From the NCBI GenBank assembly GCA_945883435.1, contig CAMCXK010000008.1, forward strand, positions 1-63,257: DNA of 63,257 bases, given 5' to 3'. The first letter of the stretch is position 1, and the number at the start of each line of letters is the position of its first letter. This stretch comes from Chthoniobacter flavus. Lineage in GTDB: Bacteria; Verrucomicrobiota; Verrucomicrobiia; Chthoniobacterales; Terrimicrobiaceae. The notes below the pieces were generated by a model. It worked only from the letters and a program-made list of their open reading frames with translations, was not told where the DNA came from and did not search any database. Position numbers and translations under genes: made by a program. This document shows, piece after piece, positions 1 to 63,257 of the stretch.

Positions 1-1609
1 TTTGCTCCCGGGCACCCGCCAGCGCCGCGCGGTAGTCGAAAGCCGGGTCTGTCGTGGCGGCACGGTAGATCGGGCCGAGATACTGGGTGGTGATCGCTTG
101 GAAGTTTTTTGCCGGCACCACGGGCCGCAACATCGAGTCCAGATTTTTCCAATAGTCGCGCAATCCTTCTGGAATCCTTTCCGCCACCGTCGAGAAACCC
201 GCCTTGTCGAGAAGTTGCGGGTTGAGGGTTTCGGCGACGCCCTCGCCTTCGCGCACATAGCTCTGAACCATGCTCAAGCGGTAGTCGTCGCTCGCGAGGA
301 AGCTCAACACCGCCCACGCCAAGCGCGCCTTGGCGGGATTCTCCGAAAGAATGTAGTTGAGGCCCGCAATCTCGCCTTGGGCAAACACGCCCGCGCCCGC
401 AGGACCCGCCGGAACGGGTGCGAATCCCAGAAGCTCGTGGTCGAAGTTGGCTGAAAACTCGCCGTAGCGTTCCGGGGTGACAAAGGCCATGCCGATGCGC
501 GCCGGATCCTGTGTGAAGAGATCATACCACTTCACATTGGTGCCTGTCGCTTGACCTCCGATTTGGTTGAAAGCCACGCCGGTGCGGATTTCCGCAGCCC
601 CGTAGGATTTTCCCGCAAATTCCAAAACCGCTCCCGGCGCGAAGGGATCTCCCGACCAGCGACCCGCTCCCAGAGAGGGATGCAGCACTTCACGGTTCTC
701 GGGAGTGTCGGGGGACCATGCGACGAAGGGTTTCCCGTCCGGTCCGACGATCCACTTCGTCAAGGTCAGGCGACGCAGGAAGGCGACCGTTTGCACCATG
801 GCCTCGGAATCGACTGTGGAAACCCACCGTTCGCGGCCGTTGCCGTCTGTTTCCTTGCTGGCCAGCGACCCTCCCAGTCCCAGCAGATGGGCGTCGGCCA
901 CGGCATCTGTGAGTTGCACGCCGAAGACACCGTCACCCGAAGCGGAAATCGCCAAGGCAAAGTCAAAAAATTCCTCCCAGTTTCCCGGAGCCCGCGCTGG
1001 ATCGAGTCCTGCGGCCCGGAAGGCATCGCGGCGGAACATGAGGCCATTGGCAAAAATCGCCGTCGGCACGCCGAACACATCGCCTTTCCATGTCATCATC
1101 TCGCGATACACGCGGGGGATGCTGTTCCAACTCGGCCAGATGAGTTCCCGCTCGCCGTCGGGGCCCGTGATGTAGTCCCACGCGCCGTTTTCGAGCCTGC
1201 GAGGCCGGCCTTGGGCGTCCTCGCGCACTTTCCAGATGAACGCGTTCAGGGGCATTAAAAACCGCTGGTCTCGGTATTGGTAAAATTGCGTGATCCCTTG
1301 GCTGGTGGTCACGACCTCCTCGCCGGTGCCGGCTGAAAAATTCAGAATCTTTAAGCTGAATCCCGGGAAACTCAGGGGATTGTCCGGTTCGATACGGATC
1401 ACTCGCCCCCACGGCTGTCCGGTTTGCGGATCCACCGTCTCGTTCATGAAGCTTTGCAATGCCGAGCGGCGGGCGCGCGTCGGGGGACTCCACGCCCACG
1501 GCGTGTAGCCGGTCACGCGGATCACGGTCGGCGCGGCGTCTTCGGCCGGGGCAGCCTCCGCAATCCCCGTGCCGATCATCAACACGATGCCACAAGCCCA
1601 CCAACGCAT
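1..1609 (-). CDS. ABC-type sugar extracellular solute-binding protein, family 1 (3' end outside window)
   Basis: An open frame runs from an ATG at 1609 to the window edge without a stop, about 536 codons, so the C-terminus is missing. The product starts with a short hydrophobic signal peptide (residues 1-19, ending near AEA) without a lipobox cysteine. The middle carries the usual look of family-1 binding proteins: GVPTAIFANGLMFRRDAF around residue 185, followed by a GLDPxxxPxxWEEF-type segment. A later stretch (AKARLAWAVLSFLASDDYR) resembles the conserved C-terminal lobe. The role would be capture of a sugar or oligosaccharide in the periplasm for an ABC importer; no permease or ATPase is visible, and they may lie beyond the left edge. 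No Shine-Dalgarno is obvious. The family call is fairly firm; the substrate is unknown. Confidence 0.82.
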   Translation of the reverse strand, partial: MRWWACGIVLMIGTGIAEAAPAEDAAPTVIRVTGYTPWAWSPPTRARRSALQSFMNETVDPQTGQPWGRVIRIEPDNPLSFPGFSLKILNFSAGTGEEVVTTSQGITQFYQYRDQRFLMPLNAFIWKVREDAQGRPRRLENGAWDYITGPDGERELIWPSWNSIPRVYREMMTWKGDVFGVPTAIFANGLMFRRDAFRAAGLDPARAPGNWEEFFDFALAISASGDGVFGVQLTDAVADAHLLGLGGSLASKETDGNGRERWVSTVDSEAMVQTVAFLRRLTLTKWIVGPDGKPFVAWSPDTPENREVLHPSLGAGRWSGDPFAPGAVLEFAGKSYGAAEIRTGVAFNQIGGQATGTNVKWYDLFTQDPARIGMAFVTPERYGEFSANFDHELLGFAPVPAGPAGAGVFAQGEIAGLNYILSENPAKARLAWAVLSFLASDDYRLSMVQSYVREGEGVAETLNPQLLDKAGFSTVAERIPEGLRDYWKNLDSMLRPVVPAKNFQAITTQYLGPIYRAATTDPAFDYRAALAGAREQ

Positions 1610-1740
1610 GGCGGGGAATAGCCGGTAAAAGACAAAGGAGGATGCAGTCAAAACTATCCCACTATGGATGTATCCATCCCGCTTTGGCAATCGGCCCGAG
1701 CGTCATTGCAACAGGGTGTTTTGCGTCAAGGCTCCCAAGT

Positions 1741-1928
1741 TCGAAAATCGCTCCGATTTCCGTTCGCAGAGCGCGTAGCGGAATTTCGAAGAAATTGCGC
1801 TGGCCAAAAGCGCCCTTTTCCAAGCGCCCTGCGCCATCTTGCAGAGCGCGCCTCCTGTCGTTGAAAATCGTTGCGATTTCCGCTACGCGAAGAAGCTCCC
1901 CCTGTAGCGGAATTTTGAAAAAATTTCG
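1741..1928. repeat. REP cluster 1: decayed B(-), paired unit A(+)/B(-), extra A(+)
   Basis: This fills most of the 331-bp gap 1610-1940. A decayed B-type hairpin on the minus strand lies at 1741-1764. A 112-bp unit follows at 1775-1886: an A-type hairpin on plus (1775-1799; arm CGGAATTTC, loop GAA, second arm with one change), a 62-nt spacer, then a B-type hairpin on minus (1862-1886). A second A-type copy at 1904-1928 has arms CGGAATTTT and AAAATTTCG and ends 12 nt beyond the stop of the downstream lyase-like gene. Each begins with a GTAG head. No other feature was seen in the gap. Confidence 0.85.
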
Positions 1929-1940
1929 CCGGCGATCGGC

Positions 1941-4900
1941 TCAGCGATCCTCCTTCAACAGGCTATCTTGAATCGAGCCCAGCGGGGGAAGTGCGCCCGG
2001 GGCGATCAGTGGCGTGGATTGGCCATTTTTGACAATTCGCACGCCGCCTGCGGAGTCCGCAAAAATTTCCTCCACGACCCCGCCTGCCGCAATGCGCACT
2101 CCGCCTGGGATGGTGGAAACTTCAGGGGGCGTTTGCCCTTGTTGGTAGGGAACGAGAGCCCAGAGAACAGGGGTGCCGGGATCGGATTCGATGCGCGCCC
2201 ATTTTTGGTATTCCCCGTAGGTCCAAGGATCCTGCCAGCCGGTTGGGGGGATGAGCGCGCGGCCTTCGGTGGCGGCGAGGTGCTTCAGCCAGTCAGCGGC
2301 CTCGTTGCGGTTTGCATTGACGCGGCGGGGCTGGAATCCTGCAAGGGGCAAGCGTCCATCCTTCTTTTTCCGTTCCTCCATGCGTTTGTCCCACGCTTCA
2401 TGCGACTCGCCCTCGCGAATCCAGTATTCCTCCGGGCCAAACATCCACTCGTCGGCATAATACCACTGGCGATCCGATATGCGCGGGTTGGTCGCCTCGG
2501 CCAAGTGCACGATCATGTCCTTGTCGAGTTGGCCCCGGGCGGAAATGCGGGGACCAGCGATTTTCAAATCCCGAGCCAGCAGGTGGATGTTCAATTGTTG
2601 CGGTTCGCGGGATTGGGTTTCATCCCGCACGACGAGGTAGTCGCACAGCGGGCTTCCCTCGGGGTGCTTGACCAGGATCAGAAACCGGCGGTGAACGATG
2701 GGCGAGACCTCGCGACTCGGATAATCCCTCGCAAATTCGGCATCGCCGGGATCGACCGGGCTGGCTACAAGTTTCGACCCTTTCAGTTCCGAAACAACAA
2801 CATCGGCTTCGGGGCGGCTGACGAAGGCCCCGACGGCGGCGGAGCCGAGGAGTTGCTCCATGGCTGCAACGGGCTTGCCGGTTTTGTTGTTGTTGACCTC
2901 TTGTTCCTTCCCGAAGGTCATCGAGTTGTGCAGGGCGGCATGGTCGCCGCGTGGTGTGTATGAGCAATTGTAGTCCAGTGAGATGGGCGTCGAGGATGAA
3001 TAAAAATGATACGAATTCTCATCGTTGTGGTAGTGGCCCCGGATCCGGCCGGCTTTGTAGGAGACAAACGATTCGCGCGGAGTGCCAAAGGCATTTCGCA
3101 TGGTTGCCCCAAATCCGAACCATGGCCGTGATTTCCAATCCAGTGACTTGGGATCGGTGACAGGGACCGGTCCGTCTGTAGTCAGCAGCGTGCGGGAGGC
3201 GGGACTGCCGTCGCCTTTGACGCCGGAGGCTTCCAGCATTTGCCAGGTGGTCATCATGTCTGTCGCAAATTCCGGATCCGAGGTGCGGAAGAGTCCCGCG
3301 AGCGCTCCAAAGCCCTGGCCTAGTCCGGAATCCCAGCGGTGCGTGTCGCCGATCGGGGCCTCGTGCCGGCGGTCGATACGCACATCCACAGGCGTCAGCA
3401 AGTGTCGGTGCCAGAGTCCGGTGTTCTTAACCATCGGATTTTTGCCCAAAAGGTTGCCCAAGCCCAGGTTTTCGAAGGACCGCCCCATTGGCAGCAGGAG
3501 TGACAAGGCGTAACCCGAGTAGCCGGGACACTCCACGCCGACTCCATCGGGAGGAAGCAGAACCAAATCCAAATCGCGCAAGTAATTTTTCTTCGCAAAT
3601 TCGATCCAATCATTTGCGTGCGGGTGGTCTCGCAGCAATCCTCCGACATAGAGGGCGGCGGCATACTTGTCGGTGTGAAAATTCGGATTTCCGGGCATCC
3701 AGCCATTTTTCCATCCCATCCAGTAATCGGGGTCTGTGGCGATGTAGCCCAGAGCCGCCTGCTCGGCGCCACCCAGCGGCGTGCCGTTCGCCATCAAGTC
3801 TGCAAAGCGGAAACCCAGCATTCTCCGGATCGGTGGGGAGGTGGGATTCAAAAAATCATCCTGGTAGCGTCGCTCCCGGAACAAATCCGAGCGCATCAAA
3901 TCGGGGGCTTTTGAATCGCCCTTGGCCAAAAGGCGGATGAGCATGGACCCATCCGAGTTGAGCGAGCGATCGAGGGTGCGGGCCTTTTCGCGTAAATCCT
4001 CGAAAGCCGCCTTGGCACTTGCCCGCTGGTCTTCCGGCAATTCTTTCAACGCGGCATCACGCTCTTTGATTTCAGCGCGGAGAGTCTCCAGTTCGGACAT
4101 TTGGCGCTCAATGCGGGGCCACTCCTCCCGCAAGGCCGCCGTTTCCGGGGTCTCCTTGCCGCTCTGAAAATCCCCTTGGATTTTCTTCAACCGGGCCCGG
4201 GTGATGAGAAGGTTGGGGCCTGCTTTGGCAGTGTCCCGGGGCCATTCCAAAAGGTAGCGGTTGATCAATGCGTTCAGGGTCCAATCGACATGGCGCCGAA
4301 CGAGGCCATTCAGTTTGCCGGTGGTGTCGAAGAGGTCACGCGGTCCGGCGCAGAGCCCATAGGCCCGTTGGCCGTAGTGAAGGCCTTCCACATCGGCGGG
4401 AACCAACGGCAGGCGCAGGTTGCCTGAATCTCCATTCTCTGCGCGGGCCACGATGGTTTGGGCGAATGGCCCGACCCACTTGCTCGGAAATGCCGCCACC
4501 ACGCCGATCGCCGGATTTTCCGGACTATATCCCGTCGCAGGATTGGCGGGGGCATCCGCTTTGGGGGTGGCCCCGCCCGAGGTGAGAAAGAAATCTTGCG
4601 CCCCTCCTCCGCCTTGATTCCAGACCGGTCGCAACATCGCAAACGGGCGACCCTTTTGAGGCTCTCTCATCTCCGCCGGAGCAAACAGGATTTCCACATT
4701 TCCTCCGAAGACATCCCACTCGAACCACCTCACCCACATGGCTGTATCGAAACGCTGGCTCTCCTGGCCTCCCATGGTGATGACATATTGATTGAACCCC
4801 CATGGTTTGATCTCCGGGTCTCTGGGCAGATGCGCCCGCTCGCTCACATCGATCCATGGGTCGTCCAAAACAAATCGCAACACGGCTTCGTAGCGGACTT

Positions 4901-5621
4901 GATAGGCAGGGACATTTTCCCTCGGAATTTCATCCGGCGCAAAGCGAAACGATTGCTTGCCTGGCCGCAGCGGAATCGCCTCGGCCTGGGCCGTCGGCGC
5001 TTGTTCGTCACCAGTCAGGGTGATTTTCAAGTCCACATGCACGGGTCCCTGAGCAAGAATCTCCGTTTTGGCCTCGCGAATCATCGCCGGGCCTTCGAAA
5101 TGTGCGCGGGCGTCCCACTTGCTCGAGTGGGCCACCAGAATTCCTCCCAGCCAGTGGGGAAGGTCTTCAAGGCGGGTGGGAGCCTTTAGCGGAGACTTGC
5201 TGTAATTTCGGATTTTGGCTTGGTAGGGTCCGTTTTGAATCAAAAAATAATCTCCTTCCTCTTTGAGCGAGAGCGCCGAGGGGGTGGCAACTCCGGACTC
5301 GATGCGGGCCTTGACATTTTTCAAGGCCGGATTTTTCGAGGGATTTTCCAGAGATTCGCCATTTTCATCACGCCCGAGGATCGTGGCAATCGTCCACAAT
5401 CGATCCACTGACTGGCCGCCTTCTTGAACGCGCTCGATTTGCCCGGGGCGCTTAACGCCTTGAATGGTGACCGTGACCGGTTCGCGCAATTCTCCGGCCG
5501 GGAAATCCATCGAGATATGCTCCAAGGGCCACAAGTCATTCAGCGGGTTGGGAATGTTTTTTTCGACCGCAGAGGCGAAAGCAACGGCAGGGATGACAAG
5601 GAGGAGGATGGGGATACGCAT
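1941..5621 (-). CDS. Large secreted heparinase II/III-like protein (putative polysaccharide lyase)
   Basis: A 1226-aa protein with a signal peptide (residues 1-17, MRIPILLLVIPAVAFASA). The N-terminal 450 residues are beta-rich. A strongly charged, coiled-coil-like insert follows at about 470-555. Next comes a helical region with NPNFHTDKYAAALYVGG and PGYSGYALSLLLP, like the alpha/alpha toroid of heparinase II/III-type lyases. The motif at about 847-890 (RGHYHNDENSYHFY then SLDYNCSY) matches the His/Asp/Ser pattern of the C-terminal heparinase module. It is a distant paralogue of the protein at 22528-26643, sharing NPNFHTD and the block from FGTP through the His/Asp motif. The expected role is depolymerising an acidic polysaccharide outside the cytoplasm; the substrate cannot be read from sequence. 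The fold assignment is moderate. Confidence 0.7.
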   Translation of the reverse strand: MRIPILLLVIPAVAFASAVEKNIPNPLNDLWPLEHISMDFPAGELREPVTVTIQGVKRPGQIERVQEGGQSVDRLWTIATILGRDENGESLENPSKNPALKNVKARIESGVATPSALSLKEEGDYFLIQNGPYQAKIRNYSKSPLKAPTRLEDLPHWLGGILVAHSSKWDARAHFEGPAMIREAKTEILAQGPVHVDLKITLTGDEQAPTAQAEAIPLRPGKQSFRFAPDEIPRENVPAYQVRYEAVLRFVLDDPWIDVSERAHLPRDPEIKPWGFNQYVITMGGQESQRFDTAMWVRWFEWDVFGGNVEILFAPAEMREPQKGRPFAMLRPVWNQGGGGAQDFFLTSGGATPKADAPANPATGYSPENPAIGVVAAFPSKWVGPFAQTIVARAENGDSGNLRLPLVPADVEGLHYGQRAYGLCAGPRDLFDTTGKLNGLVRRHVDWTLNALINRYLLEWPRDTAKAGPNLLITRARLKKIQGDFQSGKETPETAALREEWPRIERQMSELETLRAEIKERDAALKELPEDQRASAKAAFEDLREKARTLDRSLNSDGSMLIRLLAKGDSKAPDLMRSDLFRERRYQDDFLNPTSPPIRRMLGFRFADLMANGTPLGGAEQAALGYIATDPDYWMGWKNGWMPGNPNFHTDKYAAALYVGGLLRDHPHANDWIEFAKKNYLRDLDLVLLPPDGVGVECPGYSGYALSLLLPMGRSFENLGLGNLLGKNPMVKNTGLWHRHLLTPVDVRIDRRHEAPIGDTHRWDSGLGQGFGALAGLFRTSDPEFATDMMTTWQMLEASGVKGDGSPASRTLLTTDGPVPVTDPKSLDWKSRPWFGFGATMRNAFGTPRESFVSYKAGRIRGHYHNDENSYHFYSSSTPISLDYNCSYTPRGDHAALHNSMTFGKEQEVNNNKTGKPVAAMEQLLGSAAVGAFVSRPEADVVVSELKGSKLVASPVDPGDAEFARDYPSREVSPIVHRRFLILVKHPEGSPLCDYLVVRDETQSREPQQLNIHLLARDLKIAGPRISARGQLDKDMIVHLAEATNPRISDRQWYYADEWMFGPEEYWIREGESHEAWDKRMEERKKKDGRLPLAGFQPRRVNANRNEAADWLKHLAATEGRALIPPTGWQDPWTYGEYQKWARIESDPGTPVLWALVPYQQGQTPPEVSTIPGGVRIAAGGVVEEIFADSAGGVRIVKNGQSTPLIAPGALPPLGSIQDSLLKEDR

Positions 5622-5658
5622 AGAAAAATGAAGGGAAATAGTTTAAACAGAAAAAAGA

Positions 5659-5682
5659 TTTTTTAGACAGGAGGGCAGGATT
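5659..5682. repeat. Short dispersed repeat (reverse copy of 38987-39009)
   Basis: Read on the minus strand, the segment contains CCTCCTGTCTAAAAA preceded by AATCCTGC. The same string, with T for C at one position, occurs at 38987-39009 on plus. It lies in the 179-bp gap between two minus-strand genes (5622-5800), where nothing else was recognised. Similar CCTGT-rich intergenic strings are known from other bacterial genomes; no function is evident. Confidence 0.6.
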
Positions 5683-5800
5683 CGCAGGATCAACAGGAAA
5701 AATTGAGCAAGGTGGTGGTTTGGACGAAAATTTTTCTTACGATCTGGGGCAATTTACTCACGCTCTCTGCTATTCGTGGTTAATTCCGTTGGATTTCGGT

Positions 5801-6694
5801 TTAAGGCACGGGCACTGGCAGGATCGAAGCAAAGGCCATCGGAAGCCAACCATCCCCCCAAGCGTGACCCATGCCTGGAAAAATCGTGTAGGTGTAAGAT
5901 ATTTTATTTTCTTTTAGAGACTTGTGAATGAGTTCGACTCCGCCATAGGACAAGCTCCCCGCCAGCAGGGAAATCCGTCGATCCTTTCCTTGGAACTCGG
6001 ATTTTTTGTCGGAAATCAACTTGGGAATAAAAAAGTTCTGGTCGAAGTTCTCCCGGCTTCCATAGCTGTTCACCATGCCCCATTTTTGAAAGATGTCGCC
6101 CTGCGGATTCGGGTCGGCGCAGTCATACACGGCCGCCCGGTGAAAGAGAGACGGATTTCTTAAAAGCAGGCCGAGGGCCCCGAAACCGGATTTGCTGAAC
6201 CCGATCAGGTAGCGGTCCGCGCTGTTGGTCGAAACGGGAAATTCCTTCTCCAACAATGGCAGGACGATATCCGTGATGTAGGCTTGCTGGCGGATGAACG
6301 GACCATTGGCCGGGCGTTCCGGAAAATCGCCATACCAAGGGTCGATATCGTAGGAGGGGACCACGCAGATGACTTGGTAGACATTGTGCAAGTTTTGCTT
6401 CCGGATTTCCTCCACCGGCGAGCCCCACTGACCATCCAATCCCGTGTTGACGGGTAAAATCACCACCACGGGATACTTCACACCCGGCTTGATCGCATCC
6501 GGGCAAAGCACCTCCAGTTTGTTGGGGCCCTTTTGGTAGTCGCTTTCCACGGTGAAGGAGACCACTCCTGGTTTGGTGGGAGTCGCATCCCGTGTTGCTT
6601 GGGAGGGATTTTCAGCCCGAGCGGGTAAAATCCCGGCCAATAAAGACATACAAAGCAAGTTGCGCACCGCAAACTTCAATTTTATCGGGAACAT
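5801..6694 (-). CDS. Secreted alpha/beta-hydrolase esterase
   Basis: A 297-aa product from the ATG at 6694, chosen because it puts a clean signal peptide at the N-terminus (cleavage near PARA, residues 24-27). An in-frame ATG at 6778 has a better Shine-Dalgarno (AAAAGGGA) but would place 28 polar residues before the hydrophobic stretch. The serine nucleophile sits in GFSKSG (Ser167) and a likely catalytic His in GMGHAWG (His277), as in the putative esterase / esterase D group of alpha/beta hydrolases. The protein probably removes acyl groups from polysaccharides in the periplasm or outside, which suits the neighbouring lyase-like gene. The exact substrate is unknown. Confidence 0.78.
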   Translation of the reverse strand: MFPIKLKFAVRNLLCMSLLAGILPARAENPSQATRDATPTKPGVVSFTVESDYQKGPNKLEVLCPDAIKPGVKYPVVVILPVNTGLDGQWGSPVEEIRKQNLHNVYQVICVVPSYDIDPWYGDFPERPANGPFIRQQAYITDIVLPLLEKEFPVSTNSADRYLIGFSKSGFGALGLLLRNPSLFHRAAVYDCADPNPQGDIFQKWGMVNSYGSRENFDQNFFIPKLISDKKSEFQGKDRRISLLAGSLSYGGVELIHKSLKENKISYTYTIFPGMGHAWGDGWLPMAFASILPVPVP

Positions 6695-6806
6695 ACTTGA
6701 ATAGTAGTGCGCTCCCTTGCGTCCACAACTTGCATTTGCGTCACGAAGTTCCTCTTTTTGCGAATCGCCCCGGGTCATTGTGATCCCTTTTAAGAATGAG
6801 CAGATT

Positions 6807-6944
6807 GTAGCGGAATTTTGAAAAAATTTCGTTGTCCGCCGCCTTGAGTTCCACCCCATGCGCCCCGCCGCGCAAGGGCCTTCATCTGCGGTCGAAAATC
6901 GTTCCGATTTCCGCTACAGGTAGCGGAATTTTGAAAAAAATTCG
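6807..6944. repeat. REP cluster 2: paired unit A(+)/B(-) plus extra A(+)
   Basis: A 111-bp unit at 6807-6917 (A hairpin 6807-6831, 61-nt spacer, B hairpin 6893-6917 on minus) is followed after 2 nt by another A hairpin (6920-6944). All three have intact GTAG heads. The cluster fills the divergent gap between the esterase (minus) and the first giant surface protein (plus), so it could influence both transcripts. Confidence 0.88.
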
Positions 6945-6955
6945 TCGTCCGCGTG

Positions 6956-6999
6956 TCGCAAATCCACACTTTTCCCGAACGCAAAATCCGGTTTCGCAA
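6956..6999. promoter_or_regulatory. Conserved block upstream of the first giant surface-protein gene
   Basis: This 44-bp block closely matches 12441-12486 upstream of the second giant gene. The shared core is TCCCGAACGCAAA, then TC, then GGTTTCGC, with TCGCAAA at the left. It could be a promoter or operator shared by the paralogues, or a second kind of dispersed repeat. No clear -35/-10 pair was found. Confidence 0.4.
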
Positions 7000-7141
7000 C
7001 CAGGATTCCTGAGTAGGTTTTACCAGATATTCCCCACGCGCCATGCTCCCCGTCGCTCACACATCCCCGTTTTATCGGCATCTCCAAGCCATTGCCGATC
7101 CATTCGCCCGTTTCCTCCACCTCCAACCCTCCTCGCCTGCC

Positions 7142-10100
7142 ATGAACAACACGATCCATCGTTTCCAAATCACCGCAGTCCTCCCAGCGGGGCTTATTTT
7201 GATTTTGCTCGCTTGCCCTCTACTGTCGTTGCGTGCGGATACGCTCACTTGGTCTGGCGGGAACAGCACCGATTGGTCCGATAGCGCGAATTGGGGCGGC
7301 ACCGTTCCCAAGGCGAACGATTGGGCTTATTTCAACTCTTCTCCCTCGAACCAACCGACTCTCACGGGTAATATTTCCATCGAGGGCGTCCGCTTCGGCA
7401 CCTCGGCCGGCAATATCACTCTCTCCGGCGGCACGCTCAGTCTCGGCATCGGCGGCCTTTATGATGGCGGCACGGTGACCCGGCCGACGGTGACCAATGC
7501 CAGTGCGACGCTCACTGCGGTCAACACGACTGTAGCCGCCCAACTCTCGTCCATGCTTGCCAACGGCCAAACCGGATTGACGGTCACCGGGTCGGGGATT
7601 CCTGCAGGGGCCGTCGTCACAGGAGCCACGGTCAACTCCGGTTTTAGCGATTCCACTCTCACACTCAACGCCTCCGCCACGGCCACGAGCAATAACAATA
7701 TCTACACACTTCCGAATGGCAGTAGTTCGACCCTCACGATTTTATCCAACATCGCCCTCACCGCGAACCAATCTTGGCAGCTCAACTCGGGAGGTGTCAC
7801 CAGCGTGAATGGATCGTTGTCCGGTTCCTCTGATCTGGTTATCGCAGCATCCAACCAAACGAACAACACAACCCTCCCGAATCTCCGCCTCTACGGCACC
7901 AACTCGGGAATGACCGGCACCATCTGGATCGGCCAGAGCACCGGCACGGGAAGCCTCGGCCTACTTCTGGGCTCAGCCAGCGCCATGACGAATGGGCTCA
8001 TCTACATGAGTGACAGCGATAAAAACCTCTGGCTCACCGGCGGTGCTGAAAATGTCTACACCTTCGGGATCAACGGCACGGAAACCACCGGGGCTCGGGT
8101 GGCATTTCGCGTGGGCGGCTCCAGTTCGGGCGGGCTTTATGCAACCGGCGGGGATGTTTACTGGAACCCGGGGGGCGGCACAGACTACAACTGGTCTGGA
8201 ACGGCCGCTCAGGCCGTGGGAATGCAATTCGGCGGCAGCAACGATTCCACCCCCCGCATGTTTTATCTTGGAAACTCCCAAGGCAATCTGACCATCACGG
8301 GCGCCAACAAGAGCTTTATCCAAAGCTCCGGCGGCAATAATCCCGGTCGTGTCACGCTGCTTTCGGCTTTGGGAGGGAACGGATCCACTGCGCGGACTTT
8401 GAGTAGCAATCTGCCGCTTCTGGTCCTCACCCGTCCCTCCGTGGTTGGCACAGGAGCGGGTGGCTCGGGAAGTTTGACCTTGAATATTACTAGCGGTGCG
8501 ACATCCATCAGCGACATGAATCAATTGCCCGGCGGAAATTTGATTATCAGCGGGGGCGTTCTCGTTCTCGACGGTATCAGTGGAAGCACCTTCGCAAGTA
8601 GCCGTGGTTTTGGAACTGGTGCAGGGCAATGGCAATTCACAGGCGGTGGCTTTGCATCGCGGAATGGTTCATTAACTATCCCCAATGGAACGACAGGATT
8701 TACGACCTCAACTTATGATGGAAACCGAACATTTGGCACTGCCGTTTTGGCCAACGACGGATCTTTCTACGCCAATGGAAATCTCAATGTTGGAGTCGAC
8801 ACGACACTTTCCGCGGCCCGCACTTGGATTATCGCTGCAACCGGGCAGGGGTTGAGCTCCAACTCCACGCGCCCCGTTTACACCTTCTCGGGAAACCTCT
8901 CCGGTGCGGGTAGTCTGTTGGTTCAGGGAGGTGCCAATAGCGCGAATGCCCCGGAGCTTGTTTTGAGTGGACGCAATGCGTGGACCTCGGGAGCCACTTT
9001 CCAGCTAAACTCCAGCGGTCCGGTTTACATGAATGTCGGTAGTGGTGGTCTTATTGCAAGCAAGGCCATAGTGCGTTTTGATGGCGATGAATCGCTTCCC
9101 ACCGGGAATGGTGGCAATTTGGCCTACATATCCGGACAAAATCGCAACGATAGCACGCCAACGGGTATCTTGCTCACAGGTAATGCCACGGGCAAAGTTT
9201 ACGACCCTTCCGCAGGCTACAAGTTTCTCTTGGGCACCACCGATCCCTCGGGGACTTCCGATATGGTCTTCGGAGCCGATCAAGGAAAATCGCAGATTCA
9301 AAGCGCCCAACTTTTGCTCAATACGCAGGTCTCTGGCACCATGACCACAGCATTGCTCGCCCGCTCGGGAGCTGAGTTGACGCTTGGAGCTGCTGGAGCT
9401 GCGTTTCAAATTGTTCCAACTTTTGGAAATTCCACAACCGCAAACTCGACCACGGCAACTGTGGTTTCAGATCTCGTGACTGGCAACCGCACGCTCATCA
9501 AACGAGGCGAGGGAACCATGGTTCTCGGAAATGTCGGCTATACCTCCCAAGACGGTCTTACAGATAAGTCGTCATTAATTAGTTGGCGCATTGGGCGGGG
9601 AACGGCAAACGCCGTCTCGTCGCCCTATTCCGATGGTGCCATTCGAGAAACTGGATCGGCCTCCACTAACAGCTTGACAGGATTTAACATCAACTTGGCG
9701 GGTGGTGTCTTGGAATCCAACGGATCGTTTATAAGAGCCCTCGGCACGGGATCGACTCAAGTCCAGTGGAGTGCGAACGGCGGCGGCGGGTTTTCTGCCT
9801 ATGGTGGCAACCTCACGGTGAATCTGGGAAGCAGTCTCGCGCAAGTGAGTTGGAATACCTCGCCCTTCGTCAGAGAAAACAACCCGCTCATGTTTGGCTC
9901 GGAAACAGCCAATGCCACGGTCGATTTCCAAAATCCTATCGCTTTGGGCAGCGCCCAGCGGGAAATCCGGGTGTATGACAATGCGACTAGCGACACTGAT
10001 TTGGCGCTTCTCAGCGGGAACCTCTCGGGAACAGGGGCCGTCCTCAAAACCGGCAATGGCACGCTGCAATTGGGAAGCACAAACGCCTACTCTGGAAATA

Positions 10101-11296
10101 CAACCATCTCGGCCGGCACGCTGAAGATCACCTCGATCGCCAACGGAGGAGCCGTGAGCTCGCTGGGCAATTCCACCAACGCGGCTGCCAATTTAAACTT
10201 CTCCGGAGGCACCTTGGAATACGCGGGAGCATCCAACGGCGCCACGGACCGCAACTTCACGATTACCGCCGGCACAGGCGCTGCCATCGCTGTCACAGGG
10301 GCTGGAGAATTGACGATCTCCGGCGCATCCGCTTCCACGAATGGGTCGCTCACCAAGTCGGGATCCGGTGTTCTCAACCTTGGAGGCACCAACCTCCACA
10401 GCGGCGGCACCTCGATCACGCAGGGCACCTTGGCCCTCTCCGGCGGTAACGCCCTGGGCGACGCCTCGACCGTTACGCTTTCCAACGCATCCGGCGTGGT
10501 TCTGGCTTTGAACTCCAGCGAAACCATTGGCTCCCTGCGCGGGGGCGGCTCCACGGGTGGAACCACCCAAATTGCCGCCGGGCAAACGCTTACCGTGGCG
10601 GAATCCGGCAATGCCACCTACGCAGGGCAGATCACCGGATCCGGCGGCTTCACCAAATCAGGTGCGGGCACCTTGACTTTCTCCAGCACAAGCACCGGTT
10701 CCCATGGTGGAAGCACCTCGGTCGCCGCAGGCACCTTGGTTGTGGATGGCAATTTCTCGGCCGCCACGGGTCCGGTATCCATCACCTCGGGAGCCACGCT
10801 CTCCGGCTCGGGTTCCCTCGGCGGAGCCACCACATTGAATTCCGGGACCATCCTCGCACCCGGCAACAGCCCCGGGATTTTGACCTTCGGCAGTTCGTTG
10901 GCCTTGAACGCCGGGAGCGATATCCGGATGGAAATCAACGGATCCTCACGCGGGACCACCTACGACGCGATCGATGTCACCGGGGCCCTGACCTACGGAG
11001 GCAATCTGCAGCTGACCTTCGGGCAAACCTTCGGCACGGGGAACCACCCTTTCAACCTCTGGTCGTTTGGAAGCCAGTCCGGATCGTTCGATTCCATTAC
11101 ATTGGCCGGAGCCTACACAGGTTCCCTCACCAACGACAGCGGCACTTGGACCCTCACGGAAGGCTTGAATTCCTTCGAGTTCTCGCAAGCCACCGGCTCG
11201 CTCGTCCTCACGGTCGCTGTTCCCGAGCCCGGCACCTGGGCGCTCCTCGGTGTAGCCGCTGGCACGTTCCTCCTCTGGCGGCGCCGCACCTCGTAG
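7142..11296 (+). CDS. Giant autotransporter-repeat surface protein with PEP-CTERM anchor (copy 1)
   Basis: A 1384-aa product from the ATG at 7142, chosen because it precedes a typical signal peptide (residues 1-32, cleavage near SLRA). An in-frame ATG 99 nt upstream (7043) is also possible. The body is rich in Gly, Ser, Thr and Asn, and from about residue 950 it has beta-strand repeats of the autotransporter-associated type (patterns such as KTGNGTLQLG and TTISAGTL). The C-terminus is a canonical PEP-CTERM signal: VPEPGTWALLG, a hydrophobic stretch, then RRR. Such proteins are exported and processed by an exosortase, which is not in this window. The stop TAG is part of the GTAG head of a REP hairpin. 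It is paralogous to 12640-19857. No Shine-Dalgarno is visible. Confidence 0.85.
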   Translation: MNNTIHRFQITAVLPAGLILILLACPLLSLRADTLTWSGGNSTDWSDSANWGGTVPKANDWAYFNSSPSNQPTLTGNISIEGVRFGTSAGNITLSGGTLSLGIGGLYDGGTVTRPTVTNASATLTAVNTTVAAQLSSMLANGQTGLTVTGSGIPAGAVVTGATVNSGFSDSTLTLNASATATSNNNIYTLPNGSSSTLTILSNIALTANQSWQLNSGGVTSVNGSLSGSSDLVIAASNQTNNTTLPNLRLYGTNSGMTGTIWIGQSTGTGSLGLLLGSASAMTNGLIYMSDSDKNLWLTGGAENVYTFGINGTETTGARVAFRVGGSSSGGLYATGGDVYWNPGGGTDYNWSGTAAQAVGMQFGGSNDSTPRMFYLGNSQGNLTITGANKSFIQSSGGNNPGRVTLLSALGGNGSTARTLSSNLPLLVLTRPSVVGTGAGGSGSLTLNITSGATSISDMNQLPGGNLIISGGVLVLDGISGSTFASSRGFGTGAGQWQFTGGGFASRNGSLTIPNGTTGFTTSTYDGNRTFGTAVLANDGSFYANGNLNVGVDTTLSAARTWIIAATGQGLSSNSTRPVYTFSGNLSGAGSLLVQGGANSANAPELVLSGRNAWTSGATFQLNSSGPVYMNVGSGGLIASKAIVRFDGDESLPTGNGGNLAYISGQNRNDSTPTGILLTGNATGKVYDPSAGYKFLLGTTDPSGTSDMVFGADQGKSQIQSAQLLLNTQVSGTMTTALLARSGAELTLGAAGAAFQIVPTFGNSTTANSTTATVVSDLVTGNRTLIKRGEGTMVLGNVGYTSQDGLTDKSSLISWRIGRGTANAVSSPYSDGAIRETGSASTNSLTGFNINLAGGVLESNGSFIRALGTGSTQVQWSANGGGGFSAYGGNLTVNLGSSLAQVSWNTSPFVRENNPLMFGSETANATVDFQNPIALGSAQREIRVYDNATSDTDLALLSGNLSGTGAVLKTGNGTLQLGSTNAYSGNTTISAGTLKITSIANGGAVSSLGNSTNAAANLNFSGGTLEYAGASNGATDRNFTITAGTGAAIAVTGAGELTISGASASTNGSLTKSGSGVLNLGGTNLHSGGTSITQGTLALSGGNALGDASTVTLSNASGVVLALNSSETIGSLRGGGSTGGTTQIAAGQTLTVAESGNATYAGQITGSGGFTKSGAGTLTFSSTSTGSHGGSTSVAAGTLVVDGNFSAATGPVSITSGATLSGSGSLGGATTLNSGTILAPGNSPGILTFGSSLALNAGSDIRMEINGSSRGTTYDAIDVTGALTYGGNLQLTFGQTFGTGNHPFNLWSFGSQSGSFDSITLAGAYTGSLTNDSGTWTLTEGLNSFEFSQATGSLVLTVAVPEPGTWALLGVAAGTFLLWRRRTS

Positions 11297-11456
11297 CGGA
11301 ATTTCGAAGAAATTTCGGCCTGCCGCTGAGCCGCATCTCACTGCGCGTCGTCGAAAACCAGACCCTTCTCTGTAGCGGAAATTTGAAAAATTTTCGTCCT
11401 CGTCCGCGCCGAGTATCACGCCGCCTCCCCTCGAAAATCGTTCCGATTTCCGCTAC
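11293..11456. repeat. REP cluster 3: two short A(+)/B(-) units, downstream of copy 1 and flanking the RAYT gene
   Basis: An A hairpin (11293-11317) overlaps the stop codon of the preceding gene and is followed after 33 nt by a decayed B copy (about 11351-11371). The next unit is 85 bp. Its A-type hairpin at 11372-11396 uses arms CGGAAATTT and AAATTTTCG, a further compensated stem. A 35-nt spacer and an intact B hairpin on minus (11432-11456) complete it. The B copy runs into three tandem copies of the heptamer CGCTACG (11451-11471), which contain the stop codon of the RAYT gene. Confidence 0.87.
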
Positions 11457-11466
11457 GCGCTACGCG

Positions 11467-12006
11467 CTACGCGTCGACCGAAACCGCCTCGAACGCCATC
11501 CAGAAGCTTTCCCAGAAACCCTCGCGATGCGGATCGAGCGAGGGATACCCCGGCACGATGCTGCCGCAAAAGGCGTAAGCCGTCTCCTCCTCGACCAATC
11601 CCGCGCGCAAGGGATTTTGCAGGATGTATCCGGCCAGATTCTCGAAGGCCCCGCGCTGGCATTCCGCCTCGCGCAGCACGTGATCATGCGCTTGGCGCTG
11701 CAGAGCGATGCCCTCCGGCAGAAACCGTGTGAACGACTTCCGCAGCATGCGAATTCCCAAGCGCTGATCCGCCGCCGGCCGGCAGCCCATCACCAGAAAA
11801 TGGGCATGATCTGGCATGAGGCAGTAAACGGGGAAGACCAAGTGATACCGCACCCCGACATGAACCAGAATTTCCCTCAAGCGAAGGTGAAAGCACTCGT
11901 CAAGCCATCCGGTCGCGCGGTCCTCCATGGCCATCGTCCAGTGGCCCGCGGCCCGGCCCCGATAAAATCCCGGGTCCAATCGCGGCAATCGCGCGCGGTC
12001 GTTCAT
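11467..12006 (-). CDS. REP-associated tyrosine transposase (RAYT, Y1 family)
   Basis: A 179-aa product from the ATG at 12006. The core is the Y1 transposase signature: YCLMPDHAHFLVMG with the HUH histidines (His67, His69), followed by GYILQNPLRAGLV, whose tyrosine (Tyr127) is the expected nucleophile. The N-terminal HWTMAMEDRATGWLDECFH fits a RAYT subgroup. Length is within the usual range. RAYTs are single-copy, domesticated relatives of IS200/IS605 TnpA that recognise REP hairpins beginning with GTAG. Here REP units lie immediately on both sides (11293-11456 and 12073-12335). The stop codon falls in the CGCTACG heptamer repeat. An ATG further upstream (12117) would read through a REP hairpin and was not used. 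The enzyme could be active; both His and Tyr are present. Confidence 0.88.
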   Translation of the reverse strand: MNDRARLPRLDPGFYRGRAAGHWTMAMEDRATGWLDECFHLRLREILVHVGVRYHLVFPVYCLMPDHAHFLVMGCRPAADQRLGIRMLRKSFTRFLPEGIALQRQAHDHVLREAECQRGAFENLAGYILQNPLRAGLVEEETAYAFCGSIVPGYPSLDPHREGFWESFWMAFEAVSVDA

Positions 12007-12072
12007 GCCCGGCAGCCATCGCGAACGCCCTCCATTCCTGCAAGCAAAAAAGCAAACCCACCACATTCCCTC

Positions 12073-12335
12073 GTAGCGGAATTTCGAAAAAATTTCGTCT
12101 GCCCCGCCGAGCATCACGCTGCCGCATCTCGAAAATCGTTCCGATTTCCGCTACGCGAAGAAGCACACCACCGCCGAAAATCCACCCCATTCCCTTGTAG
12201 CGGAATTTCAAAGAAATTTCGTTGTCCGTGCGATGCCTTATCCCGGCGCCAGTTGCCACCTGGCAGCGTGCGTGATCTGCCCTCGAAAATCGTTCCGATT
12301 TCCGCTACAGGTAGCGGAATTTTGAAAAAATTTCG
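12073..12335. repeat. REP cluster 4: short unit, long unit and extra A, upstream of the RAYT gene
   Basis: There is a short unit of 82 bp at 12073-12154 (A 12073-12097, 32-nt spacer, B on minus 12130-12154) and a long unit of 112 bp at 12197-12308 (A 12197-12221, 62-nt spacer, B 12284-12308). A further A copy follows 2 nt later (12311-12335). The A copy at 12197 has AAA instead of GAA as loop. The two spacer sizes seen elsewhere both occur here next to the transposase gene. Confidence 0.88.
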
Positions 12336-12360
12336 CCCTCAGCCAAGCTGCCAGCCAGCC

Positions 12361-12400
12361 CCTCCGTGCCCCCGCGCCTCCGTGCCCCCGCGCCTCCGTG
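12361..12400. repeat. 16-nt tandem repeat, 2.5 copies
   Basis: The unit CCTCCGTGCCCCCGCG occurs twice perfectly and then half again. On the other strand this reads CACGGAGG-rich, like the CACGGAG string near 38900. It lies in the 633-bp gap between the RAYT gene and the second giant gene; apart from this repeat, REP cluster 4 and the conserved block at 12441, nothing was recognised there. Confidence 0.7.
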
Positions 12401-12440
12401 AGAATCTTGCTTCTGGAGCCATTTCATCGAGCGCCCCGAG

Positions 12441-12486
12441 TCGCAAAACGGCCCATATCCCGAACGCAAACTCGGGTTTCGCGCAA
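12441..12486. promoter_or_regulatory. Conserved block upstream of the second giant surface-protein gene
   Basis: This is the counterpart of 6956-6999, sharing TCCCGAACGCAAA and GGTTTCGC. In this copy CCCGA and TCGGG can pair. Further downstream both leaders also share ATGCTCCCCG exactly 99 nt before the chosen start (12541 here, 7043 there), and a matching 17-nt segment directly before the start codon. The meaning is unclear; a common regulatory leader is one option. Confidence 0.4.
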
Positions 12487-12639
12487 GCAAATTCTGAAGA
12501 AAATTGTCACGTTCCCAACCCCATCCTCAGACACTCCCCGATGCTCCCCGCCATCCGCATAGTCTCATTCCATCTGCGTTCCCGAGTTTTCGCCGGTTCG
12601 GTCGCCGGAGCCTGGCATTGCGAACCCACCGCGCCTCCT

Positions 12640-15600
12640 ATGAAAAAATCGACGCTGCGTTTTCACTCCACGCCCACGCTTTTGGCAAGCTTCCTTGGCT
12701 TTGTGCTCGGGTTTCTCCTCTGTCCCACGCCCACCGTGTATGCGCAGAACCTGACATGGACCGGCACCAGCAATTCAACTTGGAATACCACCACCAACTG
12801 GTCTCCAAACGGCACCCCGGCCAATGGGGGGAATTTCACTTTCAACTCCACGATCACCAATCAACCATCGAATAACAACATCACCAGTCTCTCCATCGGT
12901 AGCCTCACCTTTGGAACAGCCAATACCAACGGCGTCACGATCGGAGGCAGTGCCTTCACATTGGCGGGAAATTTGACCAATCTCAACACCACGGCGAGCC
13001 GAAATGTCACCATTTCCAATGATATCACAATCTCCGGAAACCAGACTTGGACGGCCTCAAACTCAAATGCCATTACAATCTTGTCGGGTAATCTGTTAGG
13101 GGCTGGGAATGTCACGATCACTGCATTTGCTTCAAATGGCGTAACAGCGCCGGTCTTTAGATTGCTGGGAGGGAACAACAGTGGTTGGACGGGAGGAATC
13201 AATTTTTCTAGCGACTCGGGCTTGCTCCTGTCTTCAGCGCAAGCGATGACGGACGGTTTGATTAATTTAAATAATGGCGGTAACGCAAACATTTGGCTCA
13301 CCGGAGGGGCAGAAGCGGGCACTTACACCTTTGGGATTGCCAATACGCAAAATTCTGGAGCCAGAGTCCAATTCCGTGGCAGTGGATCTGGTGGAATTTT
13401 TCTTACTGGCGGTGATGTTTATTGGAATCCAGGAGGTGCGCAAGATTATTCCTGGTCGGCTACAGGAAGCAGCAGCAATGCAACGATTATCGATTTTTCG
13501 GGAAGCAACAACACCACGCCCCGGATGCTCTACTTGGGGAATGCTTCTGGAAACTTCTCAATTAGTGGAGGAAATAAGACATTCAGAAATGCGACCGGCG
13601 GCAACAATCCCGCTCGCGTCACTCTGTTGTCTGCTCTGGGCGGCAATGGAACGACATCGCAGACTTTGACCACGAGTCTTGGATTATTGGTTCTCACAAA
13701 AAACGCAGTTTCTGGCACCGGTTCTGGAGGTGCAGGAAAGTTGGCGCTTACAGTCAGCGGCGGAGCTACTGCTATTAATGATCTCAATCAACTGCCGGGA
13801 GGTAATCTTAATCTGAGTGGCGGTGTTCTTATTTTGGATAATATTTCATGGGATTCCCTGATTTCAAACAGAACGATCGGTAGTGCAGACGGTCAATTTC
13901 GAATCACAGGCGGAGGCTTCGCGGCAAGAGGATCAAATCTTCTCATTCCAAATAACGCAACCGGAGGATTGAGCGCATCGACCTTTAACTCGAATTTTGC
14001 AATAGGATCATCTGCTGTTTATTCAACAGGAAACTATTATGGAAATGCAAATGTAACAATAGCACTAGATACAACGCTGAGTGCTGCCCGATCAATCACT
14101 GTGGGAAGCAATGGTCTTGGAATGGCATCTGGATCGCAAATTTTGAACAGGATCACTGGGAACTTATCTGGCAGCGGGTCGATCTATACACTGGGAGCAA
14201 GTAATTCTAACACAGCAGGGGAGCTGGTGTTAGGAGGTGCAAACTCGTGGACGGGAGCGCCGACTTTTCTGATTAACGCTAGTCTTTACATGAATGTGGG
14301 AAACGGAGGATTGATTGCTAACAATTCCCTAGTGCGGTTCGAGTCTCCCGCCAGCTTGCCGACCGGCAATGGAGGGAGTCTTGCGTATTTATCCGCTCAA
14401 CAACGGAACTCCTCCACAGCATTCGGTTTTATCCTTACAGGAAATGCCACAGGGCAAACCTATATTTTGCCCACGGGATACAAGCTTATGATCGGAACCC
14501 AAACATCATCGAGTCCAGCTACTACTGGTCTCATCGGCTCCGACTTTGGCAAGGCAATCCTTTCAAGCTCAGACATTGTTATTAATGGAAATACCGACGC
14601 GAGTATAACGATGAATTTTTTGACACGCGCGGGCTCGGAGTTAACTCTGGGAACAGGAGCTAATTCTATAAAACTTATGCCGACTTACGGATTCAGTAGC
14701 ACTGCCTCAACAACGCCTACCACTCTTAGTGATAATGTGAGTGGCACGAGAACAATAATTAAACGTGGAGAAGGCACGCTGGTTCTTGGCAATTTAGGAT
14801 ACACGAAACAAGATGGAATAACTAGTCAGGCCAGCTTGTTCAGCTGGCAGATCGGCCGCGGAACGGCATCCAATGCTGGAGCCTCGGCATACAACGATGG
14901 TGCGGTGCGGGGCCTGTCATGGGATGACCCATCGGCCAGTAACAGCAACTCGCTGAAGAACTTTTTCCTCTCGATGCGCGGTGGTGTGTATGAAATCGAC
15001 AACACGAGCGGCAATGGTGGCACTTTCACAGGCAATCTGGGCTTGAGTGGTTCTGGAAACTTGAGCATTGGTAATGTATCTGGCACCTCATCGCTCGGCG
15101 GCGGCGGTTTCTCAGCCTTCGGAGGCAATGTGGTTGTCACACTCAAGCCCATCGGAGGGGTTTCAGGCGGCGACTTGACTTGGGCTTCAACCAATTCGGG
15201 CTTTGTGCAGACCAACGATCCGCTCATGTTTGGTTCTGAGACGGCCACGGCCATGATTCAGCTCTCAAACGGGATCGCACTAAATGGAGCTCAGCGTGAA
15301 ATCCGAGTGTATGACAACATAAACAGCGCAACCGATCTCGCATTTCTGAGCGGGAACCTAACGGGAACCGGGACCTCGGGCATCAACAAAACCGGCAACG
15401 GCACTCTGCAACTGGGAGCCACCAATTCCTACGCGGGAGCGACGACGATCACAGCTGGCACGCTACAGATCACCTCGATCGCCAACGGGGGAGCCGTGAG
15501 TTCGTTGGGTAACTCCACCAATGCAGCCGGAAACCTCACCTTTTCCGGTGGCACATTGGAATATGCTACCTCCTCAAATGGCTCAACGGATCGCAACTTC

Positions 15601-18600
15601 ACTATTACCAGCGGAGGCAGCGGTGCTATTGCCGTCACAGGGGCTGGAGAATTGACGATCTCCGGAACCTCCGCAGCAACCAACGGCACCTTCACCAAAT
15701 CCGGAAGCGGCACGCTTATTCTCAACGGCAACAACCTGCACACCGGAACGACGACCCTGGCAGGCGGCGTCTTGGAGGCTGGAAATAGCGGTGCGTTGGG
15801 AGATGGCGGCGACATCACATTCGGCGGAGGCACACTGCGCTACACGGCCTCAAGTAGTGGAACGGACTACGGTTCCCGTATCAAGAACAGCACGGGGGCT
15901 ATAAGCCTCGATACCAACTCGCAGAGCGTGACGCTGGGGGCCTTGGCCTCGACAAATGCCGGGGGCTTGACCAAATCGGGATCCGGCATGCTCACCCTCA
16001 GTGGATCAAACAGCTACACTGGCGGGACCACCATTTCCGCTGGAACCTTAAATGTCACCGGATCGATCATAGGGACAACCACAGTGAACTCGGGTGGCGC
16101 TCTCCTTGGCACAGGCACGACCGGTGCAGTGACCATATCCTCGGGCGCTCTCATCGGAGCTGGTTCCTCAGCCAACTCCGTAGGCACGCTCACCGTCGGT
16201 GACCTGACCCTCAGCGGAGGCGGTCGCTACACATGGGATATTTCCAACACCGCCGGAACCCCAGGAACAGACTGGGACTTGATTTCTGCCTCCAGCACAA
16301 CCATCACGGCCACATCGGGAAATCAATTTACCATTTATCTCACAGGAAATCCCTCAAACTGGTCACCCTCGACAAGCTACAGCAGCGGTTGGAACATCCT
16401 TTCTTGGGGCAGCAGCGTGACGGGATTCGATGCCAGCGCGTTTATCCTCAATGCTGGAGACTTCACGGGAACTGCTCCCACGGGCACATGGTCCTTCAGC
16501 AATTCCGCAGGCTATCTGAAGCTCGTTTACACCGCGCCATCGTCTGCAGCCGATTGGACAGGTGGCTCGGGAAATTGGTCCTCGGGAGCAAACTGGCAGG
16601 GCGGCTCTGCTCCCTCGCCAGGGTCGCCAACCCCGCTGGTCTTCACAGGGTCGGGTGGTGTGAGCACAAACGACAATCAACTCAGCACGGTGAGCGGCAT
16701 CACCTTCGGAGGCACAGGATCCTACACGGTCAATGGATCAGCCATCAACCTCTCTGGAGGAATCACAAACAACTCATCCTACGCCCAAACCGTGGCACTG
16801 GGGGTGACACTGTCCGCCGCCCAAACATTTGCGGCCAATTCCGGCAACCTGATTGTCTCAGGAGATTTGAATACAAATGGAAATCCACTGCTCATGGATG
16901 GAGCAAATACGGTTGTGATTTCCGGTGATATGTCTGGAGCGGGTAGCCTTACAAAAAATGGATCGGGCTCGCTGACTCTCAGTGGCAGCAACTCCTACAG
17001 TGGCACCACCACATTGAATGCAGGCACTTTGACTCTTCAGGGATCTCTTGATGGAACAAGCTTGGACCTCGATGGAGGAGCATTCTCGCAAGTCGCGAGT
17101 GGGTCTATCGCAGGCAGCGGAAGCACCCTTACTGTATCTGGCGCCACCGTCACATTGGCGGGTAACAATTCCTACACAGGTGCCACGACCCTCACGGCGG
17201 GAACGCTCAACTTGGACGGCTCGCTGACCGGTTCGGATATCACCGTGTCCGGCGGCACATGGAGTCAATCTGCAACGGGCAGTATTTCGGGCGATGGAAA
17301 CTCCTTCACATTGGATGGAGGCGCGGCCACCTTGGCTGGAACGAATTCCTACACCGGCGCAACCACAGTTAACGCCGGCACCCTGACTCTCCAAGGCGGT
17401 TTGGCCATTTCCAATTCGGGTGCGGTTGTGATGGCAAACACCGCCGGAGCGGAATTGCTCGTGGATGCTGCCGAAACAATCGGTGACCTGAGCGGGGGTG
17501 GCAGCCTTGGCGGAGGCATCGTAATCGCGAGCGCCCAGGGGCTCACGGTGAGCCAATCCTCCGCCACGACCTACTCGGGCGTGCTCTCGGGAGGTGGAGC
17601 TTTTGTCAAGGACGGGAGTGGCACGCTCACCATCAACGGGACAAATGCCTTTACGGGAGGCACAACCATTTCGGCCGGAAATCTCACTCTCGTTGGCGGT
17701 GCGGCTCTGGCTGACAGCGGATCAGTTTCAATAGCCGATGCCGCTGGGGCTGTGCTTCACATCTCGGCAAATGAAACGATCGGGTCTCTCTCCGGCGGCG
17801 GTTCCACTGGAGGGAATGTCTCAATCGCTTCGGCGCAAGTCCTCACCGTGAACCAGGCCACTGATGGCACCTTCGCGGGCCGTCTCGTGGGCTCGGGAGC
17901 CCTGACCAAAGTCGGATCTGGCACACTCACCCTGTCTGGGGCCAATACCCTCTCGGGAAACATATCCATCAGCGCTGGCAACTTGACGCTGACCGGCGGC
18001 TCTGCTCTGCCCGACACGGGAAATGTCACCTTTTCAAATACGGCCGGCGCGGTGCTGCATATCGCCAATTCTGAAACAATCGGAAGCATCTCCGGGGGCG
18101 GATCGACGGGCGGGAATATCAATATTCAATCTGGCCAGTCACTAACGCTGAATCAGTCCATCAGCTATTCATTCAATGGATCGATCTCCGGGGATGGCTC
18201 GCTCGTGAAAAGCGGAAGTGGCACATTGACCCTCAGAGGAAACAACACTTTCACCGGCACGACGACAGTATCAGCCGGTAGTCTGGCTCTTAATAATTCT
18301 TCAGCGAACAATCAGACTCTCGTAGGAAACATCGTAGTCAATGGGGGTAACCTTACTTTGGGCGCCGCCAACCAAATGGCAAACACCTTGAACCTGAGCC
18401 TTTCAAGCGGAAAGGTAGATTTAAGCAATCACGCGGCAACCATTAACTCGATCACCATGACAGGCGGCACGCTGAACCGTGCCGGACAGGCTCTGACCTT
18501 GAATACGAATTCCTCCTTCACAGGGGGAGGTGTGGCTCTCACAAATACGGCTTCGCGAATTACAGCCTCTGGCAATACGACATTTGGTAACACCACATTC

Positions 18601-19857
18601 ACTTACTCAGGGACAGCAAATGCCACAACCGATACTTTTCAATTGCTTGGAAATGCAGTTGTGGAAGCTGGTTCAAGCGTCAATTTTACAAATGCCGCCA
18701 TTGGAAATAATGGGCGGTTTGCAATGGGTGGTAGTGTGCGAACGATCGATGTGGGTGCGGGAGCAAACATGACAATAAATTGGCTCGCAGTAGGTATTAA
18801 CGGAGGAATTGCCAAAAACGGCTCCGGCGCACTGACGCTCAATGCTGCCAACTCTTTCTCTGGAAAAACGATCGTTCAGAGTGGCACGCTCGCGTTCACC
18901 ATCGGCAACGCTTCCGCCACGGGGGCGCAAGCACTGGGAACCAATACGGCACTCGACCTTGGCGTGGCAGGCGTTTCCTCCGGCCTGCTCGATTACACGG
19001 GCACGGGCGCGGCGACCTTGGCAAAAAACATCAACGCCCTCGGCAATGGCAACGATACGATTCGCAATAGTGGCACCGGTCTCCTGACCCTCTCGGGCAC
19101 CCTGACGAAAAATGGAACCACCCTCACGCTCAATGGCGGAGCGAATGGCATCGATGTCACTGGCTCGATCGCGGGATCCAATGCCAACTCCGATCTGGTG
19201 GTGGACGGCGGCAATGTGACCCTCTCCTCGGCCAATACCTACAACGGCCCCACGATCATCAACTCCGGCACGCTCACGGTTGCTCATGCAAATGCCTTGG
19301 GAACCAATGCCACGGTGAATGTCAACGGCGGCTCCCTTCTCGTAACGGCGGATAGCGCCGTCGACTCGAAGAACCTCACGCTTAACAGCACGAGCACGAC
19401 GGTGGCCGGGTTGGCCTTCTCCGGCACTTACAATGGCACGGCCGGGGTCCTCACCCTCAGCCGCGACTCGATCATCGACCTCGGCACCGGCAGTGTGGTC
19501 TTGCACTTCGCCAGCATCGCCGGCTTGGGCACCTACAACCTGGACATCTACAACTGGACCGGCACCACGCTCTGGGAGGGCGGCACGGGCAACAACGTGG
19601 ACCAGATTTACGCGGATGGCAGTTCCTTGGGCCAATCCGAGTTGGCGCGGATCAGCTTTTACAGTGGGGGTCTGGGATCCAATAGTTTTGTCGGAAACGG
19701 CTATCAATTCATGAGTGGTGGATTCGCAAACGAAATCATCGCCGTGCCGGAAGCCGAAACCTGGATCGCCGCCGCCCTCCTTACCGCCGCCGCTGCCATC
19801 ACCGCCCTCCGCCGTCGAAAATCGTTCCGATTTCCGCTACACATCGACGCTCCGTAG
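12640..19857 (+). CDS. Giant autotransporter-repeat surface protein with PEP-CTERM-like anchor (copy 2)
   Basis: A 2405-aa product from the ATG at 12640, which gives a good signal peptide (residues 1-36, cleavage near VYA). Residues 1-1000 parallel the first giant protein (7142-11296). About 1000 further residues add many autotransporter-associated beta-strand repeats (KSGSGTLTL, TTISAGTL and variants). The C-terminus has VPEAETW, a hydrophobic stretch and RRR, an imperfect PEP-CTERM. The frame then continues 12 residues through a REP hairpin (KSFRFPLHIDAP) and stops at a TAG in the next GTAG head. Base composition is uneven: about 13000-14900 is clearly more A+T rich than the rest. The protein is exported and probably surface-attached; its ligand is unknown. 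Confidence 0.85.
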   Translation: MKKSTLRFHSTPTLLASFLGFVLGFLLCPTPTVYAQNLTWTGTSNSTWNTTTNWSPNGTPANGGNFTFNSTITNQPSNNNITSLSIGSLTFGTANTNGVTIGGSAFTLAGNLTNLNTTASRNVTISNDITISGNQTWTASNSNAITILSGNLLGAGNVTITAFASNGVTAPVFRLLGGNNSGWTGGINFSSDSGLLLSSAQAMTDGLINLNNGGNANIWLTGGAEAGTYTFGIANTQNSGARVQFRGSGSGGIFLTGGDVYWNPGGAQDYSWSATGSSSNATIIDFSGSNNTTPRMLYLGNASGNFSISGGNKTFRNATGGNNPARVTLLSALGGNGTTSQTLTTSLGLLVLTKNAVSGTGSGGAGKLALTVSGGATAINDLNQLPGGNLNLSGGVLILDNISWDSLISNRTIGSADGQFRITGGGFAARGSNLLIPNNATGGLSASTFNSNFAIGSSAVYSTGNYYGNANVTIALDTTLSAARSITVGSNGLGMASGSQILNRITGNLSGSGSIYTLGASNSNTAGELVLGGANSWTGAPTFLINASLYMNVGNGGLIANNSLVRFESPASLPTGNGGSLAYLSAQQRNSSTAFGFILTGNATGQTYILPTGYKLMIGTQTSSSPATTGLIGSDFGKAILSSSDIVINGNTDASITMNFLTRAGSELTLGTGANSIKLMPTYGFSSTASTTPTTLSDNVSGTRTIIKRGEGTLVLGNLGYTKQDGITSQASLFSWQIGRGTASNAGASAYNDGAVRGLSWDDPSASNSNSLKNFFLSMRGGVYEIDNTSGNGGTFTGNLGLSGSGNLSIGNVSGTSSLGGGGFSAFGGNVVVTLKPIGGVSGGDLTWASTNSGFVQTNDPLMFGSETATAMIQLSNGIALNGAQREIRVYDNINSATDLAFLSGNLTGTGTSGINKTGNGTLQLGATNSYAGATTITAGTLQITSIANGGAVSSLGNSTNAAGNLTFSGGTLEYATSSNGSTDRNFTITSGGSGAIAVTGAGELTISGTSAATNGTFTKSGSGTLILNGNNLHTGTTTLAGGVLEAGNSGALGDGGDITFGGGTLRYTASSSGTDYGSRIKNSTGAISLDTNSQSVTLGALASTNAGGLTKSGSGMLTLSGSNSYTGGTTISAGTLNVTGSIIGTTTVNSGGALLGTGTTGAVTISSGALIGAGSSANSVGTLTVGDLTLSGGGRYTWDISNTAGTPGTDWDLISASSTTITATSGNQFTIYLTGNPSNWSPSTSYSSGWNILSWGSSVTGFDASAFILNAGDFTGTAPTGTWSFSNSAGYLKLVYTAPSSAADWTGGSGNWSSGANWQGGSAPSPGSPTPLVFTGSGGVSTNDNQLSTVSGITFGGTGSYTVNGSAINLSGGITNNSSYAQTVALGVTLSAAQTFAANSGNLIVSGDLNTNGNPLLMDGANTVVISGDMSGAGSLTKNGSGSLTLSGSNSYSGTTTLNAGTLTLQGSLDGTSLDLDGGAFSQVASGSIAGSGSTLTVSGATVTLAGNNSYTGATTLTAGTLNLDGSLTGSDITVSGGTWSQSATGSISGDGNSFTLDGGAATLAGTNSYTGATTVNAGTLTLQGGLAISNSGAVVMANTAGAELLVDAAETIGDLSGGGSLGGGIVIASAQGLTVSQSSATTYSGVLSGGGAFVKDGSGTLTINGTNAFTGGTTISAGNLTLVGGAALADSGSVSIADAAGAVLHISANETIGSLSGGGSTGGNVSIASAQVLTVNQATDGTFAGRLVGSGALTKVGSGTLTLSGANTLSGNISISAGNLTLTGGSALPDTGNVTFSNTAGAVLHIANSETIGSISGGGSTGGNINIQSGQSLTLNQSISYSFNGSISGDGSLVKSGSGTLTLRGNNTFTGTTTVSAGSLALNNSSANNQTLVGNIVVNGGNLTLGAANQMANTLNLSLSSGKVDLSNHAATINSITMTGGTLNRAGQALTLNTNSSFTGGGVALTNTASRITASGNTTFGNTTFTYSGTANATTDTFQLLGNAVVEAGSSVNFTNAAIGNNGRFAMGGSVRTIDVGAGANMTINWLAVGINGGIAKNGSGALTLNAANSFSGKTIVQSGTLAFTIGNASATGAQALGTNTALDLGVAGVSSGLLDYTGTGAATLAKNINALGNGNDTIRNSGTGLLTLSGTLTKNGTTLTLNGGANGIDVTGSIAGSNANSDLVVDGGNVTLSSANTYNGPTIINSGTLTVAHANALGTNATVNVNGGSLLVTADSAVDSKNLTLNSTSTTVAGLAFSGTYNGTAGVLTLSRDSIIDLGTGSVVLHFASIAGLGTYNLDIYNWTGTTLWEGGTGNNVDQIYADGSSLGQSELARISFYSGGLGSNSFVGNGYQFMSGGFANEIIAVPEAETWIAAALLTAAAAITALRRRKSFRFPLHIDAP

Positions 19858-19962
19858 CGGAATTTCGAAGAAATTTCGTCTTCCCTCGAGCGGAATCGCG
19901 CTGAACGCATCGAAAATCGTTCCGATTTCCGCCACGGGTAGCGGAATTTTGAAAAAATTTCG
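19816..19962. repeat. REP cluster 5: B(-), short unit A(+)/B(-), A(+), overlapping the gene end
   Basis: A B hairpin at 19816-19840 lies inside the coding end of the second giant gene. The short unit spans 19854-19935 (82 bp; A 19854-19878, 32-nt spacer, B 19911-19935 with GCCAC instead of GCTAC). A last A copy (19938-19962) follows after 2 nt. The order B, A...B, A repeats that of cluster 1. Confidence 0.87.
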
Positions 19963-20058
19963 CCCTCGGAACGCTCGCTCTCCCCGCCGCAGAATCGCAC
20001 AAGAAAAGACCGCAAACACCTGCTACCAGACCCGGCTATCCTCTTTTACATTCCCCAC

Positions 20059-21171
20059 ATGCCCGCCCTCACGCCATCCCCTCTCCACATCGCCTTGATC
20101 GGAACCGGTCGTGTGGCCAAGGGCTTTCAGCGCGACATTGCAGCCTTCGGACACTGCGTCTCCGGCTTCATCTCGTCCAGTCCGGCGCGGGTCCACGAAT
20201 TCGCCACCGAATCGGGCCTGCCCGGTTTTTCCTCGCTCGAGGAACTTCTCAAAGCCCGGCCGGATACCAGTGTGGCCGTGGTGGTGAATGCCAATCATCA
20301 GCATTACCAATCCACCATGGAGGCCTTGGCCGCAGGGTTGCATGTGCTGTGCGAAAAGCCCATGGCGGTGACCATCGAGGAATGCGAGGCCATGGTGCGC
20401 GAGGCGGAGCGGTCCACCGGAAGCCTGCAGATCAATTTCGAATACATCCACTCCAAGATGCCGCGCCGCCTTCGGGAGCTGCAGGAGGAGGGCTTCTTCG
20501 GAGAATTGATCTCGGCGAGCTGCACCGATTCCCGGGGACACTGGTGGTCGGACGCGCCCGAGGCCGATCCCGATGCGCAGACCCGCCTGTGCCGCGAGAA
20601 GGGCGGCGGAACGGTCTTCCACTGCGGCATCCACCAACTCGACATGCTCCGCACATTTTTCGGTGGCTTCTCCACGGCGCAGGCCTTCCGCTCGGCCCGA
20701 AATTCGCTGCCTTACTATCCTTCCGATGTGCCCGACCATGTGTTCATCGCGCTGGAGACGCCGGACCGCCGCACGGCGTCGTTGGAAATCTTCCATAATC
20801 GCGCGCCCTGCTGGTATCGCCGCCATCCGGCGGTCGCGGTCGATTGGGCGAAGGTTCCGGGCCACGAATTCCGCTTGTCGCTCATGGGAACGAAGGGTTC
20901 CTGCCTCGCCGACTTTTACGGCGCTAAGATCCATCTGTTCCGCTACGACCATGCGGCCAAGGACACCATTCTCGAGCGCACGGAAGACTTTGCGCTCGAT
21001 GCGCAAAATGAACTTCACCACGACATGACAGGATTTTTGGGGCGTTACCTCCAGCGCATCGCCTCGGGCCAGGGGCCTCTGGTGCCGGCCTCCGAGGCCC
21101 TTGAAACCATGCGCCTCGCCTTCGCCGTGGAAAAATCCGTTTCCGAAGGTGGCCCGGTTGCCTTGGCATGA
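20059..21171 (+). CDS. Gfo/Idh/MocA family oxidoreductase
   Basis: A 370-aa protein with an N-terminal Rossmann motif (IALIGTGRVAKG, residues 11-22), the family EKP motif (residues 99-101) and the catalytic-region signature GGGTVFHCGIHQLD (about 186-199). Members of this family oxidise, reduce or epimerise sugars and sugar derivatives in the cytoplasm with NAD(P). It is the first gene of a plus-strand series and overlaps the MFS gene by 4 bp (ATGA), suggesting that it acts on the sugar that transporter imports. The substrate is not predictable. Confidence 0.88.
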   Translation: MPALTPSPLHIALIGTGRVAKGFQRDIAAFGHCVSGFISSSPARVHEFATESGLPGFSSLEELLKARPDTSVAVVVNANHQHYQSTMEALAAGLHVLCEKPMAVTIEECEAMVREAERSTGSLQINFEYIHSKMPRRLRELQEEGFFGELISASCTDSRGHWWSDAPEADPDAQTRLCREKGGGTVFHCGIHQLDMLRTFFGGFSTAQAFRSARNSLPYYPSDVPDHVFIALETPDRRTASLEIFHNRAPCWYRRHPAVAVDWAKVPGHEFRLSLMGTKGSCLADFYGAKIHLFRYDHAAKDTILERTEDFALDAQNELHHDMTGFLGRYLQRIASGQGPLVPASEALETMRLAFAVEKSVSEGGPVALA

Positions 21172-22517
21172 AAGAAAAATCCCCCCCGCAGATTTGGACA
21201 GTCGGCACGCTCACCTACACGGGTGCGGGATTGGCGGCTCTATTCCTGTGGCTTCTTTGGGGTGATTTTGCCTGGACGATCAAGCAACGGGCGGTGGATC
21301 CCGTCGCGCAGCTGCTCATGAAACGCCATGGGTCGTCCGATCTCCTCATCGGCTTGCTGGTCGGTTCGCTGCCCAATGCGCTGGGTATGCTTCTGGGGCC
21401 GGTGATCGGCGTCTGGTCGGACCGCCACCGGGGTCGCTGGGGCCGCCGCATTCCGTTCCTGCTGGTCCCGACGCCATTCGCTGCGGTAGCCATGGCCGGA
21501 GTCGCCTTCAGCCCCGCCATGGGGCGCTGGCTCGACGGCTTTCTGGGGAGCAGTTCGCCGGGATTGAATGCCTGCGTTCTCCTGGTTTTCGCATCGTCCT
21601 GGTTGGTCTTTGAAGCGCTCACCACCGTGTCGAACACGGTTTTCGGAGCCTTGATCAACGATGTCGTGCCCGCCGAATTGCTCGGGCGGTTTTTTGGAAT
21701 GTTCCGGGCGGTGGGCCTGCTGGCAGGCATTGTTTTCAATGTCTTTCTCATGGGGCAGGCCGAGACCTACGCGACAGCCATCTTCGTCGGGCTCGCGATC
21801 GTGTATGCGGTGGGCTTTTCCATGATGTGCTGGAAGGTGCGCGAGGGGTCGTATCCCGAGCCGCCTCCGCCGCCCCCGCATCCGTGGGCGGGCGTCGCCA
21901 TGTATATCCGCGAGTGCTACGGCAGCCCGTATTACATTCGCGTTTTCCTCGCCATGGCCCTGGCAGGCTTGGCGCTCGGGCCGGTGAACTCCTTCAGCGT
22001 CCTCTACGCGAAGCAACTTGGTGTCAGCATGCAGACCTATGGCTACTACCAAGCCTTCTTTTTCAGTTGTTCGATCGTGCTGGCTTACGGATTGGGCTGG
22101 CTGGCCGACCGTTTTCATCCGCTGCGCCTCAGCATGGTCGCGATCGGCGTCTATGGCGTGGCCATGGTCGTCGGCGGATTCTTCATCCACGATGCGCGCT
22201 CGTTTGGAGTTTTCTTTGTTCTGCACGGGGTCCTCTCCGGCGTGTATTTCACAGCGGCCGCCTCGCTGGGACAGCGGCTTTTTCCGAAAGCCCGCTTCGC
22301 CCAGTTCGCCTCCGCCGCCGGCATTCTCAACGGCGTGTTTTTCATCATCATGCCGGCCACGCTGGGCTTGTTCCTCGACTGGAGCGGGCACCAATACCGC
22401 TACAGTTTCCTCTTGGCCGGATTCATCGCGGCCTTCGCGCTCGCGGCCCTCTGGAATGTCCACCGCCACTTCCTCCGCCTGGGTGGCCCGCAGCACTACA
22501 CGGCACCTGAAAGCTAA
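21168..22517 (+). CDS. MFS sugar/oligosaccharide transporter
   Basis: A 449-aa integral membrane protein with about twelve hydrophobic segments. The loop between helices 2 and 3 carries SDRHRGRWGRRIPFLLV, the pattern found in SLC45- and MelB-like sugar carriers, and the second half has LADRFHPLRLS in the matching place. The ATG overlaps the stop of the preceding oxidoreductase, and the next gene starts 10 nt after its stop. It probably imports a mono- or oligosaccharide released by the secreted enzymes encoded next, coupled to protons or sodium. Confidence 0.85.
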   Translation: MKEKSPPQIWTVGTLTYTGAGLAALFLWLLWGDFAWTIKQRAVDPVAQLLMKRHGSSDLLIGLLVGSLPNALGMLLGPVIGVWSDRHRGRWGRRIPFLLVPTPFAAVAMAGVAFSPAMGRWLDGFLGSSSPGLNACVLLVFASSWLVFEALTTVSNTVFGALINDVVPAELLGRFFGMFRAVGLLAGIVFNVFLMGQAETYATAIFVGLAIVYAVGFSMMCWKVREGSYPEPPPPPPHPWAGVAMYIRECYGSPYYIRVFLAMALAGLALGPVNSFSVLYAKQLGVSMQTYGYYQAFFFSCSIVLAYGLGWLADRFHPLRLSMVAIGVYGVAMVVGGFFIHDARSFGVFFVLHGVLSGVYFTAAASLGQRLFPKARFAQFASAAGILNGVFFIIMPATLGLFLDWSGHQYRYSFLLAGFIAAFALAALWNVHRHFLRLGGPQHYTAPES

Positions 22518-22527
22518 TTTCCTACCT

Positions 22528-25500
22528 ATGATCAAAAAACTCCCCATTCTTGTGTTGTCTCTTGTCCTGTTGATCCAGGTCCGTCTGGAAGCGGGTGAAA
22601 AATTATTTCGCATCGAGGATCCGTTTGGCCTCGACCACGGAAAGCAGGCGGTAACCTTCGTGGAAGAATTTTCCAAGCCGGGAACCTCGCTCGATTCCCT
22701 CGGGACGCAGGTGAACGGGGCTCCCGCTTTTTTCCAACGCCGCGCCCTCGAAACCTACCCCGATGGCTCGGTGAAAAAAGCGGAATGGACACTCTGGCTC
22801 CACCTCGCGACGCCCGATAAACAGGGCAAGGTCGGCGAGGGCTCGTCCCCCCAGTTTGATGTGCGTTTGACCTGGGGCGAGGGGGCACAAAACCCAACGG
22901 CCTTTTTGGGATCGCCGCTCAAAATCGAAGAACAAGGAGACTACCTCGTGGTGGATACCGGCGCGGCTCAGTTTCGAATTCCCAACAACAAATTGGTCTC
23001 CACCCCCAAGGGGCCGCAGGGTCCGATCGCGGGATTCCGCATAGCCGGCGACAAGAATTGGTATGGGGGAAATGCCTGCATCGAGGATGCCCGCCCCGTC
23101 TCCCTGAAAACCAAGATCCTCTCCAAGGGGCCGGCGCGTGTGGTTGTCGAAACGGTGTTCGCCGATGCCGACGGACTCGAGTGGAAGAGCGAACTGGCCT
23201 TCACGGCGGAATCGCCGGTGGTCAAAATCCACGACACCATGGACCTCCCGGGCCGCTGGGTGATTGATTTGTCGAACGATATGGCGCCGGATACCCAATT
23301 CGCCTGCCCGTGGTTCGATTGGGAGAGCGGCAACCAACGAGGAAGTCCCTCGGAAAAGCCGCTGCGCGCTTGGAAGGCGAAAGACATCCGTGGCGGCGAA
23401 TGGCCGGATTTGAACGAGTTCTTCCGCCTCGATCCGAAATGGCACGACTACCAATACATGAAAGGTCCGTATGCCTGGTATTACAACAAGGCCGATCGCG
23501 CCAACCGCCCCACGGCCTTTGCCATGTTTGCCTGGGAAATGTCGAAATGGCATCCCACCTACCAAAGCCGCCCTCGAGCCTATGTGCAGGGGGACACCAA
23601 AGGCACATTGCGGATCGTGGTTCCGCTCATCGGCACCGCCCACACACGCACCTTGGAATCCGCCGATCCCGCCGATCCGATTCCGCGCGAAGTGCGCACC
23701 TCGACCGCCGAGCGTTCCTGGGGCATCGGCGCATTTCCCGCTCCGGATATCCGCCCGCCGTCGGAATTCGTCGGCCCGGCGACCGAGGCGGCACGCGCCG
23801 AGCTTTCGAAGAAAGCGGAAAGGCAAACGAACGACGCCCGTAAAAAAGCGTTGGCCGAGATTCGCAAGGGAGATCCCAAGGCGAACCCCTCCGATGATGA
23901 ACTCGCCGCGAAAATGCGTGAACTCGGTCTCGAGTCCGCCACCGGCCCGGAGATGAAGGCCCTGCTCGAGCCAGAAGAGGCCGAGATTGCCAAGCGGGCC
24001 TCGCAAATGTCGGCTGCCACGGCTGCACCCGCCCGCACGGCTTCGATTCAGAGCCTGGTGCGCTTTGCACACCTCCCGTTGACCAAGATCAAGGATTGGA
24101 TTCTGACCTGGCCGGATGTGGATAAAAATGTCGACCACGGCATCTTCAAAGGCCTCGAGGACAAGGTCGCCCTGCAAAAGGAAATCCGGGAGGGGAAAAC
24201 CGAGTTGGCCCGGACGGTGACCGCCTATATCGAGGACATGCGGAAGACACTGGTGGTCGATCCCGATCCGAAGGCGAAAGAGAAGGAAAAGGTGGATCGA
24301 AAATTCGGCAAGGACTGGACCACGGCCAAGGCGATCGAAACCGGAGACCCGCTCACCGGCACCGTGTTCTTTTTCCAGCCGCCCAGTGTATTCCGGCCGG
24401 ATGCACGCTGGATCTACACCTCCGGATACACCGAGGGAACCCTCAATCCCACGACGGCTCCCCGCGGGATCCGCGCCACAATCTGGGACAACTCGGTCAA
24501 TAACCTCTGGAAAAAATCCGGCCGCACCCAAGCGAACCGCAACATGGTCGCGATGGCCTACATGTTCACCGATCCGGATTTCTGGAATGGACGCTACTAC
24601 GACTGGGGCATCGGCAATCCGAATTTTCACACCGACATGCACAACATCCCCGGCATGGTGGCCTCCCAACTCAATACCCACCCGCATGCCAAGCAATGGG
24701 CCGACTACTCGAAACGCGAAATCGCCGCCGATGTGGCCCGCTCGAGTTGGCAACCCGGCGGGGGGTGGACCGAGTCGCCGGGCTATACCGGACACGCGTT
24801 CAGCGTCTTTCTTCCGACCGCCCACGCCTTGAGGCGTGCGGGAATCGTGGATTCCTTTTCGGAGGCCACTTTCCGCGAGGCGCTCGAGTTCAATCTCAAT
24901 TTGCTCACCCCGTTTGACAAACGGAAGGGGGTGCGTGGACAGATGTCCATCGGCGACTCCGCCCATGATGTGCGCGTGGAAAACCTCCAACAGGCCGCCA
25001 TGGCCTATGAAAAATCCGATCCCGTGTTCGCGTCGAACCTCATGGCCGGTGCCCGCAGCGCCATCAAAGCGGGGGACATGATCAAGCCGGGAAGCCTTGG
25101 CAACACCCTCACGACGACCAACCCCTCGTTGCCGGCAAATCCTGATTGGAAGCTGGAATCCCGCTACTACGGCGGCATCGGATCGTTCCTGCGCTCCCGC
25201 TTTGGAACCCCCGCCGAGGCATTGGTGACCTTCAAGGCCGGCCCCGCCCGCAACCATTACCAAGGCGACGAACTTTCCTTCACCTATTGGGGCAACGGCG
25301 ACTATCTGGCGATCGATTACAGCTCGTTTTACAACCCGCGCATGAATCCCGACTGGACCCACAACAAGGTCAGCTTCGGTCTTTCCGCGAGTTCGCCGGT
25401 GGCGAAGTTCATGGCGTTCGAATCCACCCCCGGCGCGGATTTGTCCGTGGCGGAAAATGTGAACGACTCGCTGGCGATCATGGCTCCGCCCTACGCCTCG

Positions 25501-26643
25501 GCGCGGGGGCTTTGGGATTACCGCACTGTTCCGACGCGTCCCAAAACCAACCGGCGGCTTCTGCTCCTCGTTAAACATCCCAAAGACTCCCCGTTCCCGG
25601 ACTACCTTGTCGTCCGCGATGAAATCCAGGGCGAGACGGATGACCAACTCCCCGCCGCGCCTCTCCGCATGGGCCTGGATGTCGTGGTGGAGGAGATGCT
25701 GCACGCTTACATCCGCGATGCCTCGTTCTCGCCTTCCCAAGCCGACGAACTGTTCGCGGAATTGGAGCGCTACCTGGTGCTCTTTGGCGCGCCGTCCGAT
25801 GTCGCCAAATCCCTCGTCGCCGAGGCGCGCAAATGTGTCCAAGCCGGCCGCGAGGAAACTCCCGCCCTGGCGGATTTTCCGGGTCTCAAATCAGCGCTGG
25901 ATGCCGCCATGCCGCGCTTTCAATTCGACCACTCGCCTCGCTCGAACCTGCATCTTCTGGCCCGTCCGAATCCCAAGACCTCGTCCTCGTTGATGGATTT
26001 CGACGGCCAGATGGATTCGCGGATTCTTCTGTATTGCGCCACTGGCCAGGACCTCGCCAGCGCCAACCTGAATGGATTCGGTTGGGGCCACAACAAGCGC
26101 CCGGCGGACTTTCCCCCGCCGCGAGCCGATGGCAGCAAGGAGGTCTTGCTTCCTTGGAACGGTGGTCCTTGGCACTCCTACCGCCACGGATTTGAACTCG
26201 GCAAGGATGTCGCGTTGGCAACCGACAAACAGTCGAAGCTCCCGCCTTACGCTTTCGGAGAGTCCGCGCAATGGGTGTCCATTCCATTTGGAAAACGCAA
26301 GGAACTCACCTTTGTCCTCTACCCGCTGGGCAAGGGCTCGCCGGTGCCGTCCTTCGAGTCCTCGGACAATGGCGATGTCATCAAAGTCACCGCCGGGGGA
26401 CGCTCCGAGTCGATCACCTTGGCCACCGGCAAGCCGGTTCGTATTTCCCGCGATGGCCGCGACGAGGTGATCACATTGGCCACCGGCAAGCCGGTTCGTA
26501 TTTCCCGCGATGGCCGCGACGAGGTGATCGCCGCTGAACTCCCGGCCATCGGGGGAGCGCAGCCCGCCGCGCTCGTTCCGAAGCGCACGATCGAAGGTGG
26601 CATCGACAAACAGGATGACCGCCCGACCTTCACCGAGCCATGA
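22528..26643 (+). CDS. Large secreted heparinase II/III-like protein (paralogue of 1941-5621)
   Basis: A 1371-aa product from the ATG at 22528, which begins a signal peptide (MIKKLPILVLSLVLLIQV, cleavage near residue 22). The beta-rich N-terminal region (YLVVDTGAAQFRIP, KGPARVVVETV) recalls YetA/PL26-like exo-rhamnogalacturonan lyases. A charged helical insert spans about 404-572. A helical toroid-like part (NPNFHTDMHNIPG) follows, then a heparinase-type motif near residue 900 (ARNHYQGDELSF and YLAIDYSSFY). The extreme C-terminus has a 19-residue tandem duplication (26413-26526). It overlaps the next gene by 4 bp. A secreted polysaccharide lyase is the best guess; the family is not settled. 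Confidence 0.72.
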   Translation: MIKKLPILVLSLVLLIQVRLEAGEKLFRIEDPFGLDHGKQAVTFVEEFSKPGTSLDSLGTQVNGAPAFFQRRALETYPDGSVKKAEWTLWLHLATPDKQGKVGEGSSPQFDVRLTWGEGAQNPTAFLGSPLKIEEQGDYLVVDTGAAQFRIPNNKLVSTPKGPQGPIAGFRIAGDKNWYGGNACIEDARPVSLKTKILSKGPARVVVETVFADADGLEWKSELAFTAESPVVKIHDTMDLPGRWVIDLSNDMAPDTQFACPWFDWESGNQRGSPSEKPLRAWKAKDIRGGEWPDLNEFFRLDPKWHDYQYMKGPYAWYYNKADRANRPTAFAMFAWEMSKWHPTYQSRPRAYVQGDTKGTLRIVVPLIGTAHTRTLESADPADPIPREVRTSTAERSWGIGAFPAPDIRPPSEFVGPATEAARAELSKKAERQTNDARKKALAEIRKGDPKANPSDDELAAKMRELGLESATGPEMKALLEPEEAEIAKRASQMSAATAAPARTASIQSLVRFAHLPLTKIKDWILTWPDVDKNVDHGIFKGLEDKVALQKEIREGKTELARTVTAYIEDMRKTLVVDPDPKAKEKEKVDRKFGKDWTTAKAIETGDPLTGTVFFFQPPSVFRPDARWIYTSGYTEGTLNPTTAPRGIRATIWDNSVNNLWKKSGRTQANRNMVAMAYMFTDPDFWNGRYYDWGIGNPNFHTDMHNIPGMVASQLNTHPHAKQWADYSKREIAADVARSSWQPGGGWTESPGYTGHAFSVFLPTAHALRRAGIVDSFSEATFREALEFNLNLLTPFDKRKGVRGQMSIGDSAHDVRVENLQQAAMAYEKSDPVFASNLMAGARSAIKAGDMIKPGSLGNTLTTTNPSLPANPDWKLESRYYGGIGSFLRSRFGTPAEALVTFKAGPARNHYQGDELSFTYWGNGDYLAIDYSSFYNPRMNPDWTHNKVSFGLSASSPVAKFMAFESTPGADLSVAENVNDSLAIMAPPYASARGLWDYRTVPTRPKTNRRLLLLVKHPKDSPFPDYLVVRDEIQGETDDQLPAAPLRMGLDVVVEEMLHAYIRDASFSPSQADELFAELERYLVLFGAPSDVAKSLVAEARKCVQAGREETPALADFPGLKSALDAAMPRFQFDHSPRSNLHLLARPNPKTSSSLMDFDGQMDSRILLYCATGQDLASANLNGFGWGHNKRPADFPPPRADGSKEVLLPWNGGPWHSYRHGFELGKDVALATDKQSKLPPYAFGESAQWVSIPFGKRKELTFVLYPLGKGSPVPSFESSDNGDVIKVTAGGRSESITLATGKPVRISRDGRDEVITLATGKPVRISRDGRDEVIAAELPAIGGAQPAALVPKRTIEGGIDKQDDRPTFTEP
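26413..26526 (+). repeat. 57-bp in-frame tandem duplication
   Basis: Two copies (26413-26469 and 26470-26526) differ at one base and each encode ITLATGKPVRISRDGRDEV. The near-identity suggests a recent slippage or unequal crossing-over event at the C-terminus of the lyase-like protein. Confidence 0.95.
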
Positions 26644-28445
26644 AAACGCACCTCCTCCAACTCGCCGGCTTCCTGGCCTTGATCATCGCTCCGCTTTCCG
26701 GCGCGGTATTCGGGCCGCTGCCCGCCCTGCAATCGACGAATGCTGATCCGGCATCCTATCCCGATACAGAGGGATTCTCCGCACGCCGCAATCGGCTTGT
26801 CGCCGAAGTCGCGCAGAACGACCTCTCCAAATGGCGGCGGGGCTATTTCTCGGGTGGCGATCCGGGCAAGTATCTTCCCGGCGCCGCCATGGCGCGCCTG
26901 CTGCAAAACCCGGAGGACCCCGAAGCTCGGAAATTCATGAACGACGAGCGGAGTCCAAAGGAACACTACCACTTCGCTGCGATCAACTGGGCGAGGTTCC
27001 TGCCGTTGTTCGGAAACATTCTCACCGAGGATACCCGCAAAACGCTGGCGGCATCCGCGGCGACCTATTCGGCCTACTTGAATCCTTCGGGAACCGAAAA
27101 CCACCGGACCATGAGCCTCTGCGCGGCCAATGTCCTGCCCGACTATCTGGATGGAGGACGCCTGGCCCACAAAGACCGCACCGAGGCCCTCTCCGACGCG
27201 AAGGAAAAACTCCGCCTCTACGTCAAGGGACTCTACGCGGCGGGACAGGGCGAGTGGGACTCTCCGACCTACCTCATGTTCGACCTCCACGGCATGCTGA
27301 ACATTTATGATTTCTCCAAAGATCCCGAGACGCGCTTGATCGCCGCCGCCGCCCTCGATTTTCTCACCGCATCCTACGCCTTGAAATACCGCGACGGGCT
27401 CTTCGGCGGTCCCAACCAGCGCGGCTACTACGACAAGCCGGTGGACTCCATCGCCGACCACACGGGTTGGCTCTGGTGGGGGGCGGGTCGCGATCCCGAG
27501 TCTAGCAAAGCCTTTTACTACGCCCTCCATCCGGCCACCTCGACTTGGCGTCCGAACCGGATTCTGACCGCCATCGCCCGCAAACAGGTTTTTTCCCTTC
27601 CTCAAACCCAGCTCAACACAAAGCCGAATTATTGGTTCGGCCAACAAAAGACACCCGTTCCCGGAGAGTATCCCGAAACCCTGCACATCGCACCCTCGTT
27701 CAGCATGGGATCGATCTGGAGGGGCTTTGGCAGCCAGATCACACGATTCCATCTGGTTGCCGAGAGCGACAACGGCCCGCTCGCACTCTCGGGTGGCCAT
27801 CCCCGCAAGAGCGATCACACCGGCAAGAAACTCGACGAACTCGCCTGGCGCGACGGAGGCGGACGATACGACCAGTCGCTTCAAGCCGGGCCATTGTATA
27901 TTTCACTCAGTCGAATCCCAGAGGATGAAGCCGTAGGCTGGACGCAAGTCACCCTGCCGGATGGAGTCGAACCTGTCTTGATCGACGGCAAATGGTTTTT
28001 TGACATGGGCCGCTCCCGCGTTTGCGTGGTGCCCTTCGGCGAGCGTTCGTCGATTGTGGCGGCGGATGGAAAAATCCCGCGTCACATCCGCGTGGAAGGG
28101 CGTCCGGCGGGGTTCGCCGTCCTCGCTGTCGAGGCCTCGTCCCATCCGGATCTGGCCGCTTTTGCGAAGGACACCGCCCAACGCTACCGGTTTGATGATT
28201 CGCGTTTCGCCCCGGAGGTGGAGGTTTCAGTTGCGATAGATGGAGCCTCGCCGCTGGTGATTCGCCATAACGCCTCGTCCGGAATGGCCCGCACAGTCGG
28301 CATCGACCCTCCCTCGGGAACCGTCTACTCCGGCCCCTTTGTGAAGCTTGCCAATTCGGTTCTCGAAATCAGCGATGGCAAGGAGGGATACGCTGTCGAT
28401 TTCTCCGGCGATCTTCCTGTTTACCGAAACCTTTCCGTCCGATGA
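26640..28445 (+). CDS. Secreted protein of unknown function, helical toroid-like
   Basis: A 601-aa protein with a signal peptide (residues 1-22, ending near LSGA). The sequence from about 30 to 350 is helix-rich with repeated aromatic motifs (HYHFAAINWARF, GEWDSPTYLMFDLHGMLN, DHTGWLWWGAG), as in alpha/alpha-toroid polysaccharide lyases and hydrolases; the C-terminal 250 residues are beta-rich. I do not recognise the family. It overlaps both neighbours by 4 bp, so it is translated together with a lyase-like protein and a glycoside hydrolase, which argues for a role in the same polysaccharide breakdown. A lyase is likely but not shown. Confidence 0.7.
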   Translation: MKTHLLQLAGFLALIIAPLSGAVFGPLPALQSTNADPASYPDTEGFSARRNRLVAEVAQNDLSKWRRGYFSGGDPGKYLPGAAMARLLQNPEDPEARKFMNDERSPKEHYHFAAINWARFLPLFGNILTEDTRKTLAASAATYSAYLNPSGTENHRTMSLCAANVLPDYLDGGRLAHKDRTEALSDAKEKLRLYVKGLYAAGQGEWDSPTYLMFDLHGMLNIYDFSKDPETRLIAAAALDFLTASYALKYRDGLFGGPNQRGYYDKPVDSIADHTGWLWWGAGRDPESSKAFYYALHPATSTWRPNRILTAIARKQVFSLPQTQLNTKPNYWFGQQKTPVPGEYPETLHIAPSFSMGSIWRGFGSQITRFHLVAESDNGPLALSGGHPRKSDHTGKKLDELAWRDGGGRYDQSLQAGPLYISLSRIPEDEAVGWTQVTLPDGVEPVLIDGKWFFDMGRSRVCVVPFGERSSIVAADGKIPRHIRVEGRPAGFAVLAVEASSHPDLAAFAKDTAQRYRFDDSRFAPEVEVSVAIDGASPLVIRHNASSGMARTVGIDPPSGTVYSGPFVKLANSVLEISDGKEGYAVDFSGDLPVYRNLSVR

Positions 28446-31400
28446 AAACTCCTCTTCTTGCCATTCTTCTTGTTTCCACGGGCTCTCTTTTTGCAGGGCC
28501 CTACTCGGGACCCGCTGCCGGTGTGAAGATCACCGAGCGCTTGCCCCTCGCCGATTTTTTAGCCCAGGCCCCCTTGCCGGATGCCCCCCGGGAATTCCGT
28601 CTCGTCCTCCGCGATGCGCTCACCCTCATAGATATCGAAAAACAGGGAATCAAAGGCGGCGGAGGAGTGCGCGAGGTGCCGGTGAAAGTCTATGGATCGA
28701 TCACCATTCTTCTACCGGTCCGCGACGGAAAGCCTGATTTCTCGCGCTCCAAGGCCGACTTGCAATATGTGGGAGTGAACCGCATCGGTTTCAGCGGACC
28801 GCTCCGCGATGATCCGGAAAATCCCCTCCGGTTTGATGGCCATCACTTGAAGGGCGGGGCGCTTTTCCCCGTTCGCATCAAACTTCCGAAGCAGGAGGAG
28901 GAACGGACCTTCGACTTGGCCATCTCGCTCGATCTTGAGGTTCAAAAAGAAACCTTCCGCCACACGCCGGATCCCGACCCCAGCATTCCGCCCTGGCGCT
29001 CCGACAAAACCCAACCCTCCGGGCAAAAGGTCACAGGGACCTGGAGAACAGTGGAACGCCGCCCGGACACCGTGCTTGAGCTGGAGGGAAAAATTGCAGG
29101 TCCCCGCGGCTTCTATCGGCTGAGTCCCACGGCCGGCCGGTTTTTTCCTGTTGGTGCCTTGGACCTGGAAAAGCAAAAGTCCGGTTTGGGTCTCAACGCC
29201 TTCCCCGCGCCGCACCGGGTCGATGGACATGAGTCGCAATGGGCCGTTCTGGAGTTGGCGCAACCCGTCGACCTGCGCCGCTTCACCGGGCTGCGATTGA
29301 AGGTTTCCTCGCCTCCACCGCGCGAGGGAATGCCACCTGTCGCCGCCGCTGTGGCGTTCCGGGTGAAGGGCCAACCGTGGTATGCCTGCCGGACCGTCAC
29401 GCCCCTTCTCGGCGGCTCCCGCGATTCCGTGGTGGATTTTGATTTTTTCCACCGGGGCACGGCCAATCCGGGTTATCGAGGCGGCCCGAACACGGTTCAC
29501 TTCGCCGACCTTTCGCAGATCGACGCCATCGCCGTCGGCGTGGCCAATCCCTTCGGGGCGGGGGATGTGAGCTTTGTTGCCGAGTCCCTCGAAGCCGTCC
29601 GTCACGGTGATCGCGGAGCGGGCGAACCGCCTTCATCCACTGTGAATGTGGTGGTCGATCCTGCCGTCTCGGAAAGTCTGAACGGCCAGGAACGGGTTCC
29701 CAAGGGGCTTTTCGGCTACCACATCGCCAACTCCTCGTGGAAATCGAACGATCCCGCCCCTGCTTGGTTCGAGGCGGAGCCGGTCTCGGGGAATCTAACG
29801 ACTCTCCTGAAACTCGCCCGCCCGGGGTCGCTTCGTCCGCTCGACCACACCAACTTCACGGCCGAAACCGGCGCTCAATTGGTGAATCCCTTCCCGGCGG
29901 ATACCGCGGCCCATGGGGAGGCCACAGATGAAATCCTTCACACCATCACCAATGAAAATCTGTGGGCCCGTCCGCGTTGGATGGATACCGACATCGAGGC
30001 TTACACCGCGGGTATTCGCGAAATGTTCAAGCAGGTCGGAGCCAAGGCATGGACTCCGGAGAAGCCCGAAAACACGCTGCGCCGGATTGAATTCTGGAAC
30101 GAGCCGTTCATGTGGGCACGGCACATCAATCGCGGCCAGAGCAAGCTCAGCGCGGGCCCGGGCGACCCGGGCGGGAATCGTGGTCGCAAAGCCTGGGAGG
30201 ATCCGACCCAGTTCACTTTCATGCCAGGCAAGCTCGGAGCGGAAACTTACGCCAAGTTTTTCAATGCGGCTGCCGAGGGACTCAAGGAGTCGAATCCCCA
30301 TGTGCAGATCGGCGGCATGTCATCCGGCATCTTCGGCGAGGATTTTTTCAGCCAACTCACCAACTATGTGGCCCATTTCCTCGCCGCCTCGCATGACAAG
30401 ATCGACTTCCTTACCGAACACCACTACAGCACCCATCCGCCTTCGACGGCGGCGGCCTATGAGGTCGTGAACGCGTGGAGCCTCGCCAAGCACGGCAAGT
30501 CATGGCCGATTTGGAACACCGAGGCGAACGACCTCGACGATGTCGCGCCGGGCGACCGCCGCTCTGCCGAGGCGGCCAAGGCTTTTACCGACCTGAACCG
30601 CGCTTATTACAACTATCGCGACATCCTGGAGCTGATTCTCAAATCCCGCGACATTGCGGCCGGGCGAGCTATTCACGCGCTCTGGGGCCGGGGATGGTTC
30701 AAAAACGAGGGGGAGCACCACCTTTTCCTGCACACGGCGGACCTGCGCGGCACCCTCCTCTCCTCGGCGTCGGATGATCCCGCCCTGATTCCCGTTGCCA
30801 CTTGGGAGAATGGCCGTTTGAGCATTTTTTTGCTGAACGATTCTCCCTTCCCGCGTTCCGCGAACCTGACTCTCAAAGGCCTCGGTTCCGCCGCGCCGCC
30901 TGCCGTTTCCGGCCTTCGTCTTTCGCCGGATAACGCCGAAACCCGCGTGTTTCCGGGCTCCGTTCGCACAGACGACAAGGATGGCGACATGCAGATCACC
31001 TGGGAACAACCTCTGGCGCCGCGCGAAATCGCAAAAGTCGTTCTCAAGGATGTGGCCGCGCCTTCAAAAATCCGCCGTTTCACGACCCATCCCTCCGATC
31101 TGGTGGTGGTGGATGTGTCCCCGGGCAAACCTCTGCGCGGTCGTATCCGCGTGGATTCGAGCGCTCTCGAATCTGCCACCAAGGCGCGCCTGCGCGTGGT
31201 GACGCGTGATGTTCAAACCGGCGAGGCGGTCCTCAAAATTGGATCGATGGAAATTCCCCTGCCCCCCTCCAACGCCGAGGGTGGGCATCATGTGATCCAG
31301 GAAATTCCTTTGGATATCGCGCCTGCAAAATGGAAGTCGATCTTGGACAACGGAGTCCTGCCGATTGTGGTGACGGCCGCCTCCGGCAACGACGGCTTTG

Positions 31401-31459
31401 CCCTATATAGCGCCTCGCTGCTTCTGGAAGCACCGGGGGTGCCTTCCCCGGGATTGTGA
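28442..31459 (+). CDS. Secreted clan GH-A-like glycoside hydrolase
   Basis: A 1005-aa protein with a signal peptide (MKTPLLAILLVSTGSLFA). Beta-rich N-terminal modules of about 400 residues precede a TIM-barrel region. RRIEFWNEPFMW holds the acid/base Glu554 in the NEP motif, and WPIWNTEAND holds the likely nucleophile Glu694, with EHHYSTHPPS between them. This is the clan A pattern seen in GH39, GH30 and GH86-type enzymes; the family cannot be fixed by eye. The C-terminal 250 residues are beta domains. It overlaps the preceding gene by 4 bp and lies 7 nt before the next one. It should cleave glycosidic bonds in the polysaccharide targeted by this locus. Confidence 0.75.
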   Translation: MKTPLLAILLVSTGSLFAGPYSGPAAGVKITERLPLADFLAQAPLPDAPREFRLVLRDALTLIDIEKQGIKGGGGVREVPVKVYGSITILLPVRDGKPDFSRSKADLQYVGVNRIGFSGPLRDDPENPLRFDGHHLKGGALFPVRIKLPKQEEERTFDLAISLDLEVQKETFRHTPDPDPSIPPWRSDKTQPSGQKVTGTWRTVERRPDTVLELEGKIAGPRGFYRLSPTAGRFFPVGALDLEKQKSGLGLNAFPAPHRVDGHESQWAVLELAQPVDLRRFTGLRLKVSSPPPREGMPPVAAAVAFRVKGQPWYACRTVTPLLGGSRDSVVDFDFFHRGTANPGYRGGPNTVHFADLSQIDAIAVGVANPFGAGDVSFVAESLEAVRHGDRGAGEPPSSTVNVVVDPAVSESLNGQERVPKGLFGYHIANSSWKSNDPAPAWFEAEPVSGNLTTLLKLARPGSLRPLDHTNFTAETGAQLVNPFPADTAAHGEATDEILHTITNENLWARPRWMDTDIEAYTAGIREMFKQVGAKAWTPEKPENTLRRIEFWNEPFMWARHINRGQSKLSAGPGDPGGNRGRKAWEDPTQFTFMPGKLGAETYAKFFNAAAEGLKESNPHVQIGGMSSGIFGEDFFSQLTNYVAHFLAASHDKIDFLTEHHYSTHPPSTAAAYEVVNAWSLAKHGKSWPIWNTEANDLDDVAPGDRRSAEAAKAFTDLNRAYYNYRDILELILKSRDIAAGRAIHALWGRGWFKNEGEHHLFLHTADLRGTLLSSASDDPALIPVATWENGRLSIFLLNDSPFPRSANLTLKGLGSAAPPAVSGLRLSPDNAETRVFPGSVRTDDKDGDMQITWEQPLAPREIAKVVLKDVAAPSKIRRFTTHPSDLVVVDVSPGKPLRGRIRVDSSALESATKARLRVVTRDVQTGEAVLKIGSMEIPLPPSNAEGGHHVIQEIPLDIAPAKWKSILDNGVLPIVVTAASGNDGFALYSASLLLEAPGVPSPGL

Positions 31460-31466
31460 GCCGATC

Positions 31467-32474
31467 GTGTTTGCCGGACTGTTCCTCGCGCCCCTGTTCT
31501 TGATGATTGCGCCGGTCGCCCACTCCGCCGAGTTGGAATTTCCTCCCCGTGCGTTCCACCACGCCCTGCTGGAGCCTCCCGATGGTGTCCTGCACGGTGC
31601 CGGGCAGGATCCAGTGGCATTTCGCGATTACTCCCGCGCCCTCGGCCCGTCCACCCGGCCGGCGCTGTTCATGACTTACATCAACCTGGCAGGTTCCAGG
31701 GAATCGATCGAGCGCTGGGGAAAAAATCTCACGCAGGAACTGGAGTCATGGGACTCCCGCTCGCCGGTTCCTCAAATCGGGCTTGCGATGGTCGCTGGAA
31801 AAGACACGGGGGGTGGCAGGGACGCATTGGTCGCGGAGGGCGGCTGTGATGAGCAATTGGAGGCCTTTGTTGAAGCGCTGCGCGCGCTCGGCAGGCCCGC
31901 TTTCATCCGCATCGGGTATGAGTTTGAAGGCTCCTGGAACGGCTACCAGCCGGAGTCCTACAAGCGGGCGTTCATCCGGATTGCACGGCGTCTGCGCCAG
32001 GCCAAGCTTGATGTGGCAACCGTCTGGTGCTCCGCCGGGGCCTCTGCCGGAAATGCCTCCACCGCCCGGATGCTTGAATTTTATCCGGGTGACGAATGGG
32101 TGGACTGGTGGGGAATCGATTTGTTTGCAGAGCATGAACTGTCCTCACCTGTCACGGAGGAGTTTCTGAGCGCGGCGTCCCATCACGCAAAACCCGTGAT
32201 GATCGGCGAGTCGACGCCCCGCTTGATCGGGGTCGACCGCGGTGTGGAGAGTTGGAAGCGCTGGTTTGCGCCTTATTTCCGGCTCATCCGCCGACACCCG
32301 GGTATCAAAGCGTTTTGCTATATCAACTGGGAATGGCGGGAATGGTCCGACCGGCTCGGCTTCCCGTGGCACGATTGGGGAGACGCGCGCATCGAGCGCA
32401 ATGCCGAAGTCCTTCAGCGATACCGGGAGGAAATCCGTCGCGCCGGCTACCTTCATGCCCACGAGTGGCCGTGA
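31467..32474 (+). CDS. GH26-like glycoside hydrolase
   Basis: A 335-aa product from a GTG at 31467, preferred because it starts a signal peptide (FAGLFLAPLFLMIAPVAHSA) 7 nt after the previous stop. An ATG at 31398 would overlap the upstream gene. FIRIGYEFEGSWNGY places the likely acid/base Glu152 in the position of the HE of GH26 mannanases, and KPVMIGESTPR holds the likely nucleophile Glu248. FCYINWEWREW is also typical of the C-terminal barrel. Specificity could be mannan or a related beta-glycan. It is the last gene before the hairpin at 32521. Confidence 0.72.
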   Translation: MFAGLFLAPLFLMIAPVAHSAELEFPPRAFHHALLEPPDGVLHGAGQDPVAFRDYSRALGPSTRPALFMTYINLAGSRESIERWGKNLTQELESWDSRSPVPQIGLAMVAGKDTGGGRDALVAEGGCDEQLEAFVEALRALGRPAFIRIGYEFEGSWNGYQPESYKRAFIRIARRLRQAKLDVATVWCSAGASAGNASTARMLEFYPGDEWVDWWGIDLFAEHELSSPVTEEFLSAASHHAKPVMIGESTPRLIGVDRGVESWKRWFAPYFRLIRRHPGIKAFCYINWEWREWSDRLGFPWHDWGDARIERNAEVLQRYREEIRRAGYLHAHEWP

Positions 32475-32520
32475 TGATTTTTCCGCGCCTGCCGGCGGGC
32501 TAAGCAGTTTGCCGCAGTCC

Positions 32521-32565
32521 CGCCCCAATCCCGGCCGCAGTTTATGGCGGCCCCGGATTGAGGCG
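32521..32565. terminator. Strong 45-nt stem-loop after the hydrolase genes
   Basis: The stem is built from CGCC/GGCG, CAATCC/GGATTG and GGCCGC/GCGGCC, separated by single-base or two-base interruptions, around the 8-nt loop AGTTTATG. It starts 47 nt after the GH26-like stop and ends 46 nt before the next start. No T-run follows, so it is not a standard Rho-independent terminator; it could be a transcript-end structure or an mRNA stabiliser. Nothing else was seen in this 136-bp gap. Confidence 0.6.
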
Positions 32566-32610
32566 CGTTCCCCGGACGGCTAGTCTGAAACGCATTCGAC
32601 CACCGCTCCA

Positions 32611-34572
32611 TTGACCCGCCTTCGATTTTCAGCCCCTGTCCGTCGCACGTTTCGGTTAAACCCGGCATCGGGCCGTATCGAGATCGGTCGCACCCCGTCC
32701 GAAGGCCGGCTGGTGATCGATGCGCCTTCGGTTTCCGGATGCCATGCGGTTTTGACATGGCGGGCGGACGACTGGTTTCTGGAAGATGCCGGCTCCTCGA
32801 ACGGAACCTTCATCAATGGCGTTCGTGTGGGGACTCCCGTCCGGATCGGCGTTGGCGACCATCTTCTTTTTGGCAGCATCGAATGTGTGGTTGACCGGGG
32901 CCCTCTTTCGCTGGCTTCCCGGCGGCTGCTGGGCGCCACGTCCAAAGGTTCCGGAGTTTCGTTGGGAGTCTCGGTCCTGTTCCACCTCGCGGTCGTGGTG
33001 TTGCTCTCCACGATTGTTTTGACGAGCACTCAAAAGCCGCCGTCCGATTTCGAGTCGGACCAGCCGGGATTTCTCGTGGAGGAGGGACCCCAAGGCGAAC
33101 CGCCGGGCGGCGAGGCCTCGGCTGGTCCTCCAAGTCCCGATCTCCTGCAAGCTCCCCCCACGCCGACAAGCTCCGTGCCGGTCTCGGCTATTACGACCAC
33201 GGCTCCCTCGGCTTTGGATTTTGCCGCGAGCCTGGCTCCCGCCTCCGCTCCCGCACTTTCCCAACCGGCGCTTTCGGCTCCCAAATCCGGAGGCGGGGGA
33301 GGCTCGTCCTACCGCTCGGCCGGCTTGGGGAAGAGCTCGGGCTTCGGCAAGGGAGTGCGCGAGTGGGTGGGCGGGGGAGCCGGAGGAATCGGCATCTCCG
33401 GGCGGGGCAAAAAACTCAAAACAATCAATGAATTCGCCGTTTATTTTGTGATCCACTCGGGAGACTGGTATGCCGCGCTCGACACCCGCAAAGCCTCTTC
33501 CGCCCGGCAGGTCGAGACCTCCCAGCCCGACCTGCCCGATGTGAAAAACATCAAGTGGGGCACCACCACCCCGAATCCCTTGCAGGGACCGTTTGTCAAT
33601 TATTTCTGGGGCGGCAACTGGCGGGTCCCGAAGGAATCTGAAATGCGGAACCTGGTTGAGTTCACTCCCGGCGCGATGGGCAATCTCCTGCGGTTCGTTC
33701 GCATGGCCAGCGGCAATGAAATCAAGGGTTCGGCGAAGCCCGCCGCCGTCGTGCTCGACAAGGCGCTCGTGCCCTACAGCTACGACAAGGCCACGAAGAA
33801 GCTCGAGTGGAATGCCTCCGGTCGCGAGGCCCTCCGCGAGACCTTGCGGAAGGGCCTGCCCACCTCCAAAAACCTCTACGCCGACTCGTTCGGCTATCTT
33901 TGGAATCCCCAGCCCTTCGACAAAAGCCACCCGGATTTCACCGTGGAATATCTGCTCGATGTGAAGCCCATGCCGCCGTTCATTTACTTCACCGGAAACG
34001 ACGACTTCGTTCTCAGCGAGGCGGAGGTCGACACCCTCTATCAATACATCCTTCGTGGCGGGGCGATCTGGGGAGACTCGGGATTCGCCGGCGACCGGTC
34101 GAAATTCGATACCGCCTTCAAGCGCGAAATGCGGCGGGTCATTCCGGATTCCGACAAAAGCTTCCGTCCCCTCAAAAAGCAAAACGACCTTTTTATCAGC
34201 GGGGCGGATGCCTACTTCGACCGTGAGAGCGGATTCGATCAACTTCCCTACGGAATGCAGTTTTACGACGCCCCGATCGAGGTGATCGAGGTCATGCCGG
34301 GACTCGTCTCGGTGGTTCTGACCAAGAATGCCTATGGGAATTTCCTGCGGTTCGAGACCGCCCTCGTCAACAATCGCTTCCAGATCGGAGGCGACATCGG
34401 CCGCGGTCTCTGGGCGACCACCATGTGGAACAACCGGGAACGCTACTTCCGGGGACTCTCGGAGGAATCGATCGTCGATGCCTACAAGCTCGGCACCAAC
34501 ATTCTCGTCTACATGCTGGGACGCTGGCCGGCGGTTTTGTCGCGCTCGGAAAACAAGGCTCTTTTGGAATGA
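32611..34572 (+). CDS. FHA domain - transmembrane - DUF4159 protein
   Basis: A 653-aa product starting at a TTG (32611); no ATG fits the FHA domain start. Residues 12-95 form an FHA domain (IEIGRTPSEG, GSSNGTFING). Residues 116-139 are one membrane helix, followed by a Pro/Gly/Ser-rich linker to about 260. A DUF4159 domain follows to the end (PPFIYFTGNDDFVLSEAEVD, GGAIWGDSGFAGDR). FHA domains bind phosphothreonine, so the N-terminus should be cytoplasmic and DUF4159 periplasmic, an arrangement reminiscent of TonB. It overlaps the next gene by 4 bp. Function is unknown; a signal-coupled envelope role is possible. Confidence 0.8.
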   Translation: MTRLRFSAPVRRTFRLNPASGRIEIGRTPSEGRLVIDAPSVSGCHAVLTWRADDWFLEDAGSSNGTFINGVRVGTPVRIGVGDHLLFGSIECVVDRGPLSLASRRLLGATSKGSGVSLGVSVLFHLAVVVLLSTIVLTSTQKPPSDFESDQPGFLVEEGPQGEPPGGEASAGPPSPDLLQAPPTPTSSVPVSAITTTAPSALDFAASLAPASAPALSQPALSAPKSGGGGGSSYRSAGLGKSSGFGKGVREWVGGGAGGIGISGRGKKLKTINEFAVYFVIHSGDWYAALDTRKASSARQVETSQPDLPDVKNIKWGTTTPNPLQGPFVNYFWGGNWRVPKESEMRNLVEFTPGAMGNLLRFVRMASGNEIKGSAKPAAVVLDKALVPYSYDKATKKLEWNASGREALRETLRKGLPTSKNLYADSFGYLWNPQPFDKSHPDFTVEYLLDVKPMPPFIYFTGNDDFVLSEAEVDTLYQYILRGGAIWGDSGFAGDRSKFDTAFKREMRRVIPDSDKSFRPLKKQNDLFISGADAYFDRESGFDQLPYGMQFYDAPIEVIEVMPGLVSVVLTKNAYGNFLRFETALVNNRFQIGGDIGRGLWATTMWNNRERYFRGLSEESIVDAYKLGTNILVYMLGRWPAVLSRSENKALLE

Positions 34573-36842
34573 TCACCCGTTACTTGCTGCCGATTTTTTT
34601 CGTGGCCGCCGCGGCGGGCCATGCCGCCGAGCGAAAAAACTGGCTCAACGGCGGCAGCGATCCCGCGGCCGGGCGGTTCGAGTCGGTCGAGAAGCTCGCC
34701 TACCCTTGGCACGGCATCGACTCCCGCGGCGAACTCCGCAAGTCGGTTTCGCTCCCCACCACGAATCCGTTTGTGACCAAGAGCAACCAATTCTCCTACG
34801 CCTGGCTGGGGACTTCGGCTTCGTTTGTGGACATGGATGCCGATGGCCTCCCGGATCTCGTCTCGCCGGACGGCAACGGCCTCGTCTGGTTTTGGAAAAA
34901 TCTGGGGTCCGCCTCCGAACCGCGCTTTGGCCGGGGAGAGGTGGTTCCGGCTCTTTTTGACGACCTGCGCTCCACTTTCAAGCCCATCCTCTCCCGGGTC
35001 GGCAAGCCCCGGGACTCCGGCAACAACAAATCCGATCTCACCCCGGCCCAGGAATCCGCCAAGAAGCGGGTGGATGAAAAACGCGAGCGTGAACTCGAGC
35101 GCTTGATCCAGCGCAACGAGCGCCTTCCCAAAAACAGACAGGTTCCCAAAAAGGATCTTGAGGAGCAGGTGCGCCAACAGAATCCCTACACCCACGAAAA
35201 AACGGCAACCCCCACGCCCGAGCCGACCCCCGAGGGACGTCTCGCCTCCGCCGCCCCGATCCCGCCCGGGGGACTCTCGTGCGAACTCAACTCGTTTCGC
35301 CAACTCCGCTTGGCGCTCTCCGTCGCGGATTGGAACGGCGATGGCGCGCCGGATCTCATCGCCGGAGACAGCGGCGGGGCGGTGTATTTTGGAAAAAACT
35401 CCGGCAAGCCGGGGGCTCCGCAATTCGGGTATTACTCCCGCGACGCAGCGGGCGTTCCGCTGAAGGTCGTCCGCATCTCGTCGGTCCCCGGCCGGGCACC
35501 GACCTTCCGTTCCGTGGAGTTTCTCAACTATGCCATGCCGTTCGTTTGTGATTGGGACGGGAACGGAGTTCCAGACTTGCTTCTGGGGGAGGGGACTTAC
35601 AGCGTGAATTCGGTGCGCCTTTTCCGCGATGCCGCCAAGGCGACCTTCCAGTCGCCTCCCAAGGAGGAATTTCTCTATGTCGGGGAGGATCGCACTTTTC
35701 TGGCGCCATTTTCCTATGACTGGGACGGCGACGGCGACCTCGATCTTTTTGTCAACGATGCCGATGGCCGGTTGACGGTTCACCGTCGCAATCCGCGCCC
35801 TTCGGCTCCGGGGGCGGCGCGTGCCGCAGCGGGGGAATTGGAGGAACCTGTGGATCTCACGCTCGACGGAGGAAACGCCCCTCTGGCTTATGCGGTTCTC
35901 CAACCATGCGATTGGAATGCGGATGGCACGATGGACCTTCTGTGGGGCGATCCGTTCGGCCGCATCATGGTCGCAACGGGTTCCCAGCGCGGGGGACTCT
36001 CCTTTTCGGCTCCGCAGGCGGTGGTTTCGACGGTGGAACCGGAAATGATCGACTTCCCCGCCTCCGGATCAGGCCGGGGTTCGATGGCCCTCGCCGCTTC
36101 TCCAGCCCGGATGAAAGACAATTTTGGCGACCTTCGTCCCGGTGGCACCGCGAGTTCGGAGAACTACATTTCAACGGGAGGCCTCAATGCGGAGGGACGT
36201 GCGAACACCGGTGGGTGGCCTGGATTCCGGAACAAGGCCCTCTATGGATTGATGCCCTCCTGGCCGGCCGAGCCCGGGCCTTCACTGGCGGATCAGTTTC
36301 ACAACGACCGGTTCGGTCGGAGTGCCGATTCCCAACCCTCTTGGGCCATTGCTCCGCTCCCCGGCGACATCTGGGAGGTCATGGACGACCCCGGCGCTCC
36401 AGGGGACGGCCGCACGCTCTTTCTGCGTTGGCACCCGACCTCGCAAAATGCGGTTTTTCGAACCCGGACAGCCCGTCCTCCCCAATGGACGCCCGGCGCG
36501 GCGATCTACTTCAGCCCCGGGCGGCCGAATCCATTCGCCAGCCAATATACCGACAAACCAATCACGATTTCGTTCCGCCTGAAACTGGACGGCGAGTTCA
36601 CCCGGCTGGACGTGAAGTTCGCGACCAATCTGGGCGATTTGGTCAACGGCAAGCCGCCTCTGGAGGGAGGCGCGTTTATCAAATCGCTGGAAAACCCGCC
36701 CAATGGCCAGTGGTTCGAGTTCAACCACACCGAACCACCCGACTCGAAGTGGAAGCGGGGCTTGGATGGCGCCCTCTCGATCGAGTTTCTCGGCGAAGGG
36801 GAAATCCGCCTCCGCGATGTCAAAGTCCTTGAAGAAAACTAA
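34569..36842 (+). CDS. Secreted FG-GAP/VCBS-type beta-propeller protein
   Basis: A 757-aa product from the ATG at 34569, in the 4-bp overlap, with a signal peptide ending near GHAA. At least five repeats carry calcium-binding-like loops: DMDADGLPDLVS, DWNGDGAPDLIAGD, DWDGNGVPDLLLGE, DWDGDGDLDLF and DWNADGTMDLLWGD. A charged, proline-ended insert (about 155-225) interrupts the propeller, similar in style to the inserts of the lyase-like proteins. The C-terminal 200 residues look like a beta-sandwich. It is probably an extracellular or periplasmic binding protein; partner unknown. Translation is likely coupled to the FHA/DUF4159 protein. Confidence 0.78.
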   Translation: MITRYLLPIFFVAAAAGHAAERKNWLNGGSDPAAGRFESVEKLAYPWHGIDSRGELRKSVSLPTTNPFVTKSNQFSYAWLGTSASFVDMDADGLPDLVSPDGNGLVWFWKNLGSASEPRFGRGEVVPALFDDLRSTFKPILSRVGKPRDSGNNKSDLTPAQESAKKRVDEKRERELERLIQRNERLPKNRQVPKKDLEEQVRQQNPYTHEKTATPTPEPTPEGRLASAAPIPPGGLSCELNSFRQLRLALSVADWNGDGAPDLIAGDSGGAVYFGKNSGKPGAPQFGYYSRDAAGVPLKVVRISSVPGRAPTFRSVEFLNYAMPFVCDWDGNGVPDLLLGEGTYSVNSVRLFRDAAKATFQSPPKEEFLYVGEDRTFLAPFSYDWDGDGDLDLFVNDADGRLTVHRRNPRPSAPGAARAAAGELEEPVDLTLDGGNAPLAYAVLQPCDWNADGTMDLLWGDPFGRIMVATGSQRGGLSFSAPQAVVSTVEPEMIDFPASGSGRGSMALAASPARMKDNFGDLRPGGTASSENYISTGGLNAEGRANTGGWPGFRNKALYGLMPSWPAEPGPSLADQFHNDRFGRSADSQPSWAIAPLPGDIWEVMDDPGAPGDGRTLFLRWHPTSQNAVFRTRTARPPQWTPGAAIYFSPGRPNPFASQYTDKPITISFRLKLDGEFTRLDVKFATNLGDLVNGKPPLEGGAFIKSLENPPNGQWFEFNHTEPPDSKWKRGLDGALSIEFLGEGEIRLRDVKVLEEN

Positions 36843-36849
36843 ACACCCG

Positions 36850-38655
36850 ATGAATCCCATGACCTTTGGAACCGCCTACTATCCCGATTATTTTCCCGAG
36901 AACGAATGGGCTCGCGATCTCGATCTCATGCGGAGTTGCGGCATCCGAACCGTGCGCATTCTGGAGTTCGGCTGGGTCTGGTATCAACCCGCTCCGGGCG
37001 ATTACCGCTTTGATGCCCTCGACCGCTTTCTCGATCTTTGCGCCGAACGGGAACTTGCCGTTTGCCTGAGCACGCCCACCGCCACTCCCCCGCCGTGGTT
37101 TTTTCAAAAGCATCCCGACTGCCGCATGGTTGAGGCGTCCGGAAAACCCTGCTTTGCCCACCGCCACATGGTTTGTTGGGAGCACCCCGAGGCCCGCGCC
37201 GAGGCGTTCCGCACGATCGAGACACTGGCGACACGCTACGGCAAGCATCCGGCGGTCTGGGGATGGCAGATCGACAACGAGCCGAATTTTGCCGAGGACC
37301 CGTCGGCCTGCTACGATTTCAATCCGTATGCCATCCGTCGAGGCCAGGAGTGGCTGCGGGAGCGGCATGGCAGCCTCGACGCGCTGAACAAGGCGTGGTT
37401 CAACGCGTTTTGGTCGCAAAGTTGCAACGAGTGGGAACAGGTGTGGGTCACCCACCGCCCGCAAGTGAATCCGGGATCGATGCTGGATTTTCTGCGCTGC
37501 CGGGAGGCTTCGGTCGCCCGCTTTGTCCAGGATCAGGCGGCTCTCCTGAGGCGTTGCACCGCCGGTCAAAAAATCGGCGTCAACATTCCCGAGGTGGGCA
37601 TTCCCTTCTCGACCGTCATCGCCCAGGATTATTGGGCTCAAGCGGCCGGACTGGACTGGATCGGCACCGATCTCTACACGGCCTCGGGAGATGCGGCAGC
37701 CGATGCTTCCGCGCTTCGATACTCCTGCGATCTCATGCGGAGCGTGGTGGAAACCTCCGCGCCGGACGCGGATTTTTTCATTTCGGAAACCCAAGGTGGT
37801 CCGCACATCCGCTCGTGGGCGTGCGATTTTGCGGGTTATCCGTGGGAGCCCGGGTTTCTGGCGGAAAATGTGGCCGTTTACTCCGAGCGGGGTGCCTCGC
37901 AAGTCTGGTTTTTCCTTTGGAGGCCAGTGCCGGGGGGACAGGAAATCGGCATGAATGCCACCACCGATCTGGATGGCGGGCCCACACCGTTCACGGCCGA
38001 AATCCAACGCCTTGCGGCGTCCAGGGAGCAGTATTCGGCTGCGGCAGACTACGCCGCCCGCCCGCTGGCACTCGTGCATTACAGTCAAGACACGCATCGA
38101 TTCATGGCTTTTTTCAAACAGCTGGATGCTCTGGGGGATTCCCACCGGGGCGTTCACGCGTTGCTCGATCGTCGGGGTTATCGCGTGGTTTATCTTAATG
38201 ACGACCAAATCCAGTGTCCGATTCCCGCTGCCGATTGTCTGGTTCTCCCCGACTCGCATGTTCTGAGCGACCGGGCGCAGGAAAGGGTTCTCTCGTGGGC
38301 TGGGCAGAACCCGAGTGGCCGTTTGATTCTCGGTCCGCACACCGGCTTGATGGATGAACACGGCCAGCTCCGTGGTCCCTCGCGGCAGGTTCTTTGGAAC
38401 GCCCTCGGACTGCGTCCCGGCTATTGGCGCGACAAGGGAATTTCCCTCCAGACTGCGGGGCACACGGTGACGGCCTACCGCGATTTCTCTCCCCTTGACG
38501 CTGGAAAGCACGATTCTCGGGCCGCCGAAATGGACGATTCCCAAACGGTGGCGCTATGCCTTTCCCCGCGACCGAATGTCCAGGTGCACACCCACCGATT
38601 GGGTCTGGCCGGCCTCCGTGGAGCCGGGGCCCATTCGCTGCCGACAGAGGCTTGA
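36850..38655 (+). CDS. GH42 beta-galactosidase
   Basis: A 601-aa product from the ATG at 36850, 7 nt after the previous stop. The N-terminus is typical of GH42 (TFGTAYYPDYFPENEWARDL). WGWQIDNEPNF contains the acid/base Glu144 and FFISETQGGP the nucleophile Glu313, with trimerisation-type sequence after the barrel. The length is somewhat under the usual 650-700. There is no signal peptide, so it acts in the cytoplasm on imported oligosaccharides, removing beta-linked galactose or a similar sugar. It closes the plus-strand series and is followed by a REP unit. Confidence 0.88.
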   Translation: MNPMTFGTAYYPDYFPENEWARDLDLMRSCGIRTVRILEFGWVWYQPAPGDYRFDALDRFLDLCAERELAVCLSTPTATPPPWFFQKHPDCRMVEASGKPCFAHRHMVCWEHPEARAEAFRTIETLATRYGKHPAVWGWQIDNEPNFAEDPSACYDFNPYAIRRGQEWLRERHGSLDALNKAWFNAFWSQSCNEWEQVWVTHRPQVNPGSMLDFLRCREASVARFVQDQAALLRRCTAGQKIGVNIPEVGIPFSTVIAQDYWAQAAGLDWIGTDLYTASGDAAADASALRYSCDLMRSVVETSAPDADFFISETQGGPHIRSWACDFAGYPWEPGFLAENVAVYSERGASQVWFFLWRPVPGGQEIGMNATTDLDGGPTPFTAEIQRLAASREQYSAAADYAARPLALVHYSQDTHRFMAFFKQLDALGDSHRGVHALLDRRGYRVVYLNDDQIQCPIPAADCLVLPDSHVLSDRAQERVLSWAGQNPSGRLILGPHTGLMDEHGQLRGPSRQVLWNALGLRPGYWRDKGISLQTAGHTVTAYRDFSPLDAGKHDSRAAEMDDSQTVALCLSPRPNVQVHTHRLGLAGLRGAGAHSLPTEA

Positions 38656-38679
38656 ACCCGAAAAAGCTCCGGTAGTTTC

Positions 38680-38791
38680 GTAGCGGAATTTCGAAGAAAT
38701 TTCGTTCGGCATGTGCCCTCTTTTCGCGGTGCCACATGCCAACTTGCAGCTTACGGCCTCAGCCGTCGAAAATCGTTCCGATTTCCGCTAC
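38680..38791. repeat. REP cluster 6: single long unit A(+)/B(-)
   Basis: A 112-bp unit (A 38680-38704, 62-nt spacer, B on minus 38767-38791), intact at both ends. It starts 24 nt after the GH42 stop, between two convergent operons. Its spacer shares a TGCCA...TTGCAG core with other long units. Confidence 0.9.
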
Positions 38792-38886
38792 GTCCAATAA
38801 CAGCGCGCCGCCCGTTCTGATTGCAGCGGAGAGCTTATTGGCAACCCGATCTCGCTCTCCTATCCTTAACCCGAATCCAGCGGAAT

Positions 38887-38917
38887 TAACCACAGAGGAC
38901 ACGGAGAGCACAGAGGA
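38887..38917. repeat. CACAGAGGACACGGAG-type intergenic repeat
   Basis: The string contains ACCACAGAGGACACGGAG followed by a second CACAGAGG. This type of intergenic sequence recurs in many bacterial genomes; here it lies in the 367-bp gap 38656-39022, with REP cluster 6 and the repeat at 38987 but no gene. Confidence 0.5.
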
Positions 38918-38986
38918 TGAATGAATTGCACGAAATCGCATCGGATTTTATTGTCCGACTCATTACTGCCATAAACCCTTCCCGTT

Positions 38987-39009
38987 AATCCTGTCCTCCT
39001 GTCTAAAAA
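38987..39009. repeat. Short dispersed repeat (copy of 5659-5682)
   Basis: AATCCTGT followed by CCTCCTGTCTAAAAA on plus, matching the reverse strand of 5659-5682 with one difference. It sits just past the 3' end of the minus-strand sugar operon. Confidence 0.6.
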
Positions 39010-39022
39010 TCCGCTTTCAGGC

Positions 39023-41158
39023 TTAAACACTCCACAACTCACCCGCTCGCAGGGGTTGATCGATCAGGCGGCCATCCGGAAGACGCGCCCGAAGTGTGCC
39101 ATCGCGGGTCGCTCGCGCCGTGAAGGTGAATGGCGTGTCGGGACTCATCCGGGCCGATAGCAGGAAGCCTCCCGGGGCGAGGAGTCCTTCGAAGGTGATG
39201 TGGTTCCACCCGGTCGGGAGGCGTGGAAGAATCCACAACCGGTCCCCGCGCTCCTGCACCAGCAGGTCAAAAACCGCCGTGAGCGCTCCGAAGCGTCCGT
39301 CCAGTTGCATGAGTTCCGACTCGCCCTCGGCGCCGGGCGGAGTGGCTTTGTTCGTGATCCCCGGAAACGCCGCATCGTGAATCGAGGCGCGGCCTTCGTT
39401 TGTGAAAACGCCCTTCCAGATTCTCAACCACTGCACGGCGGCATCCGGATTGTTGCAATAGGTGTGGATGGACGCCGCCCACGGAACGCACCATCCGCTC
39501 CAGAGGCCGGGTCCCCGGTAATGCCAAAACTCCAGCGATTGCCGGATCAATGCGCCATGCGAATCCGGGTCGATCGTTTTGAAGGGATAGATGGCCCCGA
39601 GGTGCGAGTGGTGGCGGTGGCTGGCGTCGAGGTCCTGTCCCTCCCAGAGAAAAATCCGCTCCCGTTGCTTCTCGGGATATTCGCCGTTGGTCGATCCGAC
39701 GCCGGTTTGAACTAGGGGAAGACCCTTCCGCATCGATTCCCAGCGGGGATCGGGGGCCTGTCCCAGCACGGAAGCCGCCTTCGGGAGAGCCCGCAAAAGA
39801 GCGTGGCAGGCGGCGAGCTGAAACGATGCATTCCGGCCCCACGCGTCGTCGCGCGCACCTTTGTATTCGGGGCTCACGGAAACCGGAAAAAACCAGGATC
39901 CATCGGACCGCTGGTCGGCCATGGCGTGGTAGCCCTCGAAGGCCCCGAGCAGAAGCGGCCAGGCGAGTTCGCGAAGAAGTTTTTCATCCCCGCCGTGCCG
40001 GTAGGCGTCCCAGCAAAGGAGAGCCATCCACGCGGTGCAGGCCTGGTCGATAAAACCTGTCCAGAAGGCGCCCACAGCCTGGCAGTGGTCGTCCACGGCG
40101 TGGGGCAGGAGCATGGCTCCCGGAGCCTCAAAAAACCGCTCGCCGGCTTGCGCGAGGCGGGGGAGCCAGGATTGAAGAAGCGCCCATAGCGGGGCGCCGT
40201 GCGAAACCCGGTTGCTCCACAACGCGGGGGCGTAGATCATCTCGATGTTGATGTTGAAGTGGTAGTCCGCGCTCCAGGGAGGCAGGCGCACTTCTTCCAG
40301 AAACGGTCCTTGAAGCGTGCAGGCAAGCCCTTGGGGTGGCGTGCAACAGGCCTGCATGTAGAGCCCGAAATCGACCATCTCCTGCAGGTCAGGTGCCGGG
40401 ATTTCGACCTTCGGCACCGACTTCCAGTAATCCGCCCACCAACGAGCCGCCGATTTACGGCAATCGGCGGGGTTTCGACCTGCCGTAGCGCGGGCCCGTT
40501 GACGCGCCTCGACGCCCACATGCGTTCCGATCAGCCAATCGTTGCCGTGGCGAAGGACTACAATGGCGAGGGGATCGTCCGAGGGAAGCCGCTGCTCGAA
40601 TCCGCACTCCTCCGCACTGCTCCATTCGATCGGCGGGGCGATGCCGATGGACGAAAGTTCCGAACCCACCCATTCCCAGCTGGGACGGAGGCGGAGGGAT
40701 TTTACATGGTCCGGCAACGAGAGGATCGCCTGCTCGGTATCGGGCGATTGAATCAATGATCCCTCGGCGAGCGTGCGGCCGTTCCGGAAGGCGATTCGAA
40801 TGCGGCCCTCGGTCATCTCCAATGTGGCGGATTCCACCATCCATCCCTCGGCGAGCGTGATTTCAAGGCGTCCGCCCCCGATTTGGCGGGGAATGGGGGA
40901 CTGCTCCTTCGAATCATTTCGGAAGATGGCGCGCACGGCCGAATAGTCGTGGCTTTCCAGTAGGCGGCGCAGCTCGGAGTAGGTTGTTTTTTCGGAAAAG
41001 GGATTTCCTCCCCGGTGGTCCCAAAAGCCCGCCCGCCCGATGGTGATGTTCAGAGTCGAATGCCCTCCCCAGACGAGGAGTCCTTGGGTGCCGTTGCCAA
41101 GCGGGGCTCCGGTTTGGGGACGGTGAAGGGGAAATCTCCAGACGAGGTTTTGATTCAT
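39023..41158 (-). CDS. GH95-like glycoside hydrolase (alpha-L-fucosidase / alpha-L-galactosidase type)
   Basis: A 711-aa protein with features of GH95: an N-terminal beta domain starting with WRFPLHRPQTGAPLGNGTQG, then LPPWSADYHFNINIEMIYAP and HRHHSHLGAIYPF, the equivalents of the family's PWSSDYHxNINxQMNYWP and HRHxSHLxxxxP motifs. It is slightly shorter than usual and has no signal peptide, so it should act in the cytoplasm. GH95 enzymes release alpha-L-fucose or alpha-L-galactose by inversion. It is the last gene of the seven-gene operon and overlaps GlcF by 4 bp, which suggests it supplies the sugar for the operon's catabolic steps. Confidence 0.82.
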   Translation of the reverse strand: MNQNLVWRFPLHRPQTGAPLGNGTQGLLVWGGHSTLNITIGRAGFWDHRGGNPFSEKTTYSELRRLLESHDYSAVRAIFRNDSKEQSPIPRQIGGGRLEITLAEGWMVESATLEMTEGRIRIAFRNGRTLAEGSLIQSPDTEQAILSLPDHVKSLRLRPSWEWVGSELSSIGIAPPIEWSSAEECGFEQRLPSDDPLAIVVLRHGNDWLIGTHVGVEARQRARATAGRNPADCRKSAARWWADYWKSVPKVEIPAPDLQEMVDFGLYMQACCTPPQGLACTLQGPFLEEVRLPPWSADYHFNINIEMIYAPALWSNRVSHGAPLWALLQSWLPRLAQAGERFFEAPGAMLLPHAVDDHCQAVGAFWTGFIDQACTAWMALLCWDAYRHGGDEKLLRELAWPLLLGAFEGYHAMADQRSDGSWFFPVSVSPEYKGARDDAWGRNASFQLAACHALLRALPKAASVLGQAPDPRWESMRKGLPLVQTGVGSTNGEYPEKQRERIFLWEGQDLDASHRHHSHLGAIYPFKTIDPDSHGALIRQSLEFWHYRGPGLWSGWCVPWAASIHTYCNNPDAAVQWLRIWKGVFTNEGRASIHDAAFPGITNKATPPGAEGESELMQLDGRFGALTAVFDLLVQERGDRLWILPRLPTGWNHITFEGLLAPGGFLLSARMSPDTPFTFTARATRDGTLRARLPDGRLIDQPLRAGELWSV

Positions 41159-42474
41159 GGGTTTTCGTTTCGGTAAGCGGCCGCGAGAAGCGAGACGGGG
41201 TGGATCACGAACGGGGACTGCGGCGAATCCAGCCCGGCCTCGAGTTGCAGGTGGCAGCCCGGGTTGGCGGTCGCGACAAGATCGCAGTTGGTTTGCTCAA
41301 TATGGGCGCATTTGCGGTCTTTCAGCCGGGAGGCCATCTCGGGTTGGGTGATGTTGTAAACGCCCGCGCTTCCGCAGCACCAATTCGCCTCGGGCAATTC
41401 CACAAGTTCCAGGCCCGGGATCGCGCGAAGAATCGTGCGGGGTTGGGATGTGATTTTCTGGCCGTGGCAAAGGTGGCAGGAATCGTGATAGGTCGCCCGG
41501 CACGGGGTGGGGGTCCCGGCCGCGGTTGGCTTGCGAAAATCGATTTCGACCAGCCACTCGTGAATATCCTTCACTTTGGAATCCCAGGCGCGGGCCCGCT
41601 CCGCATACCGGGGGTCGTCCGCGAGGAGGTGGGAAAACTTTTTCAAGTGGCTGCCGCATCCCCCGGCATTTGAGATGATGGCGTCGAAGCCCGCCGGATC
41701 GAAAAGATCGATCAGGCGGCGGGCCTGTTGCATGGCCAATGCGGGCTCTCCATTGTGGGCGTGAATCGATCCGCAGCATGGCTGGAGGGCGGGAGTCACG
41801 ACTTCGCATCCGTTTTCCGCCAGGACCCCGGCCGTGTCGCGGTTCACCTCCGAGAGGATCAAGTCCTGCATGCAGCCGGTCAGCAGCGCCACGCGGAATC
41901 TTTGGGGCGCATTTTGTGGAGGAAGAACCGGAGGAATGAGCGCATCCGAGAAGGCGGTCCGCACCTCCGGAGCCAGTGGCTCCAAATCGCGCAGGGTGGC
42001 CGGGAGAAAACGCACCAGACCGGCGGAGCGAAACAGGTCTTGGAGGCCGGATTGCTGCCACCAGCGCAGTCCCAGGCCCGTCCATCGCAGGAGCCGGGGG
42101 TGGGTGAAGAGGGTGCGGAGCGTGATCCAGCGCCAGAATGTTCTTTCGGGCTGCGCGAGCAGGCCGGCTTGTTCGATATCCGCCCTCGCGGATTCAAAAA
42201 GATCGGCATACCGGACCCCCGCCGGACAGGCGGTTTCGCAGGCCAGGCATCCCAGGCAAAACGACATTTCCCCGGCGAAGGCGTAGTTCATTTCGAACGC
42301 ACCGTCCGCAACCGCGCGCATGAGCGCGATCCGGCCGCGCGGGCTGTTGCGTTCCAACTTGGTGTGGTCGTAGGTCGGGCAGGTGGGAAGACACATTCCG
42401 CAGTGCATGCATTGCTGCAGAATCGAATAATCCATGGCCGCCAGCGCGGATGGTTTGCCCGGTGTCGCTTTCAA
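41155..42474 (-). CDS. glcF: Glycolate oxidase iron-sulfur subunit
   Basis: A 439-aa protein. The N-terminus has two 4Fe-4S binding sets: Cys22/25/28/32 (CMHCGMCLPTC) and Cys73/76/79/83 (CLGCLACETAC). Two cysteine-rich CCG domains follow in the C-terminal half (ALQPCCGSIHAH and EANWCCGSAG). This is the layout of GlcF, which passes electrons from the flavin subunit to the respiratory chain at the membrane. It overlaps glcD upstream and the GH95 gene downstream by 4 bp each. No glcE is present, as in many GlcD/GlcF pairs. Substrate could be glycolate or D-lactate. Confidence 0.88.
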   Translation of the reverse strand: MKATPGKPSALAAMDYSILQQCMHCGMCLPTCPTYDHTKLERNSPRGRIALMRAVADGAFEMNYAFAGEMSFCLGCLACETACPAGVRYADLFESARADIEQAGLLAQPERTFWRWITLRTLFTHPRLLRWTGLGLRWWQQSGLQDLFRSAGLVRFLPATLRDLEPLAPEVRTAFSDALIPPVLPPQNAPQRFRVALLTGCMQDLILSEVNRDTAGVLAENGCEVVTPALQPCCGSIHAHNGEPALAMQQARRLIDLFDPAGFDAIISNAGGCGSHLKKFSHLLADDPRYAERARAWDSKVKDIHEWLVEIDFRKPTAAGTPTPCRATYHDSCHLCHGQKITSQPRTILRAIPGLELVELPEANWCCGSAGVYNITQPEMASRLKDRKCAHIEQTNCDLVATANPGCHLQLEAGLDSPQSPFVIHPVSLLAAAYRNENP

Positions 42475-43907
42475 GGGAGATCCAGAATTTTTCCCGGGTT
42501 GAGCAATCCCGCGGGATCAAGGGCCGATTTGACAGACGCCAAAAGCCTCATTTCGGAGGCCCCCAGCTGCATCGGCAAGAAGGACTTTTTTGCCAGACCG
42601 ACACCATGTTCGCCGGTGATGGTGCCGCCCAAATCCAGTGTGGCGCGGATGGTTTCCTCGATCGCCCGGTGGACGCGTTCCATCTCGGCGGCATCCCGCT
42701 CATCCGTCAAAAAGGTCGGGTGCACGTTGCCGTCCCCGAAATGTCCAAAAATGCCGACCAGAACGTTGTGGGCGGCGGCGATCGCGGAGATTCGCGTGAC
42801 CAAGGCGGCCAGCCGGTCGCGGGGAACCGTGACATCTTCGAGAATGGTGGTGGGGCGGATGCGGGCGAGGGCGGAAAAGGCCGTGCGGCGCGCGGTGGCG
42901 AGATCCAGCGCCTCTGCGGGGGAGTGGGCCTCGCGCACGCCGGTGGCGCGGCACTCCAGTGCGATGGATTTCATGCTTTCGCACTCCTCGCGCACTTGGG
43001 CGGGGTGTCCGTCGCTTTCCATGAAAAGCACGGCTTCGGCATCGAGCGGCAGGCCGACACGCGCATAATCCTCGACCGCACGGATCGTCACCTTGTCGAG
43101 AAACTCGAGGGTGCAGGGAATGACCGGGCGGGCGATGATGCGGGAGACGGCTTCGGCGGCCTCGGCCAGTGATCCGAAGGTGGCGAGAACCGAGCCTTTC
43201 GAAGCCGGGCGCGGGACCAGCTTGAGCAGAACCTTGGTGATCACACCGAGAATTCCCTCGGAGCCGATGAAAAGGTCCTTCAGCGACAGTCCGGCGACAT
43301 CCTTCACACACTTGCTGCCAAGCCAAACCGTGTCGCCGTCGGGCAGCACGACTTCGAGGCCCATGACATAGTCGCGGGTCACACCGTATTTAAGACCCCG
43401 CAGTCCGCCGGAGTTGTTCGCCACGTTGCCGCCGATGGTGGAAATTTTCATCGAACCGGGATCGGGCGGGTAAAAGAGGCCTGCGGCCTCGGCGGTTTGG
43501 GCGATTTGCTGGGTGGTCACTCCGGCTTCCGCCAACAGGCAGAGGTTCGGACGATCGACTTCCAAAATCCTGTTCAGGCGGCTCAAACACAGGACAAGCC
43601 CCCCGGCGGATGGCACGCTGCCGCCCGCAAGACCGGTGCCGCTGCCCCGGGTGGAAACTGGGGTGGCGTTTTCCCGGGCCCAACGGATCACGCTGGCCAC
43701 GTCCCCGGTCGATTCCGCAAGGACGACGGCGAGCGGCCGGCTTTGCAAGGCGGCCGTTCCATCGAATGAATACGGGATCAGGTCGATCGGCTCCGTCAGC
43801 AGACTGCCCGGCGGAAGTATTCTCTGAAGGTCTCGAAGGGCGGCCGATGCGGATCGAGGCGCTTCGTGTGTTCCAGCGCCCGGGGATGTGGACCCGCCGC
43901 CGCTCAT
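42471..43907 (-). CDS. glcD: FAD-linked glycolate/D-lactate oxidase subunit
   Basis: A 478-aa protein of the FAD-binding type 4 family: TPVSTRGSGTGLAGGSVP for the flavin, then DPGSMKISTIGGNVANNSGG, and a C-terminal FAD-oxidase domain ending in GEHGVGLAKK, the family end motif. It catalyses oxidation of a 2-hydroxy acid (glycolate to glyoxylate, or D-lactate to pyruvate). It overlaps the PfkB kinase gene and glcF by 4 bp each, so it belongs to the sugar operon and probably oxidises a 2- or 3-carbon product of the aldolase step. Confidence 0.9.
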   Translation of the reverse strand: MSGGGSTSPGAGTHEAPRSASAALRDLQRILPPGSLLTEPIDLIPYSFDGTAALQSRPLAVVLAESTGDVASVIRWARENATPVSTRGSGTGLAGGSVPSAGGLVLCLSRLNRILEVDRPNLCLLAEAGVTTQQIAQTAEAAGLFYPPDPGSMKISTIGGNVANNSGGLRGLKYGVTRDYVMGLEVVLPDGDTVWLGSKCVKDVAGLSLKDLFIGSEGILGVITKVLLKLVPRPASKGSVLATFGSLAEAAEAVSRIIARPVIPCTLEFLDKVTIRAVEDYARVGLPLDAEAVLFMESDGHPAQVREECESMKSIALECRATGVREAHSPAEALDLATARRTAFSALARIRPTTILEDVTVPRDRLAALVTRISAIAAAHNVLVGIFGHFGDGNVHPTFLTDERDAAEMERVHRAIEETIRATLDLGGTITGEHGVGLAKKSFLPMQLGASEMRLLASVKSALDPAGLLNPGKILDLP

Positions 43908-45004
43908 GGCAAGGATCCGGAATCCCAGTCGGCGAGGAACTTCAGCAACTCGGCTTGCGAGGGACTGCGGGCGCTTCTCACAAAGAATCCGGACACGCCG
44001 CAGGCCAGCCGAAGGCAGGTCTCGGGATCGGCGCCGGCGGTCAATCCACGAATGTATCCGGCATTGAAGCGGTCGCCCGCGCCGGTGCTTTTCAAAGGCG
44101 CTTCACAAAACGGCCCCTCCACCTCCGCATTTCCCTGCGGCCCGGATTCCACGGCAAATCGCGTCCAGTGGATCACCACACGGGAAATCCCCAAAACCTC
44201 GCGCAGCTTCATGGCGAGAACGGCCGACTGGGCCGCATCCGCGGCTTCGGGGAGCTTGAGCAGGCGGGCCAGGATGTTCGCTTCGTTGCCGTTCAGTCCC
44301 AGGGTGACGTCGCCACAGGATTCGAGACGGGGGAGCAGGCGGGTCATTCCAAGAAGATCGGCCTCCGAGCGGCTGGAGGGATCGACCAGGTCGATAAAAA
44401 ACGGGGTGCGGTGCTCGAGCCGGCTGAAAACCTCCGCGGCGAGCAGGTCCCAAACACCGGTCATGTGCGGGTAAAGCGTCCAGTCGGTCAGGGCGATCAG
44501 CGCCGCATCCCGGCAACTCGCCGCATACTCTCCGTTTGCAAGGCGGGCCTGCACATCGGCCGGGGTGAATTCGGCCAGTTGGCGCACCGAACTGAACATG
44601 AGTTTTCCGTCGGAAAACTCGAATGCGATGGTCCGGCCGGGCTCGCGTCCCCAAGAAACACTTTTGCGGAAGCGGGCGAGAGTGGCGGAAAACGCGGGGT
44701 GCACCGGCTCGCCCAGCGTGGCATAGCAATCCACGGGATTTCCCAAGGCGGCCAGGCCGTCGCCAAGATTCACCGCACAGCCTCCGGGGTGGATGTCATG
44801 CACCACGATTTCGCGCAGGCTGCTGTGTCCGGCGGCGGCGGAAACCAGCGCTCCAAAAGTGGCGATGTCGGGAACCGGCGTGAAGGCCTCCAAGGACTGG
44901 CGCTCGGCGACAAGCGTGACCATTTCGTCCACGAATCCATCAAACCCGACGACCACGGAGCGCGGAGGCCGGGCCAGTGCCTGCTGGCAGGCGGCGCGGA
45001 TCAT
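43904..45004 (-). CDS. PfkB-family sugar kinase
   Basis: A 366-aa product from the ATG at 45004, located in the 4-bp overlap. The frame is open further upstream, but that part is another frame of the isomerase gene. The C-terminal PfkB signature is present (STGAGDRFNAG, catalytic Asp311), and the N-terminal strand VVVGFDGFVDEMV and the GGCAVNLGDGLAALG segment fit the sugar-binding lid region. The family phosphorylates sugars at O1 or O5/O6. Between an aldose-ketose isomerase and an aldolase, a ketose kinase making ketose-1-phosphate is the simplest role, but this is inference. Confidence 0.85.
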   Translation of the reverse strand: MIRAACQQALARPPRSVVVGFDGFVDEMVTLVAERQSLEAFTPVPDIATFGALVSAAAGHSSLREIVVHDIHPGGCAVNLGDGLAALGNPVDCYATLGEPVHPAFSATLARFRKSVSWGREPGRTIAFEFSDGKLMFSSVRQLAEFTPADVQARLANGEYAASCRDAALIALTDWTLYPHMTGVWDLLAAEVFSRLEHRTPFFIDLVDPSSRSEADLLGMTRLLPRLESCGDVTLGLNGNEANILARLLKLPEAADAAQSAVLAMKLREVLGISRVVIHWTRFAVESGPQGNAEVEGPFCEAPLKSTGAGDRFNAGYIRGLTAGADPETCLRLACGVSGFFVRSARSPSQAELLKFLADWDSGSLP

Positions 45005-45567
45005 CGATCGCTCACGAGCCGCACCACAGGCGCCTCGTCCTCCTCGATGTCGGGAAACCGGCCGATGTCGGGGTTCACGAAAAAATTGTCGTTCGCATCG
45101 TCGTTGGCCGTCGAGACCTCGCCGATCACGCATTCCTCCGAGTGGGCGGTGAAGGCATGGTAAAGACCGGGCTCCAACGTGATCCGCTCGCCGGAGGCGA
45201 GCACCAGAGGACGGCCGGAGACCACCGTGCGCATCGCACCATTCACCTTGGCCGAAAGGGCCTCGCCGTCGATCAACCGGGCATCCGGCCAGAGAGTGAT
45301 CGAAAGTTCGCCGCTGCGGCTGATGATATCCTCTTTCTTCTTCCGGTGGGTGTGGGCGGGCGTGACCATCCCGCGCCGCGCATACATGAGCTTTTCGCAA
45401 TACTCCGGTTCCTCGGCGAGGTTCACCAGGACGAGGCCGAAGCGGTCGACATCGCCCAATCCGAAGTCGGTGACATCCCAGCGGGGAGCGGGGGGGAGTG
45501 TCCAACCGGTGCGCGCAAAGGCACGGCTTGCGGCGCGGACGAGTTCATTGATCCGGCTGCGTTTCAT
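45001..45567 (-). CDS. Cupin-type D-lyxose ketol-isomerase
   Basis: A 188-aa product from the ATG at 45567, starting MKRSRINELV as is typical of the D-lyxose isomerase family. WDVTDFGLGD is another family landmark. The metal site is visible: His72 and His74 in HTHRKKKED, Glu79, and His137 in LEPGLYHAF. The enzyme interconverts D-lyxose and D-xylulose, and often D-mannose and D-fructose, with Mn or similar. It overlaps both neighbours by 4 bp. Its likely product would be the substrate of the adjacent PfkB kinase. The real sugar in this operon may differ. Confidence 0.87.
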   Translation of the reverse strand: MKRSRINELVRAASRAFARTGWTLPPAPRWDVTDFGLGDVDRFGLVLVNLAEEPEYCEKLMYARRGMVTPAHTHRKKKEDIISRSGELSITLWPDARLIDGEALSAKVNGAMRTVVSGRPLVLASGERITLEPGLYHAFTAHSEECVIGEVSTANDDANDNFFVNPDIGRFPDIEEDEAPVVRLVSDR

Positions 45568-46688
45568 AACGTGACCGCGGAGCGGGATTCGTGGGAGCGA
45601 AGGGCGGCATCGAACAGGCGGTGGCTGGCCACGGCCTCCGCCGGCGTGACGCAGGCGAAGCGGTCGCCCAGGGCCCCGGCCCGCTCGGCCAGAAACGCGG
45701 CCCACATTTGCTGAAAACAATCCGGGAACCCCGGTTCGAAGATGCCACCGGTGATCGTGGGAAACGGTCCGTGGAATCCCAGGTCGGTCCGCTGCCAGAG
45801 CTGGTCGCCGCCGCGCACGAACGTCCAGAGCGATTTGGGCTCCTTCGTGGAGTAGCGCACTCCGCCGTCGGTGCCGAGGATTTCGAGGAACCAGGAGTTT
45901 GTTTCCCCGGGCGCGAGGCGTTTCATCTCGAGACGCATGGGCACTTCGCGGCCCTCGATCTCCACCTCGGTGTGCAGCATCGCGTTGTCCCATGTGTCGC
46001 AAACCGCCATGCCGCCCTTGCCGTCTGGGCGTTCGGGATAGATGCTTTGAAGCTGGGAATACACGCGCTTGGGATACCAGCCGAGGCGGAATGGCACGTG
46101 CACGGCGTGCATGCCGAGGTCGCCCATGACGCCGATGGCCCCGCAGGATTTCACCTGGCGCTTCCAATTGGCCGGCTTGGATGGATCCAGATCGCTGCTG
46201 TGGTGGAATCCCGAAACAATTTGCAGGATTTTTCCGAACGACACTCCGCGGGCGAGTTGATAGGCCCGTTGCGGACCGGGGAGAAAGGGAAACTCGGAGC
46301 TGCAGCGCACGAAGCAGCCGGACTCCCGCGCGGCCGCCTCGATGCGCAGGGCCGCTTGCAGATCGATGCCGAACGGCTTTTCCGCAAACAGGTCTTTTCC
46401 CGCCGCGAGCACGTCAAGGTAGAGCGCCTCGTGCAAATGGTGCGGCACCGCGACATACACCACATCGACCTCCGGAGAGGCGAGGAGTTCGCGATGGTCG
46501 GCCGTGAGCAGACGCACCGAGGGGATCCTCCGGAACCATTCGCGCGGGGCCTCGCCGACATCACAGACCGCGGTGAGTTGCGCGTCCACCGGGTGGTTTT
46601 GCAAGGCAAACCACCGGGCCAGCGCGCTGGCGACCTCGCGGCCCATCAAGCCGCCCCCGATCACTCCGATGCGAACAGGTGCGCTCAT
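45564..46688 (-). CDS. Gfo/Idh/MocA family oxidoreductase
   Basis: A 374-aa protein with a Rossmann motif (IGVIGGGLMGREVA, residues 7-20), EKPFG at about 103-107, and GVMGDLGMHAVHVPF in the catalytic region. Second gene of the sugar operon, overlapping aldolase and isomerase genes by 4 bp. Probably an NAD(P)-dependent sugar or inositol-type dehydrogenase; it might feed an aldose into the isomerase, or handle a different sugar from the same polymer. Confidence 0.88.
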   Translation of the reverse strand: MSAPVRIGVIGGGLMGREVASALARWFALQNHPVDAQLTAVCDVGEAPREWFRRIPSVRLLTADHRELLASPEVDVVYVAVPHHLHEALYLDVLAAGKDLFAEKPFGIDLQAALRIEAAARESGCFVRCSSEFPFLPGPQRAYQLARGVSFGKILQIVSGFHHSSDLDPSKPANWKRQVKSCGAIGVMGDLGMHAVHVPFRLGWYPKRVYSQLQSIYPERPDGKGGMAVCDTWDNAMLHTEVEIEGREVPMRLEMKRLAPGETNSWFLEILGTDGGVRYSTKEPKSLWTFVRGGDQLWQRTDLGFHGPFPTITGGIFEPGFPDCFQQMWAAFLAERAGALGDRFACVTPAEAVASHRLFDAALRSHESRSAVTL

Positions 46689-47524
46689 GGTTGCTTGGAA
46701 AGATGGGATTTCGCCTCGGCGGCGGTGCGGCCTTCATGAACGATTGCCATGAGAGCGGCGACCATTCCCGGCGGGTTCGGATGTTGCACCACATTCCGTC
46801 CGTAAACGATGCCCGCGACCCCCTGGGCCATGAGTGCCTCGGTGCGGGTGAGAATTTCATCGTCGGAAGCGCGCCCGCCCCCCCGCACGAGCACCGGCAC
46901 ATCGCCCGCCGCCTCGACCACCTTGTGGTAAAGCGACGGGTCGTCGGTGGGATCGGCCTTGATGACATCGGCCCCGAGTTCCACCGCCTGACGGACGAGG
47001 TGAACGATCTTTTGCAGGTCGCCGTCCACCATGTAGCCGCCGGCTTCGCTGTTGGGACGGAAGACGAGGGGCTCGACCATCATGGGCATGGCGAGTTGGT
47101 CGCACTCGATTTTCAAGCGGCCGATGTTTGCGATGCACTGGTTGGTGGCCTCGCAAGCTCCGGGAATCTGGAAAAGGTTCACACACACGCAGGCCGCGTC
47201 CAAGCGCACCGCCTGCAGCGCGGGTTCGGCGATCATCGCGCTCAGCGGGTGCGTCGGCAGAACCCGGTCATACACATTCGCCGTGTCCGTTCGCAGGACC
47301 AGCGACGGCTTTTGGCGGCCGGGAATGGATTGCAAATGCCGGGCCTGGCCAACCGTGAGCTGAATGGCATCCGGCCCGGCTTCGACGACGGTCTGGACGG
47401 CCCGGCGGATGTTTTCGATGCCGGTGAGAAATCCGGGCTGGTTGAAAAATCCATGGTCGATCGCGACATCGAAGCAGCGTCCGGAGCGGGAATTGAAAAG
47501 GCGGTTGAGTCGATAGGTTTTCAT
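46685..47524 (-). CDS. Class I (DhnA/DeoC/LacD-like) aldolase
   Basis: A 279-aa beta/alpha-barrel protein. VAIDHGF (residues 20-26) and GADVIKADPTDD with the Schiff-base candidate Lys189 are the class I DhnA-type fructose-bisphosphate aldolase pattern; VPVLVRGGG and GIVYGRNVVQHPNP form the phosphate-binding end. It would cleave a phosphorylated ketose into dihydroxyacetone phosphate and an aldehyde. First gene of the seven-gene operon. The start codon is directly preceded by a hairpin (47525-47547) and lacks a visible Shine-Dalgarno. Confidence 0.85.
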   Translation of the reverse strand: MKTYRLNRLFNSRSGRCFDVAIDHGFFNQPGFLTGIENIRRAVQTVVEAGPDAIQLTVGQARHLQSIPGRQKPSLVLRTDTANVYDRVLPTHPLSAMIAEPALQAVRLDAACVCVNLFQIPGACEATNQCIANIGRLKIECDQLAMPMMVEPLVFRPNSEAGGYMVDGDLQKIVHLVRQAVELGADVIKADPTDDPSLYHKVVEAAGDVPVLVRGGGRASDDEILTRTEALMAQGVAGIVYGRNVVQHPNPPGMVAALMAIVHEGRTAAEAKSHLSKQP

Positions 47525-47547
47525 GAGTGGGCCGGATGGCCCCGCTC
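47525..47547 (-). promoter_or_regulatory. Hairpin abutting the aldolase start codon
   Basis: On the minus strand GAG, GGGCC-type stem bases, a short ATCC loop, GGCCC and CTC fold back just before the ATG at 47524. It could control translation of the first gene in the sugar operon, or mark the 3' end of the pilin transcript, whose last stop is 86 nt upstream. Confidence 0.4.
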
Positions 47548-47632
47548 AATCACTACCGGAAACCACCCTTTTGCAGGAAGGGAGCTTTGCGGTCTTTTCT
47601 CGTCGTGTTCTGCGGCAGTTTCCACCGCGTGC

Positions 47633-49717
47633 TCAATCCGTGTGAAAACTCCACTCCGCCTCGTCGGCCGGAATCGGCAAGATCGCCGCAAATCCGCATT
47701 CCTTGCCCTCCGCAGGGGGCGTGGGCGAGAGATACTCCGGCAAGCTTTCAGCGGTAGTAACGGGCGGCGGCGGTCCCTCCAGCGAGTGGGTGCCCACACA
47801 TAAGACCGCCCCCCCGGCGAGAGTGGCAAGATGGTCCACATCGCCTTTGCCCGCGCTCAAGTAGGTGCTGTAATGCGGTGCGGTGAGGTCCGGTTTCAGC
47901 ACCGCCAGCATGGGGTGACCGCCGAATTCATGCACCACCGGCAAGAAGGCGTTCACGGTCGTCGGGAAGGAAATGGTGGTTCCTCCGGCGACTACGACTT
48001 TCCCGTCGCCCGCGACCTCCATATCGGCCACGCTCGCGCTGTTGATGTCCGGCCAGCGCTTGTTGGGCGAGTTGGGCATGCGCGAGTGGATATAGGTCGA
48101 GTTTTTTAAGCGCCCGGTGGCGGCATCGACTCTCCCGATCCACGGGATTTTGATATTGCCGTTGGTGCCAGTGAATTTGGTCAACCAGCCGTCCGGGGCG
48201 AGCAGGAGGGTTTTCACATTGTTGCCGTGCTGCCAATAACACACGAGCACATCGCCATTCGTGGGATCAATGTCGAGCGCTTGGGTTTTTTGATCGGGCT
48301 CGCTCAGAAGGCCGTTGAGGAAAGTATTTGTCCAAAGCAACTTTCCATCGGGCGAGAATTTCAGTAGGAACGGATCGAAATCCGGGAAGCCCATATGGAA
48401 TGGAATCGTGCCCGACACATAGAGATTGCCCTCGCGGTCGATGGCGAGCGCCTCGGGCTTGAGGTCCGCGCCGCGAATCGGATTTTTTCCCGATTTCACA
48501 TTTGTCCATTCGATCGACTGCCCTGCATTGCGTTCGCTCCCCCAAGGACCGAGCGGGGTGGCGGTATCGGGGAGGGTCTCCGCCTTGCGTGCCCAGATGG
48601 CGAAGGGGCCGTCGGCCAGAGTCGGGGAGGAAAAATCCAGCTTCATTCGCCGCGTCGGGCCATCCGGGGCGGCAGGGAAGGTGCGCTCGAAGTGCCCCTC
48701 GGAGAAAAAACGCGCGAGGTAGCCGCCTCCGCTGCGCCCGGAGGGGAATCGCAAGGTCGCCGGTCGATTGGCCGCATCCACCGCAAAGTCTCCCACCTCG
48801 ACGCTCAGGGGAATCACGCGTTCGATGGATTGCAGATTCGGCGCCATCCGCACGAGGCAGCGGGCGGCTTTGGGAGCATCCTTCCCTCCCAAGTTTGCCC
48901 CCACTTGCTCGGTGAGCACCCACAGAGCACCGCCGGGGGCTTCGCGAACGAGTTTGATGCGGCCTAGTTCCTCGGGCGCAAAGACCACGCCGTCCTTCAC
49001 CTCGCGGCCATTCGCGGAAAGGCGCAAGAGGAAGGGCAGGGGAGTGCCTTCCGTGGAAGTGCTCGGAGCTGCGCCTTGCCATCCACGCACCCGTGGCCAA
49101 CCGACTGGCGGTGGACATTCTCCCGCCAGGACGATGTCCCCGCCCTCGATCCGTGCCAGAGAGTGGATTTTCACGCCGGCAGGCAGCCACCCCCACACGG
49201 GGCTGGAATTTTCGCGGCTTGTGAAGGCCGGGCGCGCGGGAGTTGCGGAGGTTGGCATGCCGGATTCCTTGGTTTCCAAGGCCACTTCCTCCTCCGGGCT
49301 GGCTTCCGAGTTCAGAGGAGCCGCTTCCTTCGCCTCATCGGCTTTGCGCTGGGCCCCAGCCATCGTCCACGCTTCATGATCCTGGGCCGTGGCGGGCTTC
49401 AAGTCGGCCAGCCGCACTTTTCCTCCCGGACGGTCTTCCAAGCTGCTTCCGACTTCGGCAAAGTCTCCGTGCAACATCCGGATCCGCACCACCTCGCCCG
49501 GATCGGATTTTCGAATTACCACATCGGTGGGCGACAGGATATCCGCCTCGCCGGTGAAGGAGGCGTATTGACCGCGTTTCCAGTCGGCTTGCGCCAGAAG
49601 GGCCGGCGCAAAAACCACCGCCAGCAGGATCGCGAGAAGACAGCGCTTCCCGTAGCGGAACAGGGAACCTGTTTCGTTCGCTTCAGTTTGATGAAAACAA
49701 CCCGTTCGGTAGCGCAT
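47633..49717 (-). CDS. Secreted beta-propeller-like protein in the pilin operon
   Basis: A 694-aa protein with a membrane/signal segment at about 27-42 (LLAILLAVVFAPALLAQ). The preceding N-terminal region contains a C-type REP hairpin in frame (NETGSLFRYGKR). The body from about 165 has repeats of the NHL/SBBP style: EALAIDREGNLYVSGTIPF, LLKFSPDGKLLWT and VADMEVAGDGKVVVAGG. It starts 5 nt after the stop of the cassette D gene, so it belongs to the same operon. It may be a cell-surface component linked to the pseudopili. Function is not known; no catalytic motif is visible. Confidence 0.72.
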   Translation of the reverse strand: MRYRTGCFHQTEANETGSLFRYGKRCLLAILLAVVFAPALLAQADWKRGQYASFTGEADILSPTDVVIRKSDPGEVVRIRMLHGDFAEVGSSLEDRPGGKVRLADLKPATAQDHEAWTMAGAQRKADEAKEAAPLNSEASPEEEVALETKESGMPTSATPARPAFTSRENSSPVWGWLPAGVKIHSLARIEGGDIVLAGECPPPVGWPRVRGWQGAAPSTSTEGTPLPFLLRLSANGREVKDGVVFAPEELGRIKLVREAPGGALWVLTEQVGANLGGKDAPKAARCLVRMAPNLQSIERVIPLSVEVGDFAVDAANRPATLRFPSGRSGGGYLARFFSEGHFERTFPAAPDGPTRRMKLDFSSPTLADGPFAIWARKAETLPDTATPLGPWGSERNAGQSIEWTNVKSGKNPIRGADLKPEALAIDREGNLYVSGTIPFHMGFPDFDPFLLKFSPDGKLLWTNTFLNGLLSEPDQKTQALDIDPTNGDVLVCYWQHGNNVKTLLLAPDGWLTKFTGTNGNIKIPWIGRVDAATGRLKNSTYIHSRMPNSPNKRWPDINSASVADMEVAGDGKVVVAGGTTISFPTTVNAFLPVVHEFGGHPMLAVLKPDLTAPHYSTYLSAGKGDVDHLATLAGGAVLCVGTHSLEGPPPPVTTAESLPEYLSPTPPAEGKECGFAAILPIPADEAEWSFHTD
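49652..49676 (+). repeat. C-type REP hairpin inside a coding leader
   Basis: GTAG head, arm CGGAACAGG, loop GAA, arm CCTGTTTCG. It lies in the signal-peptide region of the gene at 47633-49717, on the opposite strand. It is not paired with another hairpin. Confidence 0.82.
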
Positions 49718-49722
49718 AGAGA

Positions 49723-50484
49723 TCAGGGACGATAGACACGGGGGATCGTATTGATCGGGTCGATGGCGACCGTGGCGAAATTCGGCGGCAATCCGCTCAC
49801 GCTCCCACCAGATGCCGGGCCGGACTCCGGCACAAAAGTGACGGCATTTTGGTCTTGGGATGTCACCACGGAGCCGGAGGGCGTGAGAAGCACATCGGCG
49901 TAGGTTTTGCTATTGGTGGTTCCCGTGTGCCGTGTGAGCAAGCCGGAGAACGTCGCGCTGTTCGTGGCCACGATGCCGGTGGGAAGATTCTTGATTTTGT
50001 CCACCGCCTGCCAGCTGTTCCTGTCGGCCAGATCTTTCTGCTCCCAGAGTTGGTAAGAGCGAAAGTTGGCTCCATCCTGCCAAAAACGGATGGCCACTTG
50101 ACGGTTGAAGGTGCTGGCGCGTTGGCGCGCGAGGTTGACGGTGCCGGCGAATTCCTCCGAAGCCGCGGTGAGGTTTGTGCCGCCGGAAATGCCCCGCATG
50201 GCCGGGACCAACAGAACCGCCATCATTGCGATGATGCCGATGACCACCAGAAGTTCGAGGAGGGAAAACGCCGCCTTGGCGTCTGCGGAAAGGCGCCGAA
50301 ATTTCTTCGAAATTCCGCTACTCGGAAAGCCCGTAGCGGAAATCGGAACGATTTTCGAGGAAAGTCGATCCTGTGGTCCGAAGTAACGTGGAAGCCAATG
50401 CGCGGCCTGCCGTCGAAATTTCTTCGAAATTCCGCTACGCGGGATGCAACTCGCCGACGAAATCCGAACGATTTTCGTAGTCAT
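49723..50484 (-). CDS. Verru_Chthon cassette protein D, prepilin-type, with REP-derived leader
   Basis: A 253-aa product from the ATG at 50484, 7 nt after the stop of the cassette A gene. The mature part begins FSLLELLVVIG, a type IV prepilin N-terminal helix, with the predicted cut between Ala72 and Phe73. The leader is thus about 72 residues, far longer than the usual 5-30, and is largely encoded by three intact REP hairpins and a decayed one (50297-50478; SGISKKFRR twice, SSKIVPISATG). The C-terminal body resembles cassette D pseudopilins. Whether peptidase accepts the long leader is unknown; no alternative ATG lies closer to the helix. Confidence 0.8.
   Translation of the reverse strand: MTTKIVRISSASCIPRSGISKKFRRQAAHWLPRYFGPQDRLSSKIVPISATGFPSSGISKKFRRLSADAKAAFSLLELLVVIGIIAMMAVLLVPAMRGISGGTNLTAASEEFAGTVNLARQRASTFNRQVAIRFWQDGANFRSYQLWEQKDLADRNSWQAVDKIKNLPTGIVATNSATFSGLLTRHTGTTNSKTYADVLLTPSGSVVTSQDQNAVTFVPESGPASGGSVSGLPPNFATVAIDPINTIPRVYRP
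50297..50478. repeat. REP cluster 7 inside the cassette D leader
   Basis: Inverted relative to the others: A on minus at 50297-50321, B on plus at 50333-50357, A on minus at 50414-50438, and a decayed B at about 50457-50478. The unit 50333-50438 is 106 bp with a 56-nt spacer. All lie in the coding sequence of the preceding gene entry and keep its frame open. Confidence 0.87.
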
Positions 50485-50491
50485 CTCTTTT

Positions 50492-53400
50492 TCAAGGCGC
50501 GAATTGTTTCTGGGAAAGCACCCGCCAGCGGTAGAATTTATCGATCGGATCATAGTTGCTCGACAAATTCACCTGCGTATAATCGGGAATATTTTGCGCA
50601 TTCGGGTCCAGGAAGCGCTCGATCGTCGTAGACCCCCGGTATTCGCCCACGACCTGATCCCGCGCTTCGTCCCACTCCGCCCAATTGCGTCCTGGACGCG
50701 GCGGTTGCCGCAACGCTTGCACCCGGTAATGCACGGTGAAGGTATTCGACTTCGTTGTTACGCGGGAGAGCAGGGCGGTGTAAGGTTGCTCGCGGAGCGT
50801 GTCGGAGGTGGCACGGTTGGTATTCCACCAACTCGACACATTAGTGGCTGTGCGGCCTCTTGGAACCAGTGGAATTTCACTGACTGCGGAGGCCGAAGGA
50901 TAAATCTCACCATCGGTAAACTGCTGATTCAAAGCCTTGATCGTTTCGTCCCTGTCCACATCAAAACGGATGGTTGGTTCGATGAGTGTTCGTCCGGCAT
51001 TGTTCATTTTGTAAGTCTTTGGCCGGCCGCTATGAAGTGAGGTTGTGGAATAATTGGGAAGGCTGTCGTCAATTGCGCCAACCATGAGGGCCTTGAGAGC
51101 TCCTCGCAAAGCCGTGGTCCTTTCCAAATTAGTGAACGGAAGCATTTGTGCATTCAAGTTGACTTTGCCCGCGGTTGAAAGCGGGTCGCTGATGGGATAC
51201 GGATCCGCAACGGGCATCCAAAAGTTATCCAAGAAAAGATGGTCGCGTGGCGAAGCAAATCCAGGGTGACCTGAAGCCGCGCTTGGAGAGGGGTTGAAGA
51301 GCAAAGATTGCCATCCTTGAGGTGTGCCTGCGTTGTCCGTGGTTAAGATACTTCCCAAGAAACCTCCAGAAGGCACACTACGATTAGGTTCATAGGATTT
51401 GCCAGTTTCAACATATCGCACCTGTTGCGCATCAATAAAACCATAATATCCACCTAATATTGTGCTTGCAGATCCGCTGTCTGGCGAATGAAGGTAGGCG
51501 CCATCTGGGTTGGAGCCCACTCCACTGGCCCAATCGCCAGATTTGTTACCGGCCATGAAGACGCCCTGCTGATCGAGTGTTAATAGCGGGCGCGCATAGA
51601 TGCCGAAAGCGATCCCAGAGATTAATGTGCTGGGAGAGTTGTTTGAGACGTCCACAAGTCGACTCAAGCTATTCCCATTTGTGGCCATCCTCCATCCAAT
51701 ATCACCTTGATAACCATATTGATTGGCGCGGTAGGAATCGCATTGCAAAGTATGTCCAAACCTTCCTCGAAATGCCGGGCCATTGGGACCCAAAGAGTAG
51801 GCAGAATTGCCCGGAAGTTGTTGGGTGCATTGTCCGTAGTCGGTGCCGGGGGCGAACCAAGCCTCTGGAACGGTTGTTTGCAAAGCAAGCAACCTTAAGT
51901 CGCCGCGGGTGGGGCCACTGGCCGAAGTGTCCAAGCGCATGGAAAGAACGACATCGCCTGGACGAATGATGTTGCTGGTAAACTTTTGGCCGTTGCCGTT
52001 GCCACGCATCCGCTTCCAAAGGGCCAAGGTGTTACCCCGACTAAAATCATCAAGCCCACCATCATCGCCCCAGATTTGGGGCCGGATTGGGAATTTGAAT
52101 GTTGCATCTTTTGTCTGCCGTGTAGAACCCCCGTCTGATGCGGATCCATCAACAATTGTTCCTCCAGATCCTTGGGAATTTGTAAAATACGTTAACGCAC
52201 CGCCTCGTTCCCAGCGCACGCCTTCAGTAAGATGCTGAGGCACGGCCAGTGAGGAAACTGATGGAAAACGAAGATTGATTGTCTGATAAACATCAGCGGA
52301 CTCGGGGGCGGCGGCAGTTCCCCACCCCTTGAGCCTAAGGCGCACTAATGCGCCCTCAAAGTTCATAGTCATTCCAGTGACTGGAATCTCTTCAGAAACA
52401 AATGGGTAGTTCGAGTCGATGTGTGCTGTTGCTGTCGAGTCGGGAAACTTAATAGGGTTAATGGAATTGTTTGGTCCCCAACTCGCGAACATATCCTTAA
52501 AAAGAATTGGACTATAAATCGATTGAGAACCGGCGCAGACAAACTGATACTGGTGGCTTGGAAATGACGATGACAGTGCCGCATTCATGCGGTGGTTAAC
52601 CATTCCTCCAAAACGGGAGACTGCAGTTACACGAAAGAGGGAGGTGCCGTTAATTTTCAAATCGTTTCCTCCCAAAAGCTCCATCTGCATGCCCGGCGCG
52701 TTGATTAATGGAGTAGGGTTAGCATTAAATAATTGTGGCAAAAGAAAAGCTCGAACTTTATTAGTCTGCTGACCCGTGATGTTCCCTGAAGCCACAGACA
52801 AATTATTGATTGCATTAACACTCCACCCACTGGCGTTCGAGCGTATACGAAAGTTATCATAAAAACTAGTGGTCGTGTAACCTGTAGAAATACTTAAATT
52901 GTCTGCTGTGCTTATTGTTACTATCGTAGTTGCATTGATTGAAATGCCGTCGAGAGTTGCATTGCCGGCAGTTTTCTTCAGTTCACCAGATTCGAGAGTA
53001 TAACTCACTGAATCACCATTGCTTTGTTCCCTAAATCCTCCCGTAAATTCAAAGCTAGCTCCTGCGGTTGCTTCCAGTTTTCCAAAACTACCTACAAGGG
53101 TAAGTTTATCTGTGTTCGAGGAGGTATCGCCACTGTCAGCAATTCCCGGATTAAATGCAAACTCCAGTTTGGAATTTGTAGCATAAATATTCTGAATCTC
53201 ACTTGCCATGAATATAATCGGAACTTCAGTAACATGAAAAGTTGCTCCCGCACCTTTGGATTCGGGACTATCTGCAAGTTGAGCAGGCAGAACGTAACCC
53301 CTCGGTCCTGAACCATGGTCTTCATTCTCGTTCGGGGCCAATTTTTTTCGTGGGTTAATGAATGAGGCGGCGAAGCGAACGGCTTCACTTCCGAGGCTCA

Positions 53401-55276
53401 CATAATCGGAGGATGTCTTCGCCCGCATAATGTCGAATGCCTGAACAATCGCTCGATCCAAGCCTGCTGAGCCCCATTTTGCCGCGAAAGAGCCTCCTGC
53501 TGCCGGGATTTGGTTCCTACCGAGATTCCGAAGGTAATCCACCAGAGCACGATTTCTGGGAAGGGACGAATCGGCCGTAGTTGAGTCGGCCGGCTGTCGG
53601 ACTGTGGCCAGTGAATTACGCTGCAAGTCTGTTGAGCTGGTGGATGTTGTAGTCGCGGTTCCATCCTGTGAAGCAACGCTTCGCTCAAATGAGTAGGTTT
53701 TGTTTCCTGCAGTGGCACAAAAGTTGATCAGCCGGTCTTTTGCATTTCTGTCCGGTTGATTGGCGTCTGGTAGGGGGGTGCTTGTATACGAGAGTGTGTT
53801 AATTGGCCAAAGGCTGATGCGTGGAGTTCCAAAAAGTGTGGTTTCAGGCGCTCGGCTATTCGCTGTCAAAAAGAAATCGCGGCGAGAAACTTCCGTAGCG
53901 GTCAGTAAAGAATTATTCAGCTGCCGATCTGGGCGAAAAAGCAATTCATCACTGGTTGCATATAGTCTGTCTCCGTCAGGAACGATAGGATCATTTGGGT
54001 AATTGGCTGCGGTTGGTAGCAAATTCGCATCTTCACGCCACTCCGGATCGGTTCCCCATGATATGATCGGTGTGGACAGACCAAGTCCATCGTCCAAAAC
54101 GGCTGTGCGGCGGGTTCCAGCGCGGGAGTTTTTTGGCACTTTCGAAGTCAGTGAAATCGTAAAGTGGTCTCCGGTTGTTGTTTGCCAGTTAATTCGGGGT
54201 GTTAAATTGATGTAGGAAATATATCTATTGTAGAATTCATCCCCTCCCGAGCCAATAAGGCTCGGGAAACCTGAGTTGTTGATAACGCTTCTGCCGGCGT
54301 CGATTCCCGTAAAAAGTGCCTCTGGCGCAGGAATGATGTCCCTCAGGGCAGGACTTAGGGAAGTTGTTGCTGGGTGGCCCGCTATACGATGAAACTCTCC
54401 TGCGACTGGTATGGAGATACTCATCCGCGAGTCTGCAAGTGTAGACGCTTTCGGTGCATCCCAAAAGCTTCCCTCGCTTGCCGTATTAATATTCAACTTA
54501 CATGTCTCGTCATCCGCCCAGAAGGCGATGCGACCGACGATGGGGTTGGATTGCGTGGGGACGACCGAATCTGAGAAATTCACTTTGGACGCATCGCCGC
54601 TTGTAGGTGCCGTCATCTGGCCATCGCGAAGGACATAAATCCACTTTACGGGCATGGGGAGGCGTCGTGTGGTGGCGTTTCCAAGAACGGTGCCGGCGAC
54701 GGAGGTATTGGCTGAGAAGCCTTCCACGGCTCCGATGGCGGCGGGGTCGGCGATGGGGAAGACCAAGGCGTCTTCCGTTTGGGATTCATCACCCGGTTGG
54801 GGGCGTCTCACGGCGGCCGGGGAGTTCAAATCACAATACAGGGCGTTGTAGGAAGTGGCATTGGCACCGAGGTTCCAAGTGGACATGGCGGTGGTCTCGG
54901 CGTCGATCTGAGTTTTGCCAAAGTTGGAGACGACCATTTCATCGGAGGAATAGAGTTTGTAGGCGGTTGTCGCGTTGCCAAAAGTGCGGATCATGCCGGG
55001 TTGGGAGGCCCAGCCGACGCGGGGTTGGATGGTGGCATCGCGGATCTGGCCTTGCACGAGATTGACCGCGGCATCGGCAAGCCGCAGGGTTTCCTGACCG
55101 GTGGCGAAGGTGCTGGCATTTTGGCGGTCGGTGCGGGTGGTGCCGAAGAGGGCGAGCACGACGGCGGACAAAAGAACCAAAAACGCCAGGGCAATGAGAA
55201 GCGCGGCTCCGCGCGATTGGGTCGGTAAGAAAGGGAAAATCGGCTTTGGGATTCGGAGTAGAGCTTTTCGATGCAT
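50492..55276 (-). CDS. Verru_Chthon cassette protein A
   Basis: A 1594-aa product from the ATG at 55276, one nt after the cassette C stop, with AAAGGA as Shine-Dalgarno. An upstream ATG (55357) lies within cassette C and was not used. The N-terminus has QSRGAALLIALAFLVLLSAVV, a PilX-like hydrophobic helix (residues about 20-45), followed by a very long Ser/Thr/Asn-rich extracellular part. The size and position match protein A, the largest member of Verru_Chthon cassettes. The region 51350-54600 is visibly more A+T rich than both ends of the gene. It is likely a structural or adhesive component of a pseudopilus-like surface structure. Confidence 0.82.
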   Translation of the reverse strand: MHRKALLRIPKPIFPFLPTQSRGAALLIALAFLVLLSAVVLALFGTTRTDRQNASTFATGQETLRLADAAVNLVQGQIRDATIQPRVGWASQPGMIRTFGNATTAYKLYSSDEMVVSNFGKTQIDAETTAMSTWNLGANATSYNALYCDLNSPAAVRRPQPGDESQTEDALVFPIADPAAIGAVEGFSANTSVAGTVLGNATTRRLPMPVKWIYVLRDGQMTAPTSGDASKVNFSDSVVPTQSNPIVGRIAFWADDETCKLNINTASEGSFWDAPKASTLADSRMSISIPVAGEFHRIAGHPATTSLSPALRDIIPAPEALFTGIDAGRSVINNSGFPSLIGSGGDEFYNRYISYINLTPRINWQTTTGDHFTISLTSKVPKNSRAGTRRTAVLDDGLGLSTPIISWGTDPEWREDANLLPTAANYPNDPIVPDGDRLYATSDELLFRPDRQLNNSLLTATEVSRRDFFLTANSRAPETTLFGTPRISLWPINTLSYTSTPLPDANQPDRNAKDRLINFCATAGNKTYSFERSVASQDGTATTTSTSSTDLQRNSLATVRQPADSTTADSSLPRNRALVDYLRNLGRNQIPAAGGSFAAKWGSAGLDRAIVQAFDIMRAKTSSDYVSLGSEAVRFAASFINPRKKLAPNENEDHGSGPRGYVLPAQLADSPESKGAGATFHVTEVPIIFMASEIQNIYATNSKLEFAFNPGIADSGDTSSNTDKLTLVGSFGKLEATAGASFEFTGGFREQSNGDSVSYTLESGELKKTAGNATLDGISINATTIVTISTADNLSISTGYTTTSFYDNFRIRSNASGWSVNAINNLSVASGNITGQQTNKVRAFLLPQLFNANPTPLINAPGMQMELLGGNDLKINGTSLFRVTAVSRFGGMVNHRMNAALSSSFPSHQYQFVCAGSQSIYSPILFKDMFASWGPNNSINPIKFPDSTATAHIDSNYPFVSEEIPVTGMTMNFEGALVRLRLKGWGTAAAPESADVYQTINLRFPSVSSLAVPQHLTEGVRWERGGALTYFTNSQGSGGTIVDGSASDGGSTRQTKDATFKFPIRPQIWGDDGGLDDFSRGNTLALWKRMRGNGNGQKFTSNIIRPGDVVLSMRLDTSASGPTRGDLRLLALQTTVPEAWFAPGTDYGQCTQQLPGNSAYSLGPNGPAFRGRFGHTLQCDSYRANQYGYQGDIGWRMATNGNSLSRLVDVSNNSPSTLISGIAFGIYARPLLTLDQQGVFMAGNKSGDWASGVGSNPDGAYLHSPDSGSASTILGGYYGFIDAQQVRYVETGKSYEPNRSVPSGGFLGSILTTDNAGTPQGWQSLLFNPSPSAASGHPGFASPRDHLFLDNFWMPVADPYPISDPLSTAGKVNLNAQMLPFTNLERTTALRGALKALMVGAIDDSLPNYSTTSLHSGRPKTYKMNNAGRTLIEPTIRFDVDRDETIKALNQQFTDGEIYPSASAVSEIPLVPRGRTATNVSSWWNTNRATSDTLREQPYTALLSRVTTKSNTFTVHYRVQALRQPPRPGRNWAEWDEARDQVVGEYRGSTTIERFLDPNAQNIPDYTQVNLSSNYDPIDKFYRWRVLSQKQFAP

Positions 55277-55277
55277 A

Positions 55278-56426
55278 TCAATTTTCCTTTTGAGCTGAAA
55301 ATTTCGCTCCCCGGAGCGGGATGACCTGGTTGAAGATACGGAAATCCACTTTGGCATCGATCAGTTGAGCTTCAAGGGCGGCAAGGTCTTCGTCCAATTT
55401 TGCGGGATTTTGAAACCAATTGGCGTTCAGTTTGAAGGCGGTCGGCGGATTCGAGTCGGTCGTCAGGCGGGCGGCATTTTTTTCATCCACCGCAACCATC
55501 ACCACCCGCAACAGGGGCGGGAGTTGAGCGAATTGCAGGGCTGAAACTCCGGATCGACCAGCCCGGGAGTCGTAGATGTAACCTGTTGAAGTGAGGGAGT
55601 ATTCATTTGGCAATCCCAGAAGTGTGGCGTCTTGTTTCGCTACTTCGGGACGGATGATCAGGGCGATAATATTCTCGCAGAGGATATTCCTGACCGAGGA
55701 GCTGCCGGCCAAGCCTTCGGTGATCCACCGGTCGTCGTTGGTATTGTTGGTATCCGTAAATGCCGGGTAGCCTCCGCAGGAGGTGTTAAAATTTTGTGTG
55801 GGCAAAACATTTTCCACCAATCGATACCGATGCCGATTCGGGAGCGAAGACAGGAAGGACGGACGCAGTTCGGAATCGGAGCCGAATTCCACATAGTATC
55901 CGCACGCATTCAGAAGGTTCGGCAAGTCGGAGAGCGTGGCATTGCCATTGGAAAAGCCCAGAGGGGCAAAGAAGAATACGCCCTTTCCTTGTTGATCGCC
56001 GCCGAGAAGGGCAGCGGCATCATCGACAACGAAATGCAAGTCACTCGCGCGGCCATAACGTGCTGGAATGAAGCTTGCTGAACTCGAAGGATTGCGGCGC
56101 ACCCAATTCGCGTCATAGTAATCAAGATACGTATTCAGCGTGGCTTGGGAGAGGCGTCGGGTAAGAGTATCGTAAGCTGTGCGGGCGGCATCGAAAGAAA
56201 ACACGGAAGACTGGGTATTCCTCCAGAGGCGAAAGGAACTGTCTGTGACGGCGGTGAGAAGCACCACAAACAATGCCAGGACGGCCGTCGAGACAAGGAC
56301 CTCCAAGAGACTGAACCCGCCAAGAGCCTTCCCCGTCGCGGAACAGGGAACCTGTTTCGCAATCGCGGTCGTCGGGTTCCCACCGGCGTGGGATGCCGAT
56401 GGTTTTCTGGCGTCGAAATGCAACAT
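55278..56426 (-). CDS. Verru_Chthon cassette protein C, prepilin-type
   Basis: A 382-aa protein starting in a TAATG overlap with the cassette B stop. A 37-residue leader, part of it encoded by a C-type REP hairpin (AIAKQVPCSATGK), precedes FSLLEVLVSTAVLALF, a prepilin helix with expected cleavage at Gly37/Phe38. The remainder is a pseudopilin-like domain (SSFRLWRNTQSSVFSFDAAR; YYVEFGSDSELRP). It should be processed by a prepilin peptidase not encoded here. Confidence 0.82.
   Translation of the reverse strand: MLHFDARKPSASHAGGNPTTAIAKQVPCSATGKALGGFSLLEVLVSTAVLALFVVLLTAVTDSSFRLWRNTQSSVFSFDAARTAYDTLTRRLSQATLNTYLDYYDANWVRRNPSSSASFIPARYGRASDLHFVVDDAAALLGGDQQGKGVFFFAPLGFSNGNATLSDLPNLLNACGYYVEFGSDSELRPSFLSSLPNRHRYRLVENVLPTQNFNTSCGGYPAFTDTNNTNDDRWITEGLAGSSSVRNILCENIIALIIRPEVAKQDATLLGLPNEYSLTSTGYIYDSRAGRSGVSALQFAQLPPLLRVVMVAVDEKNAARLTTDSNPPTAFKLNANWFQNPAKLDEDLAALEAQLIDAKVDFRIFNQVIPLRGAKFSAQKEN
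56335..56359 (+). repeat. C-type REP hairpin in the cassette C leader
   Basis: Head GTCG instead of GTAG, then arm CGGAACAGG, loop GAA, arm CCTGTTTCG, identical in the arms to 49652-49676. Confidence 0.78.
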
Positions 56427-56905
56427 TATGGGGTGAGCGCTTGGGCGTCCTCCGCACGGGAGACCAAAATCGATCCGCTGGGCGGGGCGTTGCTGATCAA
56501 GTTTCCGGCCGGGTCTTGCAGTGCGTAGAAGACAACGCGCTGGAGAGAAGAGTTTGTCAGCGCGGTGCCGGGTGTCCGAAAGGGCTCGAGGGCGATTCTG
56601 GCTCGGTAAACCACCTCGTTCTCGGAAGTGCCAATCAGTTCTCGGCCTTCGACATCAAATTTTTTCTCGTCTGTTGAAAGATTCGCAAGTTGCGCCCCGT
56701 CGGTGAGCAGGGCCTCGGCCGCAAGGCGCTGTTTGATTTGGGAGAGCACGGTCTCGTTTTTGGCATCTCGATGAGTTTGCAAGGCTATGGGAATCATTCC
56801 CATAAGGCCAAGAATGGCAAATGCAAAAACCCCAAGCGCCAGCGTGACCTCGATCAAACTAAACCCGCTCGCATGGCGACAACGGCAGAAGGCATGGGGG
56901 ACCAT
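56426..56905 (-). CDS. Verru_Chthon cassette protein B, prepilin-type
   Basis: A 159-aa protein with a short leader (residues 1-14) before FSLIEVTLALGVFAFAILG, a typical prepilin helix cut at Gly14/Phe15. The rest is a small pseudopilin body (MIPIALQTHRDAKNETVLSQ; VVYRARIALEPFRTP). First gene of the cassette; the order B-C-A-D is preserved with gaps of a few bases, showing one transcript. It is likely a minor pseudopilin. Confidence 0.83.
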   Translation of the reverse strand: MVPHAFCRCRHASGFSLIEVTLALGVFAFAILGLMGMIPIALQTHRDAKNETVLSQIKQRLAAEALLTDGAQLANLSTDEKKFDVEGRELIGTSENEVVYRARIALEPFRTPGTALTNSSLQRVVFYALQDPAGNLISNAPPSGSILVSRAEDAQALTP

Positions 56906-57016
56906 GAAACAAAGATAAATTTGAAGTGCGAATTCTCAACCGCGAAATGCGGATACGACCTTCTCTCTTTGCGACAGCAGAGACCCAACGCAATGTCTTC
57001 GCCCACGCAAGGCGGT

Positions 57017-57127
57017 GTCCCGGAGATCGGAACGATTTTCAACGGCCGCCATCCCTCTCATACAGAAAAACCAGGCATTGGGAAAAACGACTGTTTCGCC
57101 AACGAAACTTCTTCGAAGTTCCGCCAC
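57017..57127. repeat. REP cluster 8: decayed long unit, inverted
   Basis: A B-type hairpin on plus (57017-57041; arms CGGAGATCG and CGATTTTCA around GAA) and an A-type hairpin on minus (57103-57127; arms CGGAACTTC and GAAGTTTCG around GAA, read on minus), separated by 61 nt, total 111 bp. It lies in the 410-bp divergent gap 56906-57315, which otherwise shows only a further eroded hairpin near 57230. Confidence 0.75.
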
Positions 57128-57315
57128 ACAAGAAACGTTGCTTCGCCGGGATCTTCTCACAATGGCCGTCGCCTGGCGTTGACCGCACGCGCCAGCGGTT
57201 GCGACGAACCCGGAGCGTGCGGACTTTTCTCGAAATTCCTCCACGCAGCCTGTAGGGCATGAGGGGCCGCTTTTCAAGAATCCATGCCCACTTCAACCTC
57301 CGCATCCCACCGTTC

Positions 57316-58302
57316 ATGAAAACCATCCGCTGGGGCATCATCGGCCCGGGATCCATCGCGCGGAAATTCGCTCAGGATATCCGCGTTGTTCCGGGTTGCT
57401 CGCTGGAGTCGGTGGCCGGGCGTGATGCGCGGCGTGCCGGGGCTTTTGCCAACGCGAACGGCCTGCCGCGCCATCATGCGTCCGTGCGGGAATTGGCGGA
57501 GGACGCCGGGATTGACGCCGTCTATATTGCCACACCGCACACGGGCCATTTTGAATCGGCGAAGCTCATGGTGGCGCAGGGAAAGGCTGTGCTGGTGGAA
57601 AAACCCTTCACGGTCAATTCCCGCGAGGCTGTGGAGTTGATCCAGGCGGCGACGGATGCCGGAGTTTTCCTCATGGAGGCCCTCTGGACGCGGTTCCTGC
57701 CGGTTTATGAGGATATTCAGCAGTGGTTGGCGGATGGCGCGATCGGTCGTGTGCGGATGGTCTCCGCGGCCTTCTGCGTGCGGGGAAACCAGGATGCGTC
57801 CTTGCGATGGCTCAATCCGGCTTTGGCCGGCGGGGCGCTGCTCGATCTCGGGGTGTATTGCCTCGCCATGCAGCGGTTCGCGGTGGGAGCCGCGCCGCTG
57901 TCGTCTTGCGCCACGGCCGTTTTCGCGCCCAGTGGAGTGGACGAACTTCTCTCCGCCTCCGTCAGCTACCCCGGTGGTGTGCTGGGCCAGTTTTCCTGTG
58001 GCTTTGCGGCCCACGGGGACACCTCGATGACGATCGCGGGCGAGTCCGGAACGATCCGGGTGCCGGTTTCGTTCTTTGCGGCGCGGACGGCCTCTCTTGT
58101 CGTGGGTGGAGAGTCCCGCACGATCGAGCGTCCGTTTCTGGCCGGCGGGTTTGAATATCAAATCGCCGAGGCCTGTCGCTGCCTGCGGGCCGGCCTCTTG
58201 GAAAGCCCGCGCATGCCATTGGCCGAGACCCTGGAGACCATGAATGCCATGGACTCGATGCGCCGCGCGATCGGCCTCGTCTATCCCGGCGAGGTGCTTT
58301 AA
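57316..58302 (+). CDS. Gfo/Idh/MocA family oxidoreductase (dihydrodiol dehydrogenase-like)
   Basis: A 328-aa product from the ATG at 57316. WGIIGPGSIARKFAQDI gives the Rossmann motif, EKPFTVN follows at 95-101, and MEALWTRFLPVY and GGALLDLGVYCLAM are typical of the dihydrodiol dehydrogenase/xylose dehydrogenase branch of the family. A sugar dehydrogenase is the best guess. The gene stands alone on the plus strand; its stop overlaps that of the convergent gene (58299) by a few bases. Confidence 0.87.
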   Translation: MKTIRWGIIGPGSIARKFAQDIRVVPGCSLESVAGRDARRAGAFANANGLPRHHASVRELAEDAGIDAVYIATPHTGHFESAKLMVAQGKAVLVEKPFTVNSREAVELIQAATDAGVFLMEALWTRFLPVYEDIQQWLADGAIGRVRMVSAAFCVRGNQDASLRWLNPALAGGALLDLGVYCLAMQRFAVGAAPLSSCATAVFAPSGVDELLSASVSYPGGVLGQFSCGFAAHGDTSMTIAGESGTIRVPVSFFAARTASLVVGGESRTIERPFLAGGFEYQIAEACRCLRAGLLESPRMPLAETLETMNAMDSMRRAIGLVYPGEVL

Positions 58303-59735
58303 AGCGGCAAAGTCTGGTAATCCAAACAAAGGTGGATTTTTGCCTTCCGCCCACCCGGCAGAATGATCTCGGCGATCTCCCGCGTTTCGGAAAACGCGCC
58401 GTGAATTCCTTGTGGCAGGTCGCGTCCGATGTAGAGCGCATTGCCGCCGACAAAGGGATTGTGCCCGCGCTGCTCGGTGAACAAGGGATCCGCCTCGCCC
58501 TCCACAAAATCGGCATACGATGGCCAGATGCCGAACTGGCTGTCCAAAGCGGGCGACTCGGGCACGAAAACCGGCGGATAGGGGGAGGGTTCCCCGGCAC
58601 GGAAAAAACGCCCGAGCATGGCTGCATCGGTTGGCGTTTCGGCAATGAGGAATCCGCCGCGACCGGTGGCTGGCAACTCCCGCACCGCCTCGTGTAAAGC
58701 CCGCGCGACGACATCCCACCCGCGGGAGGTCTCGGCAATGTGGCGGGCTTCCTGGACGCTCCCCACAGCGCCTCCGGCGATGGCAAGCACTCCCGCCCAG
58801 AGACGCCAGCGTCCTTTGAGGACCCGGAAAAAGCACAATCCCGCCGCCGGGAACGCCAACCACGCCATGGGCAGGAATTCCTTGCCCAGCAGCCACAGGT
58901 AGGAGCCTCCAAGACCGCAGGCGAGTCCACCGGCAAGGAGCCACCGCCCTTGGGCCCGGCCTCTGGTGGCGACTTGAACCGCCAGCAAGCCGATCCCGCA
59001 GACCAAAACCAACATCCCGGTGGGAGAAAATGCCCGAATCAGCACGCTGGCATTCCCGGTCAAGCCTCCGGGAGCGACGCGCCACCAGGTTTGCGCCGTG
59101 TCTCCCGCGATCGGGATCCAATCCCACACGGCATTCCACGCCAGCGGCCAGGCCAGCGCGAGCACGGAGGGGAAAATCAAGGCGATCAAGGCCCCTGGAG
59201 AAAACCGGTCTCGAGAAAAGACGGGCAGCGCCAGCGCCACTCCCCCCGCAAAAAGCACCACGGAATAAGAGAACAGGCTGCCAACCGCAAAAAGCATCCC
59301 CGCAGCGATCCAGGCGATATCCTGTCCCCGCACCGCCTTCATCGCGGAAAGCAATCCGCCCAGCGCACAGGCCAGGGCGGGCATGCCGGGACCGGCTTGC
59401 GTGGCTTGGGCATGAAAAACGGGCAACGCATTCAGCATGACGACTCCCCAAACGCTCGCTTTTTCGCCGAACATCCGTCGACCGGCCTGCCATGCGAGAA
59501 AAGAGGCGAGCGCGGCCATGAGGGGCCATAAAAACCTGGCGGCCTCGAAGCTGCCTGCGCTTTGTGCCAACCTCAGGAGCAACGCGGTTCCCGGCGGGCC
59601 GTCAAAAAATGCGGGAGCCGGGCGCGCGGCACACAAGTCATAATAAGCCTCGGCGGGAGAGGGTCCGCTCCACCACACGCAAAGACAGCGCACCAGCGTC
59701 ACTGCCACCAGTCCGATCCAGAGGGCCGATTTCAT
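58299..59735 (-). CDS. ArnT/PMT-like membrane glycosyltransferase
   Basis: A 478-aa product from the ATG at 59735. The first helix is followed by the acidic loop SPAEAYYDLCAARPAPAFFDGPPG, as in GT39/GT83-type enzymes. About ten further hydrophobic segments follow, then a soluble C-terminal part of about 130 residues. These enzymes transfer sugars from polyprenyl phosphate on the periplasmic side. It starts 14 nt after the PAP2 gene, in the same minus operon. The acceptor is unknown. Confidence 0.75.
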   Translation of the reverse strand: MKSALWIGLVAVTLVRCLCVWWSGPSPAEAYYDLCAARPAPAFFDGPPGTALLLRLAQSAGSFEAARFLWPLMAALASFLAWQAGRRMFGEKASVWGVVMLNALPVFHAQATQAGPGMPALACALGGLLSAMKAVRGQDIAWIAAGMLFAVGSLFSYSVVLFAGGVALALPVFSRDRFSPGALIALIFPSVLALAWPLAWNAVWDWIPIAGDTAQTWWRVAPGGLTGNASVLIRAFSPTGMLVLVCGIGLLAVQVATRGRAQGRWLLAGGLACGLGGSYLWLLGKEFLPMAWLAFPAAGLCFFRVLKGRWRLWAGVLAIAGGAVGSVQEARHIAETSRGWDVVARALHEAVRELPATGRGGFLIAETPTDAAMLGRFFRAGEPSPYPPVFVPESPALDSQFGIWPSYADFVEGEADPLFTEQRGHNPFVGGNALYIGRDLPQGIHGAFSETREIAEIILPGGRKAKIHLCLDYQTLPL

Positions 59736-59749
59736 CGATAAACAAAACC

Positions 59750-60376
59750 CTACGCCGACTTCGGTTGGTCGAAAAGTCCGGGAAACCACCTCCGCGCCGC
59801 AGCCCCGGTGACCCACACCGCCCCCCAGCCGCAAAGAATCCCGATCAATCCTCCGGCCAGCACGTCGCTGGGCCAATGGGAGCCCGTGTAAATCCGGCTC
59901 ACGGCCACCGCCAGCGCCACGGGAAGCGCCAACCAGCCGCGCCGGCAACTCAAGGCCAGCACCGTTGCCAACGCGAAGCAATTCGCCGCATGCGAGGACG
60001 GGAACGAGCGTCCGCCGCGGATGCGCCCGGGAGGTCCCGAAATCCGCGCATTGACCGGCTTCGCAAGGGCCAGAAGGCGCGGCGTGGCCTTCTTCAAATC
60101 CACCACCCGCACACCCGCCTGCATCTCATGGGGCCGGGGACGTTGGACGACCTCCTTCAATGTCCGGCAGACGAGTCCGTCGGACACCCCGATCGCCAGC
60201 AGGGCCGCCACCAAGGCCAGCCGGCCCTTGGCACCCCCGGCCAGCAACAGGCCCAAGGCACCCGCCACGGCAAACGGCCACCAGACGGCCCAACTCGACA
60301 AGCCGGCCATCACCACATCCCAGGCCGGGTGCTGAAAGCCGGTGTTTAAAAATGCGCGCAGCGGTTCCTCGCTCAC
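59750..60376 (-). CDS. PAP2-family membrane phosphatase
   Basis: A 208-aa membrane protein with the three PAP2 motifs: Lys74 with ArgPro at 81-82, PSSH at 126-129, and SRIYTGSHWPSD with His167 and Asp171. The family dephosphorylates lipid phosphates such as undecaprenyl pyrophosphate. It sits with the glycosyltransferase at 58299-59735, so a role in recycling the lipid sugar carrier is reasonable. It begins 45 nt after the YkgJ gene stop. Confidence 0.88.
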   Translation of the reverse strand: MSEEPLRAFLNTGFQHPAWDVVMAGLSSWAVWWPFAVAGALGLLLAGGAKGRLALVAALLAIGVSDGLVCRTLKEVVQRPRPHEMQAGVRVVDLKKATPRLLALAKPVNARISGPPGRIRGGRSFPSSHAANCFALATVLALSCRRGWLALPVALAVAVSRIYTGSHWPSDVLAGGLIGILCGWGAVWVTGAAARRWFPGLFDQPKSA

Positions 60377-60421
60377 GCGGGGTATCCCATCACAGGTGTC
60401 CAGCCCCGGCGAGAGGGAAGC

Positions 60422-60871
60422 TCAGGCCTTGGCATTCAAGGCGTCTTCCAAGGCTGGCCCAATCCGCCGCGGCCCATCCCCGCCGAGACGCGCATCGAGC
60501 GCTTCCAAGCGGCGGATCCAATCGATCACGTCCCGCCGCGGCAGGGGCCCGCCCGCCGCATCGCAAAAATGGGTGCGGCATCCCATCGGGCGCGCATTGT
60601 AAATCAGGCAGCGCCCCAGACCGGAGAGCATCGGACAATCGCCGTTCGGACGCACCGGCAAGTCGCGTCGTCCGGTGGCTTTCCAGGCGCGTGCCGCCAC
60701 CAGCGCCTCACCCCGCGTTAAATACGGGGTTTCGCCGGTAAGGCGGAATCGGCAGCAATCCCCCAGGCCGGTGCAGTGGCGCTCAACCGGGCGGGAGTCC
60801 AGCTCGCGATAGATTTTTTCCACCTCGGCCACGGCCTCCCGCATGCGGCCTCCGTCGTCAAGGCGCGGCAT
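60422..60871 (-). CDS. YkgJ-family cysteine cluster protein
   Basis: A 149-aa protein with Cys33, Cys39/Cys40, Cys79, Cys88, Cys98 and Cys103, including GLGDCCRF and CLIYNARPMGCRTHFC, the YkgJ pattern thought to bind zinc or an iron-sulfur cluster. The function of the family is not established. It overlaps the preceding gene by 14 bp, so translation is coupled. Confidence 0.83.
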   Translation of the reverse strand: MPRLDDGGRMREAVAEVEKIYRELDSRPVERHCTGLGDCCRFRLTGETPYLTRGEALVAARAWKATGRRDLPVRPNGDCPMLSGLGRCLIYNARPMGCRTHFCDAAGGPLPRRDVIDWIRRLEALDARLGGDGPRRIGPALEDALNAKA

Positions 60872-61799
60872 TGGGATTCCCCGGTTTGTTCAAGGCCTGG
60901 AAAACCCGCCGTGCATCCCGCAAGGGCAGGCCATCGATAAAATAAACAATCGCCGCCTTCCCGATGGCATAGGTGCCGGCGGCCGCCACAAAGCCCGATA
61001 CGGCATTCCCCCACACCGGCACGATGCGCACCACCGCCCGGGCGGCCTCGCGGAAGACGAACCCCGCCGCCACACTCACGCCCATGGCTCCCAGAAACCC
61101 GGCGACCAATCCCTTCCGCAAGGGCCGTCCCGATGTGTGAATGATCAGACCGATCATCAAGGACTGAAGCGCCGCCAGCACCGGCAGATCGGCCAGGGGA
61201 ATCGGCTGCAAACCCACGACTCCGCACACGCCGCTGAATGATTTCAACAACGCCGCCGCAATCGCGGACTGCGCCCGCCGCGCTCCTGTGGCCCGGGCGA
61301 ATTCCAGCCTGGCCTCCATCGGCAGCACCGCGCAAACCCGCTCCAAAAGCGCTTCGGCAGTCTCCCCGACGGCATATGGAACCACCGGCGCGCCCGCGTC
61401 CCCAAGGTCTGCCCTCCCCCAGTCGCCACCCGTCTCCCAGACCAGGTCGGGACGCGCCGCCGCCAAGGCTGTCCGAACATGATCGGCTGGCACATCGGAG
61501 CGGGCATCCAGAATCCAGAGTCCCGCCCCGGCCCCGCCGCATCGATACATGCGCCAACCCCCCATGGCGTCTCCCGTGGTGATCTCCGTAACACCCATCG
61601 AAGCCAGCCAACCGGGCACACTCGCCCCGGCCGTGCCGGCCAGCACCAGCCGCGGGGCCCGACGCTCGAGGAACAAGGCACGGATTGGCTCGAGTTCCTC
61701 CAAAATCGGCTTTTGGAGCCCCCCGGGAAGCTTTCGCACCAGGCCTGCAAATTTGTCGTAAAGCCCCGAGAGAACCCGATGCTGGCCGCCGCCGGTCAT
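60858..61799 (-). CDS. DUF697/GTPase-like membrane protein with degenerate G domain
   Basis: A 313-aa protein. The N-terminal half looks like a shrunken GTPase: RLVLAGTAGASVPG (about 50-63) stands where the GxxxxGKS loop would be but lacks the Lys-Ser. The C-terminal half has hydrophobic segments (LQPIPLADLPVLAALQSLM, LVAGFLGAMGVSVAAGFVF) matching the DUF697 type, in which such domains follow Era-like GTPases. It probably no longer hydrolyses GTP. It overlaps the peroxiredoxin gene by 4 bp. The assignment is moderate. Confidence 0.6.
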   Translation of the reverse strand: MTGGGQHRVLSGLYDKFAGLVRKLPGGLQKPILEELEPIRALFLERRAPRLVLAGTAGASVPGWLASMGVTEITTGDAMGGWRMYRCGGAGAGLWILDARSDVPADHVRTALAAARPDLVWETGGDWGRADLGDAGAPVVPYAVGETAEALLERVCAVLPMEARLEFARATGARRAQSAIAAALLKSFSGVCGVVGLQPIPLADLPVLAALQSLMIGLIIHTSGRPLRKGLVAGFLGAMGVSVAAGFVFREAARAVVRIVPVWGNAVSGFVAAAGTYAIGKAAIVYFIDGLPLRDARRVFQALNKPGNPNAAP

Positions 61800-62275
61800 G
61801 ACAGGTCCTCCAGAACGGCGCTCAGATGGGCGGCAGGCTGGATTTTCCGGCGGACGGCGCGAATCATCCCTTCCGCATCGATGACGAAGGTCGTGCGCTC
61901 GGTTCCCATGTATTTTTTCCCATACATGCTTTTCTCAACCCACACGCCGTAGGCCATCACGATCTCCCGCGCGGCGTCGCTCACAAGCGCGAAGGGCAGG
62001 CCATGCTTCGCAATGAACCGGGCGTGGCTAGCCGCACTGTCCACACTCACCCCCAGGATTTCTGCCCCGGTCTCCTGAATCCGCGCCCAGCCGTCCCTCA
62101 GGCCGCAGGCCTGCGCCGTGCACCCTGGCGTGTCGTCCTTGGGGTAGAAATACAACACGACCGCCCGGCCAAGGCACTCCGAGAGGCCCATGGTCCGCCC
62201 TTCCCCATACCGCCCGCCCACCGCCACCGCTTCGAAATCCGGGGCCTTGTCCCCGGGTTGCAACAGAGTCTTCAT
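61796..62275 (-). CDS. bcp: Peroxiredoxin, Bcp/PrxQ type (thiol peroxidase)
   Basis: A 159-aa protein with YPKDDTPGCTAQACGLRD: peroxidatic Cys52 and a resolving Cys57 five residues later, the atypical 2-Cys arrangement of Bcp. It reduces hydrogen peroxide and organic peroxides with thioredoxin. AGGTG-type Shine-Dalgarno lies upstream of the ATG at 62275. It is the first gene of a five-gene minus-strand run. Confidence 0.92.
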   Translation of the reverse strand: MKTLLQPGDKAPDFEAVAVGGRYGEGRTMGLSECLGRAVVLYFYPKDDTPGCTAQACGLRDGWARIQETGAEILGVSVDSAASHARFIAKHGLPFALVSDAAREIVMAYGVWVEKSMYGKKYMGTERTTFVIDAEGMIRAVRRKIQPAAHLSAVLEDLS

Positions 62276-62380
62276 AGTTCACCCACCTTGCTCCGTACCC
62301 CGCCCCAGCGCAAGATCGACCCCGGGAAACAAAAAAATCACTCACCGCAAAATTTTTTTTCAGGCCCTTAATAAAATCTG

Positions 62381-62406
62381 TTGACGCTCGCGGATGCTGA
62401 TAGAAT
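62381..62406 (+). promoter_or_regulatory. Possible rRNA promoter P1
   Basis: CTGTTGACG is followed by TAGAAT; counted from TTGACG the spacer is only 14 nt (16 from TGTTGA). An A/T-rich run precedes it. The same CTGTTGAC string recurs at 62481, which supports a promoter pair, but the spacing is not ideal. Confidence 0.35.
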
Positions 62407-62480
62407 GGGGCTCTTCGGGCTTCACTGGGCGGATGCGAAACCTCCCCCGGAAGGGCTGCTCTGAAATTTTTTTCAAAAAG

Positions 62481-62511
62481 CTGTTGACCTTTTTCGAGTC
62501 TCCATTAGTTT
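62481..62511 (+). promoter_or_regulatory. Possible rRNA promoter P2
   Basis: CTGTTGACC preceded by AAAAAG, then TAGTTT after 16 nt. About 325 nt upstream of the 16S start. Confidence 0.35.
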
Positions 62512-62645
62512 GTCCATCCCGCCGGCGACATCGCCAAGCGGAATTGATCTCAGACAAGCGAACAACAGTCCTCCTCGGGGTGAAACAATCCCCGGTCCAG
62601 AGACTGGCTTGTGATGAAGCACGATCCTTGAAAATCCAATTCGAG

Positions 62646-62827
62646 TTTTACCAAGATCGGTAAAATTCAGAACGCAATATTAGAAATGACAAAACAGCAA
62701 TTGCTGAATTGTGCGTTTCTCGTCGATTTTGTTTTTTAAAGCTTCGACATCATACTGCGAAATCTTGTCTCACAAGATTCGCAATCTATGAATAGTCAGA
62801 AAAACTTTCCCTCGTTTAGCGCGAGGG
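62646..62827 (+). other. Structured rRNA leader
   Basis: The 561-bp gap before 16S holds no gene but several perfect or near-perfect stems: TTTTACC/GGTAAAA (62646-62665), the palindrome CAGCAATTGCTG (62695-62706), a 12-bp stem with one bulge around a CTC loop (62756-62783) and CCCTCG/CGAGGG (62809-62827). The last may belong to the processing stem that brackets 16S rRNA. Confidence 0.5.
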
Positions 62828-62836
62828 ACAAACTTT

Positions 62837-63257
<421 letters not shown>

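Follow-up and report, generated by a model that had tools for sequence, protein, structure and literature searches.

Escherichia coli TnpA-REP, a REP-associated tyrosine transposase (RAYT), acts on REPs of the y, z1 and z2 types and tolerates exchange of the upper stem. For these REPs the irregularity of the stem is critical, and for other RAYTs, those of Stenotrophomonas maltophilia (Sm) and Marinomonas (Mb), a base of the loop is critical (PMC8266576). Several families of REPs with a GTAG head have been described in Opitutus terrae (GTAG-17, -19 and -20), and the prevalence of heterodimers in many REP families was found to have no obvious explanation (PMC3733652). The action of one RAYT on several REP types, the tolerance of the upper stem, the roles of the loop and of stem irregularity, complementary stem variation and heterodimers have all been published already. 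That the enzyme reads the head, the wobble and the loop over the upper stem is also largely known from RAYT biochemistry.

The window, i.e., the whole stretch of 63,257 nucleotides of Chthoniobacter flavus DNA that was analysed, holds a system close to these. Like the E. coli (PDB 4er8), Sm and Mb systems (PMC8266576), it has an HUH motif, a single tyrosine, a GTAG head and a short hairpin, with the gene lying between REPs and several stem types per enzyme. In contrast to them, its RAYT forms a sub-clade of its own, scores 43 bits against the NCBIfam model (cut-off 80) and has no Pfam match, and its hairpins carry a GNA triloop on a 9-bp stem in which pair 3 is G.T, a combination of an irregular stem and a fixed loop. 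It shares with the GTAG families of Di Nocera 2013 the GTAG tag, complementary stem variation, head-to-head heterodimers and a host in the Verrucomicrobiota, but like-arm dimers are absent here and just rarer there, in a comparison made without consensus sequences (PMC3733652). With the REPINs of Pseudomonas fluorescens SBW25 it has in common the inverted REP pair with a short spacer as the presumed mobile unit, single REPs as remnants and a RAYT nearby; there, however, the arms are of one type and form one long hairpin, whereas here the upper stems are always unlike (PMC3116915). We read the system as a REPtron, in which a RAYT gene lies amid the miniature elements that it would mobilise; it belongs to a RAYT clade centred on the PVC group, and its rule of unlike arms is unusually strict. 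We found in the literature no description of a clade that lacks like-arm pairs and whose arms are otherwise constant.

The transposase and the hairpins around it

The elements of the window are listed below, with the strand where the element has one. The mobile unit would be the REPIN, two GTAG hairpins on opposite strands with the heads outermost, and hairpins are named after the four bases of their inner stem.

1775 to 1886: REPIN of 112 bp, TTTC/ATCG, slightly decayed, plus a decayed ATCG copy (1742-1766) and a TTTT hairpin (1904-1928)
6807 to 6917: REPIN of 111 bp, TTTT/ATCG, plus a TTTT hairpin (6920-6944)
11293 to 11317, plus strand: REP hairpin of the TTTC class, from the pattern scan; its GTAG provides the TAG stop of ORF 7043-11296
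11372 to 11456: REPIN of 85 bp directly 3' of the RAYT gene, ATTT arm (plus, 11372-11396) against ATCG arm (minus, 11432-11456), spacer 35
11467 to 12006, minus strand: RAYT of 179 aa with HUH motif H67-A-H69 and Tyr127, from NCBIfam NF047646, aligned relatives and PDB 4er8
12073 to 12154: REPIN of 82 bp 5' of the RAYT gene, TTTC arm (plus, one inner mismatch) against ATCG arm (minus, 12130-12154), spacer 32
12197 to 12308: REPIN of 112 bp, TTTC arm (plus, loop AAA) against ATCG arm (minus, 12284-12308), spacer 62
12311 to 12335, plus strand: REP hairpin of the TTTT class
19816 to 19962: REP cluster of ATCG (minus, 19816-19840, overlapping the 3' end of the ORF that ends at 19857), REPIN TTTC/ATCG (19854-19935, second head GTGG) and TTTT (plus, 19938-19962)
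38680 to 38791: REPIN of 112 bp, TTTC/ATCG, both arms intact
49652 to 49676, plus strand: single hairpin of the CAGG class
50297 to 50438: TTTC (minus, 50297-50321) and a REPIN of ATCG (plus, 50333-50357) and TTTC (minus, 50414-50438) that is inverted relative to the other REPINs
56335 to 56359, plus strand: decayed hairpin of the CAGG class, head GTCG
57017 to 57127: decayed pair of an ATCG-like arm (plus, 57017-57041) and a CTTC arm (minus, 57103-57127, head GTGG)

The RAYT open reading frame is intact and has hairpins at either side. Its product matches NF047646 with an E-value of 3.8e-11, the 43 bits falling short of a cut-off that is a naming threshold and no mechanistic feature; the same model matches 30 of 30 aligned sequences at E<=0.001, and H67-A-H69 and Y127 are invariant in this alignment. 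The predicted structure (pLDDT 95) has as its top PDB match by fold 4er8 (TM 0.64/0.69), which is E. coli TnpA-REP with a bound REP hairpin and is also matched by sequence profile (E 3e-10). Pfam and PHROGs searches with the protein gave no match. A Y1 transposase fold that carries an HUH motif and one catalytic tyrosine, together with a gene flanked by GTAG/GGAG hairpins that recur elsewhere in the genome, support a REP/RAYT system at this position. This agrees with an earlier note on the same DNA, which had described a transposase that keeps HUH and Tyr amid hairpins. An IS200/IS605 insertion sequence, in which the gene moves with its own ends and is present in several copies, was rejected because the search of the draft genome found the RAYT gene in a single copy.

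The hairpins share the frame GTAGCGGAA-N11-TTTCG (GTAG-CGGAA-N11-TTTCG), of which the window (contig C8) has 20 exact copies and about eight decayed ones, clustered around the RAYT gene. The earlier note had counted at least fifteen, with a GTAG head, CGGAA/TTTCG and varied inner stems; the scan yields more of the same kind, in the classes TTTC, TTTT, ATTT, ATCG, CAGG and CTTC. Across the whole draft genome (2.84 Mb), a genome-wide search of the kind that the note had proposed gave 40 matches, compared with 0 for a reversed-pattern control; nearly all fold as a hairpin, i.e., the pairing is preserved. A relaxed search (loop GAA, at most three mismatches) gave 68 matches, and its control gave 14. 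The third pair, which the note had given as always G.T, is G.T in all exact copies (where the search pattern dictates it), and the genome search with up to three mismatches revealed no intact hairpin with G-C at this pair. The compensated stems and the GAA loop that it had reported hold generally, with exceptions: one inner pair is uncompensated (C.A) at 12073, and the loop is AAA at 12197. The copy at 57103 has the head GTGG.

The units of TTTC and ATCG are almost all on contigs C8, C10 and C66, about 131 kb of the 2.84 Mb. This near-confinement is odd for a freely mobile element and counts against a mobile reading. GC and tetranucleotide profiles of the three contigs resemble those of other contigs, in a check for contamination that is not decisive. 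Most copies of the CAGG class on other contigs sit inside a longer, different repeat, and this class may lie outside the RAYT hairpin system.

Unlike arms of the facing pairs

The T-rich hairpins of the window (TTTC, TTTT, ATTT) lie mostly on one strand and ATCG on the other, in facing pairs of 82-112 bp with the GTAG heads outermost. The main stem classes are thus the two arms of inverted pairs, TTTC, TTTT or ATTT facing ATCG. As arms of one unit, these four classes are not separate REP families of several enzymes; CAGG is exempt from this argument. The spacers are mostly of 31-62 nt (31-36, 56-62 or 118 nt) and are alike between copies, with unrelated flanks, which indicates dispersal as a unit. 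The facing pairs are in this respect REPINs, inverted REPs that disperse together with the short spacer between them. A search for the empty site at one locus (38680) in 15 relatives matched only repeats, the flanks being too diverged. Concerning the classes, the earlier note was right that the stems vary with compensation; it did not recognise the main classes as the two arms of one unit or the lower stem CGGAA/TTTCG as a further kept part, nor did it see that most CAGG copies belong to a longer, different repeat.

Like arms occur in none of 30 adjacent facing pairs from the window genome and its genus and family relatives, where 5.4 would be expected if arms were paired at random genome by genome (P 0.002). 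They are also absent from the 26 facing pairs that 13 loci with a RAYT contribute from the wider clade. The two sets overlap by two window pairs, and many of the pairs descend from a small number of ancestors; the 56 pairs are therefore not 56 independent cases. With identical stems in 0/30 and 0/26 pairs, neither set contains a REPIN of the P. fluorescens type, in which arms of one type form a single long hairpin. Facing arms have the head, the lower stem and the loop in common; the upper stem always differs, with compensation. The shared outer 9 nt of the two arms are still able to pair with each other. A loose impression of many stems on one head thereby becomes a rule: the arms share the parts that presumably face the enzyme and never the upper stem. 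The rule sets the group apart from the Pseudomonas picture of symmetric REPINs, and it bears on an open question about REPs, namely why pairs of unlike arms prevail.

The facing pairs also bear on another account of the hairpins, in which they are kept as RNA elements (transcript 3' ends or mRNA stabilisers) and the RAYT is a mere neighbour. Several hairpins do lie at ORF ends (11293, 19816), G.T would be stable as G.U in RNA, and REPs elsewhere may often be transcribed. Yet facing pairs place the GTAG strand on both strands, so that neither direction of transcription is favoured; the head GTAG is kept although it is outside the hairpin; the frame accompanies a RAYT lineage (see below); and an Rfam search with the hairpins matched no family. 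We regard a role as RNA elements as very improbable.

The frame among relatives of the transposase

Relatives of the RAYT within the clade, at about 40-53% identity, are mostly from Verrucomicrobiota, with others from Kiritimatiellota, Lentisphaerota, one planctomycete and a few further groups. When the window is counted together with 35 loci of relatives, 23 of them have two or more clear hairpins with a GTAG or GGAG head nearby. Two of these relatives, L174 and L176 (52-53% identical), are flanked by hairpins of the form GTAG-CGGAA-CGGC/GCGC/CGAC-GGA-...-TTTCG, which differ from those of the window in the inner stems and the loop (GGA). Their genomes contain 25 and 17 copies of the frame, compared with 0-2 in the genomes of ten other clade relatives, and the two group with the window RAYT in the tree with moderate support (82/80). 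The link between frame and enzyme was first suggested by the flanks and then checked by the genome-wide counts. Together these make the strongest case for assigning the frame to the RAYT lineage, an association that the sequences show.

Another RAYT of the same genome was rejected as the owner of the hairpins. The genome has three other RAYT-like genes, on C53, C78 and C89, and none has intact frame hairpins close by: C78 and C89 have no hairpins, and C53 has one decayed CAGG copy 2.4 kb away. The earlier note had named two findings that would speak against it, copies across the genome that do not keep the pairing and a second RAYT beside the same hairpins; neither was observed, since the pairing is kept and none of the three genes is so placed. 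The only close RAYT relative of the same family, in G019 (44% identity), was set aside: the match is partial, and the genome has 0 frame hairpins.

A broader possibility is that a different RAYT serves the hairpins here and in relatives, and that the window gene is a chance neighbour. It draws on four genomes (G003, G010, G015 and G025) that have 14-25 frame hairpins with many inner stems and in which neither sequence nor profile searches found a clade RAYT. A gene of the window type therefore cannot serve all such hairpins, and those of the four genomes may be remains of lost enzymes or may have been moved by a distant RAYT. Against a chance neighbour stand the lack of such hairpins close to the other RAYT-like genes of the window genome (bar the decayed CAGG copy near C53), the different REPs that several RAYTs of relatives possess as their own, and the same frame at the sister RAYTs L174 and L176; we find this possibility improbable. 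The comparisons support that one enzyme may serve several stem sequences and that the RAYT would read the head, the wobble and the loop rather than the sequence of the upper stem. Both had been put forward by the earlier note from the window sequence. The first gains from facing arms that share head, lower stem and loop and always differ in the upper stem, at 13 loci, and loses from the same-genus genomes that hold many such hairpins without such a RAYT.

What the arms conserve and how they would fold

The searches fixed the frame and left the inner pairing free, which makes the four inner pairs a fair test of covariation and the five outer pairs, fixed by the search pattern, uninformative. 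The inner stem is fully Watson-Crick in 90 of 102 copies, compared with 7 when the arms are shuffled. These copies, which include 22 stem classes, were taken from the window genome, five further genomes of the genus and one other family member, seven in all; each of the four inner pairs shows at least three Watson-Crick types. The covariation score of 50 distinct sequences, a set that includes hairpins of the two frame-sharing RAYT relatives, is 0.525, compared with 0.098 after shuffling and 0.04-0.08 with the partner slid by one column, and so the covariation that the earlier note had read from the window is borne out. When the hairpins of one RAYT are compared, pairs 1-4 rarely differ and never on both sides, and the upper pairs often differ, nearly always on both sides (compensated). 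With more than 20 natural variants of the upper stem on one fixed frame, the hairpins are a useful series for working out which features a single-strand transposase recognises.

In 99 of 115 clade hairpins the first base of the loop is G and the last is A (GAA, GGA, GTGA, GTAA, GCCA and others). GNA and some GNNA loops in DNA, which close with a sheared G.A pair, have an unusually high stability. Of 25 clade loci, 10 have only G.T at pair 3, 2 others have it too, 8 have only G-C, and the remainder vary; the wobble thus characterises a part of the clade. Of the two strands, the one with GTAG is the better folder, because the wobble is G.T there and A.C on the complementary strand. In a nearest-neighbour DNA model, the chance of the GTAG hairpin would be 0.8 with a Watson-Crick pair 3 instead of about 0.01, so that keeping the wobble has a cost. 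An aid to separate folding of the arms is thereby rejected as its role, since the model gives the reverse. A conserved pair that weakens the arm hairpin rather points to recognition, like the stem mismatches of E. coli REPs.

We consider it highly probable that the locus is a REPtron in which the RAYT lies amid REPINs, the upper stem counts as a helix only, and the arms must differ. Each strand of a REPIN would offer one arm, made of the GTAG head, the lower stem CGGAA/TTTCG with the G.T wobble as its third pair, and the loop GAA. By analogy with its family, the RAYT would bind the single-stranded hairpin and nick near it. The upper four pairs would be required as a helix and go unread, and could be rewritten if compensated. 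Identical arms would anneal as one long inverted repeat in which both GTAG hairpins are buried, and this would be why the arms have to be unlike. When one arm is replaced by the mirror of the other, the modelled chance of the GTAG hairpin (bounded at 1e-12) falls in each of 54 pairs, from about 1e-2 to 1e-11 or less, a drop of some 1e9-fold or more. In natural REPINs the model gives a balance of arm hairpins and the alternative pairing of the shared outer nine bases, and unlike upper stems would stop the exchange of partners between the arms from running through. Somewhat short of probable, in our judgement, is the more specific claim that a REPIN of this clade needs arms identical in the parts read by the enzyme (the head, the lower stem, the GN(N)A loop and, for some of the clade, the wobble) and unlike in the upper stem, the rewritable block preventing partner exchange. 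If true, such a block would explain the prevalence of heterodimers in many REP families (PMC3733652).

The cause of the arm rule could also be independent of the enzyme, which we hold to be quite possible, if less than probable: long perfect inverted repeats would be deleted or cut (e.g., by SbcCD), REPINs with unlike arms would survive, and the RAYT would accept either. This concerns the cause of the rule and not the reading of the locus as a REPtron. Deletion of inverted repeats was already proposed for heterodimers by Di Nocera 2013 (PMC3733652), and the RAYT loci with one class of hairpin (L177, L181, L184, L187 and L197) have them in a single orientation, as deletion predicts. On the other hand, the REPINs of P. 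fluorescens are inverted pairs of the same type that form one long hairpin (PMC3116915), and such repeats are thus tolerated in some bacteria. Deletion and a cause on the side of the enzyme predict the same sequences here and account for them equally well. The alternation of two stems with a common head and loop is also found at RAYTs of other sub-families in the same genus or family (L131, L148, L097, L087 and L090).

Distribution of REPINs and CAGG-class hairpins in the genome

The REPINs of the TTTC/ATCG type are very unevenly distributed: nearly all of them lie on three contigs (C8, which is the window, C10, and C66) that make up 4.6% of the assembly. When compared within the window genome, the composition of these contigs bears no mark of a foreign origin. 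The concentration may reflect local spread, or the contigs may be neighbours of each other.

The hairpins of the CAGG class at seven loci are embedded in a longer repeat, which closes with AGGAGAAAATGAAC, resembling a ribosome site, and an ATG; beyond this terminus, the sequences are unrelated.

CAGG-bearing longer repeat: loci L037, L038, L040, L043, L045, L046, and L050, on contigs C10, C15, C16, C54, C61, and C97

Hairpins and RAYTs beyond the window

In two related genomes lacking a RAYT of the window gene's clade, several single frame hairpins (L156-L163 in G025, L170 in G015) sit at the apex of an imperfect inverted repeat that extends beyond them, with the layout CCCGAAAAC..GCGTTT, hairpin, AAACGC.GTTTTCGGG, an arrangement that differs from that of the REPINs. 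The 25-mer GTAGCGGAATGGGGAACCCATTTCG is identical in a Puniceicoccaceae genome (G127; L227, L231) and in G025 (L155), the latter a member of the window genome's family.

Other RAYT subfamilies in the window's genus and family (L131, L148, L097, L087, L090) have their own REPs, with a GGAG head and a CTCCGT loop, GTAG and a TGT loop, or GTAG and a CGCCGT loop. These also have two alternating stems. The window genome itself has a second RAYT-like gene, broken by a TGA (contig C78, L053:157-543).

Other features of the window

Two large autotransporter-like ORFs of the window each have a REP hairpin at their extreme end: in one, the hairpin supplies the TAG stop (11293-11296), and in the other, it slightly lengthens the reading frame at its tail (19816-19857). 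A dispersed repeat at 38866-39027, which includes TTAACCACAGAGGACACGGAGAGCACAGAGG, is unrelated to the REPINs; a search of 16 genomes of the genus gave numerous matches to it in each of 15. The contig terminates within a 16S rRNA gene (62837-63257).
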